A stretch of DNA of 64,000 nt from Burkholderiaceae bacterium (lineage in GTDB: Bacteria > Pseudomonadota > Gammaproteobacteria > Burkholderiales > Burkholderiaceae_C): positions 1-64,000 of the forward strand of contig JAIESX010000018.1 in assembly GCA_019745555.1 (NCBI GenBank). Reading direction: 5' to 3'. The notes under the pieces are model-generated. The model had not been told where the DNA came from, did no database searches, and saw only the letters and a list, made by a program, of their open reading frames with translations. How positions within the stretch are numbered: the first letter of the stretch is position 1; each line of letters starts with the position of its first letter. A program made the translations under genes and the position numbers. Below are positions 1 to 64,000 of this stretch, piece by piece.

Positions 1-443
1 CGGGTGTACTTGGGGTTGGTGGCGGAGGGAGAAATCTGCGGAATGCCGGCGTCGCTGTAGATCTTGGAGGCCGGGATGGTGGTGCCGGAGTTCAGGTGGC
101 CGATCACGCCCACCACCTTGGCATCGGCCAGCTTCTGGGCCACGGCCGTGCCCTGCTTGGGATCAGCACCGTCGTCCTCGGCCAGTAGCTCGAGCTTGAC
201 CTGCTGGCCACCGATGCTGACGCCCGCGGCGTTGAGCTCGTCGATCGCCATGCGCGCGCCCAGTTCGTTGTCCTTGCCCAGGTGGGCGATGGGCCCGCTG
301 ACCGGTCCCACATGGCCGATCTTCACGACGGGCATGGGCGCGGCAGCACCGGGGGCCGCCGCCTCCTCCTTCTTGCCGCAGGCAGCCAGCAGGGCCGCGG
401 CGGCCACGATGGCCAGGACACGATTCACTTGTTTCAGACGCAT
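1..443 (-). CDS. Branched-chain amino acid-type ABC transporter substrate-binding lipoprotein (3' end outside window)
   Basis: The first 147 codons are present; the gene runs off the left edge. The N-terminus is a lipoprotein signal: a hydrophobic stretch ending in a lipobox LLAAC, with Cys22 as the lipidated residue. A charged, Ala/Pro-rich linker and a periplasmic binding fold I start (VVKIGHVGPVSGPIAHLGKD) follow. Later stretches such as DDGADPKQGTAVAQKLAD and GHLNSGTTIPAS are typical of LivK/LivJ-like proteins that hand leucine-type amino acids or other small ligands to a LivHMGF permease. The ligand cannot be told from this part. The ATG at 441-443 is preceded by GGAG. The 126 bases upstream hold no gene and presumably carry its promoter. 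Confidence 0.9.
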   Translation of the reverse strand, partial: MRLKQVNRVLAIVAAAALLAACGKKEEAAAPGAAAPMPVVKIGHVGPVSGPIAHLGKDNELGARMAIDELNAAGVSIGGQQVKLELLAEDDGADPKQGTAVAQKLADAKVVGVIGHLNSGTTIPASKIYSDAGIPQISPSATNPKYT

Positions 444-569
444 GGTGAACTCCAGATTATTGAATTGAGCAGGTCAAAACTGCGACCGCAAGACTACCGC
501 AAATCTTCCGGCCCGGTGCATACCCCCTGCGCCATGAAAGACAAATGCGGCGCGGACGCGACGCCGGCT

Positions 570-875
570 TCACCGCAGCGCGGGCGGCAGCTTGAGTTCG
601 CCGGCCACGGCCTGGGTCACGGCCTTGCGCACCGCGGCATCCACCCGCTGGCGGATGCGCGGCGCCAGCTCCTTCATCTGTTCGTCCAGGACCGCGGCGA
701 CGACCTGGCGCACCTGCTCGTCCAGGGTCAGTTCCAGGCGCTGCAGCACGCGCTGCGTCAGGGCCTCCTCGTCCACCAAGGCCCCGTCTGCAGGCGCCGC
801 CGGTGCCTGCTGCGTCTGCACCACTTCGGTGAGCGTGGGCAGGCTGCGCATGATCTTCTTGGACAGGGCAGTCAT
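570..875 (-). CDS. Small conserved hypothetical protein, helical
   Basis: A 101-residue protein I do not recognise beyond a conserved small ORF next to holC in related bacteria. It has no signal peptide or membrane segment. The middle (residues about 35-90) is rich in Glu, Gln, Arg, Leu and Val with heptad-like spacing (RVLQRLELTLDEQVRQVV), suggesting a long amphipathic helix or coiled coil. It begins 14 bases after the holC stop on the same strand, so it is probably the last gene of the pepA-holC unit. Codon use is like that of its neighbours, which favours a real gene, but its role is unknown. Confidence 0.6.
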   Translation of the reverse strand: MTALSKKIMRSLPTLTEVVQTQQAPAAPADGALVDEEALTQRVLQRLELTLDEQVRQVVAAVLDEQMKELAPRIRQRVDAAVRKAVTQAVAGELKLPPALR

Positions 876-888
876 GGCGGTTCGCCTT

Positions 889-1323
889 TCAGCTCTTGAG
901 GTTCAGATCGTGGCGCTGGATGGTGTAACCGCGCTCGGTGTACTGCTTCCATCGGCCACGGGCCTGCTGGCGGTCGTCCTCGTCCAGGCTGACCACCTCG
1001 ATCACTCGCTCGTAGCGTTCGAAACCGGAGGGCAGTGCGGCCCCCAGATTGACCAGCACCTGGCGGTGTGGCAAGTCCGCGGCTTGCGGAGCCTCGGTCA
1101 GCACCACTGGCGAGGCGGCCACCAGTTCCGCGTCGCCGGGCGCGCGCGCGTGGGCGATGAAGTCCGTCTGCGAGAAGGTCCACAGCAAGGTGTCGAGCCG
1201 CGCGAGCTCATCGGGCGGCGCGGTGACCACGACCCGCGCGCCACCGGCCACGGCCTTGCGCAGCAGCCGGCAGGCATAGGCCTGCTTGTCCGGTGCGTTG
1301 AAATGAAAGGCCACCTCGGTCAT
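889..1323 (-). CDS. holC: DNA polymerase III subunit chi
   Basis: A 144-residue protein matching HolC, the clamp-loader accessory subunit that links DNA polymerase III to single-strand binding protein. It starts MTEVAFHFNAPDKQAYACRL, the usual HolC opening. It also has the internal region VVVTAPPDELARLDTLLWTF and the late segment GFERYERVIEVVSLDEDDRQ found in the family. Length is normal (about 140-150). It lies 15 bases downstream of pepA in the same direction, the pepA-holC order known from many proteobacteria. A pepA-holC-small ORF transcript is likely. Confidence 0.93.
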   Translation of the reverse strand: MTEVAFHFNAPDKQAYACRLLRKAVAGGARVVVTAPPDELARLDTLLWTFSQTDFIAHARAPGDAELVAASPVVLTEAPQAADLPHRQVLVNLGAALPSGFERYERVIEVVSLDEDDRQQARGRWKQYTERGYTIQRHDLNLKS

Positions 1324-1338
1324 GGGACCTGCCTGGAC

Positions 1339-2802
1339 TCAGGCCTTGCGTGCATGCTGGCCGGCCTGGGCCTGCAGGAACTCCAGCAGCAGGCCCACAG
1401 GCCGGCCGGTCGCCCCCTTGGCCGCCCCGCTCTTCCAGGCCGTGCCCGCGATGTCCAGGTGGGCCCAGGCGAATTTCTCGGTAAAGCGCTGCAGAAACTT
1501 GGCCGCCGTGATGGCGCCCCCCGCGCGGCCCGCCACATTGGCCACATCCGCGAAGTTGCTCTTGAGCCCTTCGGCATAGTCCTCGTCCAGCGGCATGCGC
1601 CAGGCCAGGTCCTGGGCGGTCTCGCCCGCGCTGAGCAGGCGCTGGGCCAGGGCATCGTCGGTGCTGAACAGGCCGCTGCGCACCGCGCCCAGGGCGATCA
1701 CGCAGGCGCCGGTCAGCGTGGCGATGTCCACCACGGCCGCGGGCTTGAAGCGCTCGGCATAGCTCAGCGCGTCGCACAGGATGAGCCGGCCCTCGGCATC
1801 GGTGTTGAGGATCTCGATGGTCTGGCCGCTCATGCTGGTCACCACATCGCCCGGCTTGACGGCGCGGCCGTCGGGCATGTTCTCGCAGCTCGGGATCAGG
1901 CCCACGACATTGACCGCCGGCTTGAGTTCGCCCAGCGCCCGGAACACGCCCAGCACGCTGGCCGCACCGCCCATGTCGTACTTCATCTCGTCCATCTCGG
2001 CCGCCGGCTTGATGGAGATGCCGCCGGTGTCAAAGGTGATGCCCTTGCCCACGAGCACCGTCGGTGCCTGGGACTTGGGCGCGCCCTGGTACTGCAGCAC
2101 GATGAAGCGCAGCGGCTGCTCCGAGCCCTGGGCCACGGCCATGAAGGCCCCCATCTTGAGCTTGGCCACTTCGCGCGGCCCCAGCACCTGGCAGCTGATC
2201 TTCGGCAGCTTGGCCAGGGCGCGTGCCGCATCAGCCAGATGGCTGGGCGTGGCGTGATTGGCCGGCCGGTTGGCCCATTCCTTGGCCAGTTCGATGCCGG
2301 CCACGGCCGCCGTGGCCTGGGCAAACTCGGCCTGCAGCGCCGCCGCCTTGGGCACACCCAGCGTCACGCGCGTCAGGCTGCGGCCCTCGGCCTTGGACTT
2401 GGTCGTGGTGTAGACATAGCTGGCATCGGCCACGGTCTGCACGGCGGCGCGCAGCGCACCGGCCTGGGGCGCTGCGGCAAAGCACAGCGCCAGCTTCTTG
2501 ATGGCCGGGCCACCGTTGCGCAGCGCGCCCAGGGCCGCCCCCACAGCCTGGCGGACCTGGCGCACCGTGCCCTCGCCCACCGGGACTAGCAGCACGCGCG
2601 CTGCCTTGGCCTGGGCCGGGCGGTACAGGGCCAGCAGCTTGCCGGGCTTGCTGTCCAGATCGCCGGCCTTCAGCGCCTGGGCGATCAGGGTCGCCAGAGG
2701 GTCCTTGCCGGGTTTGATACCCGCGGGCAGCAGCACGACGAGTGCATCGGCCGGCTGTTTGGCGGCGCCGGCCAGGTCCTGGGAGAGCAGTTCAAAGTTC
2801 AT
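1339..2802 (-). CDS. pepA: Leucyl aminopeptidase (cytosol aminopeptidase, M17)
   Basis: A 487-residue member of peptidase family M17, a hexameric two-metal enzyme that removes N-terminal residues from peptides in the cytoplasm. In some bacteria PepA also binds DNA. The metal/active-site signatures are intact: VGKGITFDTGGISIKPA, then EILNTDAEGRLILCDAL with the family-defining NTDAEGRL. The start is placed at the ATG in MNFELLSQDLAG (2800-2802). Reading further upstream would run into the divergent lptF gene. Length is close to E. coli PepA (503). The gene is divergent from lptF with only 22 bases between the start codons, so the promoters must overlap the opposite coding regions or each other. 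Confidence 0.95.
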   Translation of the reverse strand: MNFELLSQDLAGAAKQPADALVVLLPAGIKPGKDPLATLIAQALKAGDLDSKPGKLLALYRPAQAKAARVLLVPVGEGTVRQVRQAVGAALGALRNGGPAIKKLALCFAAAPQAGALRAAVQTVADASYVYTTTKSKAEGRSLTRVTLGVPKAAALQAEFAQATAAVAGIELAKEWANRPANHATPSHLADAARALAKLPKISCQVLGPREVAKLKMGAFMAVAQGSEQPLRFIVLQYQGAPKSQAPTVLVGKGITFDTGGISIKPAAEMDEMKYDMGGAASVLGVFRALGELKPAVNVVGLIPSCENMPDGRAVKPGDVVTSMSGQTIEILNTDAEGRLILCDALSYAERFKPAAVVDIATLTGACVIALGAVRSGLFSTDDALAQRLLSAGETAQDLAWRMPLDEDYAEGLKSNFADVANVAGRAGGAITAAKFLQRFTEKFAWAHLDIAGTAWKSGAAKGATGRPVGLLLEFLQAQAGQHARKA

Positions 2803-2824
2803 AATGGCGGTTTCCTTCCGAGCA

Positions 2825-3946
2825 ATGTTATTCGATTCCTCCATCCGCAAGGAGCTGGCGCGCAGCTTTGGCGCCACGCTGATCGTGCTGGTCACGGTGG
2901 TCATGACCATGACCCTGATCCGTGCCCTGGGCCTGGCCTCGCGCGGCAGCTTCAACCCGCAGGACGTGATGCTCGTGATGGGCTACACGGTGCTGACCTA
3001 CCTGCCCAACCTCATGAACCTGGGGCTGTTCGTCGCGGTGGTCATGACGCTGTCGCGCCTGTACGCCGACAGCGAGATGGTGATCTGGTTCTCCAGCCGT
3101 GTCGGCCTGGGCAGCCTGCTCAAGCCCCTGCTGCGCTTCGCCTGGCCCGTGCTGGCGGCCATCGCGGTGCTGGCGCTCTTCGTGCGGCCCTGGGCCAAGG
3201 ACCAGATCGACGAGATGCGCGCGCAGTACGAGCGCCGTGGGGACCTCGAGCGCGTGCAGCCCGGCCAGTTCCAGGAGTCGGCCGATGGCACGCGGGTCTT
3301 CTTCGTCGAGAAGGGCGACATCGAGGAGCTCAAGGCCGGCAATGTCTTCGTCGCCACCACCGAGGCTGACAAGCGCACGGTGATCTCCGCACGCAGCGGC
3401 TACACCGAGCTCGTCAACGGTGACCGCTTTCTCGTGCTGGAGCGCGGCCAGCGCCTGGAAAGCCGCCCCGGCGAGACCGGCGTGAAGGTCAGCGAGTTCG
3501 AGACCTACCGCATGCTGGTCGCACGCGACCCGCTGGTGCGCAGCGCCATCGATTCGCTCAACAGCCGCCCAACGATGGAGCTGATCCGCCAGCCCACGCG
3601 CGAGAACCTCGGCGAGCTCACCATGCGCATCGGCTATGCCGTGGCCTCGCTCAATCTGATCATCTTCGCCCTGGCGGCCACGCGCATCAACCCGCGCGTG
3701 AGCCGTACCGGCAACCTGCTGTTCTCGCTGCTGCTGTTCCAGGTCTATCTGAACCTGCTCATCCTGGGCCAGAACTGGATCGCGCGCGGTCAGGTCAGCT
3801 TTGCCGCCTTCAACCTGCTGCTGCATGGCGGCATGCTTGGCGCGGGCCTGCTCTGGCTGGGCAAACGGCACTACAACTGGAACTGGTGGCCGGTGCAGCG
3901 ACGGGCAGCGGCCCCGCGGCACGACGTGGGGGGCAAGCCGGCATGA
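2825..3946 (+). CDS. lptF: LPS export ABC transporter permease LptF
   Basis: A 373-residue inner-membrane protein of the LptF/LptG (YjgP/YjgQ) family. With LptG and the ATPase LptB it pulls lipopolysaccharide from the inner membrane towards LptC and LptA. It begins MLFDSSIRKELARSFGATL. Three membrane helices (roughly 14-35, 50-75, 98-118) come first, then a periplasmic beta-jellyroll (about 125-265: ERVQPGQFQESADGTRVFFVEK), then three more helices. The ATG at 2825 is chosen because it gives the canonical family N-terminus and follows pepA divergently. The stop overlaps the lptG start by 4 bases (ATGA), so translation is coupled. Confidence 0.94.
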   Translation: MLFDSSIRKELARSFGATLIVLVTVVMTMTLIRALGLASRGSFNPQDVMLVMGYTVLTYLPNLMNLGLFVAVVMTLSRLYADSEMVIWFSSRVGLGSLLKPLLRFAWPVLAAIAVLALFVRPWAKDQIDEMRAQYERRGDLERVQPGQFQESADGTRVFFVEKGDIEELKAGNVFVATTEADKRTVISARSGYTELVNGDRFLVLERGQRLESRPGETGVKVSEFETYRMLVARDPLVRSAIDSLNSRPTMELIRQPTRENLGELTMRIGYAVASLNLIIFALAATRINPRVSRTGNLLFSLLLFQVYLNLLILGQNWIARGQVSFAAFNLLLHGGMLGAGLLWLGKRHYNWNWWPVQRRAAAPRHDVGGKPA

Positions 3947-5055
3947 TGCACACCATACGCCGCCTGCTGCACCGCGAGATCTTCACCGCGGTGGTGTACG
4001 TGACCCTGGGCTTCCTCGCCCTGTTCGCCTTCTTCGACTTCGTCGACCAGCTCGCCTCGGTCGGCCGGCCCAATATGCCGGGCTACCAGATCCCGCAGGC
4101 CGCGCTCTACGTGCTGCTGCTCGTGCCCAGCCACCTCTACGAACTGCTGCCCATCACCGTACTCATCGGCACCATCTATGTCATGACGCGGCTGGCCCAG
4201 AGCTCGGAGTTCACCATCCTGCGTACCAGCGGCCTGGGGCCCTGGCGCGCGCTGCGCATGCTGCTGGCCGCGGGCTTCACCTTCGCCTTGCTGACCTTTG
4301 TGATCGGCGACTACCTCACCCCCTGGGCCGACCGCACGGGCCAGCTGCTGCGCGCCCACTACCAGGGCCGCATCCTGACCGTGGGCCAGACCGGCGCCTG
4401 GCTGCGCGAGCGCGAACCCTATGCCCAGTACGGCGTCAACGTGGGTTCGCTGGCGCCCGACGGTTCCATGCGCGACGTGCGCATCTTCGAATTCGACAAC
4501 CAGAGTTCGCTGGTCTCCATGATGCAGGCGCCCGTCGCACGCTTCACCGACGACGAGGCCTGGCTGCTCGAGAACGTCGAGCGCACCGAGTTCAACGCCG
4601 GCGGTGCCCAGCTCAGCCGCATCGAGCGCACCACCGTGCCCGTCTTCCGCTGGCCCACGGCCATCTCGGCCGAGATGATCTCGGCCGCCGTGCTCAAGCC
4701 GGACCGCATGAGCGCGGTCGACCTGTTCCAGTACATCCGCCACCTCAAGGCCAACGCCCAGAGCGCCGAGCGCTACGAGATCGAGTTCTGGAAGAAGGTC
4801 TTCTATCCCCTGTCCTGCCTGGTCATGGTCATGATGGCCCTGCCCTTCGCCTACCTGCACTTCCGCAGCGAGGGCATCTCGCTCTACGTCTTCGGCGGCG
4901 TCATGGCCGGCATCAGCTTCTTCTTCCTCAACAACATGTTCGGCTACATCGGCGAGCTGCAGCGCTGGACCCCCTGGATCACGGCCGCTGCACCCGGTTT
5001 CATCTTCATGATGATCTCCCTGGGCGCCTTTGGCTGGCTCGTCCTGCGCAGGTGA
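3943..5055 (+). CDS. lptG: LPS export ABC transporter permease LptG
   Basis: A 370-residue partner of LptF. It has the same plan: three N-terminal membrane helices (LLHREIFTAVVYVTLGFLAL at the start), a jellyroll domain in the middle (about 130-270) and three C-terminal helices ending SLGAFGWLVLRR. The family motif SSEFTILRTSGLGPWR lies in the cytoplasmic coupling region that contacts LptB. Two adjacent ATGs (3943 and 3946) are available. The first gives a 4-base overlap with lptF and is preferred. No lptB, lptC or lptA is in the window. Confidence 0.94.
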   Translation: MMHTIRRLLHREIFTAVVYVTLGFLALFAFFDFVDQLASVGRPNMPGYQIPQAALYVLLLVPSHLYELLPITVLIGTIYVMTRLAQSSEFTILRTSGLGPWRALRMLLAAGFTFALLTFVIGDYLTPWADRTGQLLRAHYQGRILTVGQTGAWLREREPYAQYGVNVGSLAPDGSMRDVRIFEFDNQSSLVSMMQAPVARFTDDEAWLLENVERTEFNAGGAQLSRIERTTVPVFRWPTAISAEMISAAVLKPDRMSAVDLFQYIRHLKANAQSAERYEIEFWKKVFYPLSCLVMVMMALPFAYLHFRSEGISLYVFGGVMAGISFFFLNNMFGYIGELQRWTPWITAAAPGFIFMMISLGAFGWLVLRR

Positions 5056-5060
5056 TCTGT

Positions 5061-5426
5061 ATGACCCGAGGCCTCATCCTTTTCGCCCACGGCTCGCGCG
5101 ACCCGCAGTGGCGCGCCCCCATGGAAGCCGTGGCCGCCCGCGCCGCTGCCATGGACCCGCAGGCCCGTGTGGCCTGTGCCTACCTGGAGCTCATGGAACC
5201 CGACCTGCCCGCCTGTGCCGCCACGCTGGCCGCCGAAGGCCTGCAGGCCATCACCATCGTGCCCATGTTCCTGGGCGTCGGCCGCCATGCGCGCGAGGAT
5301 CTGCCCGTGCTCGTCGAGCAGCTGCGCCGGGAGCACCCGCAGGTGCGCTTCGAGCTGCGCCCGGCCATCGGCGAGGACGAACGCGTGGTCGAGATGCTGG
5401 CGCGCATTGCGCTGGCCGGGGCCTGA
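5061..5426 (+). CDS. Short CbiX/SirB-type sirohydrochlorin chelatase
   Basis: A 121-residue single-domain member of the CbiX family. These proteins insert Fe2+ (SirB) or Co2+ (CbiX) into sirohydrochlorin. The opening MTRGLILFAHGSRDPQWRAP contains the metal/tetrapyrrole-binding HGSRD motif. ITIVPMFLGVGRHAREDLP holds the second conserved region with the catalytic-site His. Short forms of about 120 residues act as dimers, replacing the two-domain enzyme. The gene begins 5 bases after lptG, so it is probably in the same transcript. Making siroheme would serve the CysI sulfite reductase at 52 kb. Iron versus cobalt preference cannot be read from the sequence. Confidence 0.85.
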   Translation: MTRGLILFAHGSRDPQWRAPMEAVAARAAAMDPQARVACAYLELMEPDLPACAATLAAEGLQAITIVPMFLGVGRHAREDLPVLVEQLRREHPQVRFELRPAIGEDERVVEMLARIALAGA

Positions 5427-5456
5427 ACCCGCGCCTGCCTACAATCGCGCGCAACC

Positions 5457-6329
5457 ATGAGTTCCCAGACCTCCCTGCCGCTTGCCCTGCTGCGCCTGAT
5501 GCGGCCGCACCAGTGGCTCAAGAACGTCTTTGTCTTCGCCGGCCTGATGTTCAGCCACACCTGGCACCGCAGCCCGCTGGTCGAGCAGGTGTTCTGGGCC
5601 TTCCTGGCCTTCTGTGCCGCCTCCAGCCTGGTCTACATCCTCAACGACTGGCGCGACCGCACGGCCGATGCCCAGCATCCCACCAAACGCCGGCGTCCGC
5701 TGGCCAGCGGCGCGGTCAGCCCGCAGGCGGCGCTGGGCCTGGCGGCCGGGCTGGCCCTGATCGCGATCGGGCTGGCCTGGGGCCAGACCGTGCTGCTGCT
5801 CCTGCTGGGCTGCTATGTGCTGCTCAACCTGGCCTACAGCTGGAAACTCAAGCACGTGCCCGTGGTCGACGTTTCCATCATCGCCAGCGGCTTCATGCTG
5901 CGCCTGCTGGCCGGCACCGTGGCCGTCGGCATCCCGCCCTCGCGCTGGCTGCTGCTCACCGGCCTGTTCATCGCACTCTTCCTGGGCTTTGCCAAACGCA
6001 AGGCCGAGACCTTCCACGCACCCGAGCAGCAGCGCGCCGTGCTCGAGCACTACCCGCCGGCCCTGCTCGACACCTTCATGGCCGCCATGATGACCGCCAC
6101 CGTCATCACCTACGGTCTCTACGCCACCAGCATCGAAGCCCTGCAGCAGCATGGCGGACGCCTGATCTATACGGTACCGCTGGTGGTCTTCGGCCTGCTG
6201 CGCTACACCTACCAGGTGCACCGCGGCCGCGGTGAGGACGTCTCGCGCGATCTGCTGCGCGACCCCTGGATCGTCGCCGCCGGCATCGCCTGGCTGGCCA
6301 TCTTTCTCGCCACGCGGCTCTGGCGCTGA
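5457..6329 (+). CDS. UbiA-family prenyltransferase, decaprenyl-phosphate phosphoribosyltransferase type
   Basis: A 290-residue polytopic membrane protein of the UbiA superfamily. The first Asp-rich motif is NDWRDRTAD (about 62-70). The second conserved region is YSWKLKHVPVVDV (about 128-140). MRPHQWLKNVFVFAGL at the N-terminus is characteristic of the branch that transfers 5-phosphoribose from PRPP to polyprenyl phosphate (DPPR synthase, Rv3806c-like), not the quinone branch. It heads a run of four genes with the flippase-like, GT-C and HAD genes. That context supports synthesis of a lipid-linked pentose for the cell envelope. The exact prenyl and sugar substrates are inferred from family only. 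Confidence 0.85.
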   Translation: MSSQTSLPLALLRLMRPHQWLKNVFVFAGLMFSHTWHRSPLVEQVFWAFLAFCAASSLVYILNDWRDRTADAQHPTKRRRPLASGAVSPQAALGLAAGLALIAIGLAWGQTVLLLLLGCYVLLNLAYSWKLKHVPVVDVSIIASGFMLRLLAGTVAVGIPPSRWLLLTGLFIALFLGFAKRKAETFHAPEQQRAVLEHYPPALLDTFMAAMMTATVITYGLYATSIEALQQHGGRLIYTVPLVVFGLLRYTYQVHRGRGEDVSRDLLRDPWIVAAGIAWLAIFLATRLWR

Positions 6330-6344
6330 CGCCTCTCTCCCCGC

Positions 6345-7253
6345 GTGAAGCTCCCGCTCAAGCCCCTGCTGCTGGTCATCGGTGGCGCCGCCACCGTCTA
6401 CGCGGTGCTGCTGCTGCTCACCGGTGACGCGCCGTTGGCACAGCTCGGCCAGGCCCTGTGGACCCCGGTCGGCGCGGCAGCCGCAGCCCTGTGCGTGCTC
6501 AACTACATCCTGCGCGGCCTGCGCTGGCGCGGCTGGATGGCGCACTACAGCCGCGCCTTCGGTGTGCGGCGTGGCCTGCGCCTCTACCTCGCGGGCTACA
6601 CCTTCACGCCCACGCCCGGCAATGTGGGCGAAGCCGCGCGCGGCCTGCTGCTGCGCGAACCACTGGGCGCGGCCGACAGCCTGGCCATCTTCGGCGCCGA
6701 GCGCGCGGCCGATCTACTGGCCCTGCTGCTGCTGACCCTGCCCGGGCTCTGGTGGCTGCTGCAGCGCCCCGAGGCCGCCGCCTGGCAATGGCCCCTGATT
6801 TTCAGCCTGCTGTGCGCCGGCCTGCTGCTGGCCGCCGTGCTCTACCGGCAACGCCACACGCTGTTCTCGCGCCTGCCCTGGCTGCAGTCGGCCTGGCGCT
6901 GCCTGGCCCACCGCCCGTGGCTCTGGCTGGCCCAGACCCTGGTGGCCTGGGCCGCGCAGGGCCTGGCCCTGTGGCTGCTCTGCCTGGAGCTCGGCGTGCA
7001 GATATTCCCTGAACTGGCCACCGGCTTCTATGCCCTGGCCATGGTCGGTGGCGCGCTCTCGCTGCTGCCGGCCGGCCTGGGCGGCACCGAAGCCCTGCTG
7101 ACCGGCCTGCTCGTGCTGCACGGCGCGGACCTGGCCACGGCCCTGGCCATCACCGTGCTGGCGCGCCTGCTCACGCTCTGGCTGGCCGTGGCCCTGGGCG
7201 CGCTCGCACTCCTCTATAGTGCGCTTGTTTCCCGTGACATCTCCCTGCGCTGA
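6345..7253 (+). CDS. UPF0104 / lysylphosphatidylglycerol synthase TM-domain family membrane protein (flippase-like)
   Basis: A 302-residue protein with about eight hydrophobic segments, of the UPF0104 family related to the flippase half of MprF. It carries the family signature near the middle: YTFTPTPGNVGEAARGLLL, then ERAADLLALL. Later comes the glycine-rich GGALSLLPAGLGGTEALLTGLL. It starts with GTG at 6345, 15 bases after the UbiA gene, and its stop overlaps the next start (TGATG). Members are thought to move lipids or lipid-linked sugars across the membrane. Here it could flip the product of the preceding prenyltransferase; that is an inference. Confidence 0.8.
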   Translation: MKLPLKPLLLVIGGAATVYAVLLLLTGDAPLAQLGQALWTPVGAAAAALCVLNYILRGLRWRGWMAHYSRAFGVRRGLRLYLAGYTFTPTPGNVGEAARGLLLREPLGAADSLAIFGAERAADLLALLLLTLPGLWWLLQRPEAAAWQWPLIFSLLCAGLLLAAVLYRQRHTLFSRLPWLQSAWRCLAHRPWLWLAQTLVAWAAQGLALWLLCLELGVQIFPELATGFYALAMVGGALSLLPAGLGGTEALLTGLLVLHGADLATALAITVLARLLTLWLAVALGALALLYSALVSRDISLR

Positions 7254-8788
7254 TGACCCTCCCGTCCCAAGACTCCTCCCTGAACCTGCCGCGCTGGCTG
7301 CTCCTCACCGCGCTCGGCGCCCTGGCCCTGCGCCTTTGGATCGCCGTCGCCCTGCCCATCACCGGCGACGAAGCCTTTTTCTACTGGTGGGGCGTCTACC
7401 CCGATTGGGGCTACTCCGACCACCCGCCCATGGTGGGCTGGCTGATCTGGCTCATGCGCATGCTCTTCGGCGAGGCCACCTGGGCCATCCGCCTGCCCAT
7501 CGTGCTGCTGCCCCTGGCCGTGGGCGGCCTGGTCTGGTGGGCCTTGCAGCCGCTGGACCGCACACGCGCTGCCTGGGCCGCGCTGCTGATCTGGCTGGCG
7601 CCGCTGAACTGGATCACCGCGCTGATCACCACCGACACGCCGCTGATCTTCTGGTCCGTGCTCTCGGCCGCGCTGCTGCTGCGCGCCGAGCGGCGTGCGC
7701 AGGTCGATGGCGGCACCCTGGGCCTGTACACCCTGTCCGGCCTGGCCCTGGGCTGTGCCTTCCTCTCCAAGTACTTCTCGGTGGTGCTGGGCCTGGCCTA
7801 TCTGGTGTACTTCGCGCTCTACAGGCGCGAGCGCTGGAAGGCCTTCGTGCTGCTCGTGCTCTGCGCCCTGCCCGGTCCGGCGATCAACATCGCGTGGAAC
7901 ATGGACCACGGCTGGTCCAACATCATGTTCAACGCGATCAACCGCAACGAAGACGCCGCCTTCGAGCTGCGCAAGCCCGTCATGTACCTTGGCATGCTGG
8001 CCTATCTGCTGACGCCGGCGCTGCTCTGGCTGGGCTGGAAGCACCGCGCCGAGCTGCGCGAGACCGCGCGCCAGCAGCGCCTGCTGGCCCTGCTGCTCGT
8101 GCTGCCACTGGTCTTCTTTGCGCTGCTCTCGTTCAAGAAGGTCGTGGGCCTGCACTGGGTGCTGTCCTTCTATCCCTTCGCCTTCGCGCTGTTCGCACTG
8201 GCTCTGCCGCAAGCCGCGCTGAAGTCCGCCGCCAAGGGCCTGGCCTGGTTCACCGGGGCGCACGTCGTGCTGGTGCTCGGCATCTCCATGACCACCCTGG
8301 ACCAGTGGGCCGGCAAGCCGGGCTACACCAGCTTCGTGCGCGCCTTCCGCACCCCCGAGCTGCTGGCCCAGGTGCGCACGCCCGACAGCGTGCTCATGGC
8401 CAACGCCTACTCGCCCGCCGCGGTCTACGGCTATGTGCTGCAACAGTATGTGCCCGTGTTCGGCCCCGGCAAGTTCCACGCACGCCAGGACGACCAGCTG
8501 GTCGACTACGCCGTCTACCAGGGCCAGACCATCCGCGTGCTCATGGCCGACGCCCCCAACCTGGCCGACTACAGCCCTTACTTCGAAAGCGTGCGTGCCT
8601 TCACGGTGCAGCAGAACGGCGTCACCTTCCACGTCGTGGAGGGCCGGAACTTCAACTACGAGGCCTACCGCCAGGGCGTGCTCGGTGAGGTCTTCCGGCG
8701 CTACTACAACATCCCTTCCTGGCTGCCCATGACGGGCTGCCCCTATTGCGTGCGCTACTGCGGCCAGGTCCAATGTCCGAAGCCGTGA
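7253..8788 (+). CDS. GT-C glycosyltransferase, family 39/ArnT-like
   Basis: A 511-residue integral membrane glycosyltransferase of the PMT/ArnT superfamily (PMT_2 domain). It has the N-terminal catalytic loop GDEAFFYWWGVYPDWGYSDHPP, with the acidic residues and the aromatic/His cluster typical of enzymes using polyprenyl-phosphate sugars. About ten membrane segments lie between residues 10 and 360. A soluble C-terminal region of about 150 residues ends with an odd Cys-containing tail (CPYCVRYCGQVQCPKP). It overlaps its upstream neighbour by 1 base and its downstream neighbour by 16. It probably transfers a lipid-linked sugar to an envelope acceptor in the periplasm; the acceptor is unknown. 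Confidence 0.82.
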   Translation: MTLPSQDSSLNLPRWLLLTALGALALRLWIAVALPITGDEAFFYWWGVYPDWGYSDHPPMVGWLIWLMRMLFGEATWAIRLPIVLLPLAVGGLVWWALQPLDRTRAAWAALLIWLAPLNWITALITTDTPLIFWSVLSAALLLRAERRAQVDGGTLGLYTLSGLALGCAFLSKYFSVVLGLAYLVYFALYRRERWKAFVLLVLCALPGPAINIAWNMDHGWSNIMFNAINRNEDAAFELRKPVMYLGMLAYLLTPALLWLGWKHRAELRETARQQRLLALLLVLPLVFFALLSFKKVVGLHWVLSFYPFAFALFALALPQAALKSAAKGLAWFTGAHVVLVLGISMTTLDQWAGKPGYTSFVRAFRTPELLAQVRTPDSVLMANAYSPAAVYGYVLQQYVPVFGPGKFHARQDDQLVDYAVYQGQTIRVLMADAPNLADYSPYFESVRAFTVQQNGVTFHVVEGRNFNYEAYRQGVLGEVFRRYYNIPSWLPMTGCPYCVRYCGQVQCPKP

Positions 8789-9423
8789 TATCGGACCGCG
8801 CCGCGCCAGCGCCTGTGGTCGCGGCCTTCGACTTCGACGGCACGCTGACCTGGCGTGACACGCTGGGCCCTTTCTTGCGCCGTCTGCTCGGAGCCCCCGG
8901 CTACCTCTGGCTGCTCTTCGCCTGCAGCCCCTGGCTGCTGGCCTGGCTGCTGCGTCTCATCAGCAATCACCGCGCTAAGGCCCGGCTGCTGCAGGCGGCA
9001 CTGGCCGGGCGCCCGGTGGCCGAGGTGGCGCGCTGCGCCCAGGTTTTTGTGCAGCAGGAGTTGCCTCTGCAATGGCGGCCCTGGGCCTTGCAGCGTCTGG
9101 TCGAGCACCAGAAACAGGGCCACCGCTGCGTGCTCGTCAGCGCCTCGACCAGCCCGTACATGCATCTCGTGGGCGCCAGCCTGGGTGTGGACGCCGTGCT
9201 CTGCACCGAAATGGAAGTGCTCGATGGCCGCTACAGCGGCCGCATGGCCACGCCCAACTGCCATGGGGAGGAAAAAGTGCGCCGACTGCAAGCCTGGATG
9301 ACGGCTCAGTACGGCGACGCACTGCCCGAACTGCATGCCTATGGCGACACGTCCGGCGACCATCCCATGCTGCGGCTGGCCCGGCAGGCCTGGTACCGCG
9401 AACGGCCCTGGGCTTCATCCTGA
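8773..9423 (+). CDS. HAD-IB family phosphatase (SerB-like)
   Basis: A 216-residue HAD-superfamily subfamily IB hydrolase. Motif I is FDFDGTLTW with nucleophile Asp20 and acid/base Asp22. Motif II is VLVSASTS. The motif III Lys lies in the segment EEKVRRL, and motif IV is YGDTSGDHPML. The cap region around 35-70 is very hydrophobic (YLWLLFACSPWLLAWLLRL), suggesting membrane association and a lipid-linked substrate. The ATG at 8773 sits inside the end of the GT-C gene, so the two are coupled. In this setting it is a good candidate to remove the 5-phosphate from a polyprenyl-phosphoryl-phosphoribose made by the UbiA protein. This is inferred from context, not motifs. Confidence 0.85.
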   Translation: MSEAVISDRAAPAPVVAAFDFDGTLTWRDTLGPFLRRLLGAPGYLWLLFACSPWLLAWLLRLISNHRAKARLLQAALAGRPVAEVARCAQVFVQQELPLQWRPWALQRLVEHQKQGHRCVLVSASTSPYMHLVGASLGVDAVLCTEMEVLDGRYSGRMATPNCHGEEKVRRLQAWMTAQYGDALPELHAYGDTSGDHPMLRLARQAWYRERPWASS

Positions 9424-9448
9424 AACATTTCGCGATGCTCAAGCGAAC

Positions 9449-9477
9449 CTTGATACATCCCGAAAACGCTTGATACA
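9449..9477. repeat. Two 9-bp direct repeats CTTGATACA, 20 bp apart
   Basis: CTTGATACA occurs at 9449-9457 and again at 9469-9477, exactly 20 bases start to start (about two helical turns). It lies between the HAD gene and the binding-protein gene at 9604. The spacing suits a protein binding one face of the DNA, so an operator is possible. Only these two copies were noticed nearby. Confidence 0.4.
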
Positions 9478-9603
9478 AATCCGACCCAATTTCGACCACT
9501 CTTCTGTATCTCCGCCTTCCGGTGTGTGACAAACTGCACACAGCAAGTCGCCCGCCAGAGGTGACCCAGGATTACCAGCATCCAGCCCTGAGGAGACCGG
9601 AAG

Positions 9604-10713
9604 ATGAGGAAACTTCTAGCCTGCGCCCTGTTCCTGACCCTGGCCCCCGTCGCCTGGGCCCAGGACATCGTCATCGGCCAATCGGTGCCCCTGAGCGGCA
9701 GCAATGCCGACATCGGCCGCGACATGCGCGACGGTGCGCTGGCGATCTTCAACAAGGTCAACGCCAGCAACCAGCTGGGCGGACGCAAGATCCAGCTCGT
9801 GACGCTGGACAACGCCAACAACCGCCAGCGCGCCGCCGAAAACTCCCAGCAGCTCGTGAACCAGGGGGCCCTGGCCCTGTTCGGCTACAACTCGGCGACC
9901 AACAGCGTGGACGCCCTGCCCCTGGTGGCCCAGAACAGCATGCTGTTCCTCGCGCCCTTCAGCGGTTCGCTGAGCCTGCGCAACCACCCCAACGTCTACA
10001 CCATCCGCGCCTCCTACAAGGACGAGACACTCGAGATTCTCGAGTCCAAGCGCGCGGTGGGCTCCAACAAGGCCGTGGTGGTCTACTACGATGACGAGGT
10101 CGGTCGCAGCAACTATGAGGCCGTGGCCGGCACCTTCGCCGACAATGGGCTGGAGCGCCCGCGCGGCGTAGCCGTCAAGCGCGGCGGCGCCGCCGTGAAC
10201 GCGGCCGTGGTCGATGCGATCGCCAAGGACAACCCTCACTATGTGCTGGCGACGACCCAGTTCAACGTGGTCGGTGAATTCCTCAAGATCGCCAACGACA
10301 AGGGTGTACCCATCCCCGTCGCCGCCCTGTCCTTCGTCAACCCTGACGAACTGGTCGCCTCGGTCGGCGACCTGGCCCGGGGCACGGTCGTGGCTCAGGT
10401 CATGCCTTCGCCGCGCAGCTCCAACCAGATCTCGGTCCCGTTGATGAAGGAGTGCGCCGAAGCGCTCAACACGCTCAACGGCGCACGCCTGAACTACACC
10501 ACGCTGGAATCGTGCATCGCCGCCAAGGTCCTGGTCGAGGCAATTAAGAAAGCCGGGCCTCAGGTCACGCGTGCCAGCCTGCTGCAAGCCATGGGCAACC
10601 TGGGGCGCCTGGACCTCAAGGGTTTCAGCCTGAACTTCAGCAATGGCCAGCGCCATGGCAGCAACTGGGTGGAGCTCACGATCCTTTCGCGCGGCAACCG
10701 CTTCGTGCAGTAA
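9604..10713 (+). CDS. Branched-chain amino acid-type ABC transporter substrate-binding protein
   Basis: A 369-residue periplasmic binding protein. It has a Sec signal peptide (MRKLLACALFLTLAPVAWAQ, cleavage expected after AWA) and a type I periplasmic binding fold: DIVIGQSVPLSGSNADIGRD at the start, then GYNSATNSVDALPLV and VVVYYDDEVGRSNYEA in the hinge region. It resembles LivK-like or amide-binding proteins, but no permease or ATPase gene is adjacent. It may work with a transporter elsewhere or as a ligand sensor. The ATG at 9604 follows GAGGAGACCGGAAG. The 180-base upstream region has the CTTGATACA repeats and an inverted repeat TGTGTG-N8-CACACA (9523-9542), possible control sites. Confidence 0.88.
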   Translation: MRKLLACALFLTLAPVAWAQDIVIGQSVPLSGSNADIGRDMRDGALAIFNKVNASNQLGGRKIQLVTLDNANNRQRAAENSQQLVNQGALALFGYNSATNSVDALPLVAQNSMLFLAPFSGSLSLRNHPNVYTIRASYKDETLEILESKRAVGSNKAVVVYYDDEVGRSNYEAVAGTFADNGLERPRGVAVKRGGAAVNAAVVDAIAKDNPHYVLATTQFNVVGEFLKIANDKGVPIPVAALSFVNPDELVASVGDLARGTVVAQVMPSPRSSNQISVPLMKECAEALNTLNGARLNYTTLESCIAAKVLVEAIKKAGPQVTRASLLQAMGNLGRLDLKGFSLNFSNGQRHGSNWVELTILSRGNRFVQ

Positions 10714-10752
10714 ACAGCGCCGGAGCAGACAGGCCCCGGTCCCTGCGCCGGT

Positions 10753-11154
10753 TCAGAGGTGGCTGCAGAACGCCGGCGCGCTGTCCCAACGGTCTGCGCA
10801 GCCGTCGACATAGGTGATGCTCAGGCGCGACAACGCCTCGTCGTCGAGTGCGTCGATGCAGCCCAGGTTCACGCCATACATCTTGCCAATCGGCGTCTCG
10901 GTCCCGATGCCGAAGGCGCGCACGCCGCAGTGCCTGCAGAAGTAATGCTCGTTCTTGCGAGTGTTGAAGAGGTATTTGGTCAGGTCGCCTTCACCGGCCA
11001 GCAGGCGAAATCCGCCCTCGCCCGCCACGGCGGGCCAGAAGCGCGTGCGCCGGCAGATCGAGCAGTTGCATCGGTAGGTGCTTTGCGTCAGATCCAGATC
11101 CGCCTCGAACTGGACGGTGCCGCAGTGGCAGCTGCCTCGGTAGGTTGTGAGCAT
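10753..11154 (-). CDS. GFA-domain zinc protein (first of two)
   Basis: A 133-residue protein of the GFA (glutathione-dependent formaldehyde-activating) fold. The zinc-binding cysteines are in place: SCHCG near the start, CNCSICRR at about 29-36, and HYFCRHCGVRAFG at about 71-83. The family is broad. Few members have been shown to act on S-hydroxymethyl-glutathione, so the real reaction is unknown. It starts 20 bases downstream of a second GFA gene in the same direction, so the two are probably co-transcribed. Its 3' end faces the end of the binding-protein gene 39 bases away. Confidence 0.85.
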   Translation of the reverse strand: MLTTYRGSCHCGTVQFEADLDLTQSTYRCNCSICRRTRFWPAVAGEGGFRLLAGEGDLTKYLFNTRKNEHYFCRHCGVRAFGIGTETPIGKMYGVNLGCIDALDDEALSRLSITYVDGCADRWDSAPAFCSHL

Positions 11155-11174
11155 GGGGCCCCCTCGTGAGTGCT

Positions 11175-11576
11175 TCAGACCGGCGCCCGCTCCGCGTGCT
11201 GCGGCAGCCCGTCATGGATCTCGTACCAGGGTGCCTTGGAGCCCACGAAGATGTGCTGCTGCGGCCCCTGCGCCAGCGGCGTGTCCAGCAGGCCCAGACG
11301 CAGGCGCAGGAAACCCGGACCGCTGTCGCGCTTGCTGTAGACCGGCGCACCGCATTGGCCACAGAACACACGGTGCACGCCGGCCACCGTGCTGTAGGTC
11401 TTGAGCGCCTCACCCCCCTGCAGCAGACGGAACTCGCTTTCCTTCACGGTGGCGTTGGCAGCAAACACCGAGCCGTTGGCCTTGCGGCAACGAGAGCAGT
11501 GGCAGTAGGCGGCGGCGCTGAGCTCGCCATGAATCTCGTAGTGAATGGCGCCACAGAGGCAGCTGCCTTGGTACAT
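11175..11576 (-). CDS. GFA-domain zinc protein (second of two)
   Basis: A 133-residue GFA-fold protein with the same cysteine layout as its neighbour: GSCLCGAIHYEI, YCHCSRCRK and FCGQCGAPVYSKR. The ATG at 11574-11576 gives the normal family start MYQGSCLCG. The two GFA proteins share the scaffold but little else, so this is an old duplication or two independent recruits, not a recent tandem copy. It is divergent from cysB, with 157 bases between starts. Function is unknown beyond probable zinc binding. Confidence 0.85.
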   Translation of the reverse strand: MYQGSCLCGAIHYEIHGELSAAAYCHCSRCRKANGSVFAANATVKESEFRLLQGGEALKTYSTVAGVHRVFCGQCGAPVYSKRDSGPGFLRLRLGLLDTPLAQGPQQHIFVGSKAPWYEIHDGLPQHAERAPV

Positions 11577-11733
11577 GTCTGGGACCTTTCCTGTCGTTGG
11601 CCTCAAGAGGCGGCTTGCGCCGGGCGCTGCTCATTGTGCGACCGAACCCACAGATCGGCCGCAACTGGCTCTGAAGACGCCACCCCTTAGATTCACAAGG
11701 CATAATAAACGTCGTCTTTATCAGGATTTCACG

Positions 11734-12687
11734 ATGAATCTGCACCAATTCCGCTTCGTGCAGGAGGCCGCCCGTCAGGGCCTGAACCTTACGGAAGCGG
11801 CCAAGGCCCTGCACACCTCCCAGCCCGGCGTGTCCAAGGCCATCATCGAACTCGAGGAAGAGCTGGGCATCGATATCTTTGCCCGCCACGGCAAGCGCCT
11901 CAAGCGCATCACCGAACCCGGCCAGCAGGTACTGAAAAGCATCGAACTCATCATGCGCGAGGTGGGCAACCTCAAGCGCATCGGCGAGCAGTACAGCAAG
12001 CAGGACAGCGGCACGCTTTCCATCGCCACCACCCACACCCAGGCGCGCTACGTGCTGCCCGGGCCCGTGGCCAAGCTGCGCGCGGCCTGGCCCAAGGTCA
12101 ACCTCTCGCTGCACCAGGGCAACCCCGACCAGGTGGCGCGCATGCTCATCGACGAAGTGGCCGAGATCGGCATCGCCACCGAATCGCTGGCCGACTATGA
12201 CGAGCTCGTCACCCTGCCCTGCTACGAATGGCAGCACGTGCTGGTGCTGCCTGCCAGCCACCCCCTGGCCGGCAAGGAACGCCTGAGCCTCGAAGACCTG
12301 GCTGCCGAGCCGCTGATCACCTACCACCCCACCTTCACCGGCCGCACGCGCATCGACACGGCCTTTGCCCAGCGCAAGCTCAACCCGCGCATCGTGCTCG
12401 AAGCCATCGACTCCGACGTCATCACCACCTACGTCAAGCTCGGCATGGGCCTGGGCCTGGTGGCAGAGATGGCCGTGCGCAACATGCCCGTGCTGGCCGG
12501 CACCGAGGAGTTGGTGGTGCACCCCCTGGGCCACCTCTTCGGCAAGAACGTCACGCGCGTGGCCTTCAAGAAAGGCGCCTACCTGCGCAACTTCGTCTAC
12601 GAATTTGCCGAGCTGCTCAGCGAACGCCTGCAGCGCGAGCTCGTGGCGCGCGTGATGCGTGGCGAACACACGGATTACGAGCTCTGA
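11734..12687 (+). CDS. cysB: CysB-type LysR transcriptional regulator of sulfur assimilation
   Basis: A 317-residue LysR-family regulator of the CysB/Cbl branch. The N-terminal winged helix-turn-helix is MNLHQFRFVQEAARQGLNLTEAAKALHTSQPGVSKAI. The CysB-type C-terminal inducer domain includes TLSIATTHTQARYVLP and ITYHPTFTGRTRID, the sulfate/N-acetylserine pocket segments. It normally activates sulfate uptake and reduction genes when N-acetylserine is high. The sulfate transporter (43-48 kb) and the cysI-cysHDN cluster (52-57 kb) are its likely targets here, although it lies some 30-40 kb away. CysB and Cbl cannot be separated with certainty, but the length and start favour CysB. Confidence 0.92.
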   Translation: MNLHQFRFVQEAARQGLNLTEAAKALHTSQPGVSKAIIELEEELGIDIFARHGKRLKRITEPGQQVLKSIELIMREVGNLKRIGEQYSKQDSGTLSIATTHTQARYVLPGPVAKLRAAWPKVNLSLHQGNPDQVARMLIDEVAEIGIATESLADYDELVTLPCYEWQHVLVLPASHPLAGKERLSLEDLAAEPLITYHPTFTGRTRIDTAFAQRKLNPRIVLEAIDSDVITTYVKLGMGLGLVAEMAVRNMPVLAGTEELVVHPLGHLFGKNVTRVAFKKGAYLRNFVYEFAELLSERLQRELVARVMRGEHTDYEL

Positions 12688-12691
12688 CCCT

Positions 12692-12751
12692 GCCCTTCGC
12701 CCTGAGCTTATCGAAGGGCGGCGGGGCTTCGACAGCGCTCAGCCCGCAAGG
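12692..12751. repeat. REP-like repeat pair in inverted arrangement
   Basis: GCCCTTCG (12692-12699) and CGAAGGGC (12712-12719) form an 8-bp stem around CCCTGAGCTTAT. It is followed at about 12726-12751 by a related sequence in the opposite sense (GCTTCGACAGCGCTCAGCCCG). This is the TTCG..CTGAGC..CGAA intergenic repeat common in Burkholderiales genomes, here as two facing units. It sits just after cysB and may also stop or stabilise its transcript. Confidence 0.65.
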
Positions 12752-12783
12752 AAAATAAGCGCACCCGCACGACAATACGCACC

Positions 12784-13944
12784 ATGACCACCGTACGTAC
12801 CCCTGAACTCGTCAGCCGCCTGCCTAAGGTCGGCACCACCATCTTCACCGTCATGTCCGCCCTGGCCGCCGAAAAAGGCGCCGTCAACCTGGGCCAGGGC
12901 TTCCCGGACTTCGAAGGCGACCCGCGCCTGGTGGACGCCGTCACGAAAGCCATGCAAGGCGGCCTCAACCAGTACCCGCCCATGACCGGCGTGCCCGCGC
13001 TGCGCGAAGCCATCGCGAAAAAGGTCGAGGCCATCTACGGCCACCGTTACGACGCCAACACCGAGATCACCATCACCGCCGGCGCCACCCAGGCCATCCT
13101 CACGGCCATCCTGGCCATCGTGCACCCGGGTGACGAGGTCATCGTGCTCGAGCCTTGCTACGACAGCTATGTGCCCAATATCGAGCTGGCCGGCGGCGTG
13201 GTGGTGCGCGTGCCGCTCACCCCCGGCAGCTTCCGCCCTGACTTCGCCAAGATCGCCGCCGCCATCACACCGAAGACGCGCGCCATCCTCATCAACAGCC
13301 CGCACAACCCCAGCGGCATGGTCTGGACCAAAGAGGAAATGCTGCAGCTGCAGGACCTGCTGGCCCCGACCGACATCCTCGTCATCAGCGACGAGGTCTA
13401 CGAGCACATGGTCTTCGACGGCAAGGCGCACGAAAGCGCCGCGCGTTTTCCGGGCCTGGCCGCGCGCAGCTTCATCGTCAGCAGCTTCGGCAAGACCTAC
13501 CACGTCACCGGCTGGAAGGTCGGCTACGTGGCCGCGCCCGCGCCACTCACCGCCGAGTTCCGCAAGGTGCACCAGTTCAACGTCTTCACCGTCAACACCC
13601 CGGTGCAGCACGGGCTGGCCGCCTACATGGCCGACCCCAAGCCCTATCTGGAGCTGCCCGCCTTCTACCAGCGCAAGCGCGACCTCTTCCGTGAAGGCCT
13701 GAAGAAAACCAAGTTCCGCATGCTGCCCGGCCAGGGCACCTACTTCCAGTGCGTGGACATCTCGGCTGTGAGTGACCTGAACGAGGCCGAGTTCTGCAAG
13801 TGGCTCACCACCGAGATCGGCGTGGCCGCGATTCCGCTCTCGGCCTTCTACGGCAACGGCTTCGACCAGAAGGTCGTGCGTTTCTGCTTTGCGAAGAAGG
13901 ACGAGACCCTGCAGACGGCGCTGGAACGACTGGCCCGGCTGTGA
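12784..13944 (+). CDS. Pyridoxal phosphate aminotransferase, methionine aminotransferase (YbdL) type
   Basis: A 386-residue class I aminotransferase. Motifs include VNLGQGFPDFEGDPRLVDAV near the N-terminus, the cofactor-binding ITAGATQAIL, NSPHNPSGMV, the aspartate segment ISDEVYEHMVFDG, and SSFGKTYHVTGWKVGY with the Schiff-base lysine. YbdL-like enzymes prefer methionine and glutamine/histidine-type donors and can re-make methionine from its keto acid. Closely related sequences include kynurenine aminotransferases, so the substrate call is moderate. It lies 96 bases after cysB, with the REP pair between them. Confidence 0.85.
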   Translation: MTTVRTPELVSRLPKVGTTIFTVMSALAAEKGAVNLGQGFPDFEGDPRLVDAVTKAMQGGLNQYPPMTGVPALREAIAKKVEAIYGHRYDANTEITITAGATQAILTAILAIVHPGDEVIVLEPCYDSYVPNIELAGGVVVRVPLTPGSFRPDFAKIAAAITPKTRAILINSPHNPSGMVWTKEEMLQLQDLLAPTDILVISDEVYEHMVFDGKAHESAARFPGLAARSFIVSSFGKTYHVTGWKVGYVAAPAPLTAEFRKVHQFNVFTVNTPVQHGLAAYMADPKPYLELPAFYQRKRDLFREGLKKTKFRMLPGQGTYFQCVDISAVSDLNEAEFCKWLTTEIGVAAIPLSAFYGNGFDQKVVRFCFAKKDETLQTALERLARL

Positions 13945-13946
13945 AC

Positions 13947-13966
13947 GAGACCCCCCAGGGGGGCTC
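13947..13966. terminator. Possible bidirectional hairpin between convergent genes
   Basis: GAGACCCCCCAGGGGGGCTC is almost a perfect inverted repeat (CCCCCC/GGGGGG flanked by GAG/CTC). It sits between the ends of the aminotransferase gene and the convergent M20 peptidase gene. There is no clear T-run, so a terminator role is a guess from position and strength. Confidence 0.4.
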
Positions 13967-13971
13967 TTGGA

Positions 13972-15180
13972 TCACACGCCGGACACCCGGCCGGGCAGGT
14001 AACGTTCGACGAGGCGGACCCAGAAGGCCGCCGCCGGCGCGAGGATCGCATCGTTGAAGTCGTATTGCGGGTTGTGCACGGCGCACGCGCCGGGTTCGCC
14101 GCCCGCTCCGTTGCCCACATAAAAGTAGCAGCCGGGGACCTCCTGCAACATGTAGGCGAAGTCCTCGCTGGCCGTGATCGGCGCAATCTGCGTGATGACG
14201 CGTTCCGGGCCGAAGAGCTCGGTCGCCACCTGTGTCGCGAACGTCGTGGCCGCAGCGTCGTTGACCAGCACGGGATAGCCGTCGCGCCAATCTACGGATG
14301 CCGCCACGCCCAGGCTGGCCGCCTGCTGTGTGGCGACTTCCATGATGCGCCGCTTCAGCAGCGTGCGCACCGACGGGTCCAGCGCACGCACGCTGAGTTC
14401 CATGCGTGCCTGGTCGGCCACGACATTGTTGGCCTCGCCCGCATGCAGCGCTCCCACCGTCACCACCGCCGTGTGCAGCGGATCGACGTTGCGTGCCACG
14501 ATGGTCTGCAGCGCCATGACAATGGCCGCCGCTGCCACGACCGCATCGGCCGTCTGGTGGGGCATGGCGCCGTGGCCGCCCTTGCCCTGCAGGTGGATCG
14601 TCGCGTAATCGCTGGAGGCCATGGTGGGGCCGGCGCGGAAGGCGAAGTGCCCGGCCGGCAGGCCCGGCTGGTTGTGCAGCGCGAAGATTCGTTCGCACGG
14701 AAAGCGCTCGAACAGGCCCTCGGCCATCATGCGCGCGGCACCGGCCTGGCCCTCCTCCGCGGGCTGGAAGATCAGATGCACCGTGCCGTCGAAGGCTGCG
14801 TCCTCGACGATGGCGCGCGCCGCCGCCAGCAGTGCCGCCGTGTGACCGTCGTGACCGCAGGCGTGCATGCGGCCCGCATGCACGCTGGCCCAGGGCCGTT
14901 GCACCGACTCCTGGATGGGCAGGGCGTCCATGTCGGCCCGCAGACCGATGGCGCGCTGGCTGCTCCCGCGCCGGAGGGTCCCCACGACGCCGGTGCCGCC
15001 CAGGCCACGGTCTACCGCGTAGCCCCAGGCGGCCAGCCGGGTTGCGACCAGTTCGGAGGTGCGGTGCTCCTCATAGGCCAGCTCCGGGTGCTGATGGATA
15101 TCCCGGCGCAGCGTGATGAACTCGCCCACGCGCGTGGCCAGGCTACGGGACAGATAGCTCGCCGCGTCGGGAACGGCCAT
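13972..15180 (-). CDS. M20 family amidohydrolase/peptidase (hippurate hydrolase-like)
   Basis: A 402-residue M20D-type zinc amidohydrolase. It has RRDIHQHPELAYEEHRTSE near the start, ADMDALPIQE, then GRMHACGHDGHTAALL with metal ligands, and PAEEGQAGA with the catalytic Glu. The dimerisation-domain segment GKGGHGAMPHQTADAV follows. Such enzymes cleave N-acyl amino acids, hippurate or indole-acetyl conjugates. The ATG overlaps the stop of the upstream binding-protein gene (TGATG), so the two are coupled; a GTG one codon earlier is also possible. It forms a transport-and-hydrolysis unit with the Bug protein, divergent from a LysR gene. The true substrate is unknown. Confidence 0.9.
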   Translation of the reverse strand: MAVPDAASYLSRSLATRVGEFITLRRDIHQHPELAYEEHRTSELVATRLAAWGYAVDRGLGGTGVVGTLRRGSSQRAIGLRADMDALPIQESVQRPWASVHAGRMHACGHDGHTAALLAAARAIVEDAAFDGTVHLIFQPAEEGQAGAARMMAEGLFERFPCERIFALHNQPGLPAGHFAFRAGPTMASSDYATIHLQGKGGHGAMPHQTADAVVAAAAIVMALQTIVARNVDPLHTAVVTVGALHAGEANNVVADQARMELSVRALDPSVRTLLKRRIMEVATQQAASLGVAASVDWRDGYPVLVNDAAATTFATQVATELFGPERVITQIAPITASEDFAYMLQEVPGCYFYVGNGAGGEPGACAVHNPQYDFNDAILAPAAAFWVRLVERYLPGRVSGV

Positions 15181-16172
15181 CACTGTGCCTGCAGATTGAT
15201 GCCGCTGGCAATGCTGCGGTAGCGTGCAATGCCTTCCGCGTAGAGGCGATCGAGCGCCGGCAGTGCCTGGGGCCGCGGCACGGTGATCGCCTGCGCTTCC
15301 AGGGCAGCGCGCACGCCGGCATCGTTGGCCACCTCGCCCAGGGCCTTGTGCAGCGCCTGCACCACCGCCTCCGGCGTGTCCTTGCGCACGAAGTAACCGG
15401 ACCAGGTGGAGAAGACGAAATCCTTGAGGGCCTTGCTTTCGGTGACCGAGGGATAGGTCTTGAGCATCTCCTGTCGCTCTGCGGAGAGCGTGACCACGAC
15501 CTTCATGCGGCCCTGCTCGACCATCTGGACCTGGCTCTTGCCGTAGGGCGAGATGAAGATGTCCACCAGGCCGGCCATCACGTCCTGCTGTGCCGGGGCG
15601 ATGCCCTTGTACGGCACATGGGTCATGGGCGCCCCGACCACCTTGGAGAGCTGCTCGCCCAGCACGTGGTACAGCGAGCCCGCACCGACGCTGGCGAAGG
15701 TCAGGGGCTTGCCCTCGGCGGCGGCCTTGCGCGCGTAGGCCGCGAGTTCGTCGCCATTGGAGACCGGGAGACCATTGCGGGCGAACATGGCCAGCGGGTT
15801 CACCGCGATCATCTGCACCAGCCGGAAATCCTCGCTGCGGTACTTGATGGCGCTGTTGGCCAGGGGCGCGAGTATCAGTTCGTTGGGGCCGCCCTGGAAG
15901 ATCAGGTGTCCGTCGCCCGGCGCCTGGAGCACCTTCTGCGCCGCAATGCCGCCGCTCGCACCGGCGATGTTCTCGACGATCACCGGCTGCCCGAGCTGCT
16001 TTGCCAGCACCGTGTTGAGCGACCGCGCGATCACGTCCGACACGCCACCGGCCGGATAGGGAACGACCAGGCTCACGGTCTTGTTCGGAAAGGACTGAGC
16101 GAGAGCTGAGCCCACGGTCAGCATGGCTGCGGTCGCGGCCAGGACGGCGCGGCGGTTGAGGATGGTGTACAC
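15180..16172 (-). CDS. Bug/TctC family tripartite tricarboxylate-type substrate-binding protein
   Basis: A 330-residue periplasmic receptor of the Bug family, greatly expanded in Burkholderiales. The signal peptide contains NRRAVLAATAAMLTVGSALAQ, cut after ALA, with an RR pair that could allow Tat export. The mature start FPNKTVSLVVPYPAGGVSDVIAR is diagnostic, with the PAGG loop that contacts carboxylate groups. THVPYKGIAPAQQDVMAG is the second conserved loop. It starts with GTG at 16170-16172, supported by AAGGAG nine bases upstream. No TctA/TctB membrane genes are nearby. It is coupled to the M20 hydrolase. Confidence 0.92.
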   Translation of the reverse strand: MYTILNRRAVLAATAAMLTVGSALAQSFPNKTVSLVVPYPAGGVSDVIARSLNTVLAKQLGQPVIVENIAGASGGIAAQKVLQAPGDGHLIFQGGPNELILAPLANSAIKYRSEDFRLVQMIAVNPLAMFARNGLPVSNGDELAAYARKAAAEGKPLTFASVGAGSLYHVLGEQLSKVVGAPMTHVPYKGIAPAQQDVMAGLVDIFISPYGKSQVQMVEQGRMKVVVTLSAERQEMLKTYPSVTESKALKDFVFSTWSGYFVRKDTPEAVVQALHKALGEVANDAGVRAALEAQAITVPRPQALPALDRLYAEGIARYRSIASGINLQAQ

Positions 16173-16275
16173 GGTTGTCTCCTTGTTGGTTGGGTTGAAA
16201 CGGATGCTACGAGCCGCAAAACATGATGTCTAATGTATTTTTAGAACACTTCAATTAACCAAAAAGGCATAGAAG

Positions 16276-17169
16276 ATGACCCTCGTCCAGCTACGCCAGT
16301 TCGTGGTCCTCGCCCGCGCGGGCTCATTCCTGCGTGCCGCGCAACAGCTGCACATCACCCAGCCTGCCCTCAGCCGCAGCATCAAGGCACTTGAAGACGA
16401 TCTGGGCAGCCTGCTGTTCGACCGCGTGGGGCGCAGGATCGAGCTCACCCCTTTCGGCCGGTCGACGCTGCAGCGCGCGCAATCGCTGCTGGATGACGCA
16501 GCGCAGCTGCGCGCTGGCGGCGGCGAGCTCGGGGAAGACGAGCAGGGCAGCGTGCGTATCGGCCTGAGCTCCGGTCCGGGGCGCCTTCTGGGTGTCCCCA
16601 TCCTGCGCCACGTCGCGCACCACTTGCCGCGCTTTCGCGTTGCGCTGGCGCGCGGCCACACCGATACGCTGGTCAGCCTGCTGCGCGAAGGTGCCCTCGA
16701 TGCCATCATCGTCGACATCCGCTATCTCAAGCCCGCGTCGGACCTTCATGTGGAGCAACAGGTGCAGAGCAAGGGGGCCGTACTTTGCCGGGCAGGTCAT
16801 CCCCTGCTCAAGAAACGTCGGGTCACCTTCAACGACCTGCTGGGCTACCCCGTGGCCAGCACGCCGCTCAGCGATGAACTCGCGCGGATCCTGGTGGAGT
16901 ACTATGGTGAACGTGCGCATCCCGACACCCTGGTCCGCCTGGAGAGCGACGAGATCAGCACGCTGGTGGAGCTGGCCGAAACGACCGATGCCGTCCTGCT
17001 TGCCGTACGCGCCGCGGCGCCTCAGTTGCGCGAGCTACCGGTGGACGCCGCCTTCCACACCTTCGCCCGGTACGGGCTGGTCACGCTGGCGCGCCGATCG
17101 GAAGACCGATTCCTTCCAGTTCTCCGCACGGTCATGACGCAGGTGTTCGCAGAGCCCTCATCCGCCTAG
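16276..17169 (+). CDS. LysR-family transcriptional regulator
   Basis: A 297-residue LysR regulator. The N-terminal helix-turn-helix is VLARAGSFLRAAQQLHITQPALSRSIKALED, followed by a LysR_substrate effector domain (about 90-295). It is divergent from the Bug/M20 pair with 103 bases between start codons. This is the usual layout for a local regulator that controls the opposite operon and itself. The gap is A/T-rich around 16225-16260 and would hold the operator and both promoters. The effector is probably the compound bound by the Bug protein; this is inferred only from layout. Confidence 0.9.
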   Translation: MTLVQLRQFVVLARAGSFLRAAQQLHITQPALSRSIKALEDDLGSLLFDRVGRRIELTPFGRSTLQRAQSLLDDAAQLRAGGGELGEDEQGSVRIGLSSGPGRLLGVPILRHVAHHLPRFRVALARGHTDTLVSLLREGALDAIIVDIRYLKPASDLHVEQQVQSKGAVLCRAGHPLLKKRRVTFNDLLGYPVASTPLSDELARILVEYYGERAHPDTLVRLESDEISTLVELAETTDAVLLAVRAAAPQLRELPVDAAFHTFARYGLVTLARRSEDRFLPVLRTVMTQVFAEPSSA

Positions 17170-17380
17170 AGCACACGGAGCCCGGCGTGGAAGCTGATGG
17201 CGGGAACACTTCTCCAGCTCCCCAGTGCAGCCCTGCCCGCCAACACGCTGCTGACCTTCGGCACCACGCCCGGGCGGCGGTACCCGTTCCGGCCAGAAGA
17301 ACGGGCGATTTCGCTTTTCCAGAAAAGATGGGACACTGAGCAACGCACTGTGAAGCGCTGAGCGTAATGTGAACTTGTCT

Positions 17381-17842
17381 ATGAACGAACGTCAACGCCT
17401 GTGGCTCGGTTCAGTGTTGGTGCTGCTGCAGTTCGGCCTGCTCGCAGTGCTGGCCCTGCTGGCCTGGCCCGCCGTGGAGCACGGCACCATCCCGCTGGCT
17501 GCATGGCTCATGGCCGGCGCGGCCCTGCTGCTGGCCGGCTGGGCCCTGCGGGCCAACCGCCCGGGCAACTTCAACATCCATCCCCGCCCGCGCGTGGGTG
17601 GCACCCTGGTCACGAGCGGCCCCTACGGCTGGATCCGCCATCCCATGTACACGTCCTTGCTGCTCGGCGCCCTGGCACTGGCGCGCACGGCGGACTCGGG
17701 TGCGGCCTGGCTGGCCTGGGGCGCGCTGCTAATCGTGCTGGGGATCAAATCGGCGGTGGAGGAGCGCTGGATGCTGGCGCAGCACCCGGGTTATGCGCAC
17801 TATCGGGAGCAAACAAAGCGCTTCGTGCCCTGGGTTTACTGA
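17381..17842 (+). CDS. Isoprenylcysteine carboxyl methyltransferase-like (ICMT/PEMT) membrane protein
   Basis: A 153-residue membrane protein with about four hydrophobic segments. The ICMT-type C-terminal signature is GGTLVTSGPYGWIRHPMYTSLLLG, then EERWMLAQHPGYAHYREQTKRFVPW. The GPY..RHPMY block and EER/HPGY block form the S-adenosylmethionine pocket in this family. Bacterial members are presumed small-molecule or lipid methyltransferases, with unknown substrates. ATG 17381 is chosen; a GTG four codons upstream (17369) is possible. The 211 bases before it contain no gene. It stands alone, with no operon partner. Confidence 0.82.
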   Translation: MNERQRLWLGSVLVLLQFGLLAVLALLAWPAVEHGTIPLAAWLMAGAALLLAGWALRANRPGNFNIHPRPRVGGTLVTSGPYGWIRHPMYTSLLLGALALARTADSGAAWLAWGALLIVLGIKSAVEERWMLAQHPGYAHYREQTKRFVPWVY

Positions 17843-17962
17843 TCCATATCGCCTGCGCTGCGTCAACCAAACTGACGCCCCATCTGACACAGATCAACTC
17901 TTCGCTCCAACCATACCCACAAGGACTTCAAGCGCCGTTCCGGAATCAGGACCCAACAGCGA

Positions 17963-18466
17963 TCAGCGCGAAACTGACGGCGCCCTGAGTTTCGATGCGC
18001 CAAAGGCGGGCTGGTAATTGGTCTGAAAGAGCTCAGGCCGGGCATTCTCGAGCGACGTCTCGTAAAGCTGCCAATTCAGCGTCATGCTCAAGCCCAAGCC
18101 AGTAGGAAGAATTGACCCCATCGAGGTGGTGAGGCGATACACATAGGTCTTACCCGCTTGCCAGTCGACATCCATCTCAATTCTCTTGGAAGCGCTGACA
18201 TCTATCGGCCACTTCTGAACCAGCTTGTGTCGCCCCGCAGGCACGTGAAACCATGTATAGCCGCTGCGGCTGATATCTGCGATGTTGATCTCGTCGACAT
18301 AAAGGTACGCATCACGCGCTCCCAGCGCCTGGCTATTCGTACGGTAGACATAGACCAACGCTTCATCGGGTCCCGGCGCAGGCGCCGCCTGATACTCGGG
18401 GCCAATTGCAGCGCATCCGGTCAGCCCTGCCAGTGCTAGCGCCGCTATTTCCTTTCTGATCATCAT
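17963..18466 (-). CDS. Lipoprotein with DUF2846-like domain
   Basis: A 167-residue putative lipoprotein. The signal ends in a lipobox LTGC with Cys18 as the lipidated residue. The mature part contains DEALVYVYRTNSQALGARDAYLYVDEINIADISRSGYTWFHVPAGRH, the beta-sandwich pattern of DUF2846-type proteins, and later a Trp-rich WQAGKTYVYRLTT. Members are outer-membrane or periplasmic lipoproteins of unknown role. Two adjacent ATGs (18464-18466 and 18461-18463) are possible starts. Codon use is less GC-biased than in the neighbours (TAT, ATA, ATT codons), and flanking spacers are unusually long for this window. This hints at more recent acquisition. Confidence 0.75.
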   Translation of the reverse strand: MMIRKEIAALALAGLTGCAAIGPEYQAAPAPGPDEALVYVYRTNSQALGARDAYLYVDEINIADISRSGYTWFHVPAGRHKLVQKWPIDVSASKRIEMDVDWQAGKTYVYRLTTSMGSILPTGLGLSMTLNWQLYETSLENARPELFQTNYQPAFGASKLRAPSVSR

Positions 18467-18664
18467 GACAAACTTTCTACCAGAGCATTTCTCGACTGAT
18501 TCAAATGGACGAGCAGCGGCGATGGTCGCAGGGAAGACCTTCGCGAGCCATCCCCCAAAAGGGTCAGTCCACCACATCGAGGCAAACCCGGCTGTGCCGC
18601 CAAGGTGAGGTGTGATAAGGGCGACGAAGAGCACTCGGACTTGGCACTCTATCGGATTGCCGCG
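18467..18664. other. Spacer without recognisable gene
   Basis: About 200 bases between the lipoprotein start and the short MarR-like fragment. I see no convincing coding region, hairpin or operator in it. It presumably contains the lipoprotein promoter on the minus strand. Confidence 0.5.
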
Positions 18665-18841
18665 ATGAACACGCAGCTGCTGTCAGCCCTCGACGAGGCC
18701 ACGGTGGCGGTGCTGGCCACGGCGATCGAGCGCCTGCATGCCAAGACGCAGGAGCTGAGCCTGGCCTTGGCCAAAGACCTCAAGACCCGGCGCCGCCAGG
18801 ACGGACCGCAGCGCATATTGCAACCACTCAAGACGCCTTAG
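18665..18841 (+). pseudogene. Possible C-terminal remnant of a MarR-family regulator
   Basis: A 58-codon reading frame, MNTQLLSALDEATVAVLATA then IERLHAKTQELSLALA. It looks like the last helix pair of MarR-type regulators (..LLSALDEAEL..L..LL.RLH..). The dimer-forming and DNA-binding parts that should precede it are missing, and no matching sequence is visible upstream. It could be a decayed gene end or a small protein in its own right. It converges on the Rieske gene 16 bases away. Confidence 0.4.
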
Positions 18842-18857
18842 CCGCGGCGCCTTGCGC

Positions 18858-19562
18858 TCAGCACTGGATCGGGTTACGACAAAACTTCTCCAGCTCCCGC
18901 ACCGTCGCCTTGCCGGCCACGGCGTTCTTCGCCTTGGGCCCCACGTCCAGGCTGAGCTTGAACTCGTACTTCTTGAAGAAATCGTCGAACAGCTCGCCGC
19001 CCAGCGTGGCGTAGGCCGTCAGCGTGTCGGCCTTGGGGTCGTGCTCCAGCAGCACGGCGCACAGGGGCTGTTCAGCCGGGCCGTTGAGCACGCGCGCGCC
19101 CTGGGCCGGGTCGTACTGGCTGTGTTCGGCGCAGCAGTGGATCAGGTTGTCGGCCACGCCCTTCTTGGCCTTGCTCTTGCGAAAGCTGATGAAGCTCACC
19201 TGCTCCGTCGGGTAGACCAGCTGGTGGGCGCAGATGGCGCTGAAGGCCACGAGATTGCGCCCGGGCCCCACGCCGCCGGGCCAGGTATAGCTGTCCTTGC
19301 TCTTGGTGCTCAGCGGCTGCGGCGCGGCGGGCTTGTCGAGCTTGAGCAGGAAGACCGGCGTGGCCTCGAAGGGATAGTGGAAGACGTAATTGGTCTGCGC
19401 CTTGAGCTGGCTGGCCTTGATGGCGTCACCGTACTCGTTGGTCAGCAACACACGCGCGTAGTTTTTGGGTTTGGCGTCGGCCGCGAAGGCCGGCAGGGAG
19501 ATGGCGGCCGTGAGGCAGGCCACGCTGGTGGAACAGGTTTCGACGAACTGGCGGCGATCCAT
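18858..19562 (-). CDS. Exported Rieske [2Fe-2S] protein, stand-alone
   Basis: A 234-residue protein with an N-terminal DRRQF and a hydrophobic stretch ending PAFAADA, which fits a Tat signal. A Rieske domain follows. The cluster ligands are in ICAHQLVYP (C-X-H, about residue 113) and, 30 residues later, CCAEHSQYDP (C-X2-H), with an extra Cys just before the second pair. A Rieske protein exported folded with its cluster would act in the periplasm as an electron carrier or oxidoreductase subunit. No catalytic partner gene (arsenite oxidase, cytochrome bc or similar) is adjacent, so its electron partner is unknown. ATG 19560-19562 is the first start giving the signal peptide. Confidence 0.82.
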   Translation of the reverse strand: MDRRQFVETCSTSVACLTAAISLPAFAADAKPKNYARVLLTNEYGDAIKASQLKAQTNYVFHYPFEATPVFLLKLDKPAAPQPLSTKSKDSYTWPGGVGPGRNLVAFSAICAHQLVYPTEQVSFISFRKSKAKKGVADNLIHCCAEHSQYDPAQGARVLNGPAEQPLCAVLLEHDPKADTLTAYATLGGELFDDFFKKYEFKLSLDVGPKAKNAVAGKATVRELEKFCRNPIQC

Positions 19563-19660
19563 GCGGGCTCCTCGCACATGAAGCACGTCCGGCAGGATGG
19601 CCGGATACGAGCCAATTTATCGGCGCGCCCCGGGCCCGTCAAGCGCGGGGATGCCCGGAT

Positions 19661-20599
19661 TCAGGGGCGGCGCGATTCGCGTCGCGCAATCCACACCGTG
19701 GCACCGGCGATGATGACGCCACCGATCAGCGAGTGGCTCGTGGGTACGTCGCCAAACACCAGCCAGCCCAGGGCTGCGGCCCAGAGCAGGTCCAGGAACT
19801 TGACGGACTGGGTGGCCGAGATGTCGGCCACGGCGTAGGAGCGCATCAGCAGGTAGTGCGCCCCGCTGCCCAGCAGGCCGCAGAGCACATAGCCCGCCCA
19901 CTGCACGCCCGAGACGGGCTGCCAGACCACCAGGGCCAGCGGCAGGCTCAGCAGGGTGACGGTGATGGACTGCCAGAGCACGATGACACCCGCCGATTCG
20001 TAGCGCGTGAGCGCCTTGCTGATCAGGAAGGAGGCCGCGAACATGGGCGCCGTGGACAGCATGACCAGGTTCCACCAGCCACCCTGCCCCGTCAGATTGG
20101 GGCCGACGACGATGAGCACGCCGCCAAAGCCGATGCCGGCAGCCAGCCAGCGCTCCCAGCGCATGGGCTCGCGCAGGAAGAGCCAGGCGCCGATCATGAT
20201 GAAGAGGGGCGTGGTGAAGCCCATGGCCGTGGTATCGGACAGGGAGATGTGCGGAATGGCCGTGAACCAGATAGCCAGCGCCGTGGTGTGGACGATGCCG
20301 CGCACGAACTGCCCCTTGATGTCGCGTGGCATCCACGCGGCCAGACCGCCGCGCAGCACCAGAGGCAACAGCACGAGCACGCCGCAGAGGTAGCGCAGGA
20401 ACTGCGACTGCATGGGCGGCAGCTGGGTGGTGAGATAGCGCGTGGTGGTGTTGAGCAGCACGAAGCACAGGCCGGCTGCGACGGACCAGATCAGTCCCTT
20501 GACGGTGTCGTCGAGCCGGTGCGCGCGATGCCGGGTGAGGTCCAGACGCCTGCGCCAGGGGCTGCGGTGAGGCTTCTTGGGGTGAACGCGGGCGCGCAT
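19661..20599 (-). CDS. DMT-family (EamA) transporter
   Basis: A 312-residue membrane protein with ten predicted helices arranged as two EamA repeats (about 38-165 and 180-305). Typical features are LLNTTTRYLTTQLPPMQSQFLRYLCG at helix 2 and the paired small-residue helices near PLFIMIGAWLFLREPMRWERWL. The first 35 residues are basic and cytoplasmic, which is longer than usual. An internal GTG at DDTVKGLIW is an alternative start. EamA carriers export or import amino acids, purines and other metabolites. The substrate cannot be told. It is followed by the Rieske gene 98 bases on, probably not as an operon. Confidence 0.85.
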   Translation of the reverse strand: MRARVHPKKPHRSPWRRRLDLTRHRAHRLDDTVKGLIWSVAAGLCFVLLNTTTRYLTTQLPPMQSQFLRYLCGVLVLLPLVLRGGLAAWMPRDIKGQFVRGIVHTTALAIWFTAIPHISLSDTTAMGFTTPLFIMIGAWLFLREPMRWERWLAAGIGFGGVLIVVGPNLTGQGGWWNLVMLSTAPMFAASFLISKALTRYESAGVIVLWQSITVTLLSLPLALVVWQPVSGVQWAGYVLCGLLGSGAHYLLMRSYAVADISATQSVKFLDLLWAAALGWLVFGDVPTSHSLIGGVIIAGATVWIARRESRRP

Positions 20600-20662
20600 A
20601 GACCGCGAGTTTAGTACGTGGACTTACTTTCTGCCGTCGCCCGCGGGACGGGCCGCCACGGA

Positions 20663-22033
20663 TCAACTCGGACCGAAGCGCGAAGGTGGCCCGCTGGTGT
20701 CGCGCGCGGGGCGATCGGCCTCGGGCAGGCGCAGCAGCTGCAGGTCGGCCAGCGAGGCATACAGCGGCGCGCTGATCAGGCGCGAGATGCCGCTGGCCAC
20801 CAGGGCGCAGGCCATGAGCGTGAGCACCAGGGCATGGCCGTCCACCATCTCCATCACGATGATGAAGGCCGTCATCGGCGCCTGGGTCACCGCGGCCAGG
20901 AAGCCCACCATGCCCAGGGCAATCAGCGTGGTGCGGTCGGGGTGGGCCATGAGCACGGCGATGTCATGCCCCAGCCCGCCACCGATGGCCAGCGAAGGCG
21001 CGAAGATGCCGGCCGGCACGCCGGCCCAGGCCGTGAGCCAGGTGGCGAGGAACTTGAGCGGCATGTAAAGCACCGAACTCTCGTGCGAGGCGCCTTCGAG
21101 GATGGCGCGCGTGGTGGTGGTGCCGCTGCCGAAGGTGGCGCCCAGGCTGACGACGCCGATCACCGCCACCGCCAGCCCGCAGACGGCGGCGAAGCGCACG
21201 GGATAGCGGCGACGCCAGCTGGAGAAACGGTCCTTGCCCAGACCCGAGAGCGAGACCACGAGCAGGCGCGCGAACAGGCCGCCCGCCAGCCCGCAGCACA
21301 CGGCCACCAGCAGGCCGGGCCAGAACAGCGACCAGCTCACGGGATTGACGCGGATGACGCCGAAGTAGTTGCCGTTGCCATAGACCGAGACGGCCATGAG
21401 GCCGCCGAGCACGATGGCCGCCATGATGAGGCCGGTGTTGCGCTGCTCGGGCCGGCGCGTGAGCTCCTCGATGGCGAACATGATGCCGCCCAGCGGCGTG
21501 TTGAAGGCCGCGGCGATGCCGGCTGCGCCGCCGGCGACCAGCAGGCTCTGGTCGGACACGCCGCTGTTCTGCGGCAGCCAGCGGCGCGCGCTGTGCATGA
21601 CACCGGCGGCAATCTGCACCGAGGGCCCTTCGCGCCCGAGCGAGAGCCCGCCCAGCAGGCCCCAGGCCGTGAGCACCATCTTGGCGACGGTCAGGCGCAG
21701 CGAGACGAAGAAATGGCGCACGGGTGCACCGACCCCGGGCGTGAGGGCTGCCATGACCTGGGGGATGCCCGAGCCCGCGGCGCCCGGCGCGAATTTGCGC
21801 GTGAGCCAGACGATGGCCGCGGTGCACAGGGGCGTCCAGATCAGTGGTGACCACCATTGCCAGGCCGCGAGTTCATGGAAGAGGTCCTGCGCGCGTTCGC
21901 TGAGCCAGGTGAAGAGCACCACGGTCAGACCCGAGAGCACGGCAAAGGCCAGGACCACGGCGCGCGTCATCCACGGACGCCAGTCGTATAGCTCCTTGCG
22001 GAACGAACTCTGGACATCGGGATGGGAACGCAT
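20663..22033 (-). CDS. Voltage-gated ClC-type chloride channel/antiporter (ClcB-like)
   Basis: A 456-residue ClC family protein. The selectivity-filter segments are visible: AAGSGIPQV (GSGIP), GGLSLGREGPSVQ (GREGP) and GVPAGIFAPSLAIGGGLG (GIFAP). The gating glutamate is the E of GREGP. A tyrosine near the C-terminus (SAPLYASL) fits the inner chloride gate. There is no CBS domain, and the length is close to E. coli ClcB (418). The second acidic proton-path residue is not obvious, so channel versus H+/Cl- antiporter is open. It probably helps with acid stress or ion balance. The gene stands between the DMT gene and hrpA on the same strand. Confidence 0.9.
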   Translation of the reverse strand: MRSHPDVQSSFRKELYDWRPWMTRAVVLAFAVLSGLTVVLFTWLSERAQDLFHELAAWQWWSPLIWTPLCTAAIVWLTRKFAPGAAGSGIPQVMAALTPGVGAPVRHFFVSLRLTVAKMVLTAWGLLGGLSLGREGPSVQIAAGVMHSARRWLPQNSGVSDQSLLVAGGAAGIAAAFNTPLGGIMFAIEELTRRPEQRNTGLIMAAIVLGGLMAVSVYGNGNYFGVIRVNPVSWSLFWPGLLVAVCCGLAGGLFARLLVVSLSGLGKDRFSSWRRRYPVRFAAVCGLAVAVIGVVSLGATFGSGTTTTRAILEGASHESSVLYMPLKFLATWLTAWAGVPAGIFAPSLAIGGGLGHDIAVLMAHPDRTTLIALGMVGFLAAVTQAPMTAFIIVMEMVDGHALVLTLMACALVASGISRLISAPLYASLADLQLLRLPEADRPARDTSGPPSRFGPS

Positions 22034-22166
22034 GCGCTGGATCTGCTGGAGTCAGGAAGGCCGGAGGTGAGAGGGCATCATACAAGTCGTGCATTGCAGC
22101 ATGCAAAAGATGTGCCCGGGCTTGGCGTCACATGGCCTGCGGCCCTATGACCTATGAGCCTCCGCT

Positions 22167-22208
22167 ACAAGGCATGGTCTCAGCTTGTCAGCTGAGACCA
22201 TGCCTTGT
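22167..22208. terminator. Perfect 19-bp inverted repeat spanning the hrpA stop codon
   Basis: ACAAGGCATGGTCTCAGCT (22167-22185), a 4-base loop TGTC (22186-22189) and its exact complement (22190-22208). The hrpA stop lies inside the left arm (22180-22182 on the plus strand), so the last nine hrpA codons pair with the sequence just after the stop. It is a very stable hairpin without a T-run. It could act as a Rho-independent-like stop, an RNA 3'-end protector or a recombination product. Confidence 0.7.
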
Positions 22209-25200
22209 CCAGCCGCTTGATGCTGACGGGCTGCGGGGTGCGCAGCTCCTGCGCAAAGAAACTCACGCGCAGCTCCTCCAGCAGCCAGCGGAATTCCTGC
22301 AGGCGCTCGTCCATCACGCCCTTGCGCTCGGCGACCAAACGCAGGTAGCGCTGCTCCTGCGGCTTGAGCTCGCTCAGGCGCGCGGCATCGCGCGCAGGAT
22401 CGGCGCGGTACTTGTCCAGGCGCAGGGTGATGGCCTTGAGGTAGCGCGCGTAGTGCTGCAGCTGCGGCCAGGGCGTCTGAGCCAGGAAGCGCTTGGGGCA
22501 CAGGCGCTGCAGCTGCTGCGTGCAGTCGGCCGTGGCCTCGGGCGCATTCTTCGTGTCCTTGATCTTGCGCGCGGCCGTGGCGTATTCGGTGAGGATCACA
22601 CCGGCCAGACGCGCGACCTCGTTGGCGATCAAGGTCAGGCGCCCTCGCCCCTCCTCCAGCCGTTTCTTGAAGTCGAATTCGTCGGCGGGCAAGGGGTCGA
22701 GCAGAAAGGCGCGCTCCAGCGCCACGTCGAGGATCTGGGCGCGCAGTTCTTCCATCGTGCCCAGCGGCATATAGGCCACGGCCATCTTCTGCAGATCGGG
22801 GATGTTCTTCTCGAGGTACTTGAGCGCGTCCTTGATCTGCAGGGCGAACAGGCGGCGCAGGCCGCCCCGGTGTTTGGCCGCCGCGACCTCAGGCTCGTCG
22901 AAGACCTCGATGCTCACGGCGTCGTTCTGGTCGATCAGCGCCGGGAAGCCGATCAGCGTCTGGCCGCCCTTGCGGATCTCCATGAGCTCGGGCAGTTCGC
23001 CGAAGGTCCAGGCGGTGTAGCGCTGCTCGGCCGGAACCGATGGTGCGGCGGGCGCGGGCTTGCCGCCCTTGTGCGGCGCGGCCTCTGCTTTGGCGGGTGC
23101 CGCCGGTGCAGCGGCCTGCGGCGTGAGCTTGAGCCCGGCCAGGGCCTGGAAGGCACCGCGTGCCTGGGCACCGAGCTCGGCCTTGAGCGCACCGAGGTTG
23201 CGCCCCGTGCCCAGCTGACGGCCGTGTTCGTCCACCACGCGGAAGTTCATGAACAGGTGGGGGCTGAGCATGTCGAGCTTGAAGTCCGCGCGCTTGACGT
23301 CCAGGCTGGTGATGTCGCGCACCTGCTTGAGCAGCGCGTCCGTCAGGCTGCCGCGGCCGAAGGCCTCCTCCGTGCCCAGCACGTCGGCCAGCTTCGCCGC
23401 CGATTCCGGCAACGGCACGAAGCGGCTGCGCGGCCTTTGCGGCAGGCTCTTGAGCAAGGCCTGGATCTTGTCCTTGAGCATGCCGGGCACCAGCCACTCG
23501 CAACGCTCCTCGTTGACCTGGTTGAGCACGAAGAGTGGCACGGTCACGGTGATGCCGTCGCGCGGATCACCCGGCTCGTGCAGATAGCTGGCCGCGCAGT
23601 CCACGCCGCCCAGGCGCACGGTCTTGGGAAAGGCGCTGGTGGTGATGCCCGCGGCCTCGTGGCGCATGAGCTCTTCACGCGTGAGCTTGAGCAGATTCGG
23701 ATTGCTCTTGCTGGCCTCGCGGTACCAACGCTCGCAATCAAAGCCGCTGCAGACCTGTTGCGGCAGCTGCTGGTCGTAATAGGCGTAGATCAGCTCGTCG
23801 TCCACCAGCACGTCCTGCCGGCGCGACTTGTGTTCGAGTTCCTCGACCTGGCGGATCAGCTTCTGGTTGGCGGCGAGGAAAGGCAGCCTGGTTTCCCATT
23901 CGCCGGCCACCAGGCCTTCGCGGATGAAGACCTCGCGCGCAGCCACCGGGTCCACCTTGCCGTAGTTCACGCGGCGCCCGCTGTAGACCACGATGCCGTA
24001 GAGCGTGGCGCGCTCCAGTGCCACGACTTCGGCCGCCTTCTTTTCCCAGTGCGGGTCCAGCAGCTGCTTCTTGAGCAGGTGGCCGGCCACCTGCTCGATC
24101 CACTGCGGCTCGATGGCGGCGATGCCGCGGCCGAAGAGGCGCGTGGTTTCCACGAGTTCTGCCACCACGATCCAGCGGCCCGGCCGTTTGCTCAGGTGCG
24201 CGCCCGGATGGCGGAAGAACTTGATGCCGCGTGCGCCCAAGTATTCACCGGCGCTGGCCTCTTCCTCGAGCTTGCAGCCCACGTTGCCCAGCAGGCCGGC
24301 CAGCATGGACAGGTGCAGCTGTTCATAAGAGGCCGGCGTGCTGTTGATCTGCCACTTGTGTTCGGTCACCACGGTCAGCAGCTGGCTGTGGATGTCGCGC
24401 CACTCGCGCACGCGACGGATGTTGACGAAGTTCTGGCGTAGCAGCTGCTCGTACTGGCGGTTGCTGAGCTTGTGCTCTCCGTGGCCGCCACGCGCGTCGT
24501 TGATCCACTTCCAGAGCTTGAGGTAGCCCGTGAACTCGCTCTTCTCATCGTCGAACTTGGCGTGGGCCTGGTCGGCCTGGGCCTGGGCTTCCATGGGGCG
24601 GTCGCGCACGTCCTGCACGCTGAGGGCACTGGCGATGACCAGCACCTCGTCCAGCGCGCCGCGGGCCTTGGCCTCCAGGATCATGCGGCCCACGCGCGGG
24701 TCCAGCGGCAGCTTGGCGAGCTCGCGGCCTACTGCAGTGAGCTCGTTGCTCTCGTCCACCGCGCCGAGTTCGGCCAGCAGCTGGTAGCCGTCGGCAATCG
24801 CACGGCCCGAGGGGGCTTCGAGGAAAGGAAAGTCCTCCACCATGCCCAGGTGGAGCGACTTCATGCGCAGGATGACGCCGGCCAGGGAGCTGCGCAGGAT
24901 CTCCGGCGTGGTGAAACGGTCTCGCCCTGCAAAGTCCTTCTCGTCGTAGAGGCGGATGCAGATGCCGTTGGCCACGCGGCCGCAACGGCCGGCGCGCTGG
25001 TTGGCGGCTGCCTGGCTCACCGGCTCGACCAGCAGCTGCTCCACCTTGCTACGGAAACTGTAGCGCTTGACGCGTGCCGTGCCAGCGTCGATCACGTAGC
25101 GGATGCCGGGGACGGTGAGCGAGGTCTCGGCCACGTTGGTGGCCAGCACGATGCGCCGGCCCGTGTGACCGTCGAAGACCCGGTCCTGCTCGGCCTGGCT

Positions 25201-26067
25201 CAGGCGCGCGAACAGGGGCAGCACCTCGGCGTTGCGCGTGATGGGGTTGTGGCTCAGATGCTTGCGCAGGTGGTCGGCGGCCTCGCGGATCTCGCGCTCA
25301 CCCGGCAGAAAGACCAGAATATCGCCCTGCTGTCCCGGCTCGCGCCAGAGCTCATCCACGGCGTCGGCGATGGCGTCGTTGAGGTCGTACTCGCGGCTTT
25401 CCTCGTAGGGACGGTAGCGCTGCTCCACCGGGTAGGTGCGGCCCGAGACCATGATGACCGGCGCCGGGCCCTGGCGCGAGGCGAAGTGCTGGGCAAAACG
25501 GTCGGCGTCGATGGTGGCCGAAGTGACCACGATCTTGAGGTCCGGACGCCGCGGCAGGATCTGCTTGAGGTAGCCGAGCAGGAAGTCGATGTTGAGGCTG
25601 CGCTCGTGCGCCTCGTCGATGATGATCGTGTCGTAGGCGTTGAGCAGCGGGTCGGTCTGGGTCTCGGCCAGCAGGATGCCGTCGGTCATGAGCTTGACGG
25701 AGGCGTCCTTGCCCAGGCGGTCGTTGAAGCGCACCTTGTAGCCGACGACCTCGCCCAGCGGGGTCTGGAGCTCCTCGGCGATGCGCTTGGCCACCGAACT
25801 CGCAGCAATACGGCGCGGCTGGGTGTGACCGATCAGGCGGCCGCGCTGGCCCGCGGGATAGTTGCATTTGCCGCGGCCCAGGGCGAGCGCGATCTTGGGC
25901 AGCTGGGTGGTCTTGCCCGAACCAGTCTCGCCGCAGACGATGATGACCTGGTGCTGCTGCAGCGCGGCCATGATCTCGTCGCGTTTGGCCGACACCGGCA
26001 GCGCTTCGGGGAACTCGATTTTCAGGGGAGTGGAACTCAAGGGTCTAACATGCGGGAGAATCCGCAA
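22180..26067 (-). CDS. hrpA: ATP-dependent RNA helicase HrpA (DEAH box)
   Basis: A protein of about 1290 residues, the normal HrpA length. Motifs: Walker A GETGSGKTTQ, DEAH box DEAHERSLN, motif III TSATIDAD, motif VI QRAGRCGR, followed by HA2/OB-fold regions and the C-terminal DUF3418 part. A low-complexity Ala/Pro linker (AAAPAAPAKAEAAPHKGGKPAPAAPS) lies near residue 985. HrpA rescues or remodels stalled ribosomes and mRNA in bacteria. No ATG is available at the expected N-terminus. TTG at 26065-26067 (after GGGATAA) or TTG at 26038-26040 (giving MSSTPLKIEFPEALPV) are the candidates. The gene is divergent from argA with 38 bases or more between starts. Confidence 0.92.
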   Translation of the reverse strand: MRILPHVRPLSSTPLKIEFPEALPVSAKRDEIMAALQQHQVIIVCGETGSGKTTQLPKIALALGRGKCNYPAGQRGRLIGHTQPRRIAASSVAKRIAEELQTPLGEVVGYKVRFNDRLGKDASVKLMTDGILLAETQTDPLLNAYDTIIIDEAHERSLNIDFLLGYLKQILPRRPDLKIVVTSATIDADRFAQHFASRQGPAPVIMVSGRTYPVEQRYRPYEESREYDLNDAIADAVDELWREPGQQGDILVFLPGEREIREAADHLRKHLSHNPITRNAEVLPLFARLSQAEQDRVFDGHTGRRIVLATNVAETSLTVPGIRYVIDAGTARVKRYSFRSKVEQLLVEPVSQAAANQRAGRCGRVANGICIRLYDEKDFAGRDRFTTPEILRSSLAGVILRMKSLHLGMVEDFPFLEAPSGRAIADGYQLLAELGAVDESNELTAVGRELAKLPLDPRVGRMILEAKARGALDEVLVIASALSVQDVRDRPMEAQAQADQAHAKFDDEKSEFTGYLKLWKWINDARGGHGEHKLSNRQYEQLLRQNFVNIRRVREWRDIHSQLLTVVTEHKWQINSTPASYEQLHLSMLAGLLGNVGCKLEEEASAGEYLGARGIKFFRHPGAHLSKRPGRWIVVAELVETTRLFGRGIAAIEPQWIEQVAGHLLKKQLLDPHWEKKAAEVVALERATLYGIVVYSGRRVNYGKVDPVAAREVFIREGLVAGEWETRLPFLAANQKLIRQVEELEHKSRRQDVLVDDELIYAYYDQQLPQQVCSGFDCERWYREASKSNPNLLKLTREELMRHEAAGITTSAFPKTVRLGGVDCAASYLHEPGDPRDGITVTVPLFVLNQVNEERCEWLVPGMLKDKIQALLKSLPQRPRSRFVPLPESAAKLADVLGTEEAFGRGSLTDALLKQVRDITSLDVKRADFKLDMLSPHLFMNFRVVDEHGRQLGTGRNLGALKAELGAQARGAFQALAGLKLTPQAAAPAAPAKAEAAPHKGGKPAPAAPSVPAEQRYTAWTFGELPELMEIRKGGQTLIGFPALIDQNDAVSIEVFDEPEVAAAKHRGGLRRLFALQIKDALKYLEKNIPDLQKMAVAYMPLGTMEELRAQILDVALERAFLLDPLPADEFDFKKRLEEGRGRLTLIANEVARLAGVILTEYATAARKIKDTKNAPEATADCTQQLQRLCPKRFLAQTPWPQLQHYARYLKAITLRLDKYRADPARDAARLSELKPQEQRYLRLVAERKGVMDERLQEFRWLLEELRVSFFAQELRTPQPVSIKRLDKAWSQLTS

Positions 26068-26105
26068 TTATCCCAGCCTGACCACTGCCCTCCTCCCGCC
26101 CCGCA

Positions 26106-27452
26106 ATGTCCGCTGTCTTCAACTTCACCTTCGTGCCCTGGTTCCGCTCGGTGGCGCCCTACATCCACAAGTTCCGCAACCAGACTTTCGTGGTGGGCGT
26201 CTGTGGCGAGGCGATCGCGGCCGGCAAGCTGCCGCATCTGGCCCAGGACCTGGCGCTGATCCAGAGCATGGGCGTGAGGATCGTCCTGGTGCACGGCTTT
26301 CGCCCCCAGGTGAACGAGCAGCTCAAGGCCAAGGGCCACACGGCCAAGTACTCGCATGGCATGCGCATCACGGATGAGGTGGCGCTGGACTGCGCGCAGG
26401 AGGCTGCGGGCCAGCTGCGCTACGAGATCGAGGCGGCCTTCAGCCAGGGCCTGCCCAACACGCCCATGGCCGGGGCCACGGTGCGCGTGCTTTCGGGCAA
26501 CTTCATCACGGCCCGCCCGGTGGGCATCCTCGACGGCGTGGACTTCCAGCATTCGGGCCTGGTGCGCAAGGTGGACGTGGCGGGCCTCAACCGCACCCTG
26601 GACATGGGCGCCATGGTGCTGCTTTCGCCCTTCGGCTTCTCGCCCACGGGCGAGGCCTTCAACCTGACCATGGAAGAGGTGGCCACCTCCGTGGCCACGG
26701 CCCTGCACGCCGACAAGCTGATCTTCGTGACCGAGATCCCGGGCATCCGCATCAATCCCCATGCGCCCGAGAGCGAAGACAACCCCATCGACACGGAGCT
26801 GCCGCTGGCGGCGGCCGAGAAGCTGCTCGCCGCCCTGCCCGGCGCGACCCTGCCCACGGACACGGCTTTCTACCTGCAGCACTGCGTCAAGGCCTGCAAG
26901 GGCGGCGTGGAGCGCAGCCACATCATTCCCTTCGCGGTGGACGGCTCGCTGCTGCTGGAGATCTATGTGCACGACGGCATCGGCACCATGGTGGTGGACG
27001 AGAAGCTGGAAGAGCTGCGCGAGGCCACGCCCGACGACGTCGGTGGCATCCTGCAGCTGATCGAGCCTTTCGAGAAGGACGGCACCCTGGTCAAGCGCAG
27101 CCGCACCGAGATCGAACGCGACATCGGCAACTACACCATCGTCGAGCACGACGGCGTGATCTTCGCCTGTGCGGCGCTCTACCCCTACCCCGAGGCCAAG
27201 ACGGCCGAGATGGCCGCGCTGACCGTCTCGCCCGAATCCCAGGGCCAGGGCGATGGTGAGAAGGTCCTCAAGCGCGTCGAGCAGCGCGCCAGGGCCATGG
27301 GCCTGGAAAGCATCTTCGTGCTGACCACGCGCACCATGCACTGGTTCATCAAGCGCGGCTTCCAGAACGTGGACCCGGACTGGCTGCCCGAGGCGCGCAA
27401 GCGCAAGTACAACTGGGACCGCAAGTCCCAGGTGCTGGTCAAGAAGCTCTGA
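26106..27452 (+). CDS. argA: Amino-acid N-acetyltransferase (N-acetylglutamate synthase)
   Basis: A 448-residue fusion typical of proteobacterial ArgA. It has an amino-acid-kinase domain (residues about 15-290: FVVGVCGEAIAAGKLPHLAQ, RIVLVHGFRPQVN) that binds arginine as feedback inhibitor. A GNAT acetyltransferase domain follows (about 300-445: REATPDDVGGILQLIEPFE, AALTVSPESQGQGDGEKVL with the acetyl-CoA loop, MHWFIKRGFQ). It makes N-acetylglutamate, the first step of arginine synthesis. The acetyl-CoA loop reads QGQGDGEKV, slightly different from the usual Q-x-x-G-x-G/A with a small residue. Its stop abuts the convergent histidine kinase gene with no spacer. Confidence 0.94.
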   Translation: MSAVFNFTFVPWFRSVAPYIHKFRNQTFVVGVCGEAIAAGKLPHLAQDLALIQSMGVRIVLVHGFRPQVNEQLKAKGHTAKYSHGMRITDEVALDCAQEAAGQLRYEIEAAFSQGLPNTPMAGATVRVLSGNFITARPVGILDGVDFQHSGLVRKVDVAGLNRTLDMGAMVLLSPFGFSPTGEAFNLTMEEVATSVATALHADKLIFVTEIPGIRINPHAPESEDNPIDTELPLAAAEKLLAALPGATLPTDTAFYLQHCVKACKGGVERSHIIPFAVDGSLLLEIYVHDGIGTMVVDEKLEELREATPDDVGGILQLIEPFEKDGTLVKRSRTEIERDIGNYTIVEHDGVIFACAALYPYPEAKTAEMAALTVSPESQGQGDGEKVLKRVEQRARAMGLESIFVLTTRTMHWFIKRGFQNVDPDWLPEARKRKYNWDRKSQVLVKKL

Positions 27453-30197
27453 TCAGCTGGCGGCCGGCGCCACACGCGGCAGGCGCAGCTCGAAGACCGA
27501 GCCCTGGCCCGGCTGGCTGCGCAGGCTGATCTGCCCGCCCAGCACATGGGTCACCGCGTTGAAGACGATGTGCAGGCCCAGGCCGGTGCCGCCCTGGCCG
27601 AGCTTGGTGGTGAAAAAGGGCTCGAAGACCTTCTTCTGCAGCGCTTGCGGGATGCCCCGGCCGTTGTCAGCCACGCTGAACACGATCTCCTCCCCCGCGC
27701 CCGCCGCAGCGCTGATGGTGATGATGCCGCCCTCGCGGCCGTCAAAGGCGTGCATGACGGCATTGCTGATCAGGTTGGTCAGGACCTGGCCGAGTGCGCC
27801 GGGATAGCTGTCCAGCACCAGGGCGTCGGGCACCTGCACCTCGATGCGACACGCCTGGCCACGCAGCGTGGGCTGCAGGGTCAGCAGCACTTCGTCCACC
27901 ACCTCGCGCAGCTCGAAACGGCGGCGCTGCGCGCTGGTCTGGTCCACCGCCACCTGCTTGAAGCTGCTCACCAGGGCCGCGGCGCGCTGCATATTGCGCA
28001 GGCTGATGGAACAGGCCATCTCCACCGCCTCGGCAAAGCGCTGCAGATCCGAGTAACGCATGGCGTCGCGCGGCACCGCACGGAACTCGCGCAGCCGTTC
28101 GCCCAGTGTGGAAATGGCCATGACGCTGTTGCCGATGGGGGTGTTGAGCTCGTGGGCCACGCCGGCCACGAGGTTACCCAGCGCGGCGAGCTTCTCCGAT
28201 TCGACCAGCTGCTCCTGAGCCCGCTGCAGATTGAGCACGGTGCTCTCCAGACGCTGGTTGGCCAGGCGCAGCTCCTCGGTGCGCGTCTCCACCCGCTGCT
28301 CCAGTTCCACATTGAGCTGCTGCAGCTCGCGCTCGATGCGCCGCTGCTCGGTGATGTCCACCGTCATCATGAGCACCAGGCGCTCGTCGCCGATGTCGGT
28401 GATCAGCGCCGACAGCCGGCACAGGATGGAGCGCCCCCGGCCGTCCAAGCACCAGGTCTCGAAGCCATCGACCCGGCCATCGGCCTCGAGCTGCTGGAGA
28501 TAACGCAGCCGGTCAGACGACTCGGCCCAGATGCCGAACTCCTGGCCGTTGCGCCCCAGCACCTCGGCGCGGCTGCGCTGGTAGAGCTGCTCCCAGGCGC
28601 GGTTGACGCTGATCACACGGTAGGACTGGCGTACGTCGGACACCGACATGGGGGCTGGCGAGGCGTGGAAGATGGTTTCCAGCTTGAGCTCGTTGTCGCG
28701 CAGGGCCTGCTCGGCCCGGCGACGTTGCGTGATGTCCACGTCCATGCAGACGAAGAGGGGCTGCCCGGCGTCGCCCGGGATCGCAAAGGTGCTGGCCAGG
28801 ATGCGGATGGGCTCGCCGTCGGCGCGCTGCATGTCGAATTCGACCGGACCGACCGGCTGGCCGGTGCGCTCGATCTCCTGCAGCGTGCGCACGAAATCGA
28901 CCGCCTGGGCCTGGCTCTGGTAGAAGTTCAGGGTGCCATCGGCGATGTTGCGTCCCAGCGCCTGCGCGGTCGGGATGCCATACATCTCGGCCGAGGCCTG
29001 GTTCCAGTACAGCACGGTGCCTTCGCGGTCGTACCACTGGATGGCCACCGAGGGTGTGTTCTCCAGCGTGGCCTTGAGGCGCGACTCACTGCGCATGCGC
29101 GCCGCCTCGCGCTCGTCGATCACCCGGGTCATGCCGTCGAGATCGGCCGCCAGCTGGCGGAACTCGGCCACGGCCCCCACATCCTCGTCACCGCCGGCCG
29201 GCGCGCCGCGGGCGATGCGGTTGGCCTTGCGCGCCAGCACGCGAAACGGCCGGCTCAGCCGCGCGGCCCACAGCGGCGCCAGCGCCAGGCTGATGAGCAG
29301 CGAACCACCGTAGCCCAGCACCACGAGCAGCACCGTGAGGCGGTAGTTGTAGTGCGCCATGCCGGAGGGCATGACCCCCACGATGACCCAGCCCAGCTTG
29401 GACGACACCTCGCCGCCGACCAGCAGGCGCCGGCCCAGCACGTCGACATAGGGCGGCGGCACCTTGCCCTGGGCAATGGCCTGGAAAGCCGGGTAGGCGC
29501 CGAAGTCGTTGACCGGCAGCGGCCGCGGATGGGAGCTGGCCAGGCGCTTGCCCCGGCGGTCCAGCACCAGCACACTGGCCTCGCCGGTGTAGCCGATGGC
29601 CTTCATGATCGTGAGCAGGCGCTCGGGTGACAGCTCGCCGATCACCATGCGTGAGCCGGCCACCATGGCCACGCCCACGCTCATCTGGCCGCTGAGCACG
29701 GAGAGATAGGTGTCGCTCCACAGCGGCGGTGGCGCGGGCGCGCCGGGACGCTGCAGCGCGCGCTGCGCACGATAGAGTCGGTTGGCCGAAAGATCGAGCC
29801 CGCGCAGCGCCATGCCACGGGTGACGACGCGCCGGCTCGGCAGGCCATAGGCCTCGACACGGCCGTCGGGACCGACCAGGGTCAGCGAGTCGAAGGTGGC
29901 CCCCTCAGCTACGACGGCGTCCAGCAGGAACTGCAACTCGGCGGGCGCGCGCCCGGCCTGCAGCGCGTACAGCAGGGGCTCGATCTGGTGCTCGACCGAC
30001 TCGATGTAGCGGTCCAGCAGGCGGTTGGCCTGCTGCGCCGTATCGAGCGCCTGTTCGCGCCCGCGCTGCTCGACCTGCGGCAGGCGCAGCAGCAGGATCA
30101 GCGTGGCCACGACGGTGAAACTCAGCAGTGCCGCCGAGGCCAGCAGCAGCGACAGCGACATCCGCAGGCTGATGGTGCGCGGTCTGGAACGGAGCAT
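27453..30197 (-). CDS. Membrane sensor histidine kinase with Cache-like, HAMP and two PAS domains
   Basis: A 914-residue sensor kinase. Order: membrane helix about 15-36; a periplasmic Cache-like region about 40-285; second helix about 287-308; HAMP about 309-362; PAS 1 about 372-490 (ENTPSVAIQWYDREG); PAS 2 about 505-625 (FHASPAPMSVSDV); coiled coil; HisKA with His682 in GVAHELNTPIGN; HATPase with N box LISNAVMHAFD and G boxes DNGRGIP and GGTGLGLHI. There is no receiver or Hpt domain, so it must phosphorylate a separate response regulator. The receiver-EAL protein two genes upstream is the obvious partner. It starts 7 bases after the binding-protein gene, giving a three-gene signalling operon. 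Confidence 0.92.
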   Translation of the reverse strand: MLRSRPRTISLRMSLSLLLASAALLSFTVVATLILLLRLPQVEQRGREQALDTAQQANRLLDRYIESVEHQIEPLLYALQAGRAPAELQFLLDAVVAEGATFDSLTLVGPDGRVEAYGLPSRRVVTRGMALRGLDLSANRLYRAQRALQRPGAPAPPPLWSDTYLSVLSGQMSVGVAMVAGSRMVIGELSPERLLTIMKAIGYTGEASVLVLDRRGKRLASSHPRPLPVNDFGAYPAFQAIAQGKVPPPYVDVLGRRLLVGGEVSSKLGWVIVGVMPSGMAHYNYRLTVLLVVLGYGGSLLISLALAPLWAARLSRPFRVLARKANRIARGAPAGGDEDVGAVAEFRQLAADLDGMTRVIDEREAARMRSESRLKATLENTPSVAIQWYDREGTVLYWNQASAEMYGIPTAQALGRNIADGTLNFYQSQAQAVDFVRTLQEIERTGQPVGPVEFDMQRADGEPIRILASTFAIPGDAGQPLFVCMDVDITQRRRAEQALRDNELKLETIFHASPAPMSVSDVRQSYRVISVNRAWEQLYQRSRAEVLGRNGQEFGIWAESSDRLRYLQQLEADGRVDGFETWCLDGRGRSILCRLSALITDIGDERLVLMMTVDITEQRRIERELQQLNVELEQRVETRTEELRLANQRLESTVLNLQRAQEQLVESEKLAALGNLVAGVAHELNTPIGNSVMAISTLGERLREFRAVPRDAMRYSDLQRFAEAVEMACSISLRNMQRAAALVSSFKQVAVDQTSAQRRRFELREVVDEVLLTLQPTLRGQACRIEVQVPDALVLDSYPGALGQVLTNLISNAVMHAFDGREGGIITISAAAGAGEEIVFSVADNGRGIPQALQKKVFEPFFTTKLGQGGTGLGLHIVFNAVTHVLGGQISLRSQPGQGSVFELRLPRVAPAAS

Positions 30198-30204
30198 GGC
30201 GGCT

Positions 30205-31332
30205 TCAGTTGACGGCCACGAAGCGGCCGCCCTTGACGATGGTGATGTAGTTGCGCCGTTGCACGTCGCCGTAGAGGTCGAAGTTCCAGCGCTCCTGCAG
30301 CCCTTCGTAGGGGCCGGCCTGCAGCAGGGCCTGCTTGACGCTCTGCCCGGGACGCTGCTGGCGCAGGGCCTGGATCAGCGCCTGGGTGGCATCGTAGGCC
30401 GCCACGCTGGCAAAGCCCGGCTCCTGCGCGAAACGCTCGCGGTAGGCCCGCAGGAAGGCCTGGTAGCGCGGCGTGGCCAGGTCGCGGTTGAACAGCTGGA
30501 CGGAGGACATGCCCTCGACCTCGCCCCCGCCGAGTTCCAGCAGCTGCTCGGTGGCCGACCAGGTGACGCCCAGCGCGGGCAGGCGCCAGCCGGCCTGTCG
30601 CACCAGCAGCAGCAGACGCACCGTGTCGACCGCGTTGGCCACGTAGATGATGGCGTCAGCCTCGCGTCCGCGCAGCTGGCGCACGGCCTGCTGGTAGCTG
30701 TCAGGCTGGCCGGAGTTGAAAGGCAGGGCCTGCACGAGACGTCCGCCGTGCGTGCCGATGGCCTCGCGGTAGGCGCTCAGCCAGTCTTCGCTGTAGATGC
30801 TGTTGCGCGTGTCGTAGAGCGCCAGCACGCGGCGCCATCCCCGGCTGGCATGGTGATGTGCCGCCTGGCGGGCGTTGTGCTGCGTGGAGGTCAGCGCCAT
30901 GAAGAGCGTGTCGTCGCGCCCCAGCAGACGGCTGGCCGAGACCGTGGGGCTGACGAGCACCAGGTTGGCACGGGCGCTTGCGGGCAGCACGGCTTCGGCC
31001 ATGGCGCTGGTCGTGGGGCCGATGATGGCGACCACGCCGTCGCGCTCGAAGGCTGCGAGCGCGGCACGGGCCTGTTCCGGATCCTGCGCGTCGTCGCGCG
31101 GCAGCAGTTCGAGCTGGCGGCCATGGACCCCGCCTTCGGCATTGCATTGCTCCACGGCAAGCTGGGCACCGGCACGCGCGGCCTCGCCCAGATCGGCCAC
31201 GCTGCCGCTGAGCCCGGCCAGCAGACCGATGCGCAGCGTGGGCTGGGGCCCGCAGGCACTCAGCCAGGGCAGCAAGGCCGCGCCCAGCAGGAGACGACGG
31301 CGCTGCGGGCGCAGGGCGGAACGCTGCGGCAT
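30205..31332 (-). CDS. Branched-chain/amide-type periplasmic binding lipoprotein inside a signalling operon
   Basis: A 375-residue type I periplasmic binding protein. The N-terminus has several Arg (ALRPQRRRLLLGAALLPWLSAC) and ends in a lipobox LSAC. The mature part begins PTLRIGLLAGLSGSVADLGE and contains AIIGPTTSAMAEAVLP and VYVANAVDTVRLLLL-type hinge strands (IIYVANAVDTV). It looks like an amide/urea/amino-acid binding protein. No permease or ATPase gene is near. It is coupled to the receiver-EAL gene (TGATG) and followed after 7 bases by the histidine kinase, so it probably senses a ligand for the kinase instead of feeding a transporter. ATG at 31330-31332. Confidence 0.85.
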   Translation of the reverse strand: MPQRSALRPQRRRLLLGAALLPWLSACGPQPTLRIGLLAGLSGSVADLGEAARAGAQLAVEQCNAEGGVHGRQLELLPRDDAQDPEQARAALAAFERDGVVAIIGPTTSAMAEAVLPASARANLVLVSPTVSASRLLGRDDTLFMALTSTQHNARQAAHHHASRGWRRVLALYDTRNSIYSEDWLSAYREAIGTHGGRLVQALPFNSGQPDSYQQAVRQLRGREADAIIYVANAVDTVRLLLLVRQAGWRLPALGVTWSATEQLLELGGGEVEGMSSVQLFNRDLATPRYQAFLRAYRERFAQEPGFASVAAYDATQALIQALRQQRPGQSVKQALLQAGPYEGLQERWNFDLYGDVQRRNYITIVKGGRFVAVN

Positions 31333-33557
31333 CAGCAATGGCCCCCGCAGGCGGCCAGCCAGGCCAGCAGTTCGTCGAGCGGCATGGGCTTGGCATAGAG
31401 GTAGCCCTGGGCTTCGTGGCAGCCCAGGCGGCGCAGGTAGTCGGCCTGCTCGCGTGTCTCCACGCCCTCGGCCAGCACGCTCAGGCCCAGCTGCTGGCCC
31501 AGCGGAATGACCAGCTCGGCAATGCGTGCGCCGCGGGTCTGAGTGTTGAGCACCTGCACGAAGGATCGGTCGATCTTGAGTCGGTCCACGGGCAGGCGGT
31601 CCAGATAGGCCAGCGAGGAGTAGCCGGTGCCGAAGTCGTCGATGGCGATGCTCACCCCGCGCTCGCGGATGCGCTGCAGCGAGGACTCGGCCTGGTCCGA
31701 GCCCATGATGGCCACCGATTCGGTGATTTCCAGTTCCAGCAGTCCCTCGCTGCCGGGCTCCTGCGCCAGGGCTGCCTCGAGGTCGGGGACGAAGTCCGGG
31801 TGCGAGAACTGCTGGGCCGAGACGTTGACCGACATGCGCAGGCCTTCATGCCCCTGGACACGCAGCGTCTGCAGGGCACGCAGGGCGTCGCGCAGCACCC
31901 AGGCGCCGAGCTCGATGATCAGCCCCGAACTTTCGGCAATGGGCAGGAAGCGGTCGGGCGGGATGTAACGCCCGTCCTCGGCACGCCAGCGCAGCAGGGC
32001 CTCCACGCCCGTGACGCGGCCGGTGTCCAGTGCCACCTGGGGCTGGTACACCAGGAACAGGCGCTCGCGCTGGAAGGCGTGTCGCAGGGCATGCAGCAGG
32101 CGGGTGTGCTCGCGCGTCTCGCGCGCCGAGGACAGGGTGTACCAGGCGTCCTGGCCATGACCGCCCATCTTGGCGCGCTTGAGCGCAATCCAGGCTTCCT
32201 TGAGCAGGTCTGCGCCGGTGACGCCCTGGGCCTCGCGCAGGCGCACCGCACCGATGGACACGCTGACCACATGCTCCGCGTCGTCAAAGACAAAGCTCTG
32301 GGCGAACAGGCGGCGCAGGGCAGCCGGCTGCACCGCCGCCTCTTCGCCCCAGACCGCAAAGGTGTCGTTGCTGACGCGCGCCAGCACGGTGGGTGCCGGC
32401 AGGGCCTGGCGCAGGCGCTGGGCCGCGATCTGCAACAGGCGGTCGCCATAGGCGTGGCCGAACATGTCGTTGATGCCCGAGAAATGATCGATATCGACCA
32501 GCGCCAGCACGGTGCTGTCCATGCAGGCCGTATCGCTGCGGCAGGCCTCGAGCTGGCGGACCAGCGCAGTGCGGTTGTTCAGGCCGGTGAGCGCGTCGCG
32601 GTAGGCCGCATCGTGCAGGCGGTCGAGCAGGCGCAGGTTCTGCCACTCCAGCGTCATGTGGGCGCAGAAGACGTCGAGCATATGCAGGTCCGCGTTCTGC
32701 ATGCGGGCTGGCGGCAGGTGCACGAAGGCCGCCATCTCGCCTCCCTGCTCCTGCCGCAGGTACAGGGCCATGCCTTCGGCGCACGCCAGGCTGCGGCGCG
32801 CCTGCAGGCAGCGCTCCAGCAGCTCGCGCACCGCCACACCGGCAGCCACGGGCGGGCCGGTGTGGCCCGGCGCATCGGTATAGCGTCCCGCCGTGGCCTG
32901 CAGCAGCAGCGGCGCATCGGGCCCGGCACGCTCGACGAGGAAGCCGTCGGGCGGGGCGCCGAAATAGGCCGCCAGCATGAGCAGCAGATCGCTGGCGTCG
33001 GGGATGCGGTCCTCGCCGGCATAGGACTTGATGCGGCGCCCGCTGTCGATGATCTTCTGCAGACTCTCGCGGGCCTGCATGGCCTGGCAGATCTGCGCAT
33101 AGGTGCGCAGTGCCACCGACAAGGCGGCGAAGAGCTTGGTCTGGGTCAGCTCGCTCTTGGCCTTGTAGTCGTTGATGTCGTAACGGCGGATGGTGTCGAT
33201 CTCGGGCGCATAACCCGGCTGGCCGGTGCGCAGGATGATGCGGGTGCAGGCCAGGCCCAGCTCGTCACGGATGCGCGCGATGATGTCCAGGCCCGCGGTC
33301 GGCGTCTCCATGACCACGTCGAGCAGCACCACGGCGATGTCGGGCTCGACGGCCAGCAGGCGCAGGGCCTCGGCGCTGGAGTAGGCATGCAGCAGTTCCA
33401 GCGGCCGGTCCGCCACCTGCAGATGGGCCAGCGCGAAGCCGGTGGCCTGGTGCACCTCGGGGTCGTCGTCCACCACCAGGATGCGCCAGGGTGGCTGCCC
33501 GGTTTCAGGCAGCGCAGGCTCCTCGCGGAAGACGACCTGGGAGTTGAGGGCACTCAT
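31332..33557 (-). CDS. Response regulator with DUF3369, degenerate GGDEF and intact EAL domains (c-di-GMP phosphodiesterase)
   Basis: A 741-residue regulator. Receiver domain about 24-150 with the DDD acidic patch, phospho-Asp about 76 in VVLLDVVME, Thr in ILRTGQPG and Lys in DYKAKSEL. DUF3369 about 155-310. GGDEF domain about 320-480, in which the active-site loop reads RVSNDTFAVW instead of RxGGDEF, so it should not make c-di-GMP. EAL domain about 500-735 with Glu519 in GVEALLRW, MSVNVSAQQF, LELEITES, DDFGTGYSS, KIDRSFV and EGVET all present, so c-di-GMP hydrolysis is expected. Phosphorylation by the downstream kinase probably sets the activity. First gene of the three-gene operon. Confidence 0.92.
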   Translation of the reverse strand: MSALNSQVVFREEPALPETGQPPWRILVVDDDPEVHQATGFALAHLQVADRPLELLHAYSSAEALRLLAVEPDIAVVLLDVVMETPTAGLDIIARIRDELGLACTRIILRTGQPGYAPEIDTIRRYDINDYKAKSELTQTKLFAALSVALRTYAQICQAMQARESLQKIIDSGRRIKSYAGEDRIPDASDLLLMLAAYFGAPPDGFLVERAGPDAPLLLQATAGRYTDAPGHTGPPVAAGVAVRELLERCLQARRSLACAEGMALYLRQEQGGEMAAFVHLPPARMQNADLHMLDVFCAHMTLEWQNLRLLDRLHDAAYRDALTGLNNRTALVRQLEACRSDTACMDSTVLALVDIDHFSGINDMFGHAYGDRLLQIAAQRLRQALPAPTVLARVSNDTFAVWGEEAAVQPAALRRLFAQSFVFDDAEHVVSVSIGAVRLREAQGVTGADLLKEAWIALKRAKMGGHGQDAWYTLSSARETREHTRLLHALRHAFQRERLFLVYQPQVALDTGRVTGVEALLRWRAEDGRYIPPDRFLPIAESSGLIIELGAWVLRDALRALQTLRVQGHEGLRMSVNVSAQQFSHPDFVPDLEAALAQEPGSEGLLELEITESVAIMGSDQAESSLQRIRERGVSIAIDDFGTGYSSLAYLDRLPVDRLKIDRSFVQVLNTQTRGARIAELVIPLGQQLGLSVLAEGVETREQADYLRRLGCHEAQGYLYAKPMPLDELLAWLAACGGHC

Positions 33558-33666
33558 ACAGCTTGCGCCGATTCATCGGGTTTTCTGGCCCTATGCTACG
33601 CCAGTGCCGGGCGCCACCGTGGCGCGAGAACTCAGGATATACCGGAAACGTGAACTTTTCCCCCGC

Positions 33667-35229
33667 TCAGGAGCGGCCCAGCCTCAGCTGCGACGACGCC
33701 TCGCGTTCGAGCCGGAACACCGACACCGTCTGCACCAGCTCCTGCGCCTGGGTTCGCAGGCTGCTGGCCGCGGCGGCCATCTGCTCCACCAGCGCCGCGT
33801 TCTGCTGCGTGGCCTGATCCATCTGCGTCACGGCCTCGCCCACCTGGGCCACGCCTGAGCTCTGTTCCGCACTGGCCGCGCTGATCGCGCCCATGATGTC
33901 GGTCACGCGCTTGATGCTGGACACCACGTCTTCCATCGTGTGGCCCGCCTGGTCCACCAGCACCGTGCCCTGCTCCACACGGCCCACGCTGTCGTTGATC
34001 AGCGCCTTGATCTCCCTGGCCGCCTCGGCACTGCGCCCGGCCAGGCTGCGCACCTCGCTGGCGACCACGGCAAAGCCGCGGCCCTGCTCACCGGCGCGCG
34101 CGGCTTCCACCGCGGCGTTAAGCGCCAGGATATTGGTCTGGAAGGCGATGCCATCGATCACGCTGATGATGTCGGCGATCTTGCGCGAACTCTCGTTGAT
34201 GCCCTTCATGGTCTGGACGACCTCGGCCACGACCTCGCCGCCCTGCACAGCCACCGTGCTGGCACTCTGCGCCAGCTGGTTGGCCTGACGGGCGTTGTCC
34301 GCGTTTTGCTTGACGGTGGAGCCCAGCTCCTCCATGGAGGCGGCGGTCTGCTCCAGCGCACTGGCCTGGCTTTCGGTGCGCGCGCTCAGATCCTGGTTGC
34401 CCTGCGCGATCTCGGCACTGGCGGTCGACACCGACTCGGCACCCTGACGCACCCGGGTGACCATCTGCGCCAGGTTATCCCGCATCTGGGATATCGATCG
34501 CAGCAGCTCTGCCAGCTCGTCACGTCCCTGGACCGGGATGTCGACCGACAGATTGCCTTGGGAGATCTCGTTCGTGGTCGTCACGGCGAGCTGGATGGGG
34601 CGCACCACCGCGCGGGTCATGCTCAGCGCGAGCACGGCGCTGATCGCGCAGATGATCACCGCGAGGACGGTGCTGATCATCATGGCCTGCTCGCCCTGCC
34701 TCTGGGCTCGCTCAGCCATCGCCTCCGCCTCCCTGGCGATCAGGACCTCGATGTCCACGAGCAATTTGGCCGCCGCCCGGTCGATGCCGCTCACAGCCTT
34801 GTCTCCCACCGTGTGGCTGAAGCCGGAGCTCTTAAACGCTTCCAGGCCGCGCCGGTACCCCTCACCGAGTGTCGCGTGCTCCTTGAGGAAGCGCTCCAGC
34901 AGCGTCTTCGCCTCGCCGTCGGGCAGCTCAGCGAGCAGCTGTCGACCCTGCTTGGCGATCTCCTGCTCGTTCTTGACAAAACTGGTCCAGAAACGGTCCA
35001 GCTGCTTCTCATCGGCTCCGCGCAGCAGCACGTTCTTCCACTCCTGGACCTGGGTCTTGAAGGTCGAGAGCATGACCGCGACCTGCCGTTCGTGCGACAC
35101 GGCATCAAGCACCTTGACCTCGAATGTCTGCAGGGAGCGGTACATCATGAGGATCCCGAACGCGGAAGTGGCCAGCAGCAGGCCGATGATGACAGCAACG
35201 GTCAGTGGCAGACGAAGACTGATTTTCAC
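33667..35229 (-). CDS. Methyl-accepting chemotaxis protein (first of three)
   Basis: A 520-residue chemoreceptor. It has a membrane helix about 5-27, a periplasmic four-helix-type ligand region about 28-180, a second helix about 184-208, HAMP about 209-262 and a cytoplasmic signalling bundle about 280-510. The hairpin tip sequence is [28 protein letters not shown] (split here as [19 protein letters not shown] and ARAGEQGRG). It starts with GTG at 35227-35229, preceded by GAGGAGG nine bases upstream. It ends [10 protein letters not shown] with no CheR-binding pentapeptide. The ligand is unknown. The signalling bundle is nearly the same as in the two receptors at 36.6 and 38.4 kb. Confidence 0.93.
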
Positions 35230-35524
35230 GTGAACACGCCTCCTCGATATGGACTCGGCAACCCTCGGCTCTGAACGGCCACGGGCAGTTTGCGGATGGG
35301 GGACGGGCGCAGTGTGGCATTGCGCCGGGATCCGGTTTCCATTCTCCGGGCTTCCCGTACAAGGCGCTAAGGAATTTTTTCTCATCGGACACCCAGAAAC
35401 TGAGGGTTCCGACGTCAGAGCGACATCCGCTTCTGCGTGCACCATCACGGCGCAGCGGCTCCGCATCTTTCAGGGGCTGGACGCCCCGGGCAGCGAGCGG
35501 CCATCCCTGCTGTCCAGGACAGGC

Positions 35525-36463
35525 CTAGGCCAGCGCAGCGAGGCGCCTGTCCTGCCGCGCACGCAGGCGCGCAATATCCGCCACGTCCTGTACCGAAAGT
35601 TTGGGGCCGGGTTTGCGCACCGCCTCGCTGGCAATGACGCCACGCTTCATCAGCAGGTGCTTGCGCACCGCGAGGCCGATGCCGGCCTGCTGCTCGTAAC
35701 GCGCCAGCGGCAGGTAGGCGTCGAACAGGTCATGCGCGCGTTCGACGTCGCCACGCGCGTGCGCCGCGTAGACGTCGACCATCATCTCGGGATAGGCAAA
35801 GCCTGTCATCACGCCGTCGGCCCCGCGTGTGAGCTCCTCGGGCAGGAACAGGCCGCCACCATTGCCGGTGAGGATGGACACGCGCTGCAGCTCGCCCCGG
35901 TCGCTGGCGGCACGGATGGCACTGAGCTTGGCCAGGCCCGGGCAGTCCTCGTGCTTGAGCATCACGCAGTTTGGCGAGTTCTTCAGGATCCTGAGGATGA
36001 CCCCGGTGGACATCTGCACGCCCGTGGCCACAGGGTGGTCCTGCAGCACCCAGGGCACGTCCGGGCCCAGGGTCTCGTTGACCATGTCGAAATAGGCCGT
36101 GATCTGGTCATCGGTGCGCACGGTGGACGGCGGCGCCACCATGACGCCGGCCGCACCCAGGTCCATGACGCTCTGCGTCAACTCCTTCATGGGCGCAAAG
36201 CCGGGTGCCGAGGCACCCACGACCACGGGCACGCGCCCGTTCACACGGGCCAGCACCTGCCGCACGAAGATGCGGGACTCCTCCATGGTGAGCTTGGGCG
36301 CCTCACCCATGATGCCCAGCACGGTCAGGCCCGTCACGCCTTTCTCCAGGCAGAAATCCACCATGCGGTCGGTGCTGGCCAGGTCCAGCGCACCGCTGTC
36401 GGTGAAGGGTGTGACGGTGATGAGGTAAACGCCCCGGGCGTTGCGGTCGAATGTATGGCTCAT
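35525..36463 (-). CDS. Dihydrodipicolinate synthase/N-acetylneuraminate lyase family protein
   Basis: A 312-residue TIM-barrel aldolase of the DapA/NanA family. It has RGVYLITVTPFTDSGALDL at the N-terminus and the Schiff-base Lys170 in CVMLKHEDCPG. The position of the catalytic tyrosine motif (YNxP in DapA) reads LQDHPVATG, so it is not a normal DHDPS. The GxxGE signature is present as GIMGEAPKLTMEE. The reaction is probably aldol cleavage or condensation with pyruvate on an unknown keto acid. It sits between chemoreceptor genes without an obvious link. ATG at 36461-36463. The 295 bases on its other side, towards the first receptor, hold no gene. Confidence 0.85.
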   Translation of the reverse strand: MSHTFDRNARGVYLITVTPFTDSGALDLASTDRMVDFCLEKGVTGLTVLGIMGEAPKLTMEESRIFVRQVLARVNGRVPVVVGASAPGFAPMKELTQSVMDLGAAGVMVAPPSTVRTDDQITAYFDMVNETLGPDVPWVLQDHPVATGVQMSTGVILRILKNSPNCVMLKHEDCPGLAKLSAIRAASDRGELQRVSILTGNGGGLFLPEELTRGADGVMTGFAYPEMMVDVYAAHARGDVERAHDLFDAYLPLARYEQQAGIGLAVRKHLLMKRGVIASEAVRKPGPKLSVQDVADIARLRARQDRRLAALA

Positions 36464-36514
36464 GGCGGCTCCTGTGTATGGAGCATAGCGCCAACAGGCG
36501 TCGCACCACGAAAT

Positions 36515-36534
36515 ACGGCACCCGAAGGTGCCGT
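36515..36534 (-). terminator. Hairpin with TTCG loop upstream of the second receptor's 3' neighbour
   Basis: On the minus strand ACGGCACC-TTCG-GGTGCCGT forms an 8-bp stem with a stable UUCG tetraloop, followed by ATTTCG. It lies 22 bases after the stop of the receptor gene at 36556-38301 and before the start of the aldolase gene, which fits a transcription stop for the receptor. Confidence 0.6.
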
Positions 36535-36555
36535 GATCCAACGGCGATCAGGGAC

Positions 36556-38301
36556 TCAGAAGCTTTCCCATTCCCCCTCGTCCGCAGACTTGGACGCGGG
36601 TGCGGGCCTGGCAACCGCCGCAGGCGCGGCGGCCTTGCGGGATGGGGGTGCGCTGGACAGGGCACGCGGGGTGGCTGGAGGCGCCGCCGGCCGCACCGGC
36701 GACGCTGCGGCCGCCACCGCGGGGTCCGGGCGCGGGGCCGGCACCACGGACGTCGCCCGGGCATCGAGCTTGAACACCGCCACCGCCTGCACCAGATCCT
36801 GGGCCTGGCTGCGCAGGCTGCTGGCTGCGGCGGCCATCTCTTCGACGAGTGCGGCGTTCTGCTGCGTGGCCTGGTCCATCTGCGTCACGGCTTCGCCGAT
36901 CTGCGAGACGCCCGCGCTCTGCTCGCTGCTGGCGGCGCTGATCTCACCCATGATGTCGGTCACGCGCCGGATGCTGGCCACCACCTCCTCCATGGTACGG
37001 CCGGCCTGCTCGACCTGGGTGCTGCCTTGTTCCACCCTCTGCACGCTGTCGGTGATGAGCTGCTTGATCTCCTTGGCGGCTTCGGCGCTGCGGCTGGCCA
37101 GGCTGCGCACCTCGCTGGCCACCACCGCGAAGCCACGGCCCTGTTCGCCCGCACGCGCCGCTTCCACGGCGGCATTGAGCGCCAGGATATTGGTCTGGAA
37201 TGCGATGCCGTCGATCACGCTGATGATGTCGTGGATCTTGCGCGCGCTGTCATTGATGCCCTTCATGGTGCCGACCACCTGGGCCACGACTTCGCCGCCC
37301 TGCACAGCCACGGTACTCGCGCTCTGAGCCAGCTGGTTGGCCTGGCGCGCGTTGTCGGCGTTCTGCTTCACCGTCGAGCCCAGTTCCTCCATCGAAGCGG
37401 CGGTCTGCTCCAGCGCGCTGGCCTGGCTCTCGGTGCGTGCGCTCAGGTCCTGGTTGCCCTGCGCAATCTCGGCGCTGGCCGTGGACACGGACTCGGAGCC
37501 CTGGCGGACGCGGCCCACGATCTGCACCAGGTTGTGCTGCATGGCACCCAGGGCCTGCAGCACACTGGCGACCTCGTCCTTGCCGCACACCTGCACGCTG
37601 CGGGTCAGGTCGCCCTGGGCCACGGCTTCGGACAGGCTTACGGCGTCGCGGAGCGAGCGCGAGACACCGCGGATCAGGGCCAGGCCCAGGGCCCAGGCAA
37701 AAAGCACGCCCACCACAATGGCCCCGATCGCCAGCCCGAAGATGATGCGATAACGGGCGACCGCGGCGTCATACTCCTGCTTCGCGACATCGAGCTGCAG
37801 CTTGATCAGCGCCTGCGAAGCGGTGCTGGCCTTGTCGTAGAGGACCGGCAGCGCGTCCTGTACCAGAGAGGCGAGCTGGGGGATGTCATCGGCACGCATG
37901 GCGGCGATGGCCGGACGCAAACCTTCAGAGACGTAGCGGCCACGCGCCGTAGCGAACTCCTTGGCCAGCTTTAGCTCCTCCTCCGTATGAGAAGTGGCCA
38001 TGAAGGCCTCCCAGATTTTGGTGATGGCAGCGATATTGGCCTCTATCTTCGCACTGTTGGCCTTGACGGCCTCCGCACCCGGCGACATCAGCGTGATCAG
38101 CGCCAGCATGCGGTTCTGCTGCATCATGGAATCGATCTGGGCCAGCTGCGCCGCCGGTACGGTTCTGTCCTCATAGACGGTCTTGAGTCCTGCGTTGGTC
38201 TTGCTGATGCCAAACAGGCCGATGGCCCCAATGATGATGAGCAGGCCGGAAAGGACGACCAGCAGGATCAGCAGGCGGGTGGAAATCTTGAGATTGTTCA
38301 T
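36556..38301 (-). CDS. Methyl-accepting chemotaxis protein with C-terminal EWESF tether (second of three)
   Basis: A 581-residue receptor. It begins [20 protein letters not shown] with a membrane helix to about 30. The periplasmic 4HB_MCP-type region (about 31-187) is followed by a second helix about 190-212 ([20 protein letters not shown]). HAMP about 213-265 and the signalling bundle about 285-505 come next. A long Ala/Pro linker (about 515-572) ends with EWESF, the type of terminal pentapeptide that recruits CheR/CheB in E. coli Tar/Tsr (NWETF). Of the three receptors only this one carries the tether, so it may help methylate the others. The ligand is unknown. Confidence 0.93.
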
Positions 38302-38410
38302 TCATTGAGCCTTGGAAACAGGCGCACGATACCGGCTTCCTGCCAGCACGCATCAACCGGTGTGCCTGGTGTTCTAATCGCTTCCGCCGCGAGCGTCAAG
38401 CTGTATGGCC

Positions 38411-39955
38411 TCAGCCACGCAGCCTGAACACCGCCACCGCCTGCACCAGGTCCTGCGCCTGATTGCGCAGGCTGCCGGCGGCGGCGGCCATTTCTTCCAC
38501 CAACGCGGCGTTCTGCTGCGTGGCCTGGTCCATCTGCGTCACGGCCTCGCCCACCTGGGCCACGCCAGCACTTTGCTCGGAACTCGCGGCACTGATCTCG
38601 CCCATGATGTCGGTCACGCGCCTGATGCTGGCCACCACCTCGTCCATGGTGCGCCCAGCCTGCTCCACCTGGTTGCTGCCCTGGTCGACACGGCCCACGC
38701 TGTCGGAGATCAAGGCCTTGATCTCCTTCGCGGCCTCGGCGCTGCGTCCGGCCAGACTGCGGACCTCGCCCGCCACCACGGCAAAGCCGCGGCCCTGCTC
38801 GCCGGCACGCGCGGCTTCCACCGCGGCGTTGAGCGCCAGGATGTTGGTCTGGAACGCAATGCCGTCGATGACATTGATGATGTCGGCGATCTTCTTGCTG
38901 CTGTCGCTGATGCCGCGCATGGTGTCGACCACCTGGCTCACGACCTCGCCGCCCTGCACGGCTACCGTCGAAGCGCTTTGCGCCAGCTGGTTGGCCTGGC
39001 GGGCGTTGTCGGCGTTCTGCCTGACCGTCGAACCCAGCTCCTCCATGGAAGCAGCGGTCTCCTCCAGGGCACTGGCCTGGCTTTCGGTGCGTGCGCTCAG
39101 GTCCTGGTTGCCCTGCGCGATCTCGGCACTGGCCGTGGATACGGATTCACTGCCCTGGCGCACCCGGCCGACGATCTGGGCCAGGTTGTGCTGCATCGCG
39201 GCCAGGGCCTGCAACAGTTGCGCCGCCTCGTCCTTGCCCTGGGCTTCGATACGCTGCGAGAGATCCCCCTCAGCGATGTGCTGCGCCGATGCCACCGCCG
39301 TCTGGATGGGTTGCACGATGGAGCGCGCAAGCATGAAGGCGAAGGCCGCGCCCAGACCCACCGCGATCAGGCCACCGGCCACGAGCAGCAGACGACCTGT
39401 GGCCGCGCTGCTGTCAGCCGCCGCCAGTGCCCGGTCGTATACCTCCTGCTGGCGCTTTTCGAGATTGGCAATCGAAGCCAGATAGGCCTCGGACAGAGGC
39501 AGCAGCTCCTTCTCCAAGGCGACCGCCACGTCCTCTCCAGCTGCCTTGCGTTTCATCAGGTTGGCGCGCGGGGTGCGGTAGGCCTCGCGCGCCTGGTCGA
39601 TCTTGGCCAGCAGATCCTTGCCCTCGACGGACTCGACCAGCTCATGCATGCGCTTGCGCGCGGCGACCGTGACCTCCGAGGTCTTGTCCATCTCCGTCTG
39701 CCACATCTTGATGCGACTGACATCGCTGTCGAGCAGCGCGGCCTTGGTACGGATCCAGTTCAGGTCGATGGTCTGGCGCCAGGTCACGGCCAGCTGCAGC
39801 TTCTCGTTTTCGTAAGTGCCCAGGGCCCGCGCGGTGTTGGCCAGCTCCTGCAGCCGCCAGTACCCCAGACCGACGCAGAGCACGAGGATCAGCAGGATGA
39901 CACCGAAGGCCAGACCCAGGCGGGTGGCAATTCTCAGGTCGCGGATGGATTGCAT
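38411..39955 (-). CDS. Methyl-accepting chemotaxis protein (third of three)
   Basis: A 514-residue receptor. [20 protein letters not shown] leads into helix 1 (about 10-32). The periplasmic region about 33-190 contains [20 protein letters not shown], and helix 2 is about 192-214. HAMP about 215-267 and the signalling bundle about 285-510 follow. It ends AVFRLRG without a pentapeptide. One tell-tale difference in the bundle is [20 protein letters not shown] (the other two have EQ..TVK). ATG at 39953-39955. The gene is 109 bases upstream of the second receptor in the direction of transcription, so a two-receptor transcript is possible. Confidence 0.93.
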
Positions 39956-40089
39956 GGCATATCTCTCTTCTGGTGGCGGGTTGGCCCGCCGGACATCGAA
40001 TCCAGGCAGGTCTGCACCCAAAACCAGAATAGCATTTTTACCCCATGCTGCGTAGGGGAAAAAGCGGACCGAAACCGGTCAATTCAGCG

Positions 40090-40623
40090 TCACGGTCTGC
40101 GCCCGGAGACCAGCAAGCGCAGCCCGAGCAAGGCAAAGGCCAGGAACCAGAGGAAGGACCAGTTGGCGATGGTGCCGCCAAGGAAGGTCCAGTCAACGGC
40201 GGAGCAGTCACCCGAACCCTTGAAGATCATGGGGATGGCGCGCTGCAGGGGGAAGTTCTCGATCATGCCGTAGAAGTCGCGACCGCAGGTCGCGATCTCG
40301 GGCGGGTACCACTGCAGCCAGCTCTGGCGCGCGGCAACGAAAGCACCGAAGGCCGCGATCAGCAGCGTGAGGCCGCCGAACCAACGGTGACTGCGTGGGC
40401 CCGGCAGGGCCGCGGCGATGGCCGCCACCACAGCCAGGGCGATCATGGCGTAGCGTTGCACGATGCACATGGGACAGGGCTCCAGGCCCACCACATGCTG
40501 GAGGTAGAGCCCGAAGCCCAGCAGGCCGAGACAGGCCAGGACGATCAGGACATAGACACGACGCGAGGTGAGACGCGCAAGAACATCAGGCAGCAGCGAC
40601 AAGATCCGGTTTTCCTTCCACAA
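40090..40623 (-). CDS. dsbB: Disulfide bond formation protein B
   Basis: A protein of about 170-177 residues with four membrane helices. It reoxidises DsbA and passes electrons to quinones. The first active pair is CPMC in [16 protein letters not shown]. The second pair is the Cys of [13 protein letters not shown] and of [10 protein letters not shown]. The quinone-site Arg follows CPMC (IVQR). There is no ATG. TTG at 40621-40623 (MWKENRIL) or TTG at 40600-40602 (after AAGGAAAACC, giving [11 protein letters not shown]) are candidates, and both begin inside the end of cysA. So dsbB appears to be the last gene of the sulfate transport operon, an unusual place for it. Confidence 0.88.
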
Positions 40624-41698
40624 AGACGCGGGCCTTGCGCGGTGTCACCACCAGCAGTTCGCCCTCCGTCAGTCCAAGTTCACGGTATTGTGACGCAGGA
40701 ATCTGCACCTCAATGACCGCTTGCTCGGCTGCTTGAGTCTTGTCTTCAGGCAAAAGTTCCAGGCGCGCAATCGGGCCGACCACGATGGCGCGGTTCAGGC
40801 GGGCGGCAATCCCGGTGGCACCGGTCGCATAACGCTGCACTTCGAAGTCGTGCGGACGCACGTAGGCAAAGGCCTTGGCGTCGTCGGCGTCGGCATGCTC
40901 GGGCGTCTCCAGACGCACACCCTGGTGTTCGCTGCCGATCAGCACCTCGCCCTGCTCCACGCGGCCGTGGAAGAGATTCACATCGCCCAGGAAGCCATAG
41001 ACGAAGGGGCTGGCCGGATGGTCCCAGACCTGCTGGGGCGTGCCGATCTGCTCGATGTTGCCGCGGTTCATGAGCACCACGCGGTCGGCCACTTCCAGCG
41101 CCTCTTCCTGGTCGTGGGTCACGAAGATGGAGGTCACATGCAGCTCGTCGTGCAGGCGGCGCAGCCAGCGGCGCAGTTCCTTACGCACCTTGGCGTCCAG
41201 CGCGCCAAAGGGCTCGTCGAGCAGCAGCACCTTGGGCTCGACGGCCAGCGCACGCGCGAGCGCAATGCGCTGGCGCTGGCCGCCCGAGAGCTGCGAGGGG
41301 TAGCGGTCGGCCAGCCAGTCCAGTTGCACGAGGTTCAGCAGCTCGTGCACCTTGGCCTTGATCTGCGCTTCGCTGGGGCGCTGGGCACGCGGCTTCATGC
41401 GCAGGCCGAAGGCCACGTTGTCGAACACGGTCATGTGGCGGAACAGCGCGTAGTGCTGGAACACAAAACCCACATTGCGCTCACGCACGTGCACTTCGGT
41501 GGTGTCCTCGCCGCTGAAGAGGATGGCGCCCTGGTCGGGCGTCTCCAGGCCGGCAATGATGCGCAGCAGCGTGGTCTTGCCGCAGCCCGAGGGGCCGAGC
41601 AGCGCGACGAGCTCGCCGGACTGGATGTCCAGGCTGACGTCGTTCAGGGCCTGGAAGTCGCCGAACTGCTTGCTGATGTTGCGAATTTCGATGCTCAT
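40586..41698 (-). CDS. cysA: Sulfate/thiosulfate ABC transporter ATP-binding protein
   Basis: A 370-residue ABC ATPase. Walker [11 protein letters not shown]-loop VFQHYALF, signature LSGGQRQR, Walker [10 protein letters not shown] and the H-loop [15 protein letters not shown] are all intact. A C-terminal TOBE-like regulatory region runs from about 240 to 370. [21 protein letters not shown] is the typical CysA start. It powers sulfate uptake through CysT and CysW. The gene begins 11 bases after cysW and overlaps dsbB downstream. Confidence 0.95.
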
Positions 41699-41709
41699 GA
41701 TGGGCTTTC

Positions 41710-42615
41710 TCAGGAAACGGCAGGCGCGAGGCGCGTATTCGGGTTTTCGGGTGGCAGCTCGGCCGCGGCTTTGATTTCGCGCTCGTGCTTCCACTCGGCG
41801 ACGGACTTGATGACCAGGGTCACCAGGGCCAGCAAGGCCAGCAGCGAGGCCACGGCAAAGGCCGCGACGGACTGGTACTCGTTGTAGAGCACCTCCACAT
41901 GCAGGGGCATGGTGTTGGTCTGGCCGCGGATATGGCCCGAGACCACGGACACGGCACCGAACTCGCCCATGGCGCGTGCATTGCAGAGGATGACGCCGTA
42001 GATCAGGCCCCACTTGATATTGGGCAGGGTCACGTGCCAGAAGGTCTGCCAGCCGGTGGCGCCGAGCACGATGGCGGCCTGCTCCTCCTCGTTGCCCTGG
42101 GCCTGCATCAGCGGAATGAGTTCGCGCGCGATGAAGGGGAAGGTCACGAAGACGGTCGCCAGAATGATGCCCGGCACGGCAAAGATGATCTTGATGTCGT
42201 GCGCGGCCAGCCAGGGACCGAGCCAGCCCTGCGCGCCGAAGACCAGCACATAGATCAGGCCGGCCACCACGGGCGAGACCGAGAACGGCAGATCCACCAG
42301 CGTGGTCAGGAAGGCCTTGCCGCGGAACTCGTACTTGGCAATGGCCCAGGCCGCGGCGACGCCGAAAGCCAGGTTCAGCGGCACGGCGATGGCGGCCGTG
42401 ATCAGCGTGAGACGGATGGCGGCCCAGGCGTCGGGCTCCTTGAGTGCTTCCCAATAGGCGTCCCAGCCCTTGCGCAGGGCCTCGGTGAACACCGCGGCCA
42501 GCGGCAGCACCAGGAACAGGAACATGAAGACCAGCGCGATACCGATCAGGGTGGTGCGCACCCAGGCCGGCTCGGTGGTGCCGGCGCGGGCGTTGCGGAC
42601 GGGTTGCTGGCTCAT
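41710..42615 (-). CDS. cysW: Sulfate ABC transporter permease CysW
   Basis: A 301-residue inner-membrane permease with six hydrophobic segments. The EAA coupling loop is [22 protein letters not shown]. The family-typical [24 protein letters not shown] lies in the second half and distinguishes CysW. It pairs with CysT to form the sulfate channel. It follows cysT by 2 bases and precedes cysA by 11. The ATG is at 42613-42615. Confidence 0.94.
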
Positions 42616-42617
42616 GT

Positions 42618-43493
42618 TCAGGCTCCGGAACGCTTGCGCTGCCAGGCCTGCAGGCCGTTGATGATGAGCAGCAGGATGAAGGAGAACAGCAGCAGCACCG
42701 TGGCCACGGCGGTGGCACCCGCGTAGTCGTACTGTTCCAGCTTGCCGATGATGATCAGCGGCGTGATCTCCGACACCATGGGCATGTTGCCCGCAATGAA
42801 GATGACCGAGCCGTATTCACCGATGGCGCGTGCGAAGGCCATGGCAAAACCGGTCAGCAGCGCCGGCGTGATGGACGGCAGGATCACGTGGCGGAAGATC
42901 TGCCAGCGCGTGGCGCCCAGGCTGGTGGCGGCTTCCTCCAGCTCCTTCTCCGTGTCTTCCAGCACCGGCTGCACCGTGCGCACCACAAAAGGCAGGCCGA
43001 TGAAGATCAGCGCGATCACCACGCCATTGGGGTTGAAGGCCAGCTGGATGCCATAGGGCTCGAAGAACTGGCCCACCCAGCCGTTGCCGGCCAGCAGCGC
43101 GGTCAGCGAAATGCCGGCCACGGCCGTGGGGAGCGCGAAGGGCAGATCCACCAGCGCGTCGACGATCTTCTTGCCGGGGAAGGTGTAGCGCACCAGCACC
43201 CAGGCCACGAGCAGGCCGAAGACCACGTTGACCAGCGCGGCGATCAGGGAGGCGCCGAAGGTCAGGCGGTAGGAGGCCACCACGCGGGGCGAGGAGACCG
43301 CCGCCCAGAACTGGTCCCAGCTCAGCGTGAAGGTCTTGAAGACCAGGGCTGAGAGCGGGATCAGCACGATCAGGCTCAGGTACAGGATGGTGTAGCCCAG
43401 CGTGATGTTGAAGCCGGGCAGCACGCGCCGCTGGGCCCGCTTCTGGGGCGCTGCGGCCGCCGGCAGCGGCGTGGCAAGGGTGGCAGTCGTCAT
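42618..43493 (-). CDS. cysT: Sulfate ABC transporter permease CysT (CysU)
   Basis: A 291-residue permease with about six helices after a 25-residue Ala/Pro-rich N-terminus. The core begins [20 protein letters not shown]. The coupling loop is [22 protein letters not shown], and the CysT-type segment is [19 protein letters not shown]. It begins 9 bases after the stop of the binding-protein gene. With CysW it forms the sulfate path. Confidence 0.94.
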
Positions 43494-43502
43494 CTCGAAA
43501 AC

Positions 43503-44498
43503 TTACTTGACGGTATAGAGCTGGTCGAACTTGCCGCCGTCGTTGAAGTGCACCTTCTGTGCCTCACCCAGCGAACCGAAGTAGTCCTGCACGGTGAAGA
43601 ACTTGATCGGCTTGAAGGCCGTGGCGTACTTCTTCAGCACGGCTTCGTTGCGCGGGCGGATGTTGTGCTTGGCCGCGATTTCCTGGCCCTCAGGGCTGTA
43701 GAGGAAGTCGAGGTAGGCCTTGACCTCGGCCGCCGTGCCCTTTTTGGCCACGGTGCGCTCGACGATGGCCACCGGGTTCTCGGCCACGATGGAGGCGCTG
43801 GGATGCACGGCATCCACCTTGCCGGCGCCGAACTCCTTGTCCACCGACACGACTTCGGACTCGAAGGTCACCAGCACGTCGCCGATATTGCGCTGCAGGA
43901 AGACCCCCGTGGCATCACGCCCGCCGCGCGCCAGCACCGGCACGTTCTTGTAGAGCTTGCCCACGAACTCCGCGGCCTGCTCGTCGGTGCCGCCCTTGCT
44001 GCGCACATAGCCCCAGGCGGCCAGATAGGCCATGCGGCCGTTGCCACCGGTCTTGGGGTTGACCACGATGACCTGCACACCGGGCTTGATCAGGTCGTCC
44101 CAGTCCTTGATGTTCTTGGGGTTGCCGTTGCGCACCAGGAAGAGCATGGTCGAGGTGGTGGGCGAGGCGCCGTTGGGGAAGCGCTTGGCCCAGTCGGCGG
44201 CGACCACGCCCTTGTCGGCGAGGAACTGCACATCGGTGGTGGTGTTGAAGGTCACCACGTCGGCCTCCAGACCATCGGCCACGGCACGCGCCTGGGCGCT
44301 GGAGCCGGCATGCGACTGGTCCACCTTGATGTCCTTGCCCGTGCTCTTCTTGTAGTGGGCGGCAAAGGCGACGTTGATGTCCTTGTAGAACTCGCGGGCC
44401 ACGTCATAGGAGACGTTGAGCAGCGTGGTCTGGGCGGAAGCCCAAGAGCTGGCGGCCAGAGCGAGGGCGGCGAGAGAGAGCTGAAGCTTGGTTTTCAT
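43503..44498 (-). CDS. sbp: Sulfate ABC transporter substrate-binding protein (operon copy)
   Basis: A 331-residue periplasmic protein with a Sec signal (MKTKLQLSLAALALAASSWASAQ, cut after ASA). The family core includes [70 protein letters not shown] and NPKTGGNGRMAYLAAWGY, which supplies sulfate ligands. It overlaps the upstream hydrolase gene by 4 bases (ATGA), so its translation depends on that gene. It is one of two sulfate-binding proteins here; the other at 47286 is unlinked to a permease and carries a Tat-type signal. Sulfate versus thiosulfate preference is uncertain. Confidence 0.93.
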   Translation of the reverse strand: MKTKLQLSLAALALAASSWASAQTTLLNVSYDVAREFYKDINVAFAAHYKKSTGKDIKVDQSHAGSSAQARAVADGLEADVVTFNTTTDVQFLADKGVVAADWAKRFPNGASPTTSTMLFLVRNGNPKNIKDWDDLIKPGVQVIVVNPKTGGNGRMAYLAAWGYVRSKGGTDEQAAEFVGKLYKNVPVLARGGRDATGVFLQRNIGDVLVTFESEVVSVDKEFGAGKVDAVHPSASIVAENPVAIVERTVAKKGTAAEVKAYLDFLYSPEGQEIAAKHNIRPRNEAVLKKYATAFKPIKFFTVQDYFGSLGEAQKVHFNDGGKFDQLYTVK

Positions 44499-45097
44499 AC
44501 GGCGTACTGGAGCGGGATGGACGAAGAAAAGGAATCGGAAGCAAGGGGCGCGACGGTCTGCAGACCGCCCTCGCCCACCAGGGACTGCAGCAGAGCCACG
44601 CCCAGCGGCCAGGGGCCGTGGCCGGACTCGATGTTGATATGGCCGGCATCGGGCACACGCACGAACTCGCTACCCCAGTGGCGCGCATACGCGCCGGCCA
44701 GGCGGATCGGGCAAAACGGGTCGTTGCTGCTGGCCACCAGGATGCTGCGGTAGGGCAGCTTGCGGCTGGGCACGGGGGCGAAGTCGGCCAGGACGGAACG
44801 ACGCTCGGGGTCGGCCGGCGCCACCAGCAGGGCCCCGGCGATGCGGGCCTCGGCCGCCTGTGGCAGATGCGTGACGGCGATGCAGCCCAAGCTGTGGGCC
44901 ACCACCACCACGGGCTCAGGCTGGGCCAGGATGGTGCGGGCGATGCTCGCCACCCAGGCAGCACGGGTCGGCGCCAGCCAGTTGTCCTGCTGGACCCGGA
45001 CCGTACGTGCATAACGCTCGGCCCACAGGCTTTGCCAGTGGCCGGGGCCGGAATCGCGCCAGCCGGGAACAATGAGGATGCTTGGGGTGTGTGACAT
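44495..45097 (-). CDS. RBBP9/YdeN-type alpha/beta hydrolase, first gene of the sulfate operon
   Basis: A 200-residue serine hydrolase of the RBBP9/DUF1749-like family. The N-terminus ILIVPGWRDSGPGHWQSLW is characteristic. The nucleophile Ser sits in VVVAHSLGCIAV, the acid is the Asp of VASSNDPFCP and the His is in VPDAGHINIES. Members cleave small esters or peptides; natural substrates are unknown. It has no signal peptide. It overlaps sbp by 4 bases and carries the promoter motif shared with the second sbp gene. A role in sulfur-ester use is possible, but nothing in the sequence proves it. Confidence 0.88.
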   Translation of the reverse strand: MSHTPSILIVPGWRDSGPGHWQSLWAERYARTVRVQQDNWLAPTRAAWVASIARTILAQPEPVVVVAHSLGCIAVTHLPQAAEARIAGALLVAPADPERRSVLADFAPVPSRKLPYRSILVASSNDPFCPIRLAGAYARHWGSEFVRVPDAGHINIESGHGPWPLGVALLQSLVGEGGLQTVAPLASDSFSSSIPLQYAV

Positions 45098-45157
45098 GGA
45101 CAGTGCCTGGAGTGGCTTGCTGTCCTTGATTGTGGGAACGAACCCTTAAAACACAAA

Positions 45158-45186
45158 CCAATATAAAGTAGTTTGCTTATTCCTTA
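45158..45186 (-). promoter_or_regulatory. Candidate CysB-type site upstream of the hydrolase-sbp-cysTWA operon
   Basis: CCAATA-N9-TTGCTTATT-N-CTTA (plus-strand reading) lies 60 bases before the start of the minus-strand operon. The same words with the same spacing recur at 48372-48400 beside the second sulfate-binding-protein gene. Shared sequence plus shared target suggests a common regulator, most simply CysB; this is inferred. Confidence 0.5.
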
Positions 45187-45205
45187 TTCGAACTAAGAAG
45201 GCAGG

Positions 45206-46159
45206 CTAGCCCATGGCGGCGACCTTGTCCTCGGTACAGGCCTCATGCACCACCTGTTCACCCTTGAGATGTTCACCGAGGAAATCGAGGAAGCGACGCA
45301 CCGCCGGCACCAGGCCGCGGCGCGAGGGAAACACCGCATGCACCACGCCCGCAGGCGGCGCCCAGTCGGGCAGCAGGGCCACAAGGCGGCCGTCGCGCAG
45401 CTCGTCGCGACACATGTAATCAGGCAGCACGCAGATGCCCATGCCCATGAGCACGGCCAATTTGAGGGTGAGCATGTCATCGGCCACATAACGCGGCCGG
45501 TGCACGTGCATGAATTCGGCGCCCTCGGGGCCCAGCAGACGCCAGCTCGAGCGGCCGTCGCTGACCGACATGGCCACGGAATCCAGCCGTGCCAGATCCT
45601 CCGGCGTCTTGGGCGCGGGCTGGCGCGCCAGCAGATCGGGGCTGGCCACGAGGATGGTGCGCGTCTGCCCCAGCTGCTTGATCACCAGGCTGCCGCTGGC
45701 CTCCAGCGTGGGGCGCACGCGCAGGGCCACGTCGATGCCCTCTTCCACCAGATCGATCACCCGGTTGGTGACCAGCATCTCCACGCGCACCTCCGGGAAG
45801 GCCCGCATGAACAGCGGCACCAGCACGGCGACGCTGGTCTGCGCCAGCGTCACCGGGCAGCTCACGCGGATGGTGCCGCGCGGCTCGGTCTGCACCTGGG
45901 CCGCCACCTCGGTCGCAGCCTGGGCGGCCTCGCGCATGACGAGGCAGTGCCGCAGATACTGTTCGCCCACCTCGGTCAGGGCCAGCTTGCGCGTGGTGCG
46001 CTGCAGCAGTCGCACGCCTAATTGTTCTTCCAGCTCGGCCACGCGGCGCGACAGGCGGGACTTGGGGATGTCCAGCGCCCGGCCAGCCGCCGCGAAGCCG
46101 CCCCGCTCCACCACCTCGGTGAAGTAAAGCATGTCGTTCAGATCGGTTTTCAGATCCAT
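45206..46159 (-). CDS. LysR-family regulator (AaeR/CrgA-like), probable partner of azoR
   Basis: A 317-residue LysR regulator. The helix-turn-helix is VVERGGFAAAGRALDIPKSRLSRRVAELEEQLGVRLLQRTTRKLALTEVG, read as two parts (FAAAGRALDIPKSRLSRRV and the wing LLQRTTRKLALTEVG). The effector domain runs about 90-300. It is divergent from the azoreductase gene, a common pairing in which the LysR controls the reductase in response to quinones or electrophiles. A 268-bp inverted-repeat element now lies between them and ends only 8 bases upstream of this start codon. The native leader and ribosome site appear to be lost, and expression may be altered. Confidence 0.9.
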   Translation of the reverse strand: MDLKTDLNDMLYFTEVVERGGFAAAGRALDIPKSRLSRRVAELEEQLGVRLLQRTTRKLALTEVGEQYLRHCLVMREAAQAATEVAAQVQTEPRGTIRVSCPVTLAQTSVAVLVPLFMRAFPEVRVEMLVTNRVIDLVEEGIDVALRVRPTLEASGSLVIKQLGQTRTILVASPDLLARQPAPKTPEDLARLDSVAMSVSDGRSSWRLLGPEGAEFMHVHRPRYVADDMLTLKLAVLMGMGICVLPDYMCRDELRDGRLVALLPDWAPPAGVVHAVFPSRRGLVPAVRRFLDFLGEHLKGEQVVHEACTEDKVAAMG

Positions 46160-46167
46160 GGAGGCCT

Positions 46168-46435
46168 AGGGTCTGTTCACCCTGATTTCTCAAGTGCGAA
46201 CGTGGTGAAAACAGCGCCAATCTAGGCGCGCGACGACGCCCAGGCTGGCCGCCTGGGCTAGGAGTGCAACAACGAGTGGCGTTGTTTTAACCCCGTTCCC
46301 TCCGGATTGCGGCCAAAAATGCCATGCGGGGTGTTGCGCGAACTTGCCGGGGGTTACCCCGGCGGCGTCCACGCGCCTACCGCATGACTTTTTTGATCCG
46401 CAACGCATCTTTAGAAATCAGGGTGAACAGACCCT
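46168..46435. mobile_element. MITE-like element with perfect 23-bp terminal inverted repeats
   Basis: A 268-bp segment bounded by AGGGTCTGTTCACC.. (46168-46190) and its exact reverse complement (46413-46435), 23 of 23 bases. It has no open reading frame worth reporting. Inside are two further hairpins: GCCCAGGC/GCCTGGGC at 46238-46258 and GCCGGGG/CCCCGGC at 46346-46363. A clear target-site duplication was not found (flanks GGCCT and CGATA). Size, ends and lack of coding capacity fit a non-autonomous transposable element. The parent insertion sequence is not in the window, and I cannot name its family. Confidence 0.8.
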
Positions 46436-46456
46436 CGATACCGCCTATTCCTCAAG

Positions 46457-46480
46457 GATTGTCCCAAATTTAGGACAATC
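46457..46480. promoter_or_regulatory. Palindromic operator candidate upstream of azoR
   Basis: GATTGTCC-CAAATTTA-GGACAATC is a perfect 8+8 inverted repeat with an A/T-rich centre, 94 bases before the azoR start. It has the look of a LysR-type or dimeric-repressor site. It lies on the azoR side of the MITE-like element, so it is now almost 300 bases from the LysR gene it would once have adjoined. Confidence 0.6.
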
Positions 46481-46574
46481 TATCGCAATTTGGCTGACTT
46501 ATCAAACATTCGATCAAAACCCACAATTCTTCCCACGCCACCTATCAACCCCGGCGTCCAGAAAGGTTCTGATC

Positions 46575-47219
46575 ATGAAACTGCTGCACATCGACTCCAG
46601 CGTCCTGGGCGCGAACTCCGTCTCGCGTGCCCTGACCGCCCGTACCGTGGCCGAATGGCAAGCCACCCACCCCGGCACCACCGTCGAGTACCTCGACCTG
46701 GCTGTGGACGCCCCGTCCCACCTGGACGGCAACTCCCTGGGCTTCCGCGCCCCATCGGACAACGCCACCGAGGTGCAACGCCGCGAGAACGCCATCTCCG
46801 AAGCGCTGGTGAGCCAGTTCCTGGCCGCCGACGTGATCGTCGTGGGCGCCCCGCTCTACAACTTCAGCATCCCGAGCCAGCTCAAGGCCTGGATCGACCG
46901 CGTTGCCCAGGTGGGTCGCACCTTCAAGTACACCGAGAACGGCCCTGTGGGCCTGGCCGGCGGCAAGACGGTGATCGTGGCCTCCACGCGCGGCGGCATC
47001 TACTCCACCAGCGACGCCGGCCGTGCGCTGGAACACCAGGAAAGCTATCTGCAGACTGTGTTCGGTTTCTTCGGCATCACCGACGTGCGCTTTGTGCGTG
47101 CCGAGGGTGTGGCCATGGGCGACGCCAAGAAGAGCGAAGCTCTGGCGGCCGCCGAGCGCGACATCAAGGCCCACACGGGTGTCGCCGCCAACCAGGCACA
47201 AGTCAAGGCCGCAGCCTGA
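46575..47219 (+). CDS. azoR: FMN-dependent NADH-azoreductase (quinone reductase)
   Basis: A 214-residue flavodoxin-fold protein of the AzoR/AcpD family. [20 protein letters not shown] provides the FMN phosphate loop, [20 protein letters not shown] the flavin-facing loop, and [12 protein letters not shown] the third FMN contact. The enzyme reduces quinones and azo compounds with NAD(P)H and protects against electrophilic quinones. ATG 46575 follows AAAGGTTCTGATC. Gene length is normal (E. coli AzoR 201). It is divergent from the LysR gene at 45206 and probably controlled by it. Confidence 0.93.
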
Positions 47220-47238
47220 AACCGGCCCACGCCTGAAG

Positions 47239-47268
47239 CGACAAAGCCCGCAGATGCGGGCTTTGTCG
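47239..47268. terminator. Strong hairpin between azoR and the second sulfate-binding-protein gene
   Basis: CGACAAAGCCCGC (47239-47251), loop AGAT, and its exact complement GCGGGCTTTGTCG (47256-47268). The 13-bp stem sits between two convergent genes. The arm edges contain CTTTG and, on the other strand, the mirrored run, so it can stop transcription from both sides. Confidence 0.8.
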
Positions 47269-47285
47269 TTTGAATTGACCTGCGC

Positions 47286-48299
47286 CTATTTGCCGCTGTA
47301 GATCCGGTCGAACACCCCCCCGTCGGCGAAGTGCACCTTGCTCGCCTTCTCCCAGCCGCCGAAGGCCTCGTCGATCTTGAACAGGTTGAGCTTGGGCAGC
47401 TGCTTGGCGTACTTGGCCTGGGCCTTGGCCGAGGTCGGGCGGTAGAAGTGTTTGCCGATGATGTCCTGGGCTTCGTCGGTGTAGAGGAACTCCAGATAGG
47501 CCGTGGCCACGGCGCGCGTGCCCTTCCTGTCCACGTTCTTGTCCACCACGGTCACGGCCGGCTCGGCCAGGATGGACAGGCTGGGGTAGATGAAGTCCAC
47601 CTTGTTGCCGAACTCCTTCTCCAGCAGGTAGGCCTCGTTCTCCCAGGAGATGAAGACATCGCCCTGGTTGCGCTGGGCGAAGGTCACGGACGAGCCGCGC
47701 GCGCCGGTGTCGAGCACGGGCACGTTGGCATAGAGCTTGGACACAAACTCCTGGGCCTTGGCCTCGCTGCCGTACTTGCGCTTGGCAAACTCCCAGGCGG
47801 CCAGGTAGTTCCAGCGGGCGCCGCCCGAGGTCTTGGGGTTGGGAGTGATGACCTTGACGTCGGGACGGATCAGGTCGTCCCAGTCCTTGATGTTCTTGGG
47901 GTTGCCCGCGCGCGTCACCAGCACGATGGTGGAGGTGTAGGGCGAGCTGTTGAGCGGCAGGCGCTTCTGCCAGTCCTTGGGGATCCAGCCGCCGTTGGCG
48001 TGCAGGGCGTCGGTGTCACCGGCCAGGGCCAGGGTGGCCACGTCGGCGTCCAGACCGTCGATGATGGAGCGCGCCTGGCGGCCCGAACCGCCGTGCGACT
48101 GCTTGATGGTCACGTCCTGGCCGGTCTTGGCCTTCCAGTGCTTGGTGAAAGCGGCGTTGACTTCGACGTAAAGCTCACGCGTCGGGTCGTAGGAGACGTT
48201 CAGCAGGGTCACGGGGGCCGGCTGGGCCACGGCGGCAAAAGCCGCCCCTGCCAGGGTGAGGGCCAGGGAAAGCTTGATAAAGTCTCGGCGTTGCGTCAT
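47286..48299 (-). CDS. sbp: Sulfate ABC transporter substrate-binding protein, stand-alone copy with Tat-type signal
   Basis: A 337-residue sulfate-binding protein paralogous to the operon copy at 43.5 kb. Its signal [20 protein letters not shown] matches the twin-arginine pattern (RRDFIK) and ends near AVAQ, so it may be exported folded. The family core is kept: [68 protein letters not shown]. It has no adjacent permease and presumably shares CysTWA. It is divergent from yggX (129 bases between starts), and that gap contains the motif shared with the sulfate operon promoter. Confidence 0.92.
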
Positions 48300-48371
48300 G
48301 TTTCTTCCTTTTCAGAACACAAAGTGGGTTGCGATGAAAAGGATTCTGGAGAGACATGCTCAAAACTGGAA

Positions 48372-48400
48372 CCAATAAGATTTCAGTTGCTTATTACTTA
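48372..48400. promoter_or_regulatory. Second copy of the CCAATA-N9-TTGCTTATT-N-CTTA motif
   Basis: Identical words and spacing to 45158-45186. It lies 72 bases upstream of the stand-alone sbp gene (minus strand) and 28 bases upstream of yggX (plus strand). The sequence is A/T-rich in a GC-rich genome and is the only sizeable match between the two intergenic regions I compared. Confidence 0.5.
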
Positions 48401-48428
48401 AACATCCGAACACTGAAAGAAGCTGCAT

Positions 48429-48701
48429 ATGGCACGCATGGTGAACTGCATCAAGCTCGGCAAGGAAGCCGAGGGCCTGGATTTCCCCCCGTACCCGGGC
48501 GAGCTGGGCAAGCGCATCTGGGAAAGCGTCAGCAAGGAAGCCTGGGCCGCCTGGCTCAAGCACCAGACCATGCTGGTCAATGAAAACCGCCTGAACCTGG
48601 CCGACGCCCGCGCCCGCCAGTACCTGGCACGCCAGATGGAAAACCACTTCTTCGGTAGCGGCGCAGACGCTGCGGCGGGCTACGTCCCGCCGAGCGCTTA
48701 A
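48429..48701 (+). CDS. yggX: Oxidative damage protection / Fe(2+)-trafficking protein YggX
   Basis: A 90-residue protein matching YggX. It has [20 protein letters not shown] with the conserved Cys7, [20 protein letters not shown], then [22 protein letters not shown]. It protects iron-sulfur enzymes against superoxide and may move ferrous iron. It is normally a free-standing cytoplasmic protein. Here it lies beside a sulfate-binding-protein gene and could share a divergent regulatory region with it. Confidence 0.94.
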
Positions 48702-48750
48702 GGAACTGAAGCGCTCCGAAGAAATGATTTCGCTCAAACCACTTCTTCGG
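48641..48750. repeat. 15-bp direct repeat with an inverted copy around the yggX 3' end
   Basis: AAACCACTTCTTCGG occurs at 48641-48655 (inside yggX) and at 48736-48750 (in the spacer). CCGAAGAA at 48716-48723 is the inverted match, and with the second copy it can form an 8-bp stem. The arrangement may be a 3'-end hairpin made by local duplication. Confidence 0.45.
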
Positions 48751-48770
48751 CGCCTCGTCTGAGCTCCACC

Positions 48771-50477
48771 GTGAACAGCGCGGCGCAATCCCTGCTGCCG
48801 CCCTCCCCCGGTCTGCCCGTCTGGCGCGTGCTCGACACGAGCCTGGACATCGCACGCCTGCTCGCCCTCTGGCAGGCCTGGCGCGAGATGCCGGCGCGCC
48901 CGCGCGTGCTGCATCTCGTCGCGTTCACCGACACAGCGCCCACCGCCGCCCGGCTGCGCGCCTTGGCCACACCAGCCCAGGCTGCGCTGGCCGCAGAGCT
49001 GGCCGCATCCTGGGCCGGCCTGCTGCCCGGCATGCACCGCTTCCTGCTCGAAGGCGGGCAGTGCCAGCTCACGCTCTGCGTCGGTGAGCTGCAGGCGCTC
49101 CTGCGTGAACAGCGTTTCGAGGCCGACGCCGTCTGGCTCGACGCCGCGCAGCCCTGGGACCGCCACCGCCTCAAGGCCCTGGCGCGCTGCAGCCGGCGCG
49201 GCAGTGTTCTGGCCGGGGTGGCGGCGGACACCCCGCTGGCGCCGGCGCTGCGTGAACAGGGTTATGTGCTGCGAGACGGCCACTGGCAGCACGACCCGCC
49301 CTGGGCCACACGCCAGCGCGACGCCGCGCGTAGCACGCCCGCGACCGTCGGCCGCTGCGCTGTCATCGGCTCAGGCCTGGCCGGCGCCAGCGTGGCCGCC
49401 GTGCTGGCGCGTCGCGGCTGGCTGGTGGACGTGCTCGACGCTGCTTCCGAGCCCGCGGCCGGCGCCTCGGGCCTGCCCGCGGGCCTGCTGATCCCCTATG
49501 CCTCGGCCAACGACAGCCCGCGCGCGCGCCTCACACGTGCCGGCCTGCGCCTGGTGCGCGCCGAGGCGCAGCGCATGCTGCAAGCGGGCGATGACTGGGG
49601 CCCGACCGGTGTGCTGGAGCTGCGGCTCGAGGGCCGCGGTGGCCTGCCGCCAGGCTGGCCTGCCGCCGGTGCCGAGCTCTCGCACCCCATCAGACTCGAC
49701 AGCACACAAGCCTGGCAGCATGGGCTGCAGACTGACGAGGCGCTCTGGCACACCCAGGCCGCCTGGATCAAACCCGCGCAACTCGTCCGCGCCTGGCTGG
49801 CCGAACCCGGTGTGCGTTTTGTCGGCCACAGCGCTGTCGCCAGCATGCGTGCCATCGAGGCAGGCTGGGAGCTGCTGGACGCCCAAGGCAGCGTGCTCAC
49901 CGCGACGGACCAGGTGGTGCTGGCCAACGCCCTCGATGCACCGCGCCTGCTTGCCAATGCGCACCTGTCGCTGCCGCCCATGCACGGGATGCGGGGCGTG
50001 CTGAGCTGGGCCCTGCACACGCCTGCATCATCCGCGGTGAGCCCACCGCATCCGGTCAACGGTGCGGGCAGTTTCATCCCCGACGTGCCCGTGTCCGGCG
50101 GCCGGGCCTGGTACGCCGGCTCCACCTACGAGAACATCGCCGGCCCCGCCGCACCCCAGGCCGAACATCTGCAGGCCGACCTGGACAAGCTGCGCCGCCT
50201 GCTGCCCGCCACGGCCGCAGCCCTGGCCCCGGACTACGCGGCCGACCGCGTGCAGGCCTGGGAAGCCGTGCGCTGCGTGAGCCGCGATCGCCTGCCCCTG
50301 GTGGGTCCGCTGCAGGAGGTACCGCAGCCCACGCTGTGGATCAGCGCCGCGATGGGGTCGCGCGGCCTGAGCCTCGCCATGCTCTGCGCCGAGTGGCTGG
50401 CGGCGCAGATCGGGGCCGAGCCCTGGCCGATGGAAGCCACGCTGGCACGGGCTCTGAGTCTGCGCCGGGACCGCTGA
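48771..50477 (+). CDS. mnmC: MnmC-type tRNA 5-carboxymethylaminomethyl-2-thiouridine oxidase with degenerate methyltransferase half
   Basis: A 568-residue protein, about 100 shorter than E. coli MnmC (668). The C-terminal FAD oxidase half is intact: CAVIGSGLAGASVAAVLARR (GxGxxG near residue 200), AAGASGLPAGLLIPYAS, and the late RCVSRDRLPLVGP. It converts cmnm5(s2)U34 to nm5(s2)U34 in tRNA. The N-terminal methyltransferase half is cut short, and its SAM motif (usually ETGFGTGLNFL) reads LDTSLDIARLL. The catalytic DGFAP region reads LDAAQPWD. So the second step (nm5U to mnm5U) is probably not done by this protein. Start is GTG 48771. Confidence 0.85.
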   Translation: MNSAAQSLLPPSPGLPVWRVLDTSLDIARLLALWQAWREMPARPRVLHLVAFTDTAPTAARLRALATPAQAALAAELAASWAGLLPGMHRFLLEGGQCQLTLCVGELQALLREQRFEADAVWLDAAQPWDRHRLKALARCSRRGSVLAGVAADTPLAPALREQGYVLRDGHWQHDPPWATRQRDAARSTPATVGRCAVIGSGLAGASVAAVLARRGWLVDVLDAASEPAAGASGLPAGLLIPYASANDSPRARLTRAGLRLVRAEAQRMLQAGDDWGPTGVLELRLEGRGGLPPGWPAAGAELSHPIRLDSTQAWQHGLQTDEALWHTQAAWIKPAQLVRAWLAEPGVRFVGHSAVASMRAIEAGWELLDAQGSVLTATDQVVLANALDAPRLLANAHLSLPPMHGMRGVLSWALHTPASSAVSPPHPVNGAGSFIPDVPVSGGRAWYAGSTYENIAGPAAPQAEHLQADLDKLRRLLPATAAALAPDYAADRVQAWEAVRCVSRDRLPLVGPLQEVPQPTLWISAAMGSRGLSLAMLCAEWLAAQIGAEPWPMEATLARALSLRRDR

Positions 50478-50501
50478 ACTTTGCCCCACAATGCGCCCAC
50501 C

Positions 50502-51476
50502 ATGGGCCACAAGATCCTCCTCGACTGCGACCCCGGCGCCGACGACGCGCTGGCCCTGTACTTCGCATTGGCGCATCCAGAGCTGGACCTGCTGGCCGTC
50601 ACCACCACCTACGGCCGCGTGCCCCTGGCCCAGGCCACGCGCAACGCCCTGCTGCTCTGCGCCCTGGCCGGCCGCGCCGAGCTGCCGGTCTGCAGCGGCG
50701 TGCCCACGCCCCTGCGCAAGGTCATGGGACTGCACGACCCGCAAAGCCACGGCAGCGACGGGCTGGGGGATTTGCCGGAACAGATGACACCGGTCCATGG
50801 TGCCGACGAACGCTCGGCCGCGCGCTGTATCGTGGAACTGGCCCGGGCCCATCCGGGACAGCTGAGCCTGGTCTGCGCCGGGCCCCTGGGCAATGTGGCC
50901 CAGGCCCTGCGGCTGGAGCCCCGTCTGCCCGAGCTGCTGGGCCGCCTCGTGGTGGCCGGCGGCAGCATAAGCGCACCGGGCGAGGTCTCGCCCGTGGCCG
51001 AGCTCAATTTCTGGCTGGACCCGCATGCGGCCGACCAGGTGCTGACCGCCGGTTTCCCGCTCGTCATGCTGGGCCTGGACGTCAGCCAGGCCGCGCCCCT
51101 GCCCCTGGCCTGGACCGAGGCATGGGCGACCGGACGGTCCCACCCGGCCCTGGCCGCCCTGGCCCATGCCGTGCGCGTGCAAGCCACGGCCCGGGCTTCT
51201 TATGAGAGCGGCGAGCCCGCCTGCCCGTCCGGCGGCCTGCTGGCCCTGCTCTGGCTGCTCCAACCCCGTCTGTTCCAGACCACGGCCGGCCGCATGCGGG
51301 CCGTGACCGAGGGCCTGGCCGAAGGCCAGAGCATCATGGACCGACGGGAAGAGCTGGCCTATGCCCAGCCAGGCTGGGAAAGCGAACTGCCCAGAATAGA
51401 GGCAGCCTTGAGCTTTGAGGCCCAGACCGGTCTGGAACTGGTCCGGCGCACACTGGCCTCGGATTGGCTGTCCTGA
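50502..51476 (+). CDS. Inosine-uridine-type nucleoside hydrolase
   Basis: A 324-residue member of the nucleoside N-ribohydrolase family. LLDCDPGADDALALYFAL holds the calcium-binding DxDxxxDD motif near the start. HGSDGLGDLPEQ and CAGPLGNVAQALRLEP follow, and AELNFWLDPHAADQVL contributes the last metal ligand region. It splits purine or pyrimidine nucleosides (or nicotinamide riboside-like compounds) to base and ribose. ATG 50502 is preferred over an in-frame TTG 21 bases earlier. It starts 24 bases after mnmC, so co-transcription is likely. Confidence 0.9.
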   Translation: MGHKILLDCDPGADDALALYFALAHPELDLLAVTTTYGRVPLAQATRNALLLCALAGRAELPVCSGVPTPLRKVMGLHDPQSHGSDGLGDLPEQMTPVHGADERSAARCIVELARAHPGQLSLVCAGPLGNVAQALRLEPRLPELLGRLVVAGGSISAPGEVSPVAELNFWLDPHAADQVLTAGFPLVMLGLDVSQAAPLPLAWTEAWATGRSHPALAALAHAVRVQATARASYESGEPACPSGGLLALLWLLQPRLFQTTAGRMRAVTEGLAEGQSIMDRREELAYAQPGWESELPRIEAALSFEAQTGLELVRRTLASDWLS

Positions 51477-51567
51477 GGGCATCCTGAGCCTCTTTATTAC
51501 CAGACGTTATAGAGCCCCAAGAAAAATGTAGTTTGGTATCTGAGGCTCGCCTTCTACAGTCTCGGCC

Positions 51568-52359
51568 ATGCAAGACGTGGCGTTCATATTGGCGGGCTTC
51601 GTGGTCGGTACGGTCGTGGGCCTGACCGGCGTGGGCGGCGGCTCGCTGATGACGCCCATCCTGATCTTCTTTTTCGGCGTCAAGCCGCACCTGGCCGTCG
51701 GCACCGACCTGCTGTTCGCGGCCTTCACCAAGCTGGGCGGCACCGTGCGCCTGGCCCGCTCGCGTCTGGTGGACTGGCGCATCGTTCTCAACCTCTCGGC
51801 CGGCAGCATCCTCGCCGCGCTGATCACCCTCTACATCCTGCACCGCGTCGGCCCGACCGATCCGGCCGTGCAGGCCATCATGACCGGCACCCTGGGCGTG
51901 GCCCTGCTGCTCACGGCCGCTGCCACCCTCTACAAGGCCGTGCGCGGCAAGACCCTGCCGGCCACGCTGGCCCCCGGCCAGGAGGACCACGCGGCCCGCC
52001 CGCGCCACTGGAGCCTGCCGCTGCTGCTGGGCGCCCTCGTGGGCACGCTGGTGACTCTGACTTCGGTGGGTGCCGGCGCCATCGGCGTGAGCGTGCTGCT
52101 CATCATCTATCCCCTGCTGCCGCTGCCGCGCATCGTCGCTGCCGACATCGCCTATGCCGTGCCGCTGACCCTGGTGGCCGGCCTGGGCCACGCCTCCCTG
52201 GGCTCGGTGGACTGGCGGCTGCTGGCCCTGCTGCTGGCTGGCTCCCTGCCCGGTATCTGGCTGGGCACCCATCTGATCCACCGCATCAACGAACGCGTGG
52301 TGCGTTCCATCCTTTCCGTGCTGCTGGCCTGGGCCGGCCTCAAGCTCATCGCCATCTGA
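51568..52359 (+). CDS. TSUP/TauE-SafE family anion permease, sulfur-cluster member
   Basis: A 263-residue protein with about eight helices of the TauE/SafE (TSUP) family. GLTGVGGGSLMTPILIFFFGV is the hallmark first half, and TSVGAGAIGVSVLLIIYP is its repeat in the second half. It lies 6 bases upstream of cysI, so it is cotranscribed with sulfur assimilation. In this setting it may take up or release sulfite or sulfate. The 91-base upstream region contains an A/T-rich stretch (TTTATTACCAGACGTTATAGAG, 51491-51512) that could bind CysB. Confidence 0.87.
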   Translation: MQDVAFILAGFVVGTVVGLTGVGGGSLMTPILIFFFGVKPHLAVGTDLLFAAFTKLGGTVRLARSRLVDWRIVLNLSAGSILAALITLYILHRVGPTDPAVQAIMTGTLGVALLLTAAATLYKAVRGKTLPATLAPGQEDHAARPRHWSLPLLLGALVGTLVTLTSVGAGAIGVSVLLIIYPLLPLPRIVAADIAYAVPLTLVAGLGHASLGSVDWRLLALLLAGSLPGIWLGTHLIHRINERVVRSILSVLLAWAGLKLIAI

Positions 52360-52365
52360 CCTGCC

Positions 52366-54186
52366 ATGTACCAATACACCGAATTCGACCGTCAGTTCGT
52401 GCGCCTGCGCGCCGAGCAATACCGCGACCAGCTGACCCGCCGGCTCAACGGCCAGCTCAGCGAAGAGGAGTTCCGCCCCCTGCGTCTGCAGAACGGCTGG
52501 TATGTGCAACGCCACGCGCCCATGTTGCGCGTGGCCGTGCCCTACGGCGAACTCTCGGCCGTCCAGGTGCGGGTACTGGCCAGGATCGCCCGCGAGTACG
52601 ACCAGCCCAGCCACGAAGTCTTCCAGGGCGCGGTCGCCGCGCAGAACAAGCTGGGGGACATCCAGCTGCGTGACGGCAAGGCCATCGGCAGCCGCCTGAC
52701 CACGGGCTACGCGCACTTCACCACGCGCCAGAACGTGCAGTTCAACTGGATTCCGCTGGACCAGAGCGCCGACGTCATGGACCTGCTGGCCAGCGTGAAC
52801 ATGCACGGCATCCAGACCAGCGGCAACTGCATCCGCAACATCACCAGCGACGCGCTGGCCGGCATCGCCGTGGACGAGGTGGCCGATCCGCGCCCCTTCG
52901 CCGAAATCCTGCGCCAGTGGAGCACGCTGCACCCCGAGTTCGCCTTCCTGCCGCGCAAGTTCAAGATCGCCATCACCGGCGCCAGGGAAGACCGTGCGGC
53001 CATCGCCTGGCATGACATCGGCCTGCAGCTGCTGCGCAACGACGAGGGCACGCTGGGCTTCAAGGTGCTGGTGGGCGGCGGCATGGGCCGCACGCCGGTG
53101 ATCGGAACCGTGATCCGCGAGTTCATCCCTTGCGACCAGATCATCAACTACGCCGAGGCCGTGGTGCGGGTCTACAACCGCTGGGGTCGCCGCGACAACA
53201 AGTACAAGGCCCGCATCAAGATCCTGGTCAAGGCCGAGGGCCAGCGCTATATCGACGAGGTGGAAGAGGAGTACCGCCAGATCGTCGAGGTCGATGGCGC
53301 GCCGCACACCATCACGGCCGCCGAGTTCGAGCGCGTCAGCGCCAATTTCGTGCCGCCCACCCTCACCTGCGACCGCAAGAGCGCCGATGCCAAGATCGCC
53401 CAGATCCTGCGTGCCGCCGCCGAGGACGACATCGAGTTCGGCCGCTGGCTGCAGCGCAACGTGCACGCGCACAAGAACCCGGACCTGCGCGCCGTGACCC
53501 TGTCCTTCAAGCGCCTGGGCCAGTCGCCCGGTGACGCCACCGCGGCCCAGCTCGACGCCGTGGCCGAGCTGGCCGAGCGCTACAGCGGCGGCGAGGTGCG
53601 CGTGACCCACCAGCAGAACCTCGTGCTGCCCTGGGTGCGCTGCGACCAGCTGGCCGAACTCTGGCGCGAGGCGCGCCACCTGGGGCTGGCCAAGCCCAAT
53701 ATCGGCCTGCTGACCGACATGATCGCCTGCCCCGGCGGTGACTTCTGCGACCTGGCCAACGCCCGCTCCCTGCCCCTGGCCGAAGCCATCACCGCGCGTT
53801 ACCAGGACCTGGACGAGCTGCATGACATCGGCGAGATCGACCTGCACATCAGCGGCTGCATCAACTCCTGCGGTCACCACCACAGCGGCCACATCGGCAT
53901 CCTGGGCGTGGACAAGGACGGCAAGGAGTGGTACCAGGTCACACTGGGCGGCTCCGACGGCAAGCAGCTCTCGGGCGTCCCCGTGCCCGGCAAGGTCATC
54001 GGCCCCTCCTTCTCGTCCAACGAGGTGCCCGACGTCATCGAGGCGCTGATCGAGACCTACTGCGCGCAGCGCCAGGCGGGCGAGCTGTTCATCGACACGC
54101 TGCGCCGTGTCGGCCACGACCCGTTCAAGCAGGCCGGCAACCAGGCCCGCCACGAAACCGGCCAGGCCGAAGTGGCCACCGCCTGA
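52366..54186 (+). CDS. cysI: Sulfite reductase hemoprotein (nitrite/sulfite reductase family)
   Basis: A 606-residue siroheme and [4Fe-4S] enzyme reducing sulfite to sulfide. The cluster/siroheme cysteines are in DMIACPGGDFCDLA (C-X5-C) and HISGCINSCGHHH (C-X3-C). Two nitrite/sulfite reductase ferredoxin-like half-domains are visible, with YAHFTTRQNVQFNWIPL in the first and GEVRVTHQQNLVLPWV in the second. E. coli CysI (570) takes electrons from CysJ. No cysJ is present here, and the downstream ferredoxin and reductase are better candidates. It precedes DUF934 and cysH. Confidence 0.93.
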   Translation: MYQYTEFDRQFVRLRAEQYRDQLTRRLNGQLSEEEFRPLRLQNGWYVQRHAPMLRVAVPYGELSAVQVRVLARIAREYDQPSHEVFQGAVAAQNKLGDIQLRDGKAIGSRLTTGYAHFTTRQNVQFNWIPLDQSADVMDLLASVNMHGIQTSGNCIRNITSDALAGIAVDEVADPRPFAEILRQWSTLHPEFAFLPRKFKIAITGAREDRAAIAWHDIGLQLLRNDEGTLGFKVLVGGGMGRTPVIGTVIREFIPCDQIINYAEAVVRVYNRWGRRDNKYKARIKILVKAEGQRYIDEVEEEYRQIVEVDGAPHTITAAEFERVSANFVPPTLTCDRKSADAKIAQILRAAAEDDIEFGRWLQRNVHAHKNPDLRAVTLSFKRLGQSPGDATAAQLDAVAELAERYSGGEVRVTHQQNLVLPWVRCDQLAELWREARHLGLAKPNIGLLTDMIACPGGDFCDLANARSLPLAEAITARYQDLDELHDIGEIDLHISGCINSCGHHHSGHIGILGVDKDGKEWYQVTLGGSDGKQLSGVPVPGKVIGPSFSSNEVPDVIEALIETYCAQRQAGELFIDTLRRVGHDPFKQAGNQARHETGQAEVATA

Positions 54187-54199
54187 AGGAGTGCTTGTG

Positions 54200-54583
54200 A
54201 TGAAACTGATCCACGCCGATACCGCCACGACCGAGCCGCAAGGCCTGGGCGTGCTCACCCTGACCAACGATGCCGACCCGCGCAGCCTGTCGCTGGACGG
54301 CGTCGCGCGCATCGACCTGCACTTCCCCGCCTTCACCGATGGCCGCGCCCACAGCCAGGCCTTCCTGCTGCGCCGCCGCCTGGGTTTCCAGGGCGAGATC
54401 CGCGCCACGGGTGACGTGCTCGTCGACCAGCTGCCCCTGCTCGCGCGCAACGGTTTCACCGAGGCCGTGCTGCGCGCCGATCAGGACCTGGCCGTGGCCG
54501 AGCGCCAGCTGGAGCGCTTCAAGAGCTATTACCAGGGCGACGCCGTGCAGGCGCGCCCGCGTTTCGCGCGGGAGGCCGCATGA
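54200..54583 (+). CDS. DUF934 protein of the cysI-cysH operon
   Basis: A 127-residue protein matching DUF934, found almost always between cysI and cysH in proteobacteria and often labelled a putative oxidoreductase. Typical segments are RIDLHFPAFTDGRAHSQAFLLRRRLGF and GDVLVDQLPLLARNGF. There are no cysteines or cofactor motifs, so it may be a structural or electron-transfer adaptor for the sulfite reductase. AGGAG at 54187-54191 supports the ATG at 54200; GTG 54197 is also possible. It overlaps cysH by 4 bases (ATGA). Confidence 0.88.
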   Translation: MKLIHADTATTEPQGLGVLTLTNDADPRSLSLDGVARIDLHFPAFTDGRAHSQAFLLRRRLGFQGEIRATGDVLVDQLPLLARNGFTEAVLRADQDLAVAERQLERFKSYYQGDAVQARPRFAREAA

Positions 54584-55200
54584 GCATCGATCTCGCGAAG
54601 ATCAACGCCGAGCTCGGCCGCGACGCCCCCGCCCTGGTGAAGTGGGCCCTGGGCCTGGGCCGGAAAGCCATCGTCACCACCAATTTCCGCCCCTTCGAGG
54701 CGGTGATCCTGCACCTGGTCACGCGCGTGCAGCCGGATGTGCCCGTGGTCTGGATGGACAACGGCTACAACACCGACGCCACCTACCGCTACGCCGACGA
54801 AGTCACCAAGAAGCTCGGCCTGAACCTGAAGATCTACCTGCCGCTGCGCTCGCGTGCACACCGCGAGGCGGTGGACGGCCCGGTGCCCGCGCTGGACGAT
54901 CCGCGCCACGCCGCCTTCACCCAGGAAGTGAAGCTCGAGCCCTTCGCGCGAGCTCTGCGCGAGACCGCCCCCCAGGTCTGGTTCACCGCCCTGCGCGCCA
55001 CCGACTCCGCCGTGCGTGCCCAGATGGAGCCCGTGAGCATCAACCCGGACGGCCTGATCAAGGTCGCCCCGCTGCTGCACTGGTCGTCCAAGGACCTGTA
55101 CCAGTACTGCGAGATCCACGGCCTGCCCAACAACTTCGACTACGTGGACCCGACCAAGGGCGAAGAGCAGCGCGAATGCGGCCTGCATCTCGCCCATTGA
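54580..55200 (+). CDS. cysH: Adenylyl-sulfate/phosphoadenylyl-sulfate reductase CysH
   Basis: A 206-residue thioredoxin-dependent reductase giving sulfite. The PAPS-reductase fold is seen in KAIVTTNFRPFEAVILHLVT, VVWMDNGYNTDATYRYADEV, QVWFTALRATDSAVRAQ and IKVAPLLHWSSKDLYQY. The catalytic tail is ECGLH with Cys200. The CC...CxxC cysteines of Fe-S APS reductases are absent; the only other Cys is in YQYCEIHG. The APS-specific cluster is therefore missing. Yet no cysC for making PAPS is in the window, so the true substrate is uncertain. Located between DUF934 and cysD. Confidence 0.9.
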   Translation: MSIDLAKINAELGRDAPALVKWALGLGRKAIVTTNFRPFEAVILHLVTRVQPDVPVVWMDNGYNTDATYRYADEVTKKLGLNLKIYLPLRSRAHREAVDGPVPALDDPRHAAFTQEVKLEPFARALRETAPQVWFTALRATDSAVRAQMEPVSINPDGLIKVAPLLHWSSKDLYQYCEIHGLPNNFDYVDPTKGEEQRECGLHLAH

Positions 55201-55220
55201 GGCCCAATGAAGAGAGCACC

Positions 55221-56165
55221 ATGAACGCCCGTACACAACACGAACTCCTGGACCCGCCGGTGCACCACCTCAGCAATGCACACCTCGACGCGCTCGAGGA
55301 AGAAACCATCTTCATCCTGCGCGAGGTGGCAGCCACCTTCGAGCGCCCCGCCCTGCTGTTCTCGGGCGGCAAGGACTCGCTGGTCATGCTCAAGTGCGCG
55401 GAAAAGGCTTTCGGCATCGGCCGCCTGCCCTACCCGCTGCTGATGATCGACACCGGCCACAACTTCCCCGAAGTGACCGATTTCCGCGACCAGCGCGCCC
55501 GGGAGCTCGGTGCCGAACTCATCGTGCGCAGTGTGGAAGACTCCATGAAGCGTGGTACCGTGCGCCTGGCCCACCCGGGCGAGAGCCGCAACGTGCACCA
55601 GTCGGTCACGCTGCTCGAGGCCATCGAGGAATTCCGCTTCGACGCCCTGATCGGCGGCGCCCGCCGCGACGAGGAGAAGGCCCGTGCCAAGGAGCGCATC
55701 TTCTCCCACCGAGACAGCTTCGGCCAGTGGCAGCCCAAGGCCCAGCGCCCCGAGCTCTGGACCCTGTTCAATACGCGTCTGGCCCCGGGCGAGCACTTCC
55801 GCGTCTTCCCCATCTCCAACTGGACCGAACTCGACGTCTGGCAGTACATCGAGCGCGAGAACATCGCCCTGCCCTCGATCTACTACACGCACAAGCGCGA
55901 GGTGGTGGACCGCCGCGGCATGCTGGCGCCGGTGACCGAACTCACGCCGCCGCGCCCCGGTGAACAGGTGGTGATCCGCGACGTGCGTTTCCGTACCGTG
56001 GGCGACATCACCTGCACCTGCCCTGTGGCCAGCACGGCCGCCACGGCCGCCGACATCGTGATCGAAACCCTGGCCGCCGAGGTCAGCGAGCGCGGCGCCA
56101 CGCGCATGGACGACCAGACGTCCGATGCCTCGATGGAAAAACGCAAGAAAGACGGTTACTTCTGA
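55221..56165 (+). CDS. cysD: Sulfate adenylyltransferase subunit CysD
   Basis: A 314-residue ATP sulfurylase catalytic subunit. The PP-loop is LLFSGGKDSLVML. Other conserved parts are DTGHNFPEVTDFRD, ALIGGARRDEEKARAKERIF, PISNWTELDVWQYIERE and the C-terminal DDQTSDASMEKRKKDGYF. It forms APS from sulfate and ATP together with CysN. It begins 20 bases after cysH and its stop overlaps the cysN start by 1 base (TGATG). Confidence 0.95.
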   Translation: MNARTQHELLDPPVHHLSNAHLDALEEETIFILREVAATFERPALLFSGGKDSLVMLKCAEKAFGIGRLPYPLLMIDTGHNFPEVTDFRDQRARELGAELIVRSVEDSMKRGTVRLAHPGESRNVHQSVTLLEAIEEFRFDALIGGARRDEEKARAKERIFSHRDSFGQWQPKAQRPELWTLFNTRLAPGEHFRVFPISNWTELDVWQYIERENIALPSIYYTHKREVVDRRGMLAPVTELTPPRPGEQVVIRDVRFRTVGDITCTCPVASTAATAADIVIETLAAEVSERGATRMDDQTSDASMEKRKKDGYF

Positions 56166-57418
56166 TGGACGCCCTGAAATTCATCACCTGCGGCTCGGTC
56201 GACGACGGCAAGAGCACCCTGATCGGCCGCCTGCTGGTCGACACCCGCGCCGTGCTGCAGGACCACCTGGCCGGCGTACAGCGCCAGGGCCAGACCGACC
56301 TGGCCCTGCTGACCGATGGCCTCTCGGCCGAGCGCGAGCAGGGCATCACCATCGACGTGGCCTACCGCTACTTCAGCACCGAGACGCGCAAGTTCATCAT
56401 CGGCGACGCGCCCGGCCATGAGCAGTACACCCGCAACATGGTCACCGCCGCATCGAGTGCCGACGCCGCCGTGGTGCTGGTCGATGCCACCAAACTCGAC
56501 TGGCAGAACCCGGCCCTGGGCCTGCTGCCGCAGACGCGCCGCCACAGCCTGCTGCTACAGCTGCTGCGTGTGCCCTCCATCGTCTTCGCCGTCAACAAGC
56601 TCGACGCCGTGGCCGACGCGGCCCTGGCCTACAAGCACATCCGTGATGCGTTGCAGGCCTTTGCGCAAAGCGCCGGCCTGGCCGTGCAGGCCACCGTACC
56701 GGTCTCGGCCCTGCAGGGCTGGAACGTGGTCGATGCAGCCAGCGAGGCCGGCTGGTGCGGCTATGTGGGCCCCACGCTGCTGCAGATCCTCGAGGCCCTG
56801 CCGACCACCGAGGCCGACACCGAGCTGCCCCTGGCCTTTCCGGTGCAGTGGGTGGAGAAGTTCTCCTCCTCCAGTGACACCAGCCAGGGCCGCCGCGTCT
56901 TCTGGGGCCGTGTGGCCGCCGGGGGTGTGAAGGCCGGTGACAGCGTGAAGATCTTCCCCAGCGGCCAGACGGCGACCGTGGCCCAGGTGCTCAACCACGT
57001 GCGCAAGCCGGGCGAAGTGGCCGCCGGTCACAGCGCGGGCATCGTGCTGGACCGCGAAGTCGACGTCTCGCGCGGCGACTGGCTGCTGGCTCCGGCGCAC
57101 GGCGAAGCCAGCCGTGAGCTGGCTGTCACCGTGGCCTGGATGGACGACGAGCCCCTGGTGGCGGGCCGGGTCTACTGGGCCCTGCACGGCCACCGCTGGG
57201 TCAAGGCCAAGGTCAAGCGCATCGTGCACCGCCTCAACATCCACACCCTGGCCGAGGAAGAAGCCCGGCAGCTCGAACCCAATGCCATCGGCCATGTCGA
57301 GCTGGCCTTGCAGGAAGCCCTGGTGGCCCTGCCCTTCGCCCGCGCCCGGGCCCTGGGTTCGCTGATCCTGGTGGACACGGCCAGCCACAAGACTTCGGGG
57401 GCCGTGCTCGTGAACTGA
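56165..57418 (+). CDS. cysN: Sulfate adenylyltransferase GTPase subunit CysN
   Basis: A 417-residue elongation-factor-like GTPase. G1 is [10 protein letters not shown]2/switch I is around [11 protein letters not shown]3 is [12 protein letters not shown] and G4 is NKLD. It uses GTP hydrolysis to drive APS formation by CysD. It ends in the beta-barrel domains and has no C-terminal CysC (APS kinase) fusion, unlike many CysN/NodQ proteins. It is shorter than the E. coli protein (475). It is the last gene of the TSUP-cysI-DUF934-cysHDN operon; a 115-base gap separates it from the ferredoxin gene. Confidence 0.94.
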
Positions 57419-57533
57419 GACGTCCCGGGGCTTGATCCAGCGCAACAACCCTCTGCATGACAAGGCCGGCCCACCCCGGCCCCAGCAAAAGCCAATAAAA
57501 TCAAGGGTTTCTACCCATCTCACAGAATTAAAA

Positions 57534-57863
57534 ATGACTCACGTCGTCACCGAAGCCTGCATCCGCTGCAAATACACCGATTGCGTCGATGTCTGTCCCG
57601 TCGACTGCTTCCGCGAAGGCCCCAATTTCCTGACCATCGACCCGGACGAGTGCATCGACTGCGCGGTCTGCATCCCCGAGTGCCCGGTCAATGCCATCTA
57701 CGCCGAGGAAGACGTGCCGGCCGACCAGCAGCACATGACCAAGCTCAATGCCGAGCTGGCCCGCCTGCCCGGCTGGAAGAGCATCACCAAACGCAAGCCC
57801 GCCCTGCCCGACGCAGAGGAATGGAAAGACAAGACCGGCAAGCTCAACGAGCTGATCCGATAA
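57534..57863 (+). CDS. fdxA: 7Fe ferredoxin FdxA
   Basis: A 109-residue ferredoxin of the [3Fe-4S][4Fe-4S] type. The first cluster region is [18 protein letters not shown]. The second is [14 protein letters not shown]-terminal extension of about 50 residues ([20 protein letters not shown]) is typical of the Azotobacter FdI-like family. It is a soluble electron carrier. It lies after the sulfur-assimilation genes and 15 bases before its probable reductase. Supplying CysI with electrons is a reasonable inference. Confidence 0.94.
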
Positions 57864-57878
57864 ATACCGACGCACCGA

Positions 57879-58982
57879 ATGGAACCCAAACTCAGTCCCG
57901 CCGTGATCCAGACCGCCCAGGCCCATGAAGGCCCGATCGAAACCGATGCCGTCATCATCGGCGCCGGCCCCGTCGGCCTGTTCCAGGTCTTCGAACTCGG
58001 CCTGCTCGAAATCAAGGCCCACGTCATCGACTCGCTGAGCTACCCCGGCGGCCAGCCCATCGAGCTCTATCCGGACAAGCCCATCTACGACATCCCGGCC
58101 ATCCCGGTGTGCACGGGCAAGGAGCTGACGGACGCCCTGCTCAAGCAGATCGAGCCCTTCGGTGCCACCTTCCATCTGGGCCAGACGGTCACCGTGGTGC
58201 AGAAGCAGGACGACGGCCGCTTCTATGTCGAGACCTCGAAGGGCACGCGCTTTCTGACCAAGACCATCTTCATCGCGGCAGGCGTGGGAGCTTTCGAGCC
58301 GCGCACCCTCAAGGTCGACGGCCTGGACAAGTTCGAGGGTTCGCAGCTCTTCTACCGCGTCAAGAACCCGGCCGACTTCGCCGGCAAGAACCTGCTCATC
58401 GTGGGTGGCGGCGATTCCGCCCTGGACTGGACGCTGAACTTCACGAATGAAGGCCCGAACAAGGCCGAGAGCGTGATCCTGGTACACCGCCGCGACGGCT
58501 TCAAGGCCGCCCCCGCCAGCGTGGCCAAGATGAAGGAACTCTGCGACGCCTATGAGATGCAGTTCATGGTGGGCCAGGTCACGGGCTACGAAGAGAAGGA
58601 CGGCAAGCTCACGGGCGCCAAGGTCACCGGCGGTGACGGCGTGACCCGCGTGGTGCCGCTGGACATGCTGCTGGTCTTCTTCGGCCTCTCGCCCAAGCTG
58701 GGACCCATCGCCGACTGGGGCCTGGACATCGAGCGCAAGCAGCTCGTGGTGGACACTGAAAAGTTCTCCACCAACGTGCCGGGCATCTTCGCCGTGGGCG
58801 ACATCAACACCTACCCGGGCAAGAAGAAGCTCATCCTCTCGGGCTTCCATGAGTGCGCGCTGGCCGCCTTTGCCGCCGCGCCCATCATCTTCCCCGAGAA
58901 GGGCAAGATCCACCTGCAGTACACCACCACCAGCCCCAAGCTGCACAAGGTCCTGGGCGTGGAGACACCGGTTTTCGACTGA
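57879..58982 (+). CDS. Ferredoxin/flavodoxin-NADP reductase, thioredoxin-reductase-like type
   Basis: A 367-residue FAD/NAD(P) oxidoreductase of the YumC/TrxB-like FNR class. FAD site [17 protein letters not shown], then [23 protein letters not shown](P) site [18 protein letters not shown] followed by VHRRDGFKA, whose RR suits NADPH. The last FAD contact is [30 protein letters not shown]. It lacks the CxxC of thioredoxin reductase. It is directly downstream of fdxA and probably forms the NADPH-to-ferredoxin step. It is closed by a strong terminator at 59011. Confidence 0.92.
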
Positions 58983-59010
58983 CCGGCGTCAAGAAACCCG
59001 AAAAGAGATC

Positions 59011-59034
59011 GGCCCGCCCTGTGCGGGCCTTTTT
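59011..59034 (+). terminator. Rho-independent terminator after the ferredoxin reductase gene
   Basis: GGCCCGC-CCTGT-GCGGGCC (59011-59029) followed by TTTTTC. It is a classic GC stem with a T-run, 28 bases after the stop, closing the fdxA-reductase unit and isolating it from the riboswitch that follows. Confidence 0.92.
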
Positions 59035-59057
59035 CCTGGTCGTAGAATCGGGCTTAC

Positions 59058-59145
59058 TTTGCTAGGGGTGTTGCCTCGCTGGCCGCGGTGACTGAGAAAG
59101 TCCCTTTGAACCTGATGGAGGTAATGCTCACGCAGGGAAGCAGGC
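59058..59145 (+). promoter_or_regulatory. TPP riboswitch (THI element)
   Basis: The plus strand carries the conserved TPP aptamer parts in order: GGGGTG (59065-59070), CTGAGA (59092-59097), CCCTTTGAACCTGAT (59102-59116), GGTAATGC (59120-59127) and CGCAGGGAAGC (59131-59141). TGCT/AGCA (59060-59063 with 59139-59142) closes the stem. It should lower expression of downstream thiamin genes when TPP is high. The first gene in its direction is thiO at 60083, more than 900 bases on; the thiD gene between them lies on the opposite strand. No obvious terminator hairpin with a T-run follows, so control may be at translation or by Rho. Confidence 0.93.
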
Positions 59146-59214
59146 CAAGACGCCCGTTACGCGGCCACGGCCCCTCCCCCACCGAGCTGGATCGAAATGA
59201 ATGGCGAGTCTGTG

Positions 59215-60045
59215 TCAGCCCAGCAGCTGCATGGCCACGGGCGCGTACCCGTGGTTCAGCGGGCCATGGCCGCGCCCCGTGTGCACCTCCGCGCCCGCGG
59301 CGATCGCTCCCAGGATGTAGGCGCGCGCCAGACGCACGGCGTCTTCCAGTCCATGGCCCAGCGCCAGCTGTGCCGCGATGGCCGAGGACAGGGTACAGCC
59401 CGTGCCATGCACGTTCTCGCTCGCGATGCGCGGCGAGGCCAGGCGCAGCGGCGCGCGTTCGCCCTGCAGCAGCAGATCCACCACCTCGTCGCCCTTCAGA
59501 TGCCCGCCCTTGAGCAGCACGCCCTGTGCGCCCAGCGCCTGCAGCTCGCGTGCCGCGCCCTCCAGCGCGGGAATGCCGGCTATGGTGTGGCCCAGCAGCA
59601 GCTCGGCCTCGTCCAGGTTGGGCGTGATCACCGTGGCCAGGGGGAAGAGCTCCTGCACCAGCACGCTCACCGTCTCCTCCGCGATCAGGCGGTCACCGCT
59701 CGTGGCCACCATCACGGGGTCCAGGACCACGTGCTTCAACTTGTATTTCCGGATCGCCTGTGCCACCACGCGCACGATCTCCGGTGCGTGCAGCATGCCG
59801 ATCTTGACGGCGTCGGTACCGATGTCCTCGAGCACGGCATCGAGCTGCGAAGCGAGGAACTCGGGCGGCACGCCGTGGATGCCGCGCACGCCCTGCGTGT
59901 TCTGCGCGGTGAGCGCCGTGATGGCCGTCATGCCGTAGCACCCGAGGGCACTGAAGGTCTTGAGGTCGGCCTGGATGCCGGCGCCGCCGCCGCTGTCGGA
60001 ACCCGCGATCGACAGCACGCGCGGGTAATGTTTTTGTGGGGTCAT
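59215..60045 (-). CDS. thiD: Hydroxymethylpyrimidine/phosphomethylpyrimidine kinase ThiD
   Basis: A 276-residue ribokinase-fold kinase that phosphorylates HMP twice to HMP-PP for thiamin. It has RVLSIAGSDSGGGAGIQADLKTF at the N-terminus (split: RVLSIAGSDSGGGAGIQADL and KTF), then VVLDPVMVATSGDRLI. The catalytic region is VHGTGCTLSSAIAAQLALG with the base Cys and the GTGC anion hole. Length is as in E. coli (266). The ATG at 60043-60045 is preceded by CAGGAG. It is divergent from thiO with 37 bases between starts and runs towards the riboswitch on the other strand. Confidence 0.94.
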   Translation of the reverse strand: MTPQKHYPRVLSIAGSDSGGGAGIQADLKTFSALGCYGMTAITALTAQNTQGVRGIHGVPPEFLASQLDAVLEDIGTDAVKIGMLHAPEIVRVVAQAIRKYKLKHVVLDPVMVATSGDRLIAEETVSVLVQELFPLATVITPNLDEAELLLGHTIAGIPALEGAARELQALGAQGVLLKGGHLKGDEVVDLLLQGERAPLRLASPRIASENVHGTGCTLSSAIAAQLALGHGLEDAVRLARAYILGAIAAGAEVHTGRGHGPLNHGYAPVAMQLLG

Positions 60046-60082
60046 GGATTTACTCCTGGCCCGGATTATCAGATCAATTGAG

Positions 60083-61183
60083 ATGAGCACAGTGAACCCA
60101 GGTCCTTCTTCCGTCGTGCTCGGCGCCGGCCTCATGGGCCGGCTGCTGGCCTGGCAGCTCGCGCGCGCGGGGCATCGAGTCACTGTATTCGAAGCCGGCA
60201 GCGCCGATGCCCAGACCTCGCCCGCGCGCGTCGCGGCCGCCATGCTGGCGCCGCTGGCCGAGTCCGCCATCACCGAGCCTAGCGTGGTCGGCATGGGACG
60301 TTACGCGCTCACGCGCTGGCCCGAGCTGATCGCGCAGCTCTCCCAACCGGTGTTCTTTCAGCAGGAGGGCACGCTCATCCTCTGGCACCGCCAGGACGCG
60401 GCCGAGGCCCAGCGTTTCGCCGGCCTGCTGCGCAATACCAACGAGCGGGTGCCCGGCCTGCCGAAGCTGCAACCCCTCGACGGCACGGGCGTGCGGACGC
60501 TCGAGCCCTCGCTCGAAAACCGTTTCGCCCAGGGGCTCTACCTGCCCGGCGAGGGGCAGCTCGACAACCGCCAGCTGCTGGCCGCGCTGCTGCACGAGCT
60601 GCAGGCGCTCAAGGTCGAACTGCACTGGAACAGCCCGCGTGCACCGCAGGACTTCCAGCCCGGTACCAGCGGCCAACCCGGCTGGGTCTTCGACTGCCGG
60701 GGTCTGGGCGCACAGGCGCAATGGGGCGAGCTGCGCGGCGTGCGCGGCGAAGTGGCGCGCATCCACGCGCCCGACGTCTCGCTGAGCCGGCCCACACGCC
60801 TGATCCATCCGCGCTACCCGATCTACATCGCGCCCAAGCAGGACCATCTCTTTGTGATCGGCGCCACCGAGATCGAGAGCAACGACCTCTCACCGCCCAG
60901 CGTGCGCTCCACGCTGGAACTGCTGAGCGCCGCCTACGCCGTGCATCCGGGCTTCGGCGAAGGTCGCATCCTGGAGATCGCCACGCAGTGCCGCCCCACC
61001 CTGCCCGACAACCTGCCCGCGATCCGTCGGCTCGGGCCCCGTACCCTGCAGATCAACGGCCTGTACCGGCACGGCTTCATGATCTCGCCGGCCCTGCTCG
61101 ACGTGGTGCTGGAGCTGGTGCAGGAGCAGCGCACCACGCTGGCCGGCGCGCTGGATCTGCAAGTGGAAGAAAACGCCGCATGA
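60083..61183 (+). CDS. thiO: Glycine oxidase ThiO
   Basis: A 366-residue FAD amine oxidase that makes iminoglycine for the thiazole ring. SSVVLGAGLMGRLLAWQLAR provides the FAD GxGxxG motif. RVAAAMLAPLAE and the C-terminal RPTLPDNLPAIRRLGPR and GLYRHGFMISPALL are shared with ThiO/DadA-like oxidases. The ATG at 60083 is chosen (MSTVNPGPSS). It overlaps thiS by 4 bases (ATGA). Use of ThiO, not ThiH, means an oxygen-dependent route to the thiazole. Confidence 0.92.
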   Translation: MSTVNPGPSSVVLGAGLMGRLLAWQLARAGHRVTVFEAGSADAQTSPARVAAAMLAPLAESAITEPSVVGMGRYALTRWPELIAQLSQPVFFQQEGTLILWHRQDAAEAQRFAGLLRNTNERVPGLPKLQPLDGTGVRTLEPSLENRFAQGLYLPGEGQLDNRQLLAALLHELQALKVELHWNSPRAPQDFQPGTSGQPGWVFDCRGLGAQAQWGELRGVRGEVARIHAPDVSLSRPTRLIHPRYPIYIAPKQDHLFVIGATEIESNDLSPPSVRSTLELLSAAYAVHPGFGEGRILEIATQCRPTLPDNLPAIRRLGPRTLQINGLYRHGFMISPALLDVVLELVQEQRTTLAGALDLQVEENAA

Positions 61184-61377
61184 AAGTCATCATCAACCAG
61201 CACGAGCACGAGCTCGCGGCCGGCGCCACCGTGGCGGACGCCGTGGCGGCCATCGGGGCCAAGCCGCCTTTTGCCGCCGCCGTGAACACACAGTTCGTTC
61301 CCAAGACACAGTACGCCCAGCATGCACTGAACGAAGGCGACCGCATTGAAATCATCTCCCCCGTCACCGGCGGATAA
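61180..61377 (+). CDS. thiS: Sulfur carrier protein ThiS
   Basis: A 65-residue ubiquitin-like sulfur carrier. MKVIINQHEHELAAGATVAD is the normal start. The C-terminus is EIISPVTGG, ending in the Gly-Gly that is adenylated by ThiF and then thiocarboxylated. It overlaps the end of thiO and stands 4 bases before thiG. No thiF gene is in the window; MoeB or another E1-like protein may serve. Confidence 0.94.
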   Translation: MKVIINQHEHELAAGATVADAVAAIGAKPPFAAAVNTQFVPKTQYAQHALNEGDRIEIISPVTGG

Positions 61378-61381
61378 AGCC

Positions 61382-62179
61382 ATGCCCACGAAACCCGACC
61401 CACTCATCCTCTACGGCGAGACCTTTCAGAGCCGCTTGCTGCTCGGCACATCGCGTTACCCCTCACCCGCCGTGCTCGAAGCCGCCGTGCAACGCTCCCA
61501 ACCCGCGATGCTCACCGCCTCGCTGCGCCGCCAGGGGGCCGTGCCGCACGAAAGCGGTAACGCCTTCTGGGCGCTGCTCAAGAAGCTGAACGTCCCCGTG
61601 CTGCCCAACACGGCCGGCTGCCACAGCATGCAGGAGGTCCTCACCACGGCGCAGATGGCGCGCGAGGTCTTCGAGACCCCCTGGATCAAGCTCGAGCTGA
61701 TCGGTGACGACTACACCCTGCAGCCCGACACGCTCAACCTCGTCGAGACCGCCGATCGTCTGATCAAGGATGGCTTCAAGGTCCTGCCCTATTGCACCGA
61801 AGACCTCGTGCTCTGCCAGCGCCTCGTGGACGTGGGCTGCCAGGCCGTGATGCCCTGGGCCGCGCCCATCGGCACGGGCAAGGGCCCGATCAATCCCTAC
61901 GCCATGCGCATGCTGCGCGAGCGCCTGAATGTGCCGCTGATCGTCGATGCGGGCCTGGGCCGCCCATCGCACGCGTGCACGGTGATGGAGTGGGGCTTCG
62001 ACGCCGTGCTGCTCAACACCGCCGTGGCACTGGCGCAGGATCCGGTGGCCATGGCCGGCGCCTTCGCCGACGCCACGCAGGCCGGCCGAGCCGCCTGGCT
62101 ATCGGGTGCCATGACCGAGCAGGACGCCGCCCAGCCTTCGACACCCGTCCTGGGCACACCTTTCTGGCACCACGCTTGA
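61382..62179 (+). CDS. thiG: Thiazole synthase ThiG
   Basis: A 265-residue TIM-barrel enzyme joining deoxyxylulose phosphate, iminoglycine and ThiS-thiocarboxylate to form the thiazole. LLLGTSRYPSPAVLEAAVQR is near the start, then VPVLPNTAGCHSMQEVLTTA. The Schiff-base Lys is in ETPWIKLELIGDDYTLQPD. The phosphate loop region includes MPWAAPIGTGKGPINPYAM and VPLIVDAGLGRPSHA. ATG 61382 follows thiS by 4 bases. It is fully consistent with a ThiO-ThiS-ThiG route. Confidence 0.95.
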   Translation: MPTKPDPLILYGETFQSRLLLGTSRYPSPAVLEAAVQRSQPAMLTASLRRQGAVPHESGNAFWALLKKLNVPVLPNTAGCHSMQEVLTTAQMAREVFETPWIKLELIGDDYTLQPDTLNLVETADRLIKDGFKVLPYCTEDLVLCQRLVDVGCQAVMPWAAPIGTGKGPINPYAMRMLRERLNVPLIVDAGLGRPSHACTVMEWGFDAVLLNTAVALAQDPVAMAGAFADATQAGRAAWLSGAMTEQDAAQPSTPVLGTPFWHHA

Positions 62180-62187
62180 GCCATTCC

Positions 62188-63078
62188 ATGTTCGAACTCA
62201 ACACCGACGCCCGCGCCATCGTTGCGGCCCATGCCGACAAGGCGATTCCTGTCTCGGGAACCCCAGCGCTGAACTACAGCCGCGACGACGCCGGCTACCG
62301 CAGCGCCAAGCAGGCCTGTCTGGCCCTGGGTTTCATCGAGATCGATGCCGAGTGCGTGGCATTGGCCTGGCTGGCCCAGGCCAACCGCACACGTCAGTTC
62401 GACCCGCAGGCCTGGCCTGCGGAGCCGGCCGACTTCGGCCTGCGCCCCTGGCCGCGCCAGGATGCCTTCCCAGCCTGTCCCAAGCACCTTGGCGTCTACG
62501 CCGTGCTGCCCACGGCCGAGTGGGTCGGCCGCATGGCGCGCGCTGGGGTGCCTACGCTGCAGCTGCGCTACAAGTCCGAGGATGCCGCCGCTGTGCAGCG
62601 CGAAGTGCAGGCCGCGGTAAACGCCGTGCGCGGCACGAACGCCCTGCTCTTCATCAACGACCACTGGCGCGAGGCCATTGCCGCCGGTGCCTACGGCGTG
62701 CACCTGGGCCAGGAAGACATGGAGATCGCCGACTTCGCGGCCATCCGCGCCGCCGGCCTGCGCCTGGGCCTGTCCAGCCACGGCTATGCCGAGATGGTGC
62801 GCGCCGATCGCCTGAGTCCGAGCTACATCGCCATGGGTGCGGTCTACCCCACCACGCTCAAGCGCATGGCCACGGCGCCGCAGGGCCCGGGACGCCTGGC
62901 CGCCTACGCGCGGCTGATGCGCGACTATCCGGGCGTGGGCATCGGCGGGATCTCGGCGGCCGAACTGCCGGAGATCAAGGCCACAGGCGTCGGCTCGCTG
63001 GCGGTCGTGCGCGCCATCACGGCGCAGAACAACCCGGAGCAGGCCGCGCAGGATCTGATGGCTGCCTGGGCCGCTTGA
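62188..63078 (+). CDS. thiE: Thiamine-phosphate synthase with N-terminal extension
   Basis: A 296-residue protein whose residues about 98-290 match ThiE: LGVYAVLPTAEWVGRMARAGVPTLQLRYKS, NALLFINDHWREAIAAGAYGVHLGQEDM, LGLSSHGYAEMVRA, MGAVYPTTLKR and VGIGGISAAELPEI. Normal ThiE is about 210 residues. The first 95 or so (RDDAGYRSAKQACLALGFIE, WLAQANRTRQFDPQAWPAEP) do not match a domain I know. The enzyme couples HMP-PP and thiazole phosphate to thiamin phosphate. ATG 62188 lies 8 bases after thiG. It is the last gene of thiOSGE. Confidence 0.9.
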   Translation: MFELNTDARAIVAAHADKAIPVSGTPALNYSRDDAGYRSAKQACLALGFIEIDAECVALAWLAQANRTRQFDPQAWPAEPADFGLRPWPRQDAFPACPKHLGVYAVLPTAEWVGRMARAGVPTLQLRYKSEDAAAVQREVQAAVNAVRGTNALLFINDHWREAIAAGAYGVHLGQEDMEIADFAAIRAAGLRLGLSSHGYAEMVRADRLSPSYIAMGAVYPTTLKRMATAPQGPGRLAAYARLMRDYPGVGIGGISAAELPEIKATGVGSLAVVRAITAQNNPEQAAQDLMAAWAA

Positions 63079-63097
63079 GGCCGCATCCCTAGCGCGC

Positions 63098-63589
63098 TTA
63101 CGTACTGGCGATACGCCGGCTCACGTCCACCATGCGCGTGGCGACGATGGCGCCGAGCGCCATGGCAAGCGAGAGCGCCACGGTCGGGTGCTTTTTCGAC
63201 AGAGCCTCGAAGTCCTCGGGGCTCATGGTCCAGAGCTTGCAGTTGCTGTAGGCCACCACCGAGGCGTTGCGCGGCAGATGCGAGAAGAAGCTGCCCTCGC
63301 CCACCACGGTGCCCGCTCCCAGGATGGCGAGCTGCACCAGCCCCTTGTCGGTCGTGACGTCGACCTTGAGGTTGCCTGACTCCAGGAAATAGAGCTTGCG
63401 GTCCTGCGCGCCCTGCGAGATCAGCACATGGCCGCGCTCATGCTCCTGCGGATGCAGGTAGTCGGCCACGATGTACCAGGATTGCGCGCCGAGATGCTTG
63501 GACAGGGCCCTGTCCTCGGTGTTGCGCGAGATGGCCGTGATGAGGCCATTGATGGCGGTGTTCTGCGCGAGCGGGTTGTAGGTATTCAT
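63098..63589 (-). CDS. Small cyclic nucleotide-binding domain protein
   Basis: A 163-residue protein with a single cNMP-binding (CAP_ED) fold at about 40-150. YLHPQEHERGHVLISQGAQD is at the start of the barrel. The phosphate-binding cassette is GEGSFFSHLPRNASVVAYS, with the PRNAS Arg. There is no DNA-binding or kinase domain, so it may bind cAMP or another cyclic nucleotide as a separate regulator. It lies 81 bases downstream of the diguanylate cyclase gene on the same strand. Convergent with thiE, 19 bases apart. Confidence 0.82.
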   Translation of the reverse strand: MNTYNPLAQNTAINGLITAISRNTEDRALSKHLGAQSWYIVADYLHPQEHERGHVLISQGAQDRKLYFLESGNLKVDVTTDKGLVQLAILGAGTVVGEGSFFSHLPRNASVVAYSNCKLWTMSPEDFEALSKKHPTVALSLAMALGAIVATRMVDVSRRIAST

Positions 63590-63670
63590 GGGCGCCCTTT
63601 CCGGGTCGGGTCGCCACCGGGCAGACCCGCCATCTCCTGCGCCGCAGTATGTGGTCAGGCCCGCGGCGCG

Positions 63671-64000
63671 TCAAGCCGGCACGCCGGCCAGCTGTACGCG
63701 GTTGCGCCCTTCGGTCTTGGCGCGGTACAGCGCCTCGTCCGCACGCAAGAGCACGGCGTCCGGCGTGGCATCGCTCGCCGCGATCGCGGCAATCCCGATA
63801 CTGACCGTGGCCTCGACTCGCGCCGGACCGACGGCCAGCGGCTCGGCCGCCAGGCGGTCGCACAGGCGCTGGGCGAAGGTCTGGGCCGCCACCAGGTTGC
63901 TGCCGGGCAGGATCACCGCAAACTCCTCGCCGCCCATGCGGCCCGCGGTATCGGTCGTGCGCAGCTCGTCGCGCAAGAGGTGGGCGAAATGACGCAGCAG
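63671..64000 (-). CDS. Diguanylate cyclase GGDEF domain (5' part outside window)
   Basis: The last 109 codons of a protein whose remainder lies beyond the right edge. It shows an intact active-site loop RMGGEEFAVILPG (GGEEF, fully active in many cyclases), then ATVSIGIAAIA and ADEALYRAKTEGRNRVQ. It therefore makes c-di-GMP. Upstream sensory or membrane domains cannot be judged. It is followed on the same strand by the cyclic-nucleotide-binding protein. Confidence 0.9.
   Translation of the reverse strand: MLRHFAHLLRDELRTTDTAGRMGGEEFAVILPGSNLVAAQTFAQRLCDRLAAEPLAVGPARVEATVSIGIAAIAASDATPDAVLLRADEALYRAKTEGRNRVQLAGVPA

Follow-up and report, generated by a model that had tools for sequence, protein, structure and literature searches.

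Two kinds of arrangement are already known, noncontiguous operons and antisense RNAs under riboswitch control, and both are treated in one review (PMC7154746). In the noncontiguous operon of the menaquinone genes of Staphylococcus aureus (Saenz-Lahoya et al., 2019, as cited in PMC7154746), co-oriented genes of one pathway are split by an oppositely oriented gene and joined by a transcript antisense to it. At Listeria aspocR and Clostridium acetobutylicum ubiG, a riboswitch heads a transcript that is antisense to a gene, and the review describes antisense transcription as the output (PMC7154746). In Neisseria, a TPP riboswitch lies before the cytX-thiO-thiE operon and caused thiamine-dependent repression of a reporter in E. 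coli, for which a translational mechanism, possibly linked to Rho, was proposed (PMC7237195). Finally, frames embedded opposite a gene are represented by the antisense overlapping genes pop (antisense to ompA) and laoB, which their descriptions present as protein-coding.

The thi locus studied here lies in a window of 64,000 nucleotides, by which we mean the whole stretch of Burkholderiaceae DNA that was analysed, and it resembles each of these systems in part. As in S. aureus, co-oriented genes of one pathway are split by an opposite-strand gene and would be joined by an antisense transcript, but here a riboswitch stands at the head of the unit, and the account of the S. aureus case in PMC7154746 is one of antisense RNA and reciprocal transcripts, with no selected frame coupled to the next gene. 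As at aspocR and ubiG, the riboswitch would head an RNA antisense to a gene, whereas in the thi locus this RNA seems to serve as a way through to thiOSGE. The aptamer class, the pathway and the association of cytX with thiO are shared with Neisseria meningitidis, where, according to PMC7237195, thiD is separate and located elsewhere; here, in contrast, thiD is reversed inside the unit and cytX is absent. Like pop and laoB, the frame described below is embedded opposite a gene, but the observations made here speak rather for the act of translating it and for the place where translation ends. A literature search, outside which most subscription papers lay, retrieved no account of an antisense frame that is under selection and spans a reversed gene, and none of this thi locus. 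We propose, with a probability of about 0.7, that the riboswitch, the antisense frame and thiOSGE constitute one TPP-controlled noncontiguous operon in which the antisense stretch is translated and ribosomes are handed over to thiO.

Architecture of the thi locus

Within the window, the order aptamer (plus strand), thiD (minus strand) and thiO-thiS-thiG-thiE (plus strand) was confirmed, so that co-oriented genes are split by an opposite-strand thiD as in a noncontiguous operon. The first-pass annotation, made from the letters alone, had named the same parts, and its assignments hold: the aptamer matches RF00059 completely (model positions 1-105) with 61.4 bits against a gathering score of 54.3 and an E-value of 1.6e-10, and the genes are supported by PF08543, PF01266 and PF02597. 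Coordinates are given in Table 1.

Table 1. Features of the thi locus, numbered from the first letter of the window
Feature	Position	Strand	Remarks
fpr-like gene (ferredoxin-NADP-reductase-like)	57879-58982		upstream of aptamer; name by inspection
Terminator-like hairpin and T tract	59011-59034	+	3' of the fpr-like gene; stem 59011-59029, then TTTTT
TAGAAT	59043-59048	+	likely -10 of the riboswitch transcript; motif kept before the aptamer
TPP riboswitch aptamer	59054-59155	+	Rfam RF00059
C-rich spacer	59156-59196	+	from aptamer to relay frame; contains CCCCTCCCCC
Relay ORF	59197-60081	+	294 codons; antisense to the entire thiD; codon register shared with thiD
thiD, hydroxymethylpyrimidine/phosphomethylpyrimidine kinase	59215-60045	-	PF08543, 2.6e-95
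GATAAT	60065-60070	-	likely -10 of thiD's own promoter; similar motif by eye in thiD-thiO gaps
thiO, glycine oxidase-like FAD enzyme	60083-61183	+	PF01266; first gene past the bridge
thiS	61180-61377	+	PF02597
thiG	61382-62179	+	name and start by inspection; query in the gene-order comparison
thiE	62188-63078	+	name by inspection

Judged by its sequence, the terminator-like hairpin sets the fpr-like gene apart from the riboswitch unit; a GC hairpin with a T tract was recognized by eye in many, though not all, of the 18 upstream stretches inspected. An element of the form TA[ACG]AAT was found by eye 5' of the aptamer, at a similar position, in 18/18 loci with the window's layout. A scan for sites resembling intrinsic terminators listed none in the interval from the aptamer to the relay frame, and the C-rich spacer found there might be an expression platform or a Rho loading site. 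The minimum-energy fold of positions 59050-59230 was no better than those of shuffled sequences (z = 0.93), folding of this single strand being uninformative.

At its far end, the relay ORF stops with a TGA at 60079-60081, leaving one base before the ATG of thiO at 60083; the TGA of thiO in turn overlaps the ATG of thiS. The start codons of thiD and thiO are 37 bp apart, and thiD seems to possess, to judge from the GATAAT motif, its own promoter with a short leader. The same 37-bp gap contains an AT-rich ATTATC element, and such an element might belong to a divergent promoter of thiO itself, which would leave the riboswitch as an orphan of cytX loss. We regard this explanation as unlikely: decay of an orphan riboswitch would be expected, yet aptamer and -10-like element persist in 18/18 loci, among which identity to the thiO protein of the window falls to as low as 71%. 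A consensus promoter scan of positions 58900-60300 listed no promoter at all, an outcome that favours neither side on the question of a thiO promoter.

Elsewhere in the genome, two further TPP matches were observed, both under the gathering score. One, with 46 bits, precedes thiC (PF01964; locus L003, on another contig), and the other, with 53.8 bits, precedes a LuxE-family gene. The idea that the aptamer of the window is a vestigial thiC leader was rejected, because thiC, on its own contig, is preceded by a separate TPP match.

Gene order in related genomes

Among 26 genomes of the genus that were searched, thiO was found in 25, and in 17 of these 25 the order is TPP riboswitch, reversed thiD, thiO, with fpr at the front in 16 of the 17 (it was not found in the stretch from G219). 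The same layout as in the window occurs in G048, a genome assigned to another genus, and in the second-set loci L323 (G368) and L318 (G065). Five genomes of the genus (G203, G204, G207, G208 and G222) gave no aptamer match at the locus; in G203, thiO matches were present on two contigs. The conserved order in the genus and in G048 indicates that the layout first noticed in one sequence is beyond chance.

Gene order was also checked in 95 stretches, in which some genomes occur twice (for example L195 and L103), with a purpose-built covariance model, R1. Of the common arrangements, the most complete is TPP1-cytX-thiD(reversed)-TPP2-thiO, TPP1 being the aptamer at the head of the locus and TPP2 that directly before thiO, and it was present in 24 of the 95 stretches (3 of them included fpr and 21 did not). 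TPP1-cytX-reversed thiD-thiO without TPP2 was seen in 8 and fpr-TPP-reversed thiD-thiO in 16 of them. Over all loci counted, thiD is reversed relative to thiO in 161 of 164; 40 of the 161, the window included, have TPP1, with or without cytX, then reversed thiD and thiO, and no aptamer was found in the thiD-thiO interval. On a tree built from thiO and thiG, the presence or absence of TPP2 switched, by gain or loss, at least 10 times.

Because both TPP2 and cytX are gone from the window's locus, its aptamer is in all likelihood TPP1, the riboswitch that once preceded cytX. The simplest history, drawn from gene order and not from an ancestral reconstruction, would be that an ancestor with TPP1-cytX-reversed thiD-TPP2-thiO dropped TPP2 and cytX. 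The comparison in relatives had been proposed as a check in the first-pass annotation, which offered two readings of the locus. One of them, a riboswitch-driven leader that runs antisense to thiD until it reaches thiO, is supported, as a deduction, by the aptamer retained across the genus, the -10-like element in all 18 loci and the 37-bp gap. The other, a riboswitch orphaned by an inversion, was rejected, given that a reversed thiD is the usual state and that the parts absent from the locus are cytX and TPP2.

That first-pass reading had also envisaged an excludon-like layout with TPP controlling thiOSGE and thiD in opposite directions. Taken as an explanation of the locus, an excludon would mean that the riboswitch transcript acts mainly as an antisense RNA. 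The antisense overlap with thiD is complete, the layout permits overlapping transcripts, and riboswitch-controlled antisense RNAs have precedents in Listeria aspocR and Clostridium acetobutylicum ubiG (PMC7154746). An excludon nevertheless leaves unexplained why the frame is open and why it ends at thiO, and it would set thiD against thiO although both serve one pathway. The products of thiD and of thiOSGE are both required for TPP synthesis, and in G200-G202, which belong to the same genus, the order is TPP-cytX-thiD-thiO on a single strand, with thiD co-oriented and in the same operon. Opposite control of thiD and thiOSGE seems less likely to us for these two reasons, and we consider the excludon as a whole improbable.

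Stop codons opposite thiD and the ends of the antisense frame

Loci were taken from two sets. The first comprised 121 stretches, of which 88 had a near-full, non-identical thiD; the 33 dropped either duplicated a genome across two collections or had no such thiD. Three of the 88 have thiD and thiO on the same strand and were excluded from the group tests, leaving 85. From the second set of 100 stretches, 76 were used after removal of 14 without a near-full thiD and 10 with a thiD already counted; obtained after the pattern had been noticed and coming largely from the same or near genera, they contribute new sequences but not new lineages throughout. Over both sets, the groups consisted of 20 loci with TPP1 only, 20 with TPP1-cytX, 85 with TPP2 and 36 in which no TPP riboswitch was found, the last including L153 despite a weak aptamer match upstream of thiD (23.8 bits) and perhaps some loci with long gaps whose aptamer was overlooked by model R1.

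Any TTA, CTA or TCA codon in thiD creates a stop in the codon-aligned antisense frame. Changes to these codons were counted on the thiO+thiG tree and compared with the number expected from the rate per Leu or Ser codon in four neighbouring genes (thiO, thiG, fpr and cytX) of these genomes. In the 76 loci without TPP2 before thiO, 11 stop-making changes were counted and 70.0 expected, and in the 85 TPP2 loci 50 were counted and 54.7 expected. Divided by group, the loci lacking TPP2 gave 0 changes against 21.1 expected for TPP1 only (20 loci), 0 against 9.7 for TPP1-cytX (20 loci) and 11 against 45.8 where no TPP riboswitch was found (36 loci, 7 of which carry stops in the antisense frame). The control codons CTT, TCT and TTG were not depleted in any of the four groups; in the 18 first-set loci that have the window's layout, they amounted to 112.6 per 1000 in thiD versus 120.7 per 1000 in thiO. 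Stops in the other two plus-strand frames were alike between groups, with means of 4.4-6.3 and 7.8-9.0 per locus.

The first set by itself gave 0 changes against 19.9 expected for the 18 loci of the window's layout (Poisson P = 2e-9, an approximate value since the expectations are drawn from neighbouring genes of the same genomes), 0 against 2.6 for 8 TPP1-cytX loci (P = 0.07) and 33 against 32.9 for 47 TPP2 loci. The P value of a first-set subset labelled 'N relay-positive' was left unused, the subset having been chosen on the outcome. The second set gave 4 changes against 30.1 expected in 38 loci without TPP2 and 18 against 21.6 in 38 loci with TPP2. A test on independent pairs, with 7 pairs on well-supported branches and hence too few to reach significance, was not significant (median p = 0.5); on average, a stop-free frame accompanied TPP2 loss in 2.4 pairs and ran against it in 0.3.

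As many as 48 of the 85 TPP2 loci are likewise stop-free in this phase, so an open frame says little when seen in one genome, and it is the comparison across genomes that carries the case. That comparison indicates that the antisense frame is under purifying selection against stops where no riboswitch directly precedes thiO, and that it is free to gather stops where TPP2 does. An accidental open frame, which had at first been thought probable, was rejected on account of this depletion across genomes without TPP2. The absence of any change in the 20 TPP1 loci also speaks against an orphaned riboswitch with a separate thiO promoter, as neutral decay predicts stops in the antisense frame.

The ends of the frame differ between groups as well. 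With the nearest in-frame ATG of thiO used for every group, the frame stop lies at -4 to +1 nt from this ATG in 19/20 TPP1 loci, 12/20 TPP1-cytX loci, 15/36 loci with no TPP found and 6/85 TPP2 loci; for the wider interval of -10 to +8, the counts are 19/20, 17/20, 20/36 and 6/85, the remaining 16 of the 36 no-TPP loci ending outside it. In 19 of the 20 TPP1 loci, the stop therefore adjoins or overlaps the start of thiO, which is the geometry of translational coupling; in the exception, L318, the frame ends 22 nt short of thiO. For the 18 first-set loci that share the window's layout, measured from the nominal ATG, the first stop was at -4 (8 loci), -3 (3 loci) or +1 (7 loci), and the junctions read TGA-N-ATG in 8, TGAATG in 3 and ATGA in 7; the thiD-thiO gaps vary from 26 to 202 nt and fall into all three classes modulo 3. 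By gap shuffling, in which ancestry was not removed, the chance of such a stop position was on average 0.146 per locus; a stop at thiO was seen in 5 of 47 first-set TPP2 loci.

At the other end, 16 of the first 18 loci carry an ATG 18 nt ahead of the thiD stop (21 nt in L098), and the remaining two have GTG (L102) or an ATG closer to thiD (L103). No clear Shine-Dalgarno sequence was recognized by eye before the relay ATG at 59197; the cytX starts inspected mostly have a GGAG-like one. As a discriminator, the Shine-Dalgarno sequence of thiO was uninformative (mean longest match 1.9 in the window's layout versus 2.7 in TPP2 loci). In TPP1-cytX loci, the frame start is at most 5 nt from the cytX stop in 18/20; among TPP2 loci with a nearby cytX, 0/27 frames start within 8 nt of that stop. 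The spacing of the overlap is identical (-5) in 15 of the 18, and in eight overlaps read letter by letter it is set by the conserved C-terminal codons of thiD, so the cytX overlaps are not independent events. The other -5 overlaps are mostly at the same place; L280, L283 and L310 use different overlaps.

A long frame (about 290-350 codons from the conserved start) that is kept open raises the question of an overprinted functional protein gene, whose position before thiO would then be secondary. The conserved start in 16 of 18 loci might be read in this way, and so might the divergence at fourfold sites, which for 93 pairs at moderate distance with the window's layout was 0.320 in thiD and 0.357 in thiO, against 0.381 and 0.351 in 777 pairs of TPP2 loci. 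This drop in rate is small, however: in the first group thiD resembles thiG (0.333) and exceeds fpr (0.248), thiG of the TPP2 loci standing at 0.358. The product of the relay ORF gave no Pfam match up to E 0.01. In addition, three loci (L092, L098 and L099 of G145, G209 and G206) have gaps 120-150 nt longer than those of close relatives, containing repeat-like DNA, and the frame still remains open through to thiO. Because the frame reaches thiO in spite of such gaps, its openness and end point are probably what is kept, rather than the sequence of its product, and translation as such fits better; we hold an overprinted protein to be a doubtful explanation.

A proposed relay from the riboswitch to thiO

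Taken together, these results are in agreement with a single TPP-controlled unit that would work as follows. When TPP is low, RNA polymerase would start at about 59055, from a promoter around 59043, and transcribe the aptamer, and ribosomes would load onto the relay frame at 59197. Translating the strand opposite thiD, these ribosomes would keep Rho off an otherwise bare antisense RNA, stop one base short of thiO and re-initiate there. When TPP is high, entry into the relay frame would be blocked, the untranslated C-rich RNA would be terminated by Rho, and expression of thiOSGE would fall. In this scheme thiD would retain its own promoter.

We lean somewhat towards the broader view that such an antisense relay frame represents a class of regulatory element, in which the strand opposite a reversed gene stays open to translation in the phase of its codons, allowing ribosomes to pass that gene, enter the next gene of the operon and carry riboswitch control over some 900 nt. 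RNA made antisense to genes is usually dismissed as noise or assigned a silencing role, and open frames on the antisense strand tend to be put down to chance in GC-rich DNA. At this locus, the second riboswitch, present in some related genomes and absent from others, serves as a control supplied by nature: stops are kept out of the antisense frame if the gene downstream seems to rely on it, and not if a riboswitch of its own precedes that gene. In the Comamonadaceae, as far as the compared sequences indicate, the relay frame goes with the absence of thiO's own riboswitch, and antisense relay frames may occur wherever an operon holds a reversed gene. If true, this would explain how an operon tolerates a gene that faces the wrong way, and depletion of stops in the antisense frame together with a stop-start overlap would offer a simple genome test for other noncontiguous operons.

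Repeat-like DNA at thiO

In L092, L098 and L099, loci of the genomes G145, G209 and G206 that share the window's layout, the gap between thiD and thiO contains repeat-like DNA and exceeds the corresponding gap of close relatives by about 120-150 nt. The stretch GCCGGTTCCACGGCGTTCC is common to the three gaps, and the relay frame, which runs antisense to thiD, is open across their repeat-like DNA. An additional repeat-like stretch (STHAALRGDG...), absent from thiO of the window, was observed mid-protein in thiO of two genomes of the window's genus (G201 and G202).

Loci without a detected TPP aptamer at thiO

A TPP aptamer was not found at the thiO locus in, for example, L281, L285, L290, L292 and L293. 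These examples nonetheless have an open antisense frame, whose stop codon is located 5 nt beyond the ATG of thiO.

TPP and TPP-like aptamers in the genomes

In the window's own genome, a TPP-like aptamer scoring slightly below the family cut-off (RF00059, 54.3 bits) is located upstream of a gene for a LuxE-family acyl-protein synthetase, for which, to our knowledge, no thiamine connection is known. TPP-like matches of about the same score are present elsewhere in the genomes of G215 and G216. Closely spaced pairs of TPP aptamer matches occur in G008, G150 and G207.

Coordinates of aptamers and genes
Feature	Location	Detail
TPP aptamer pair	G008:C400:731-995	back to back
TPP aptamer pair	G150:C1:71679-71996	back to back
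TPP aptamer pair	G207:C36:1328-2931	tandem, ~1.4 kb apart
thiO with repeat-like stretch	L191:4554-5744	G201
thiO with repeat-like stretch	L192	G202
TPP-like aptamer	L002:1501-1622 = contig C55:56167-56288	53.8 bits
LuxE-family acyl-protein synthetase gene	L002:1653-2786	PF04443
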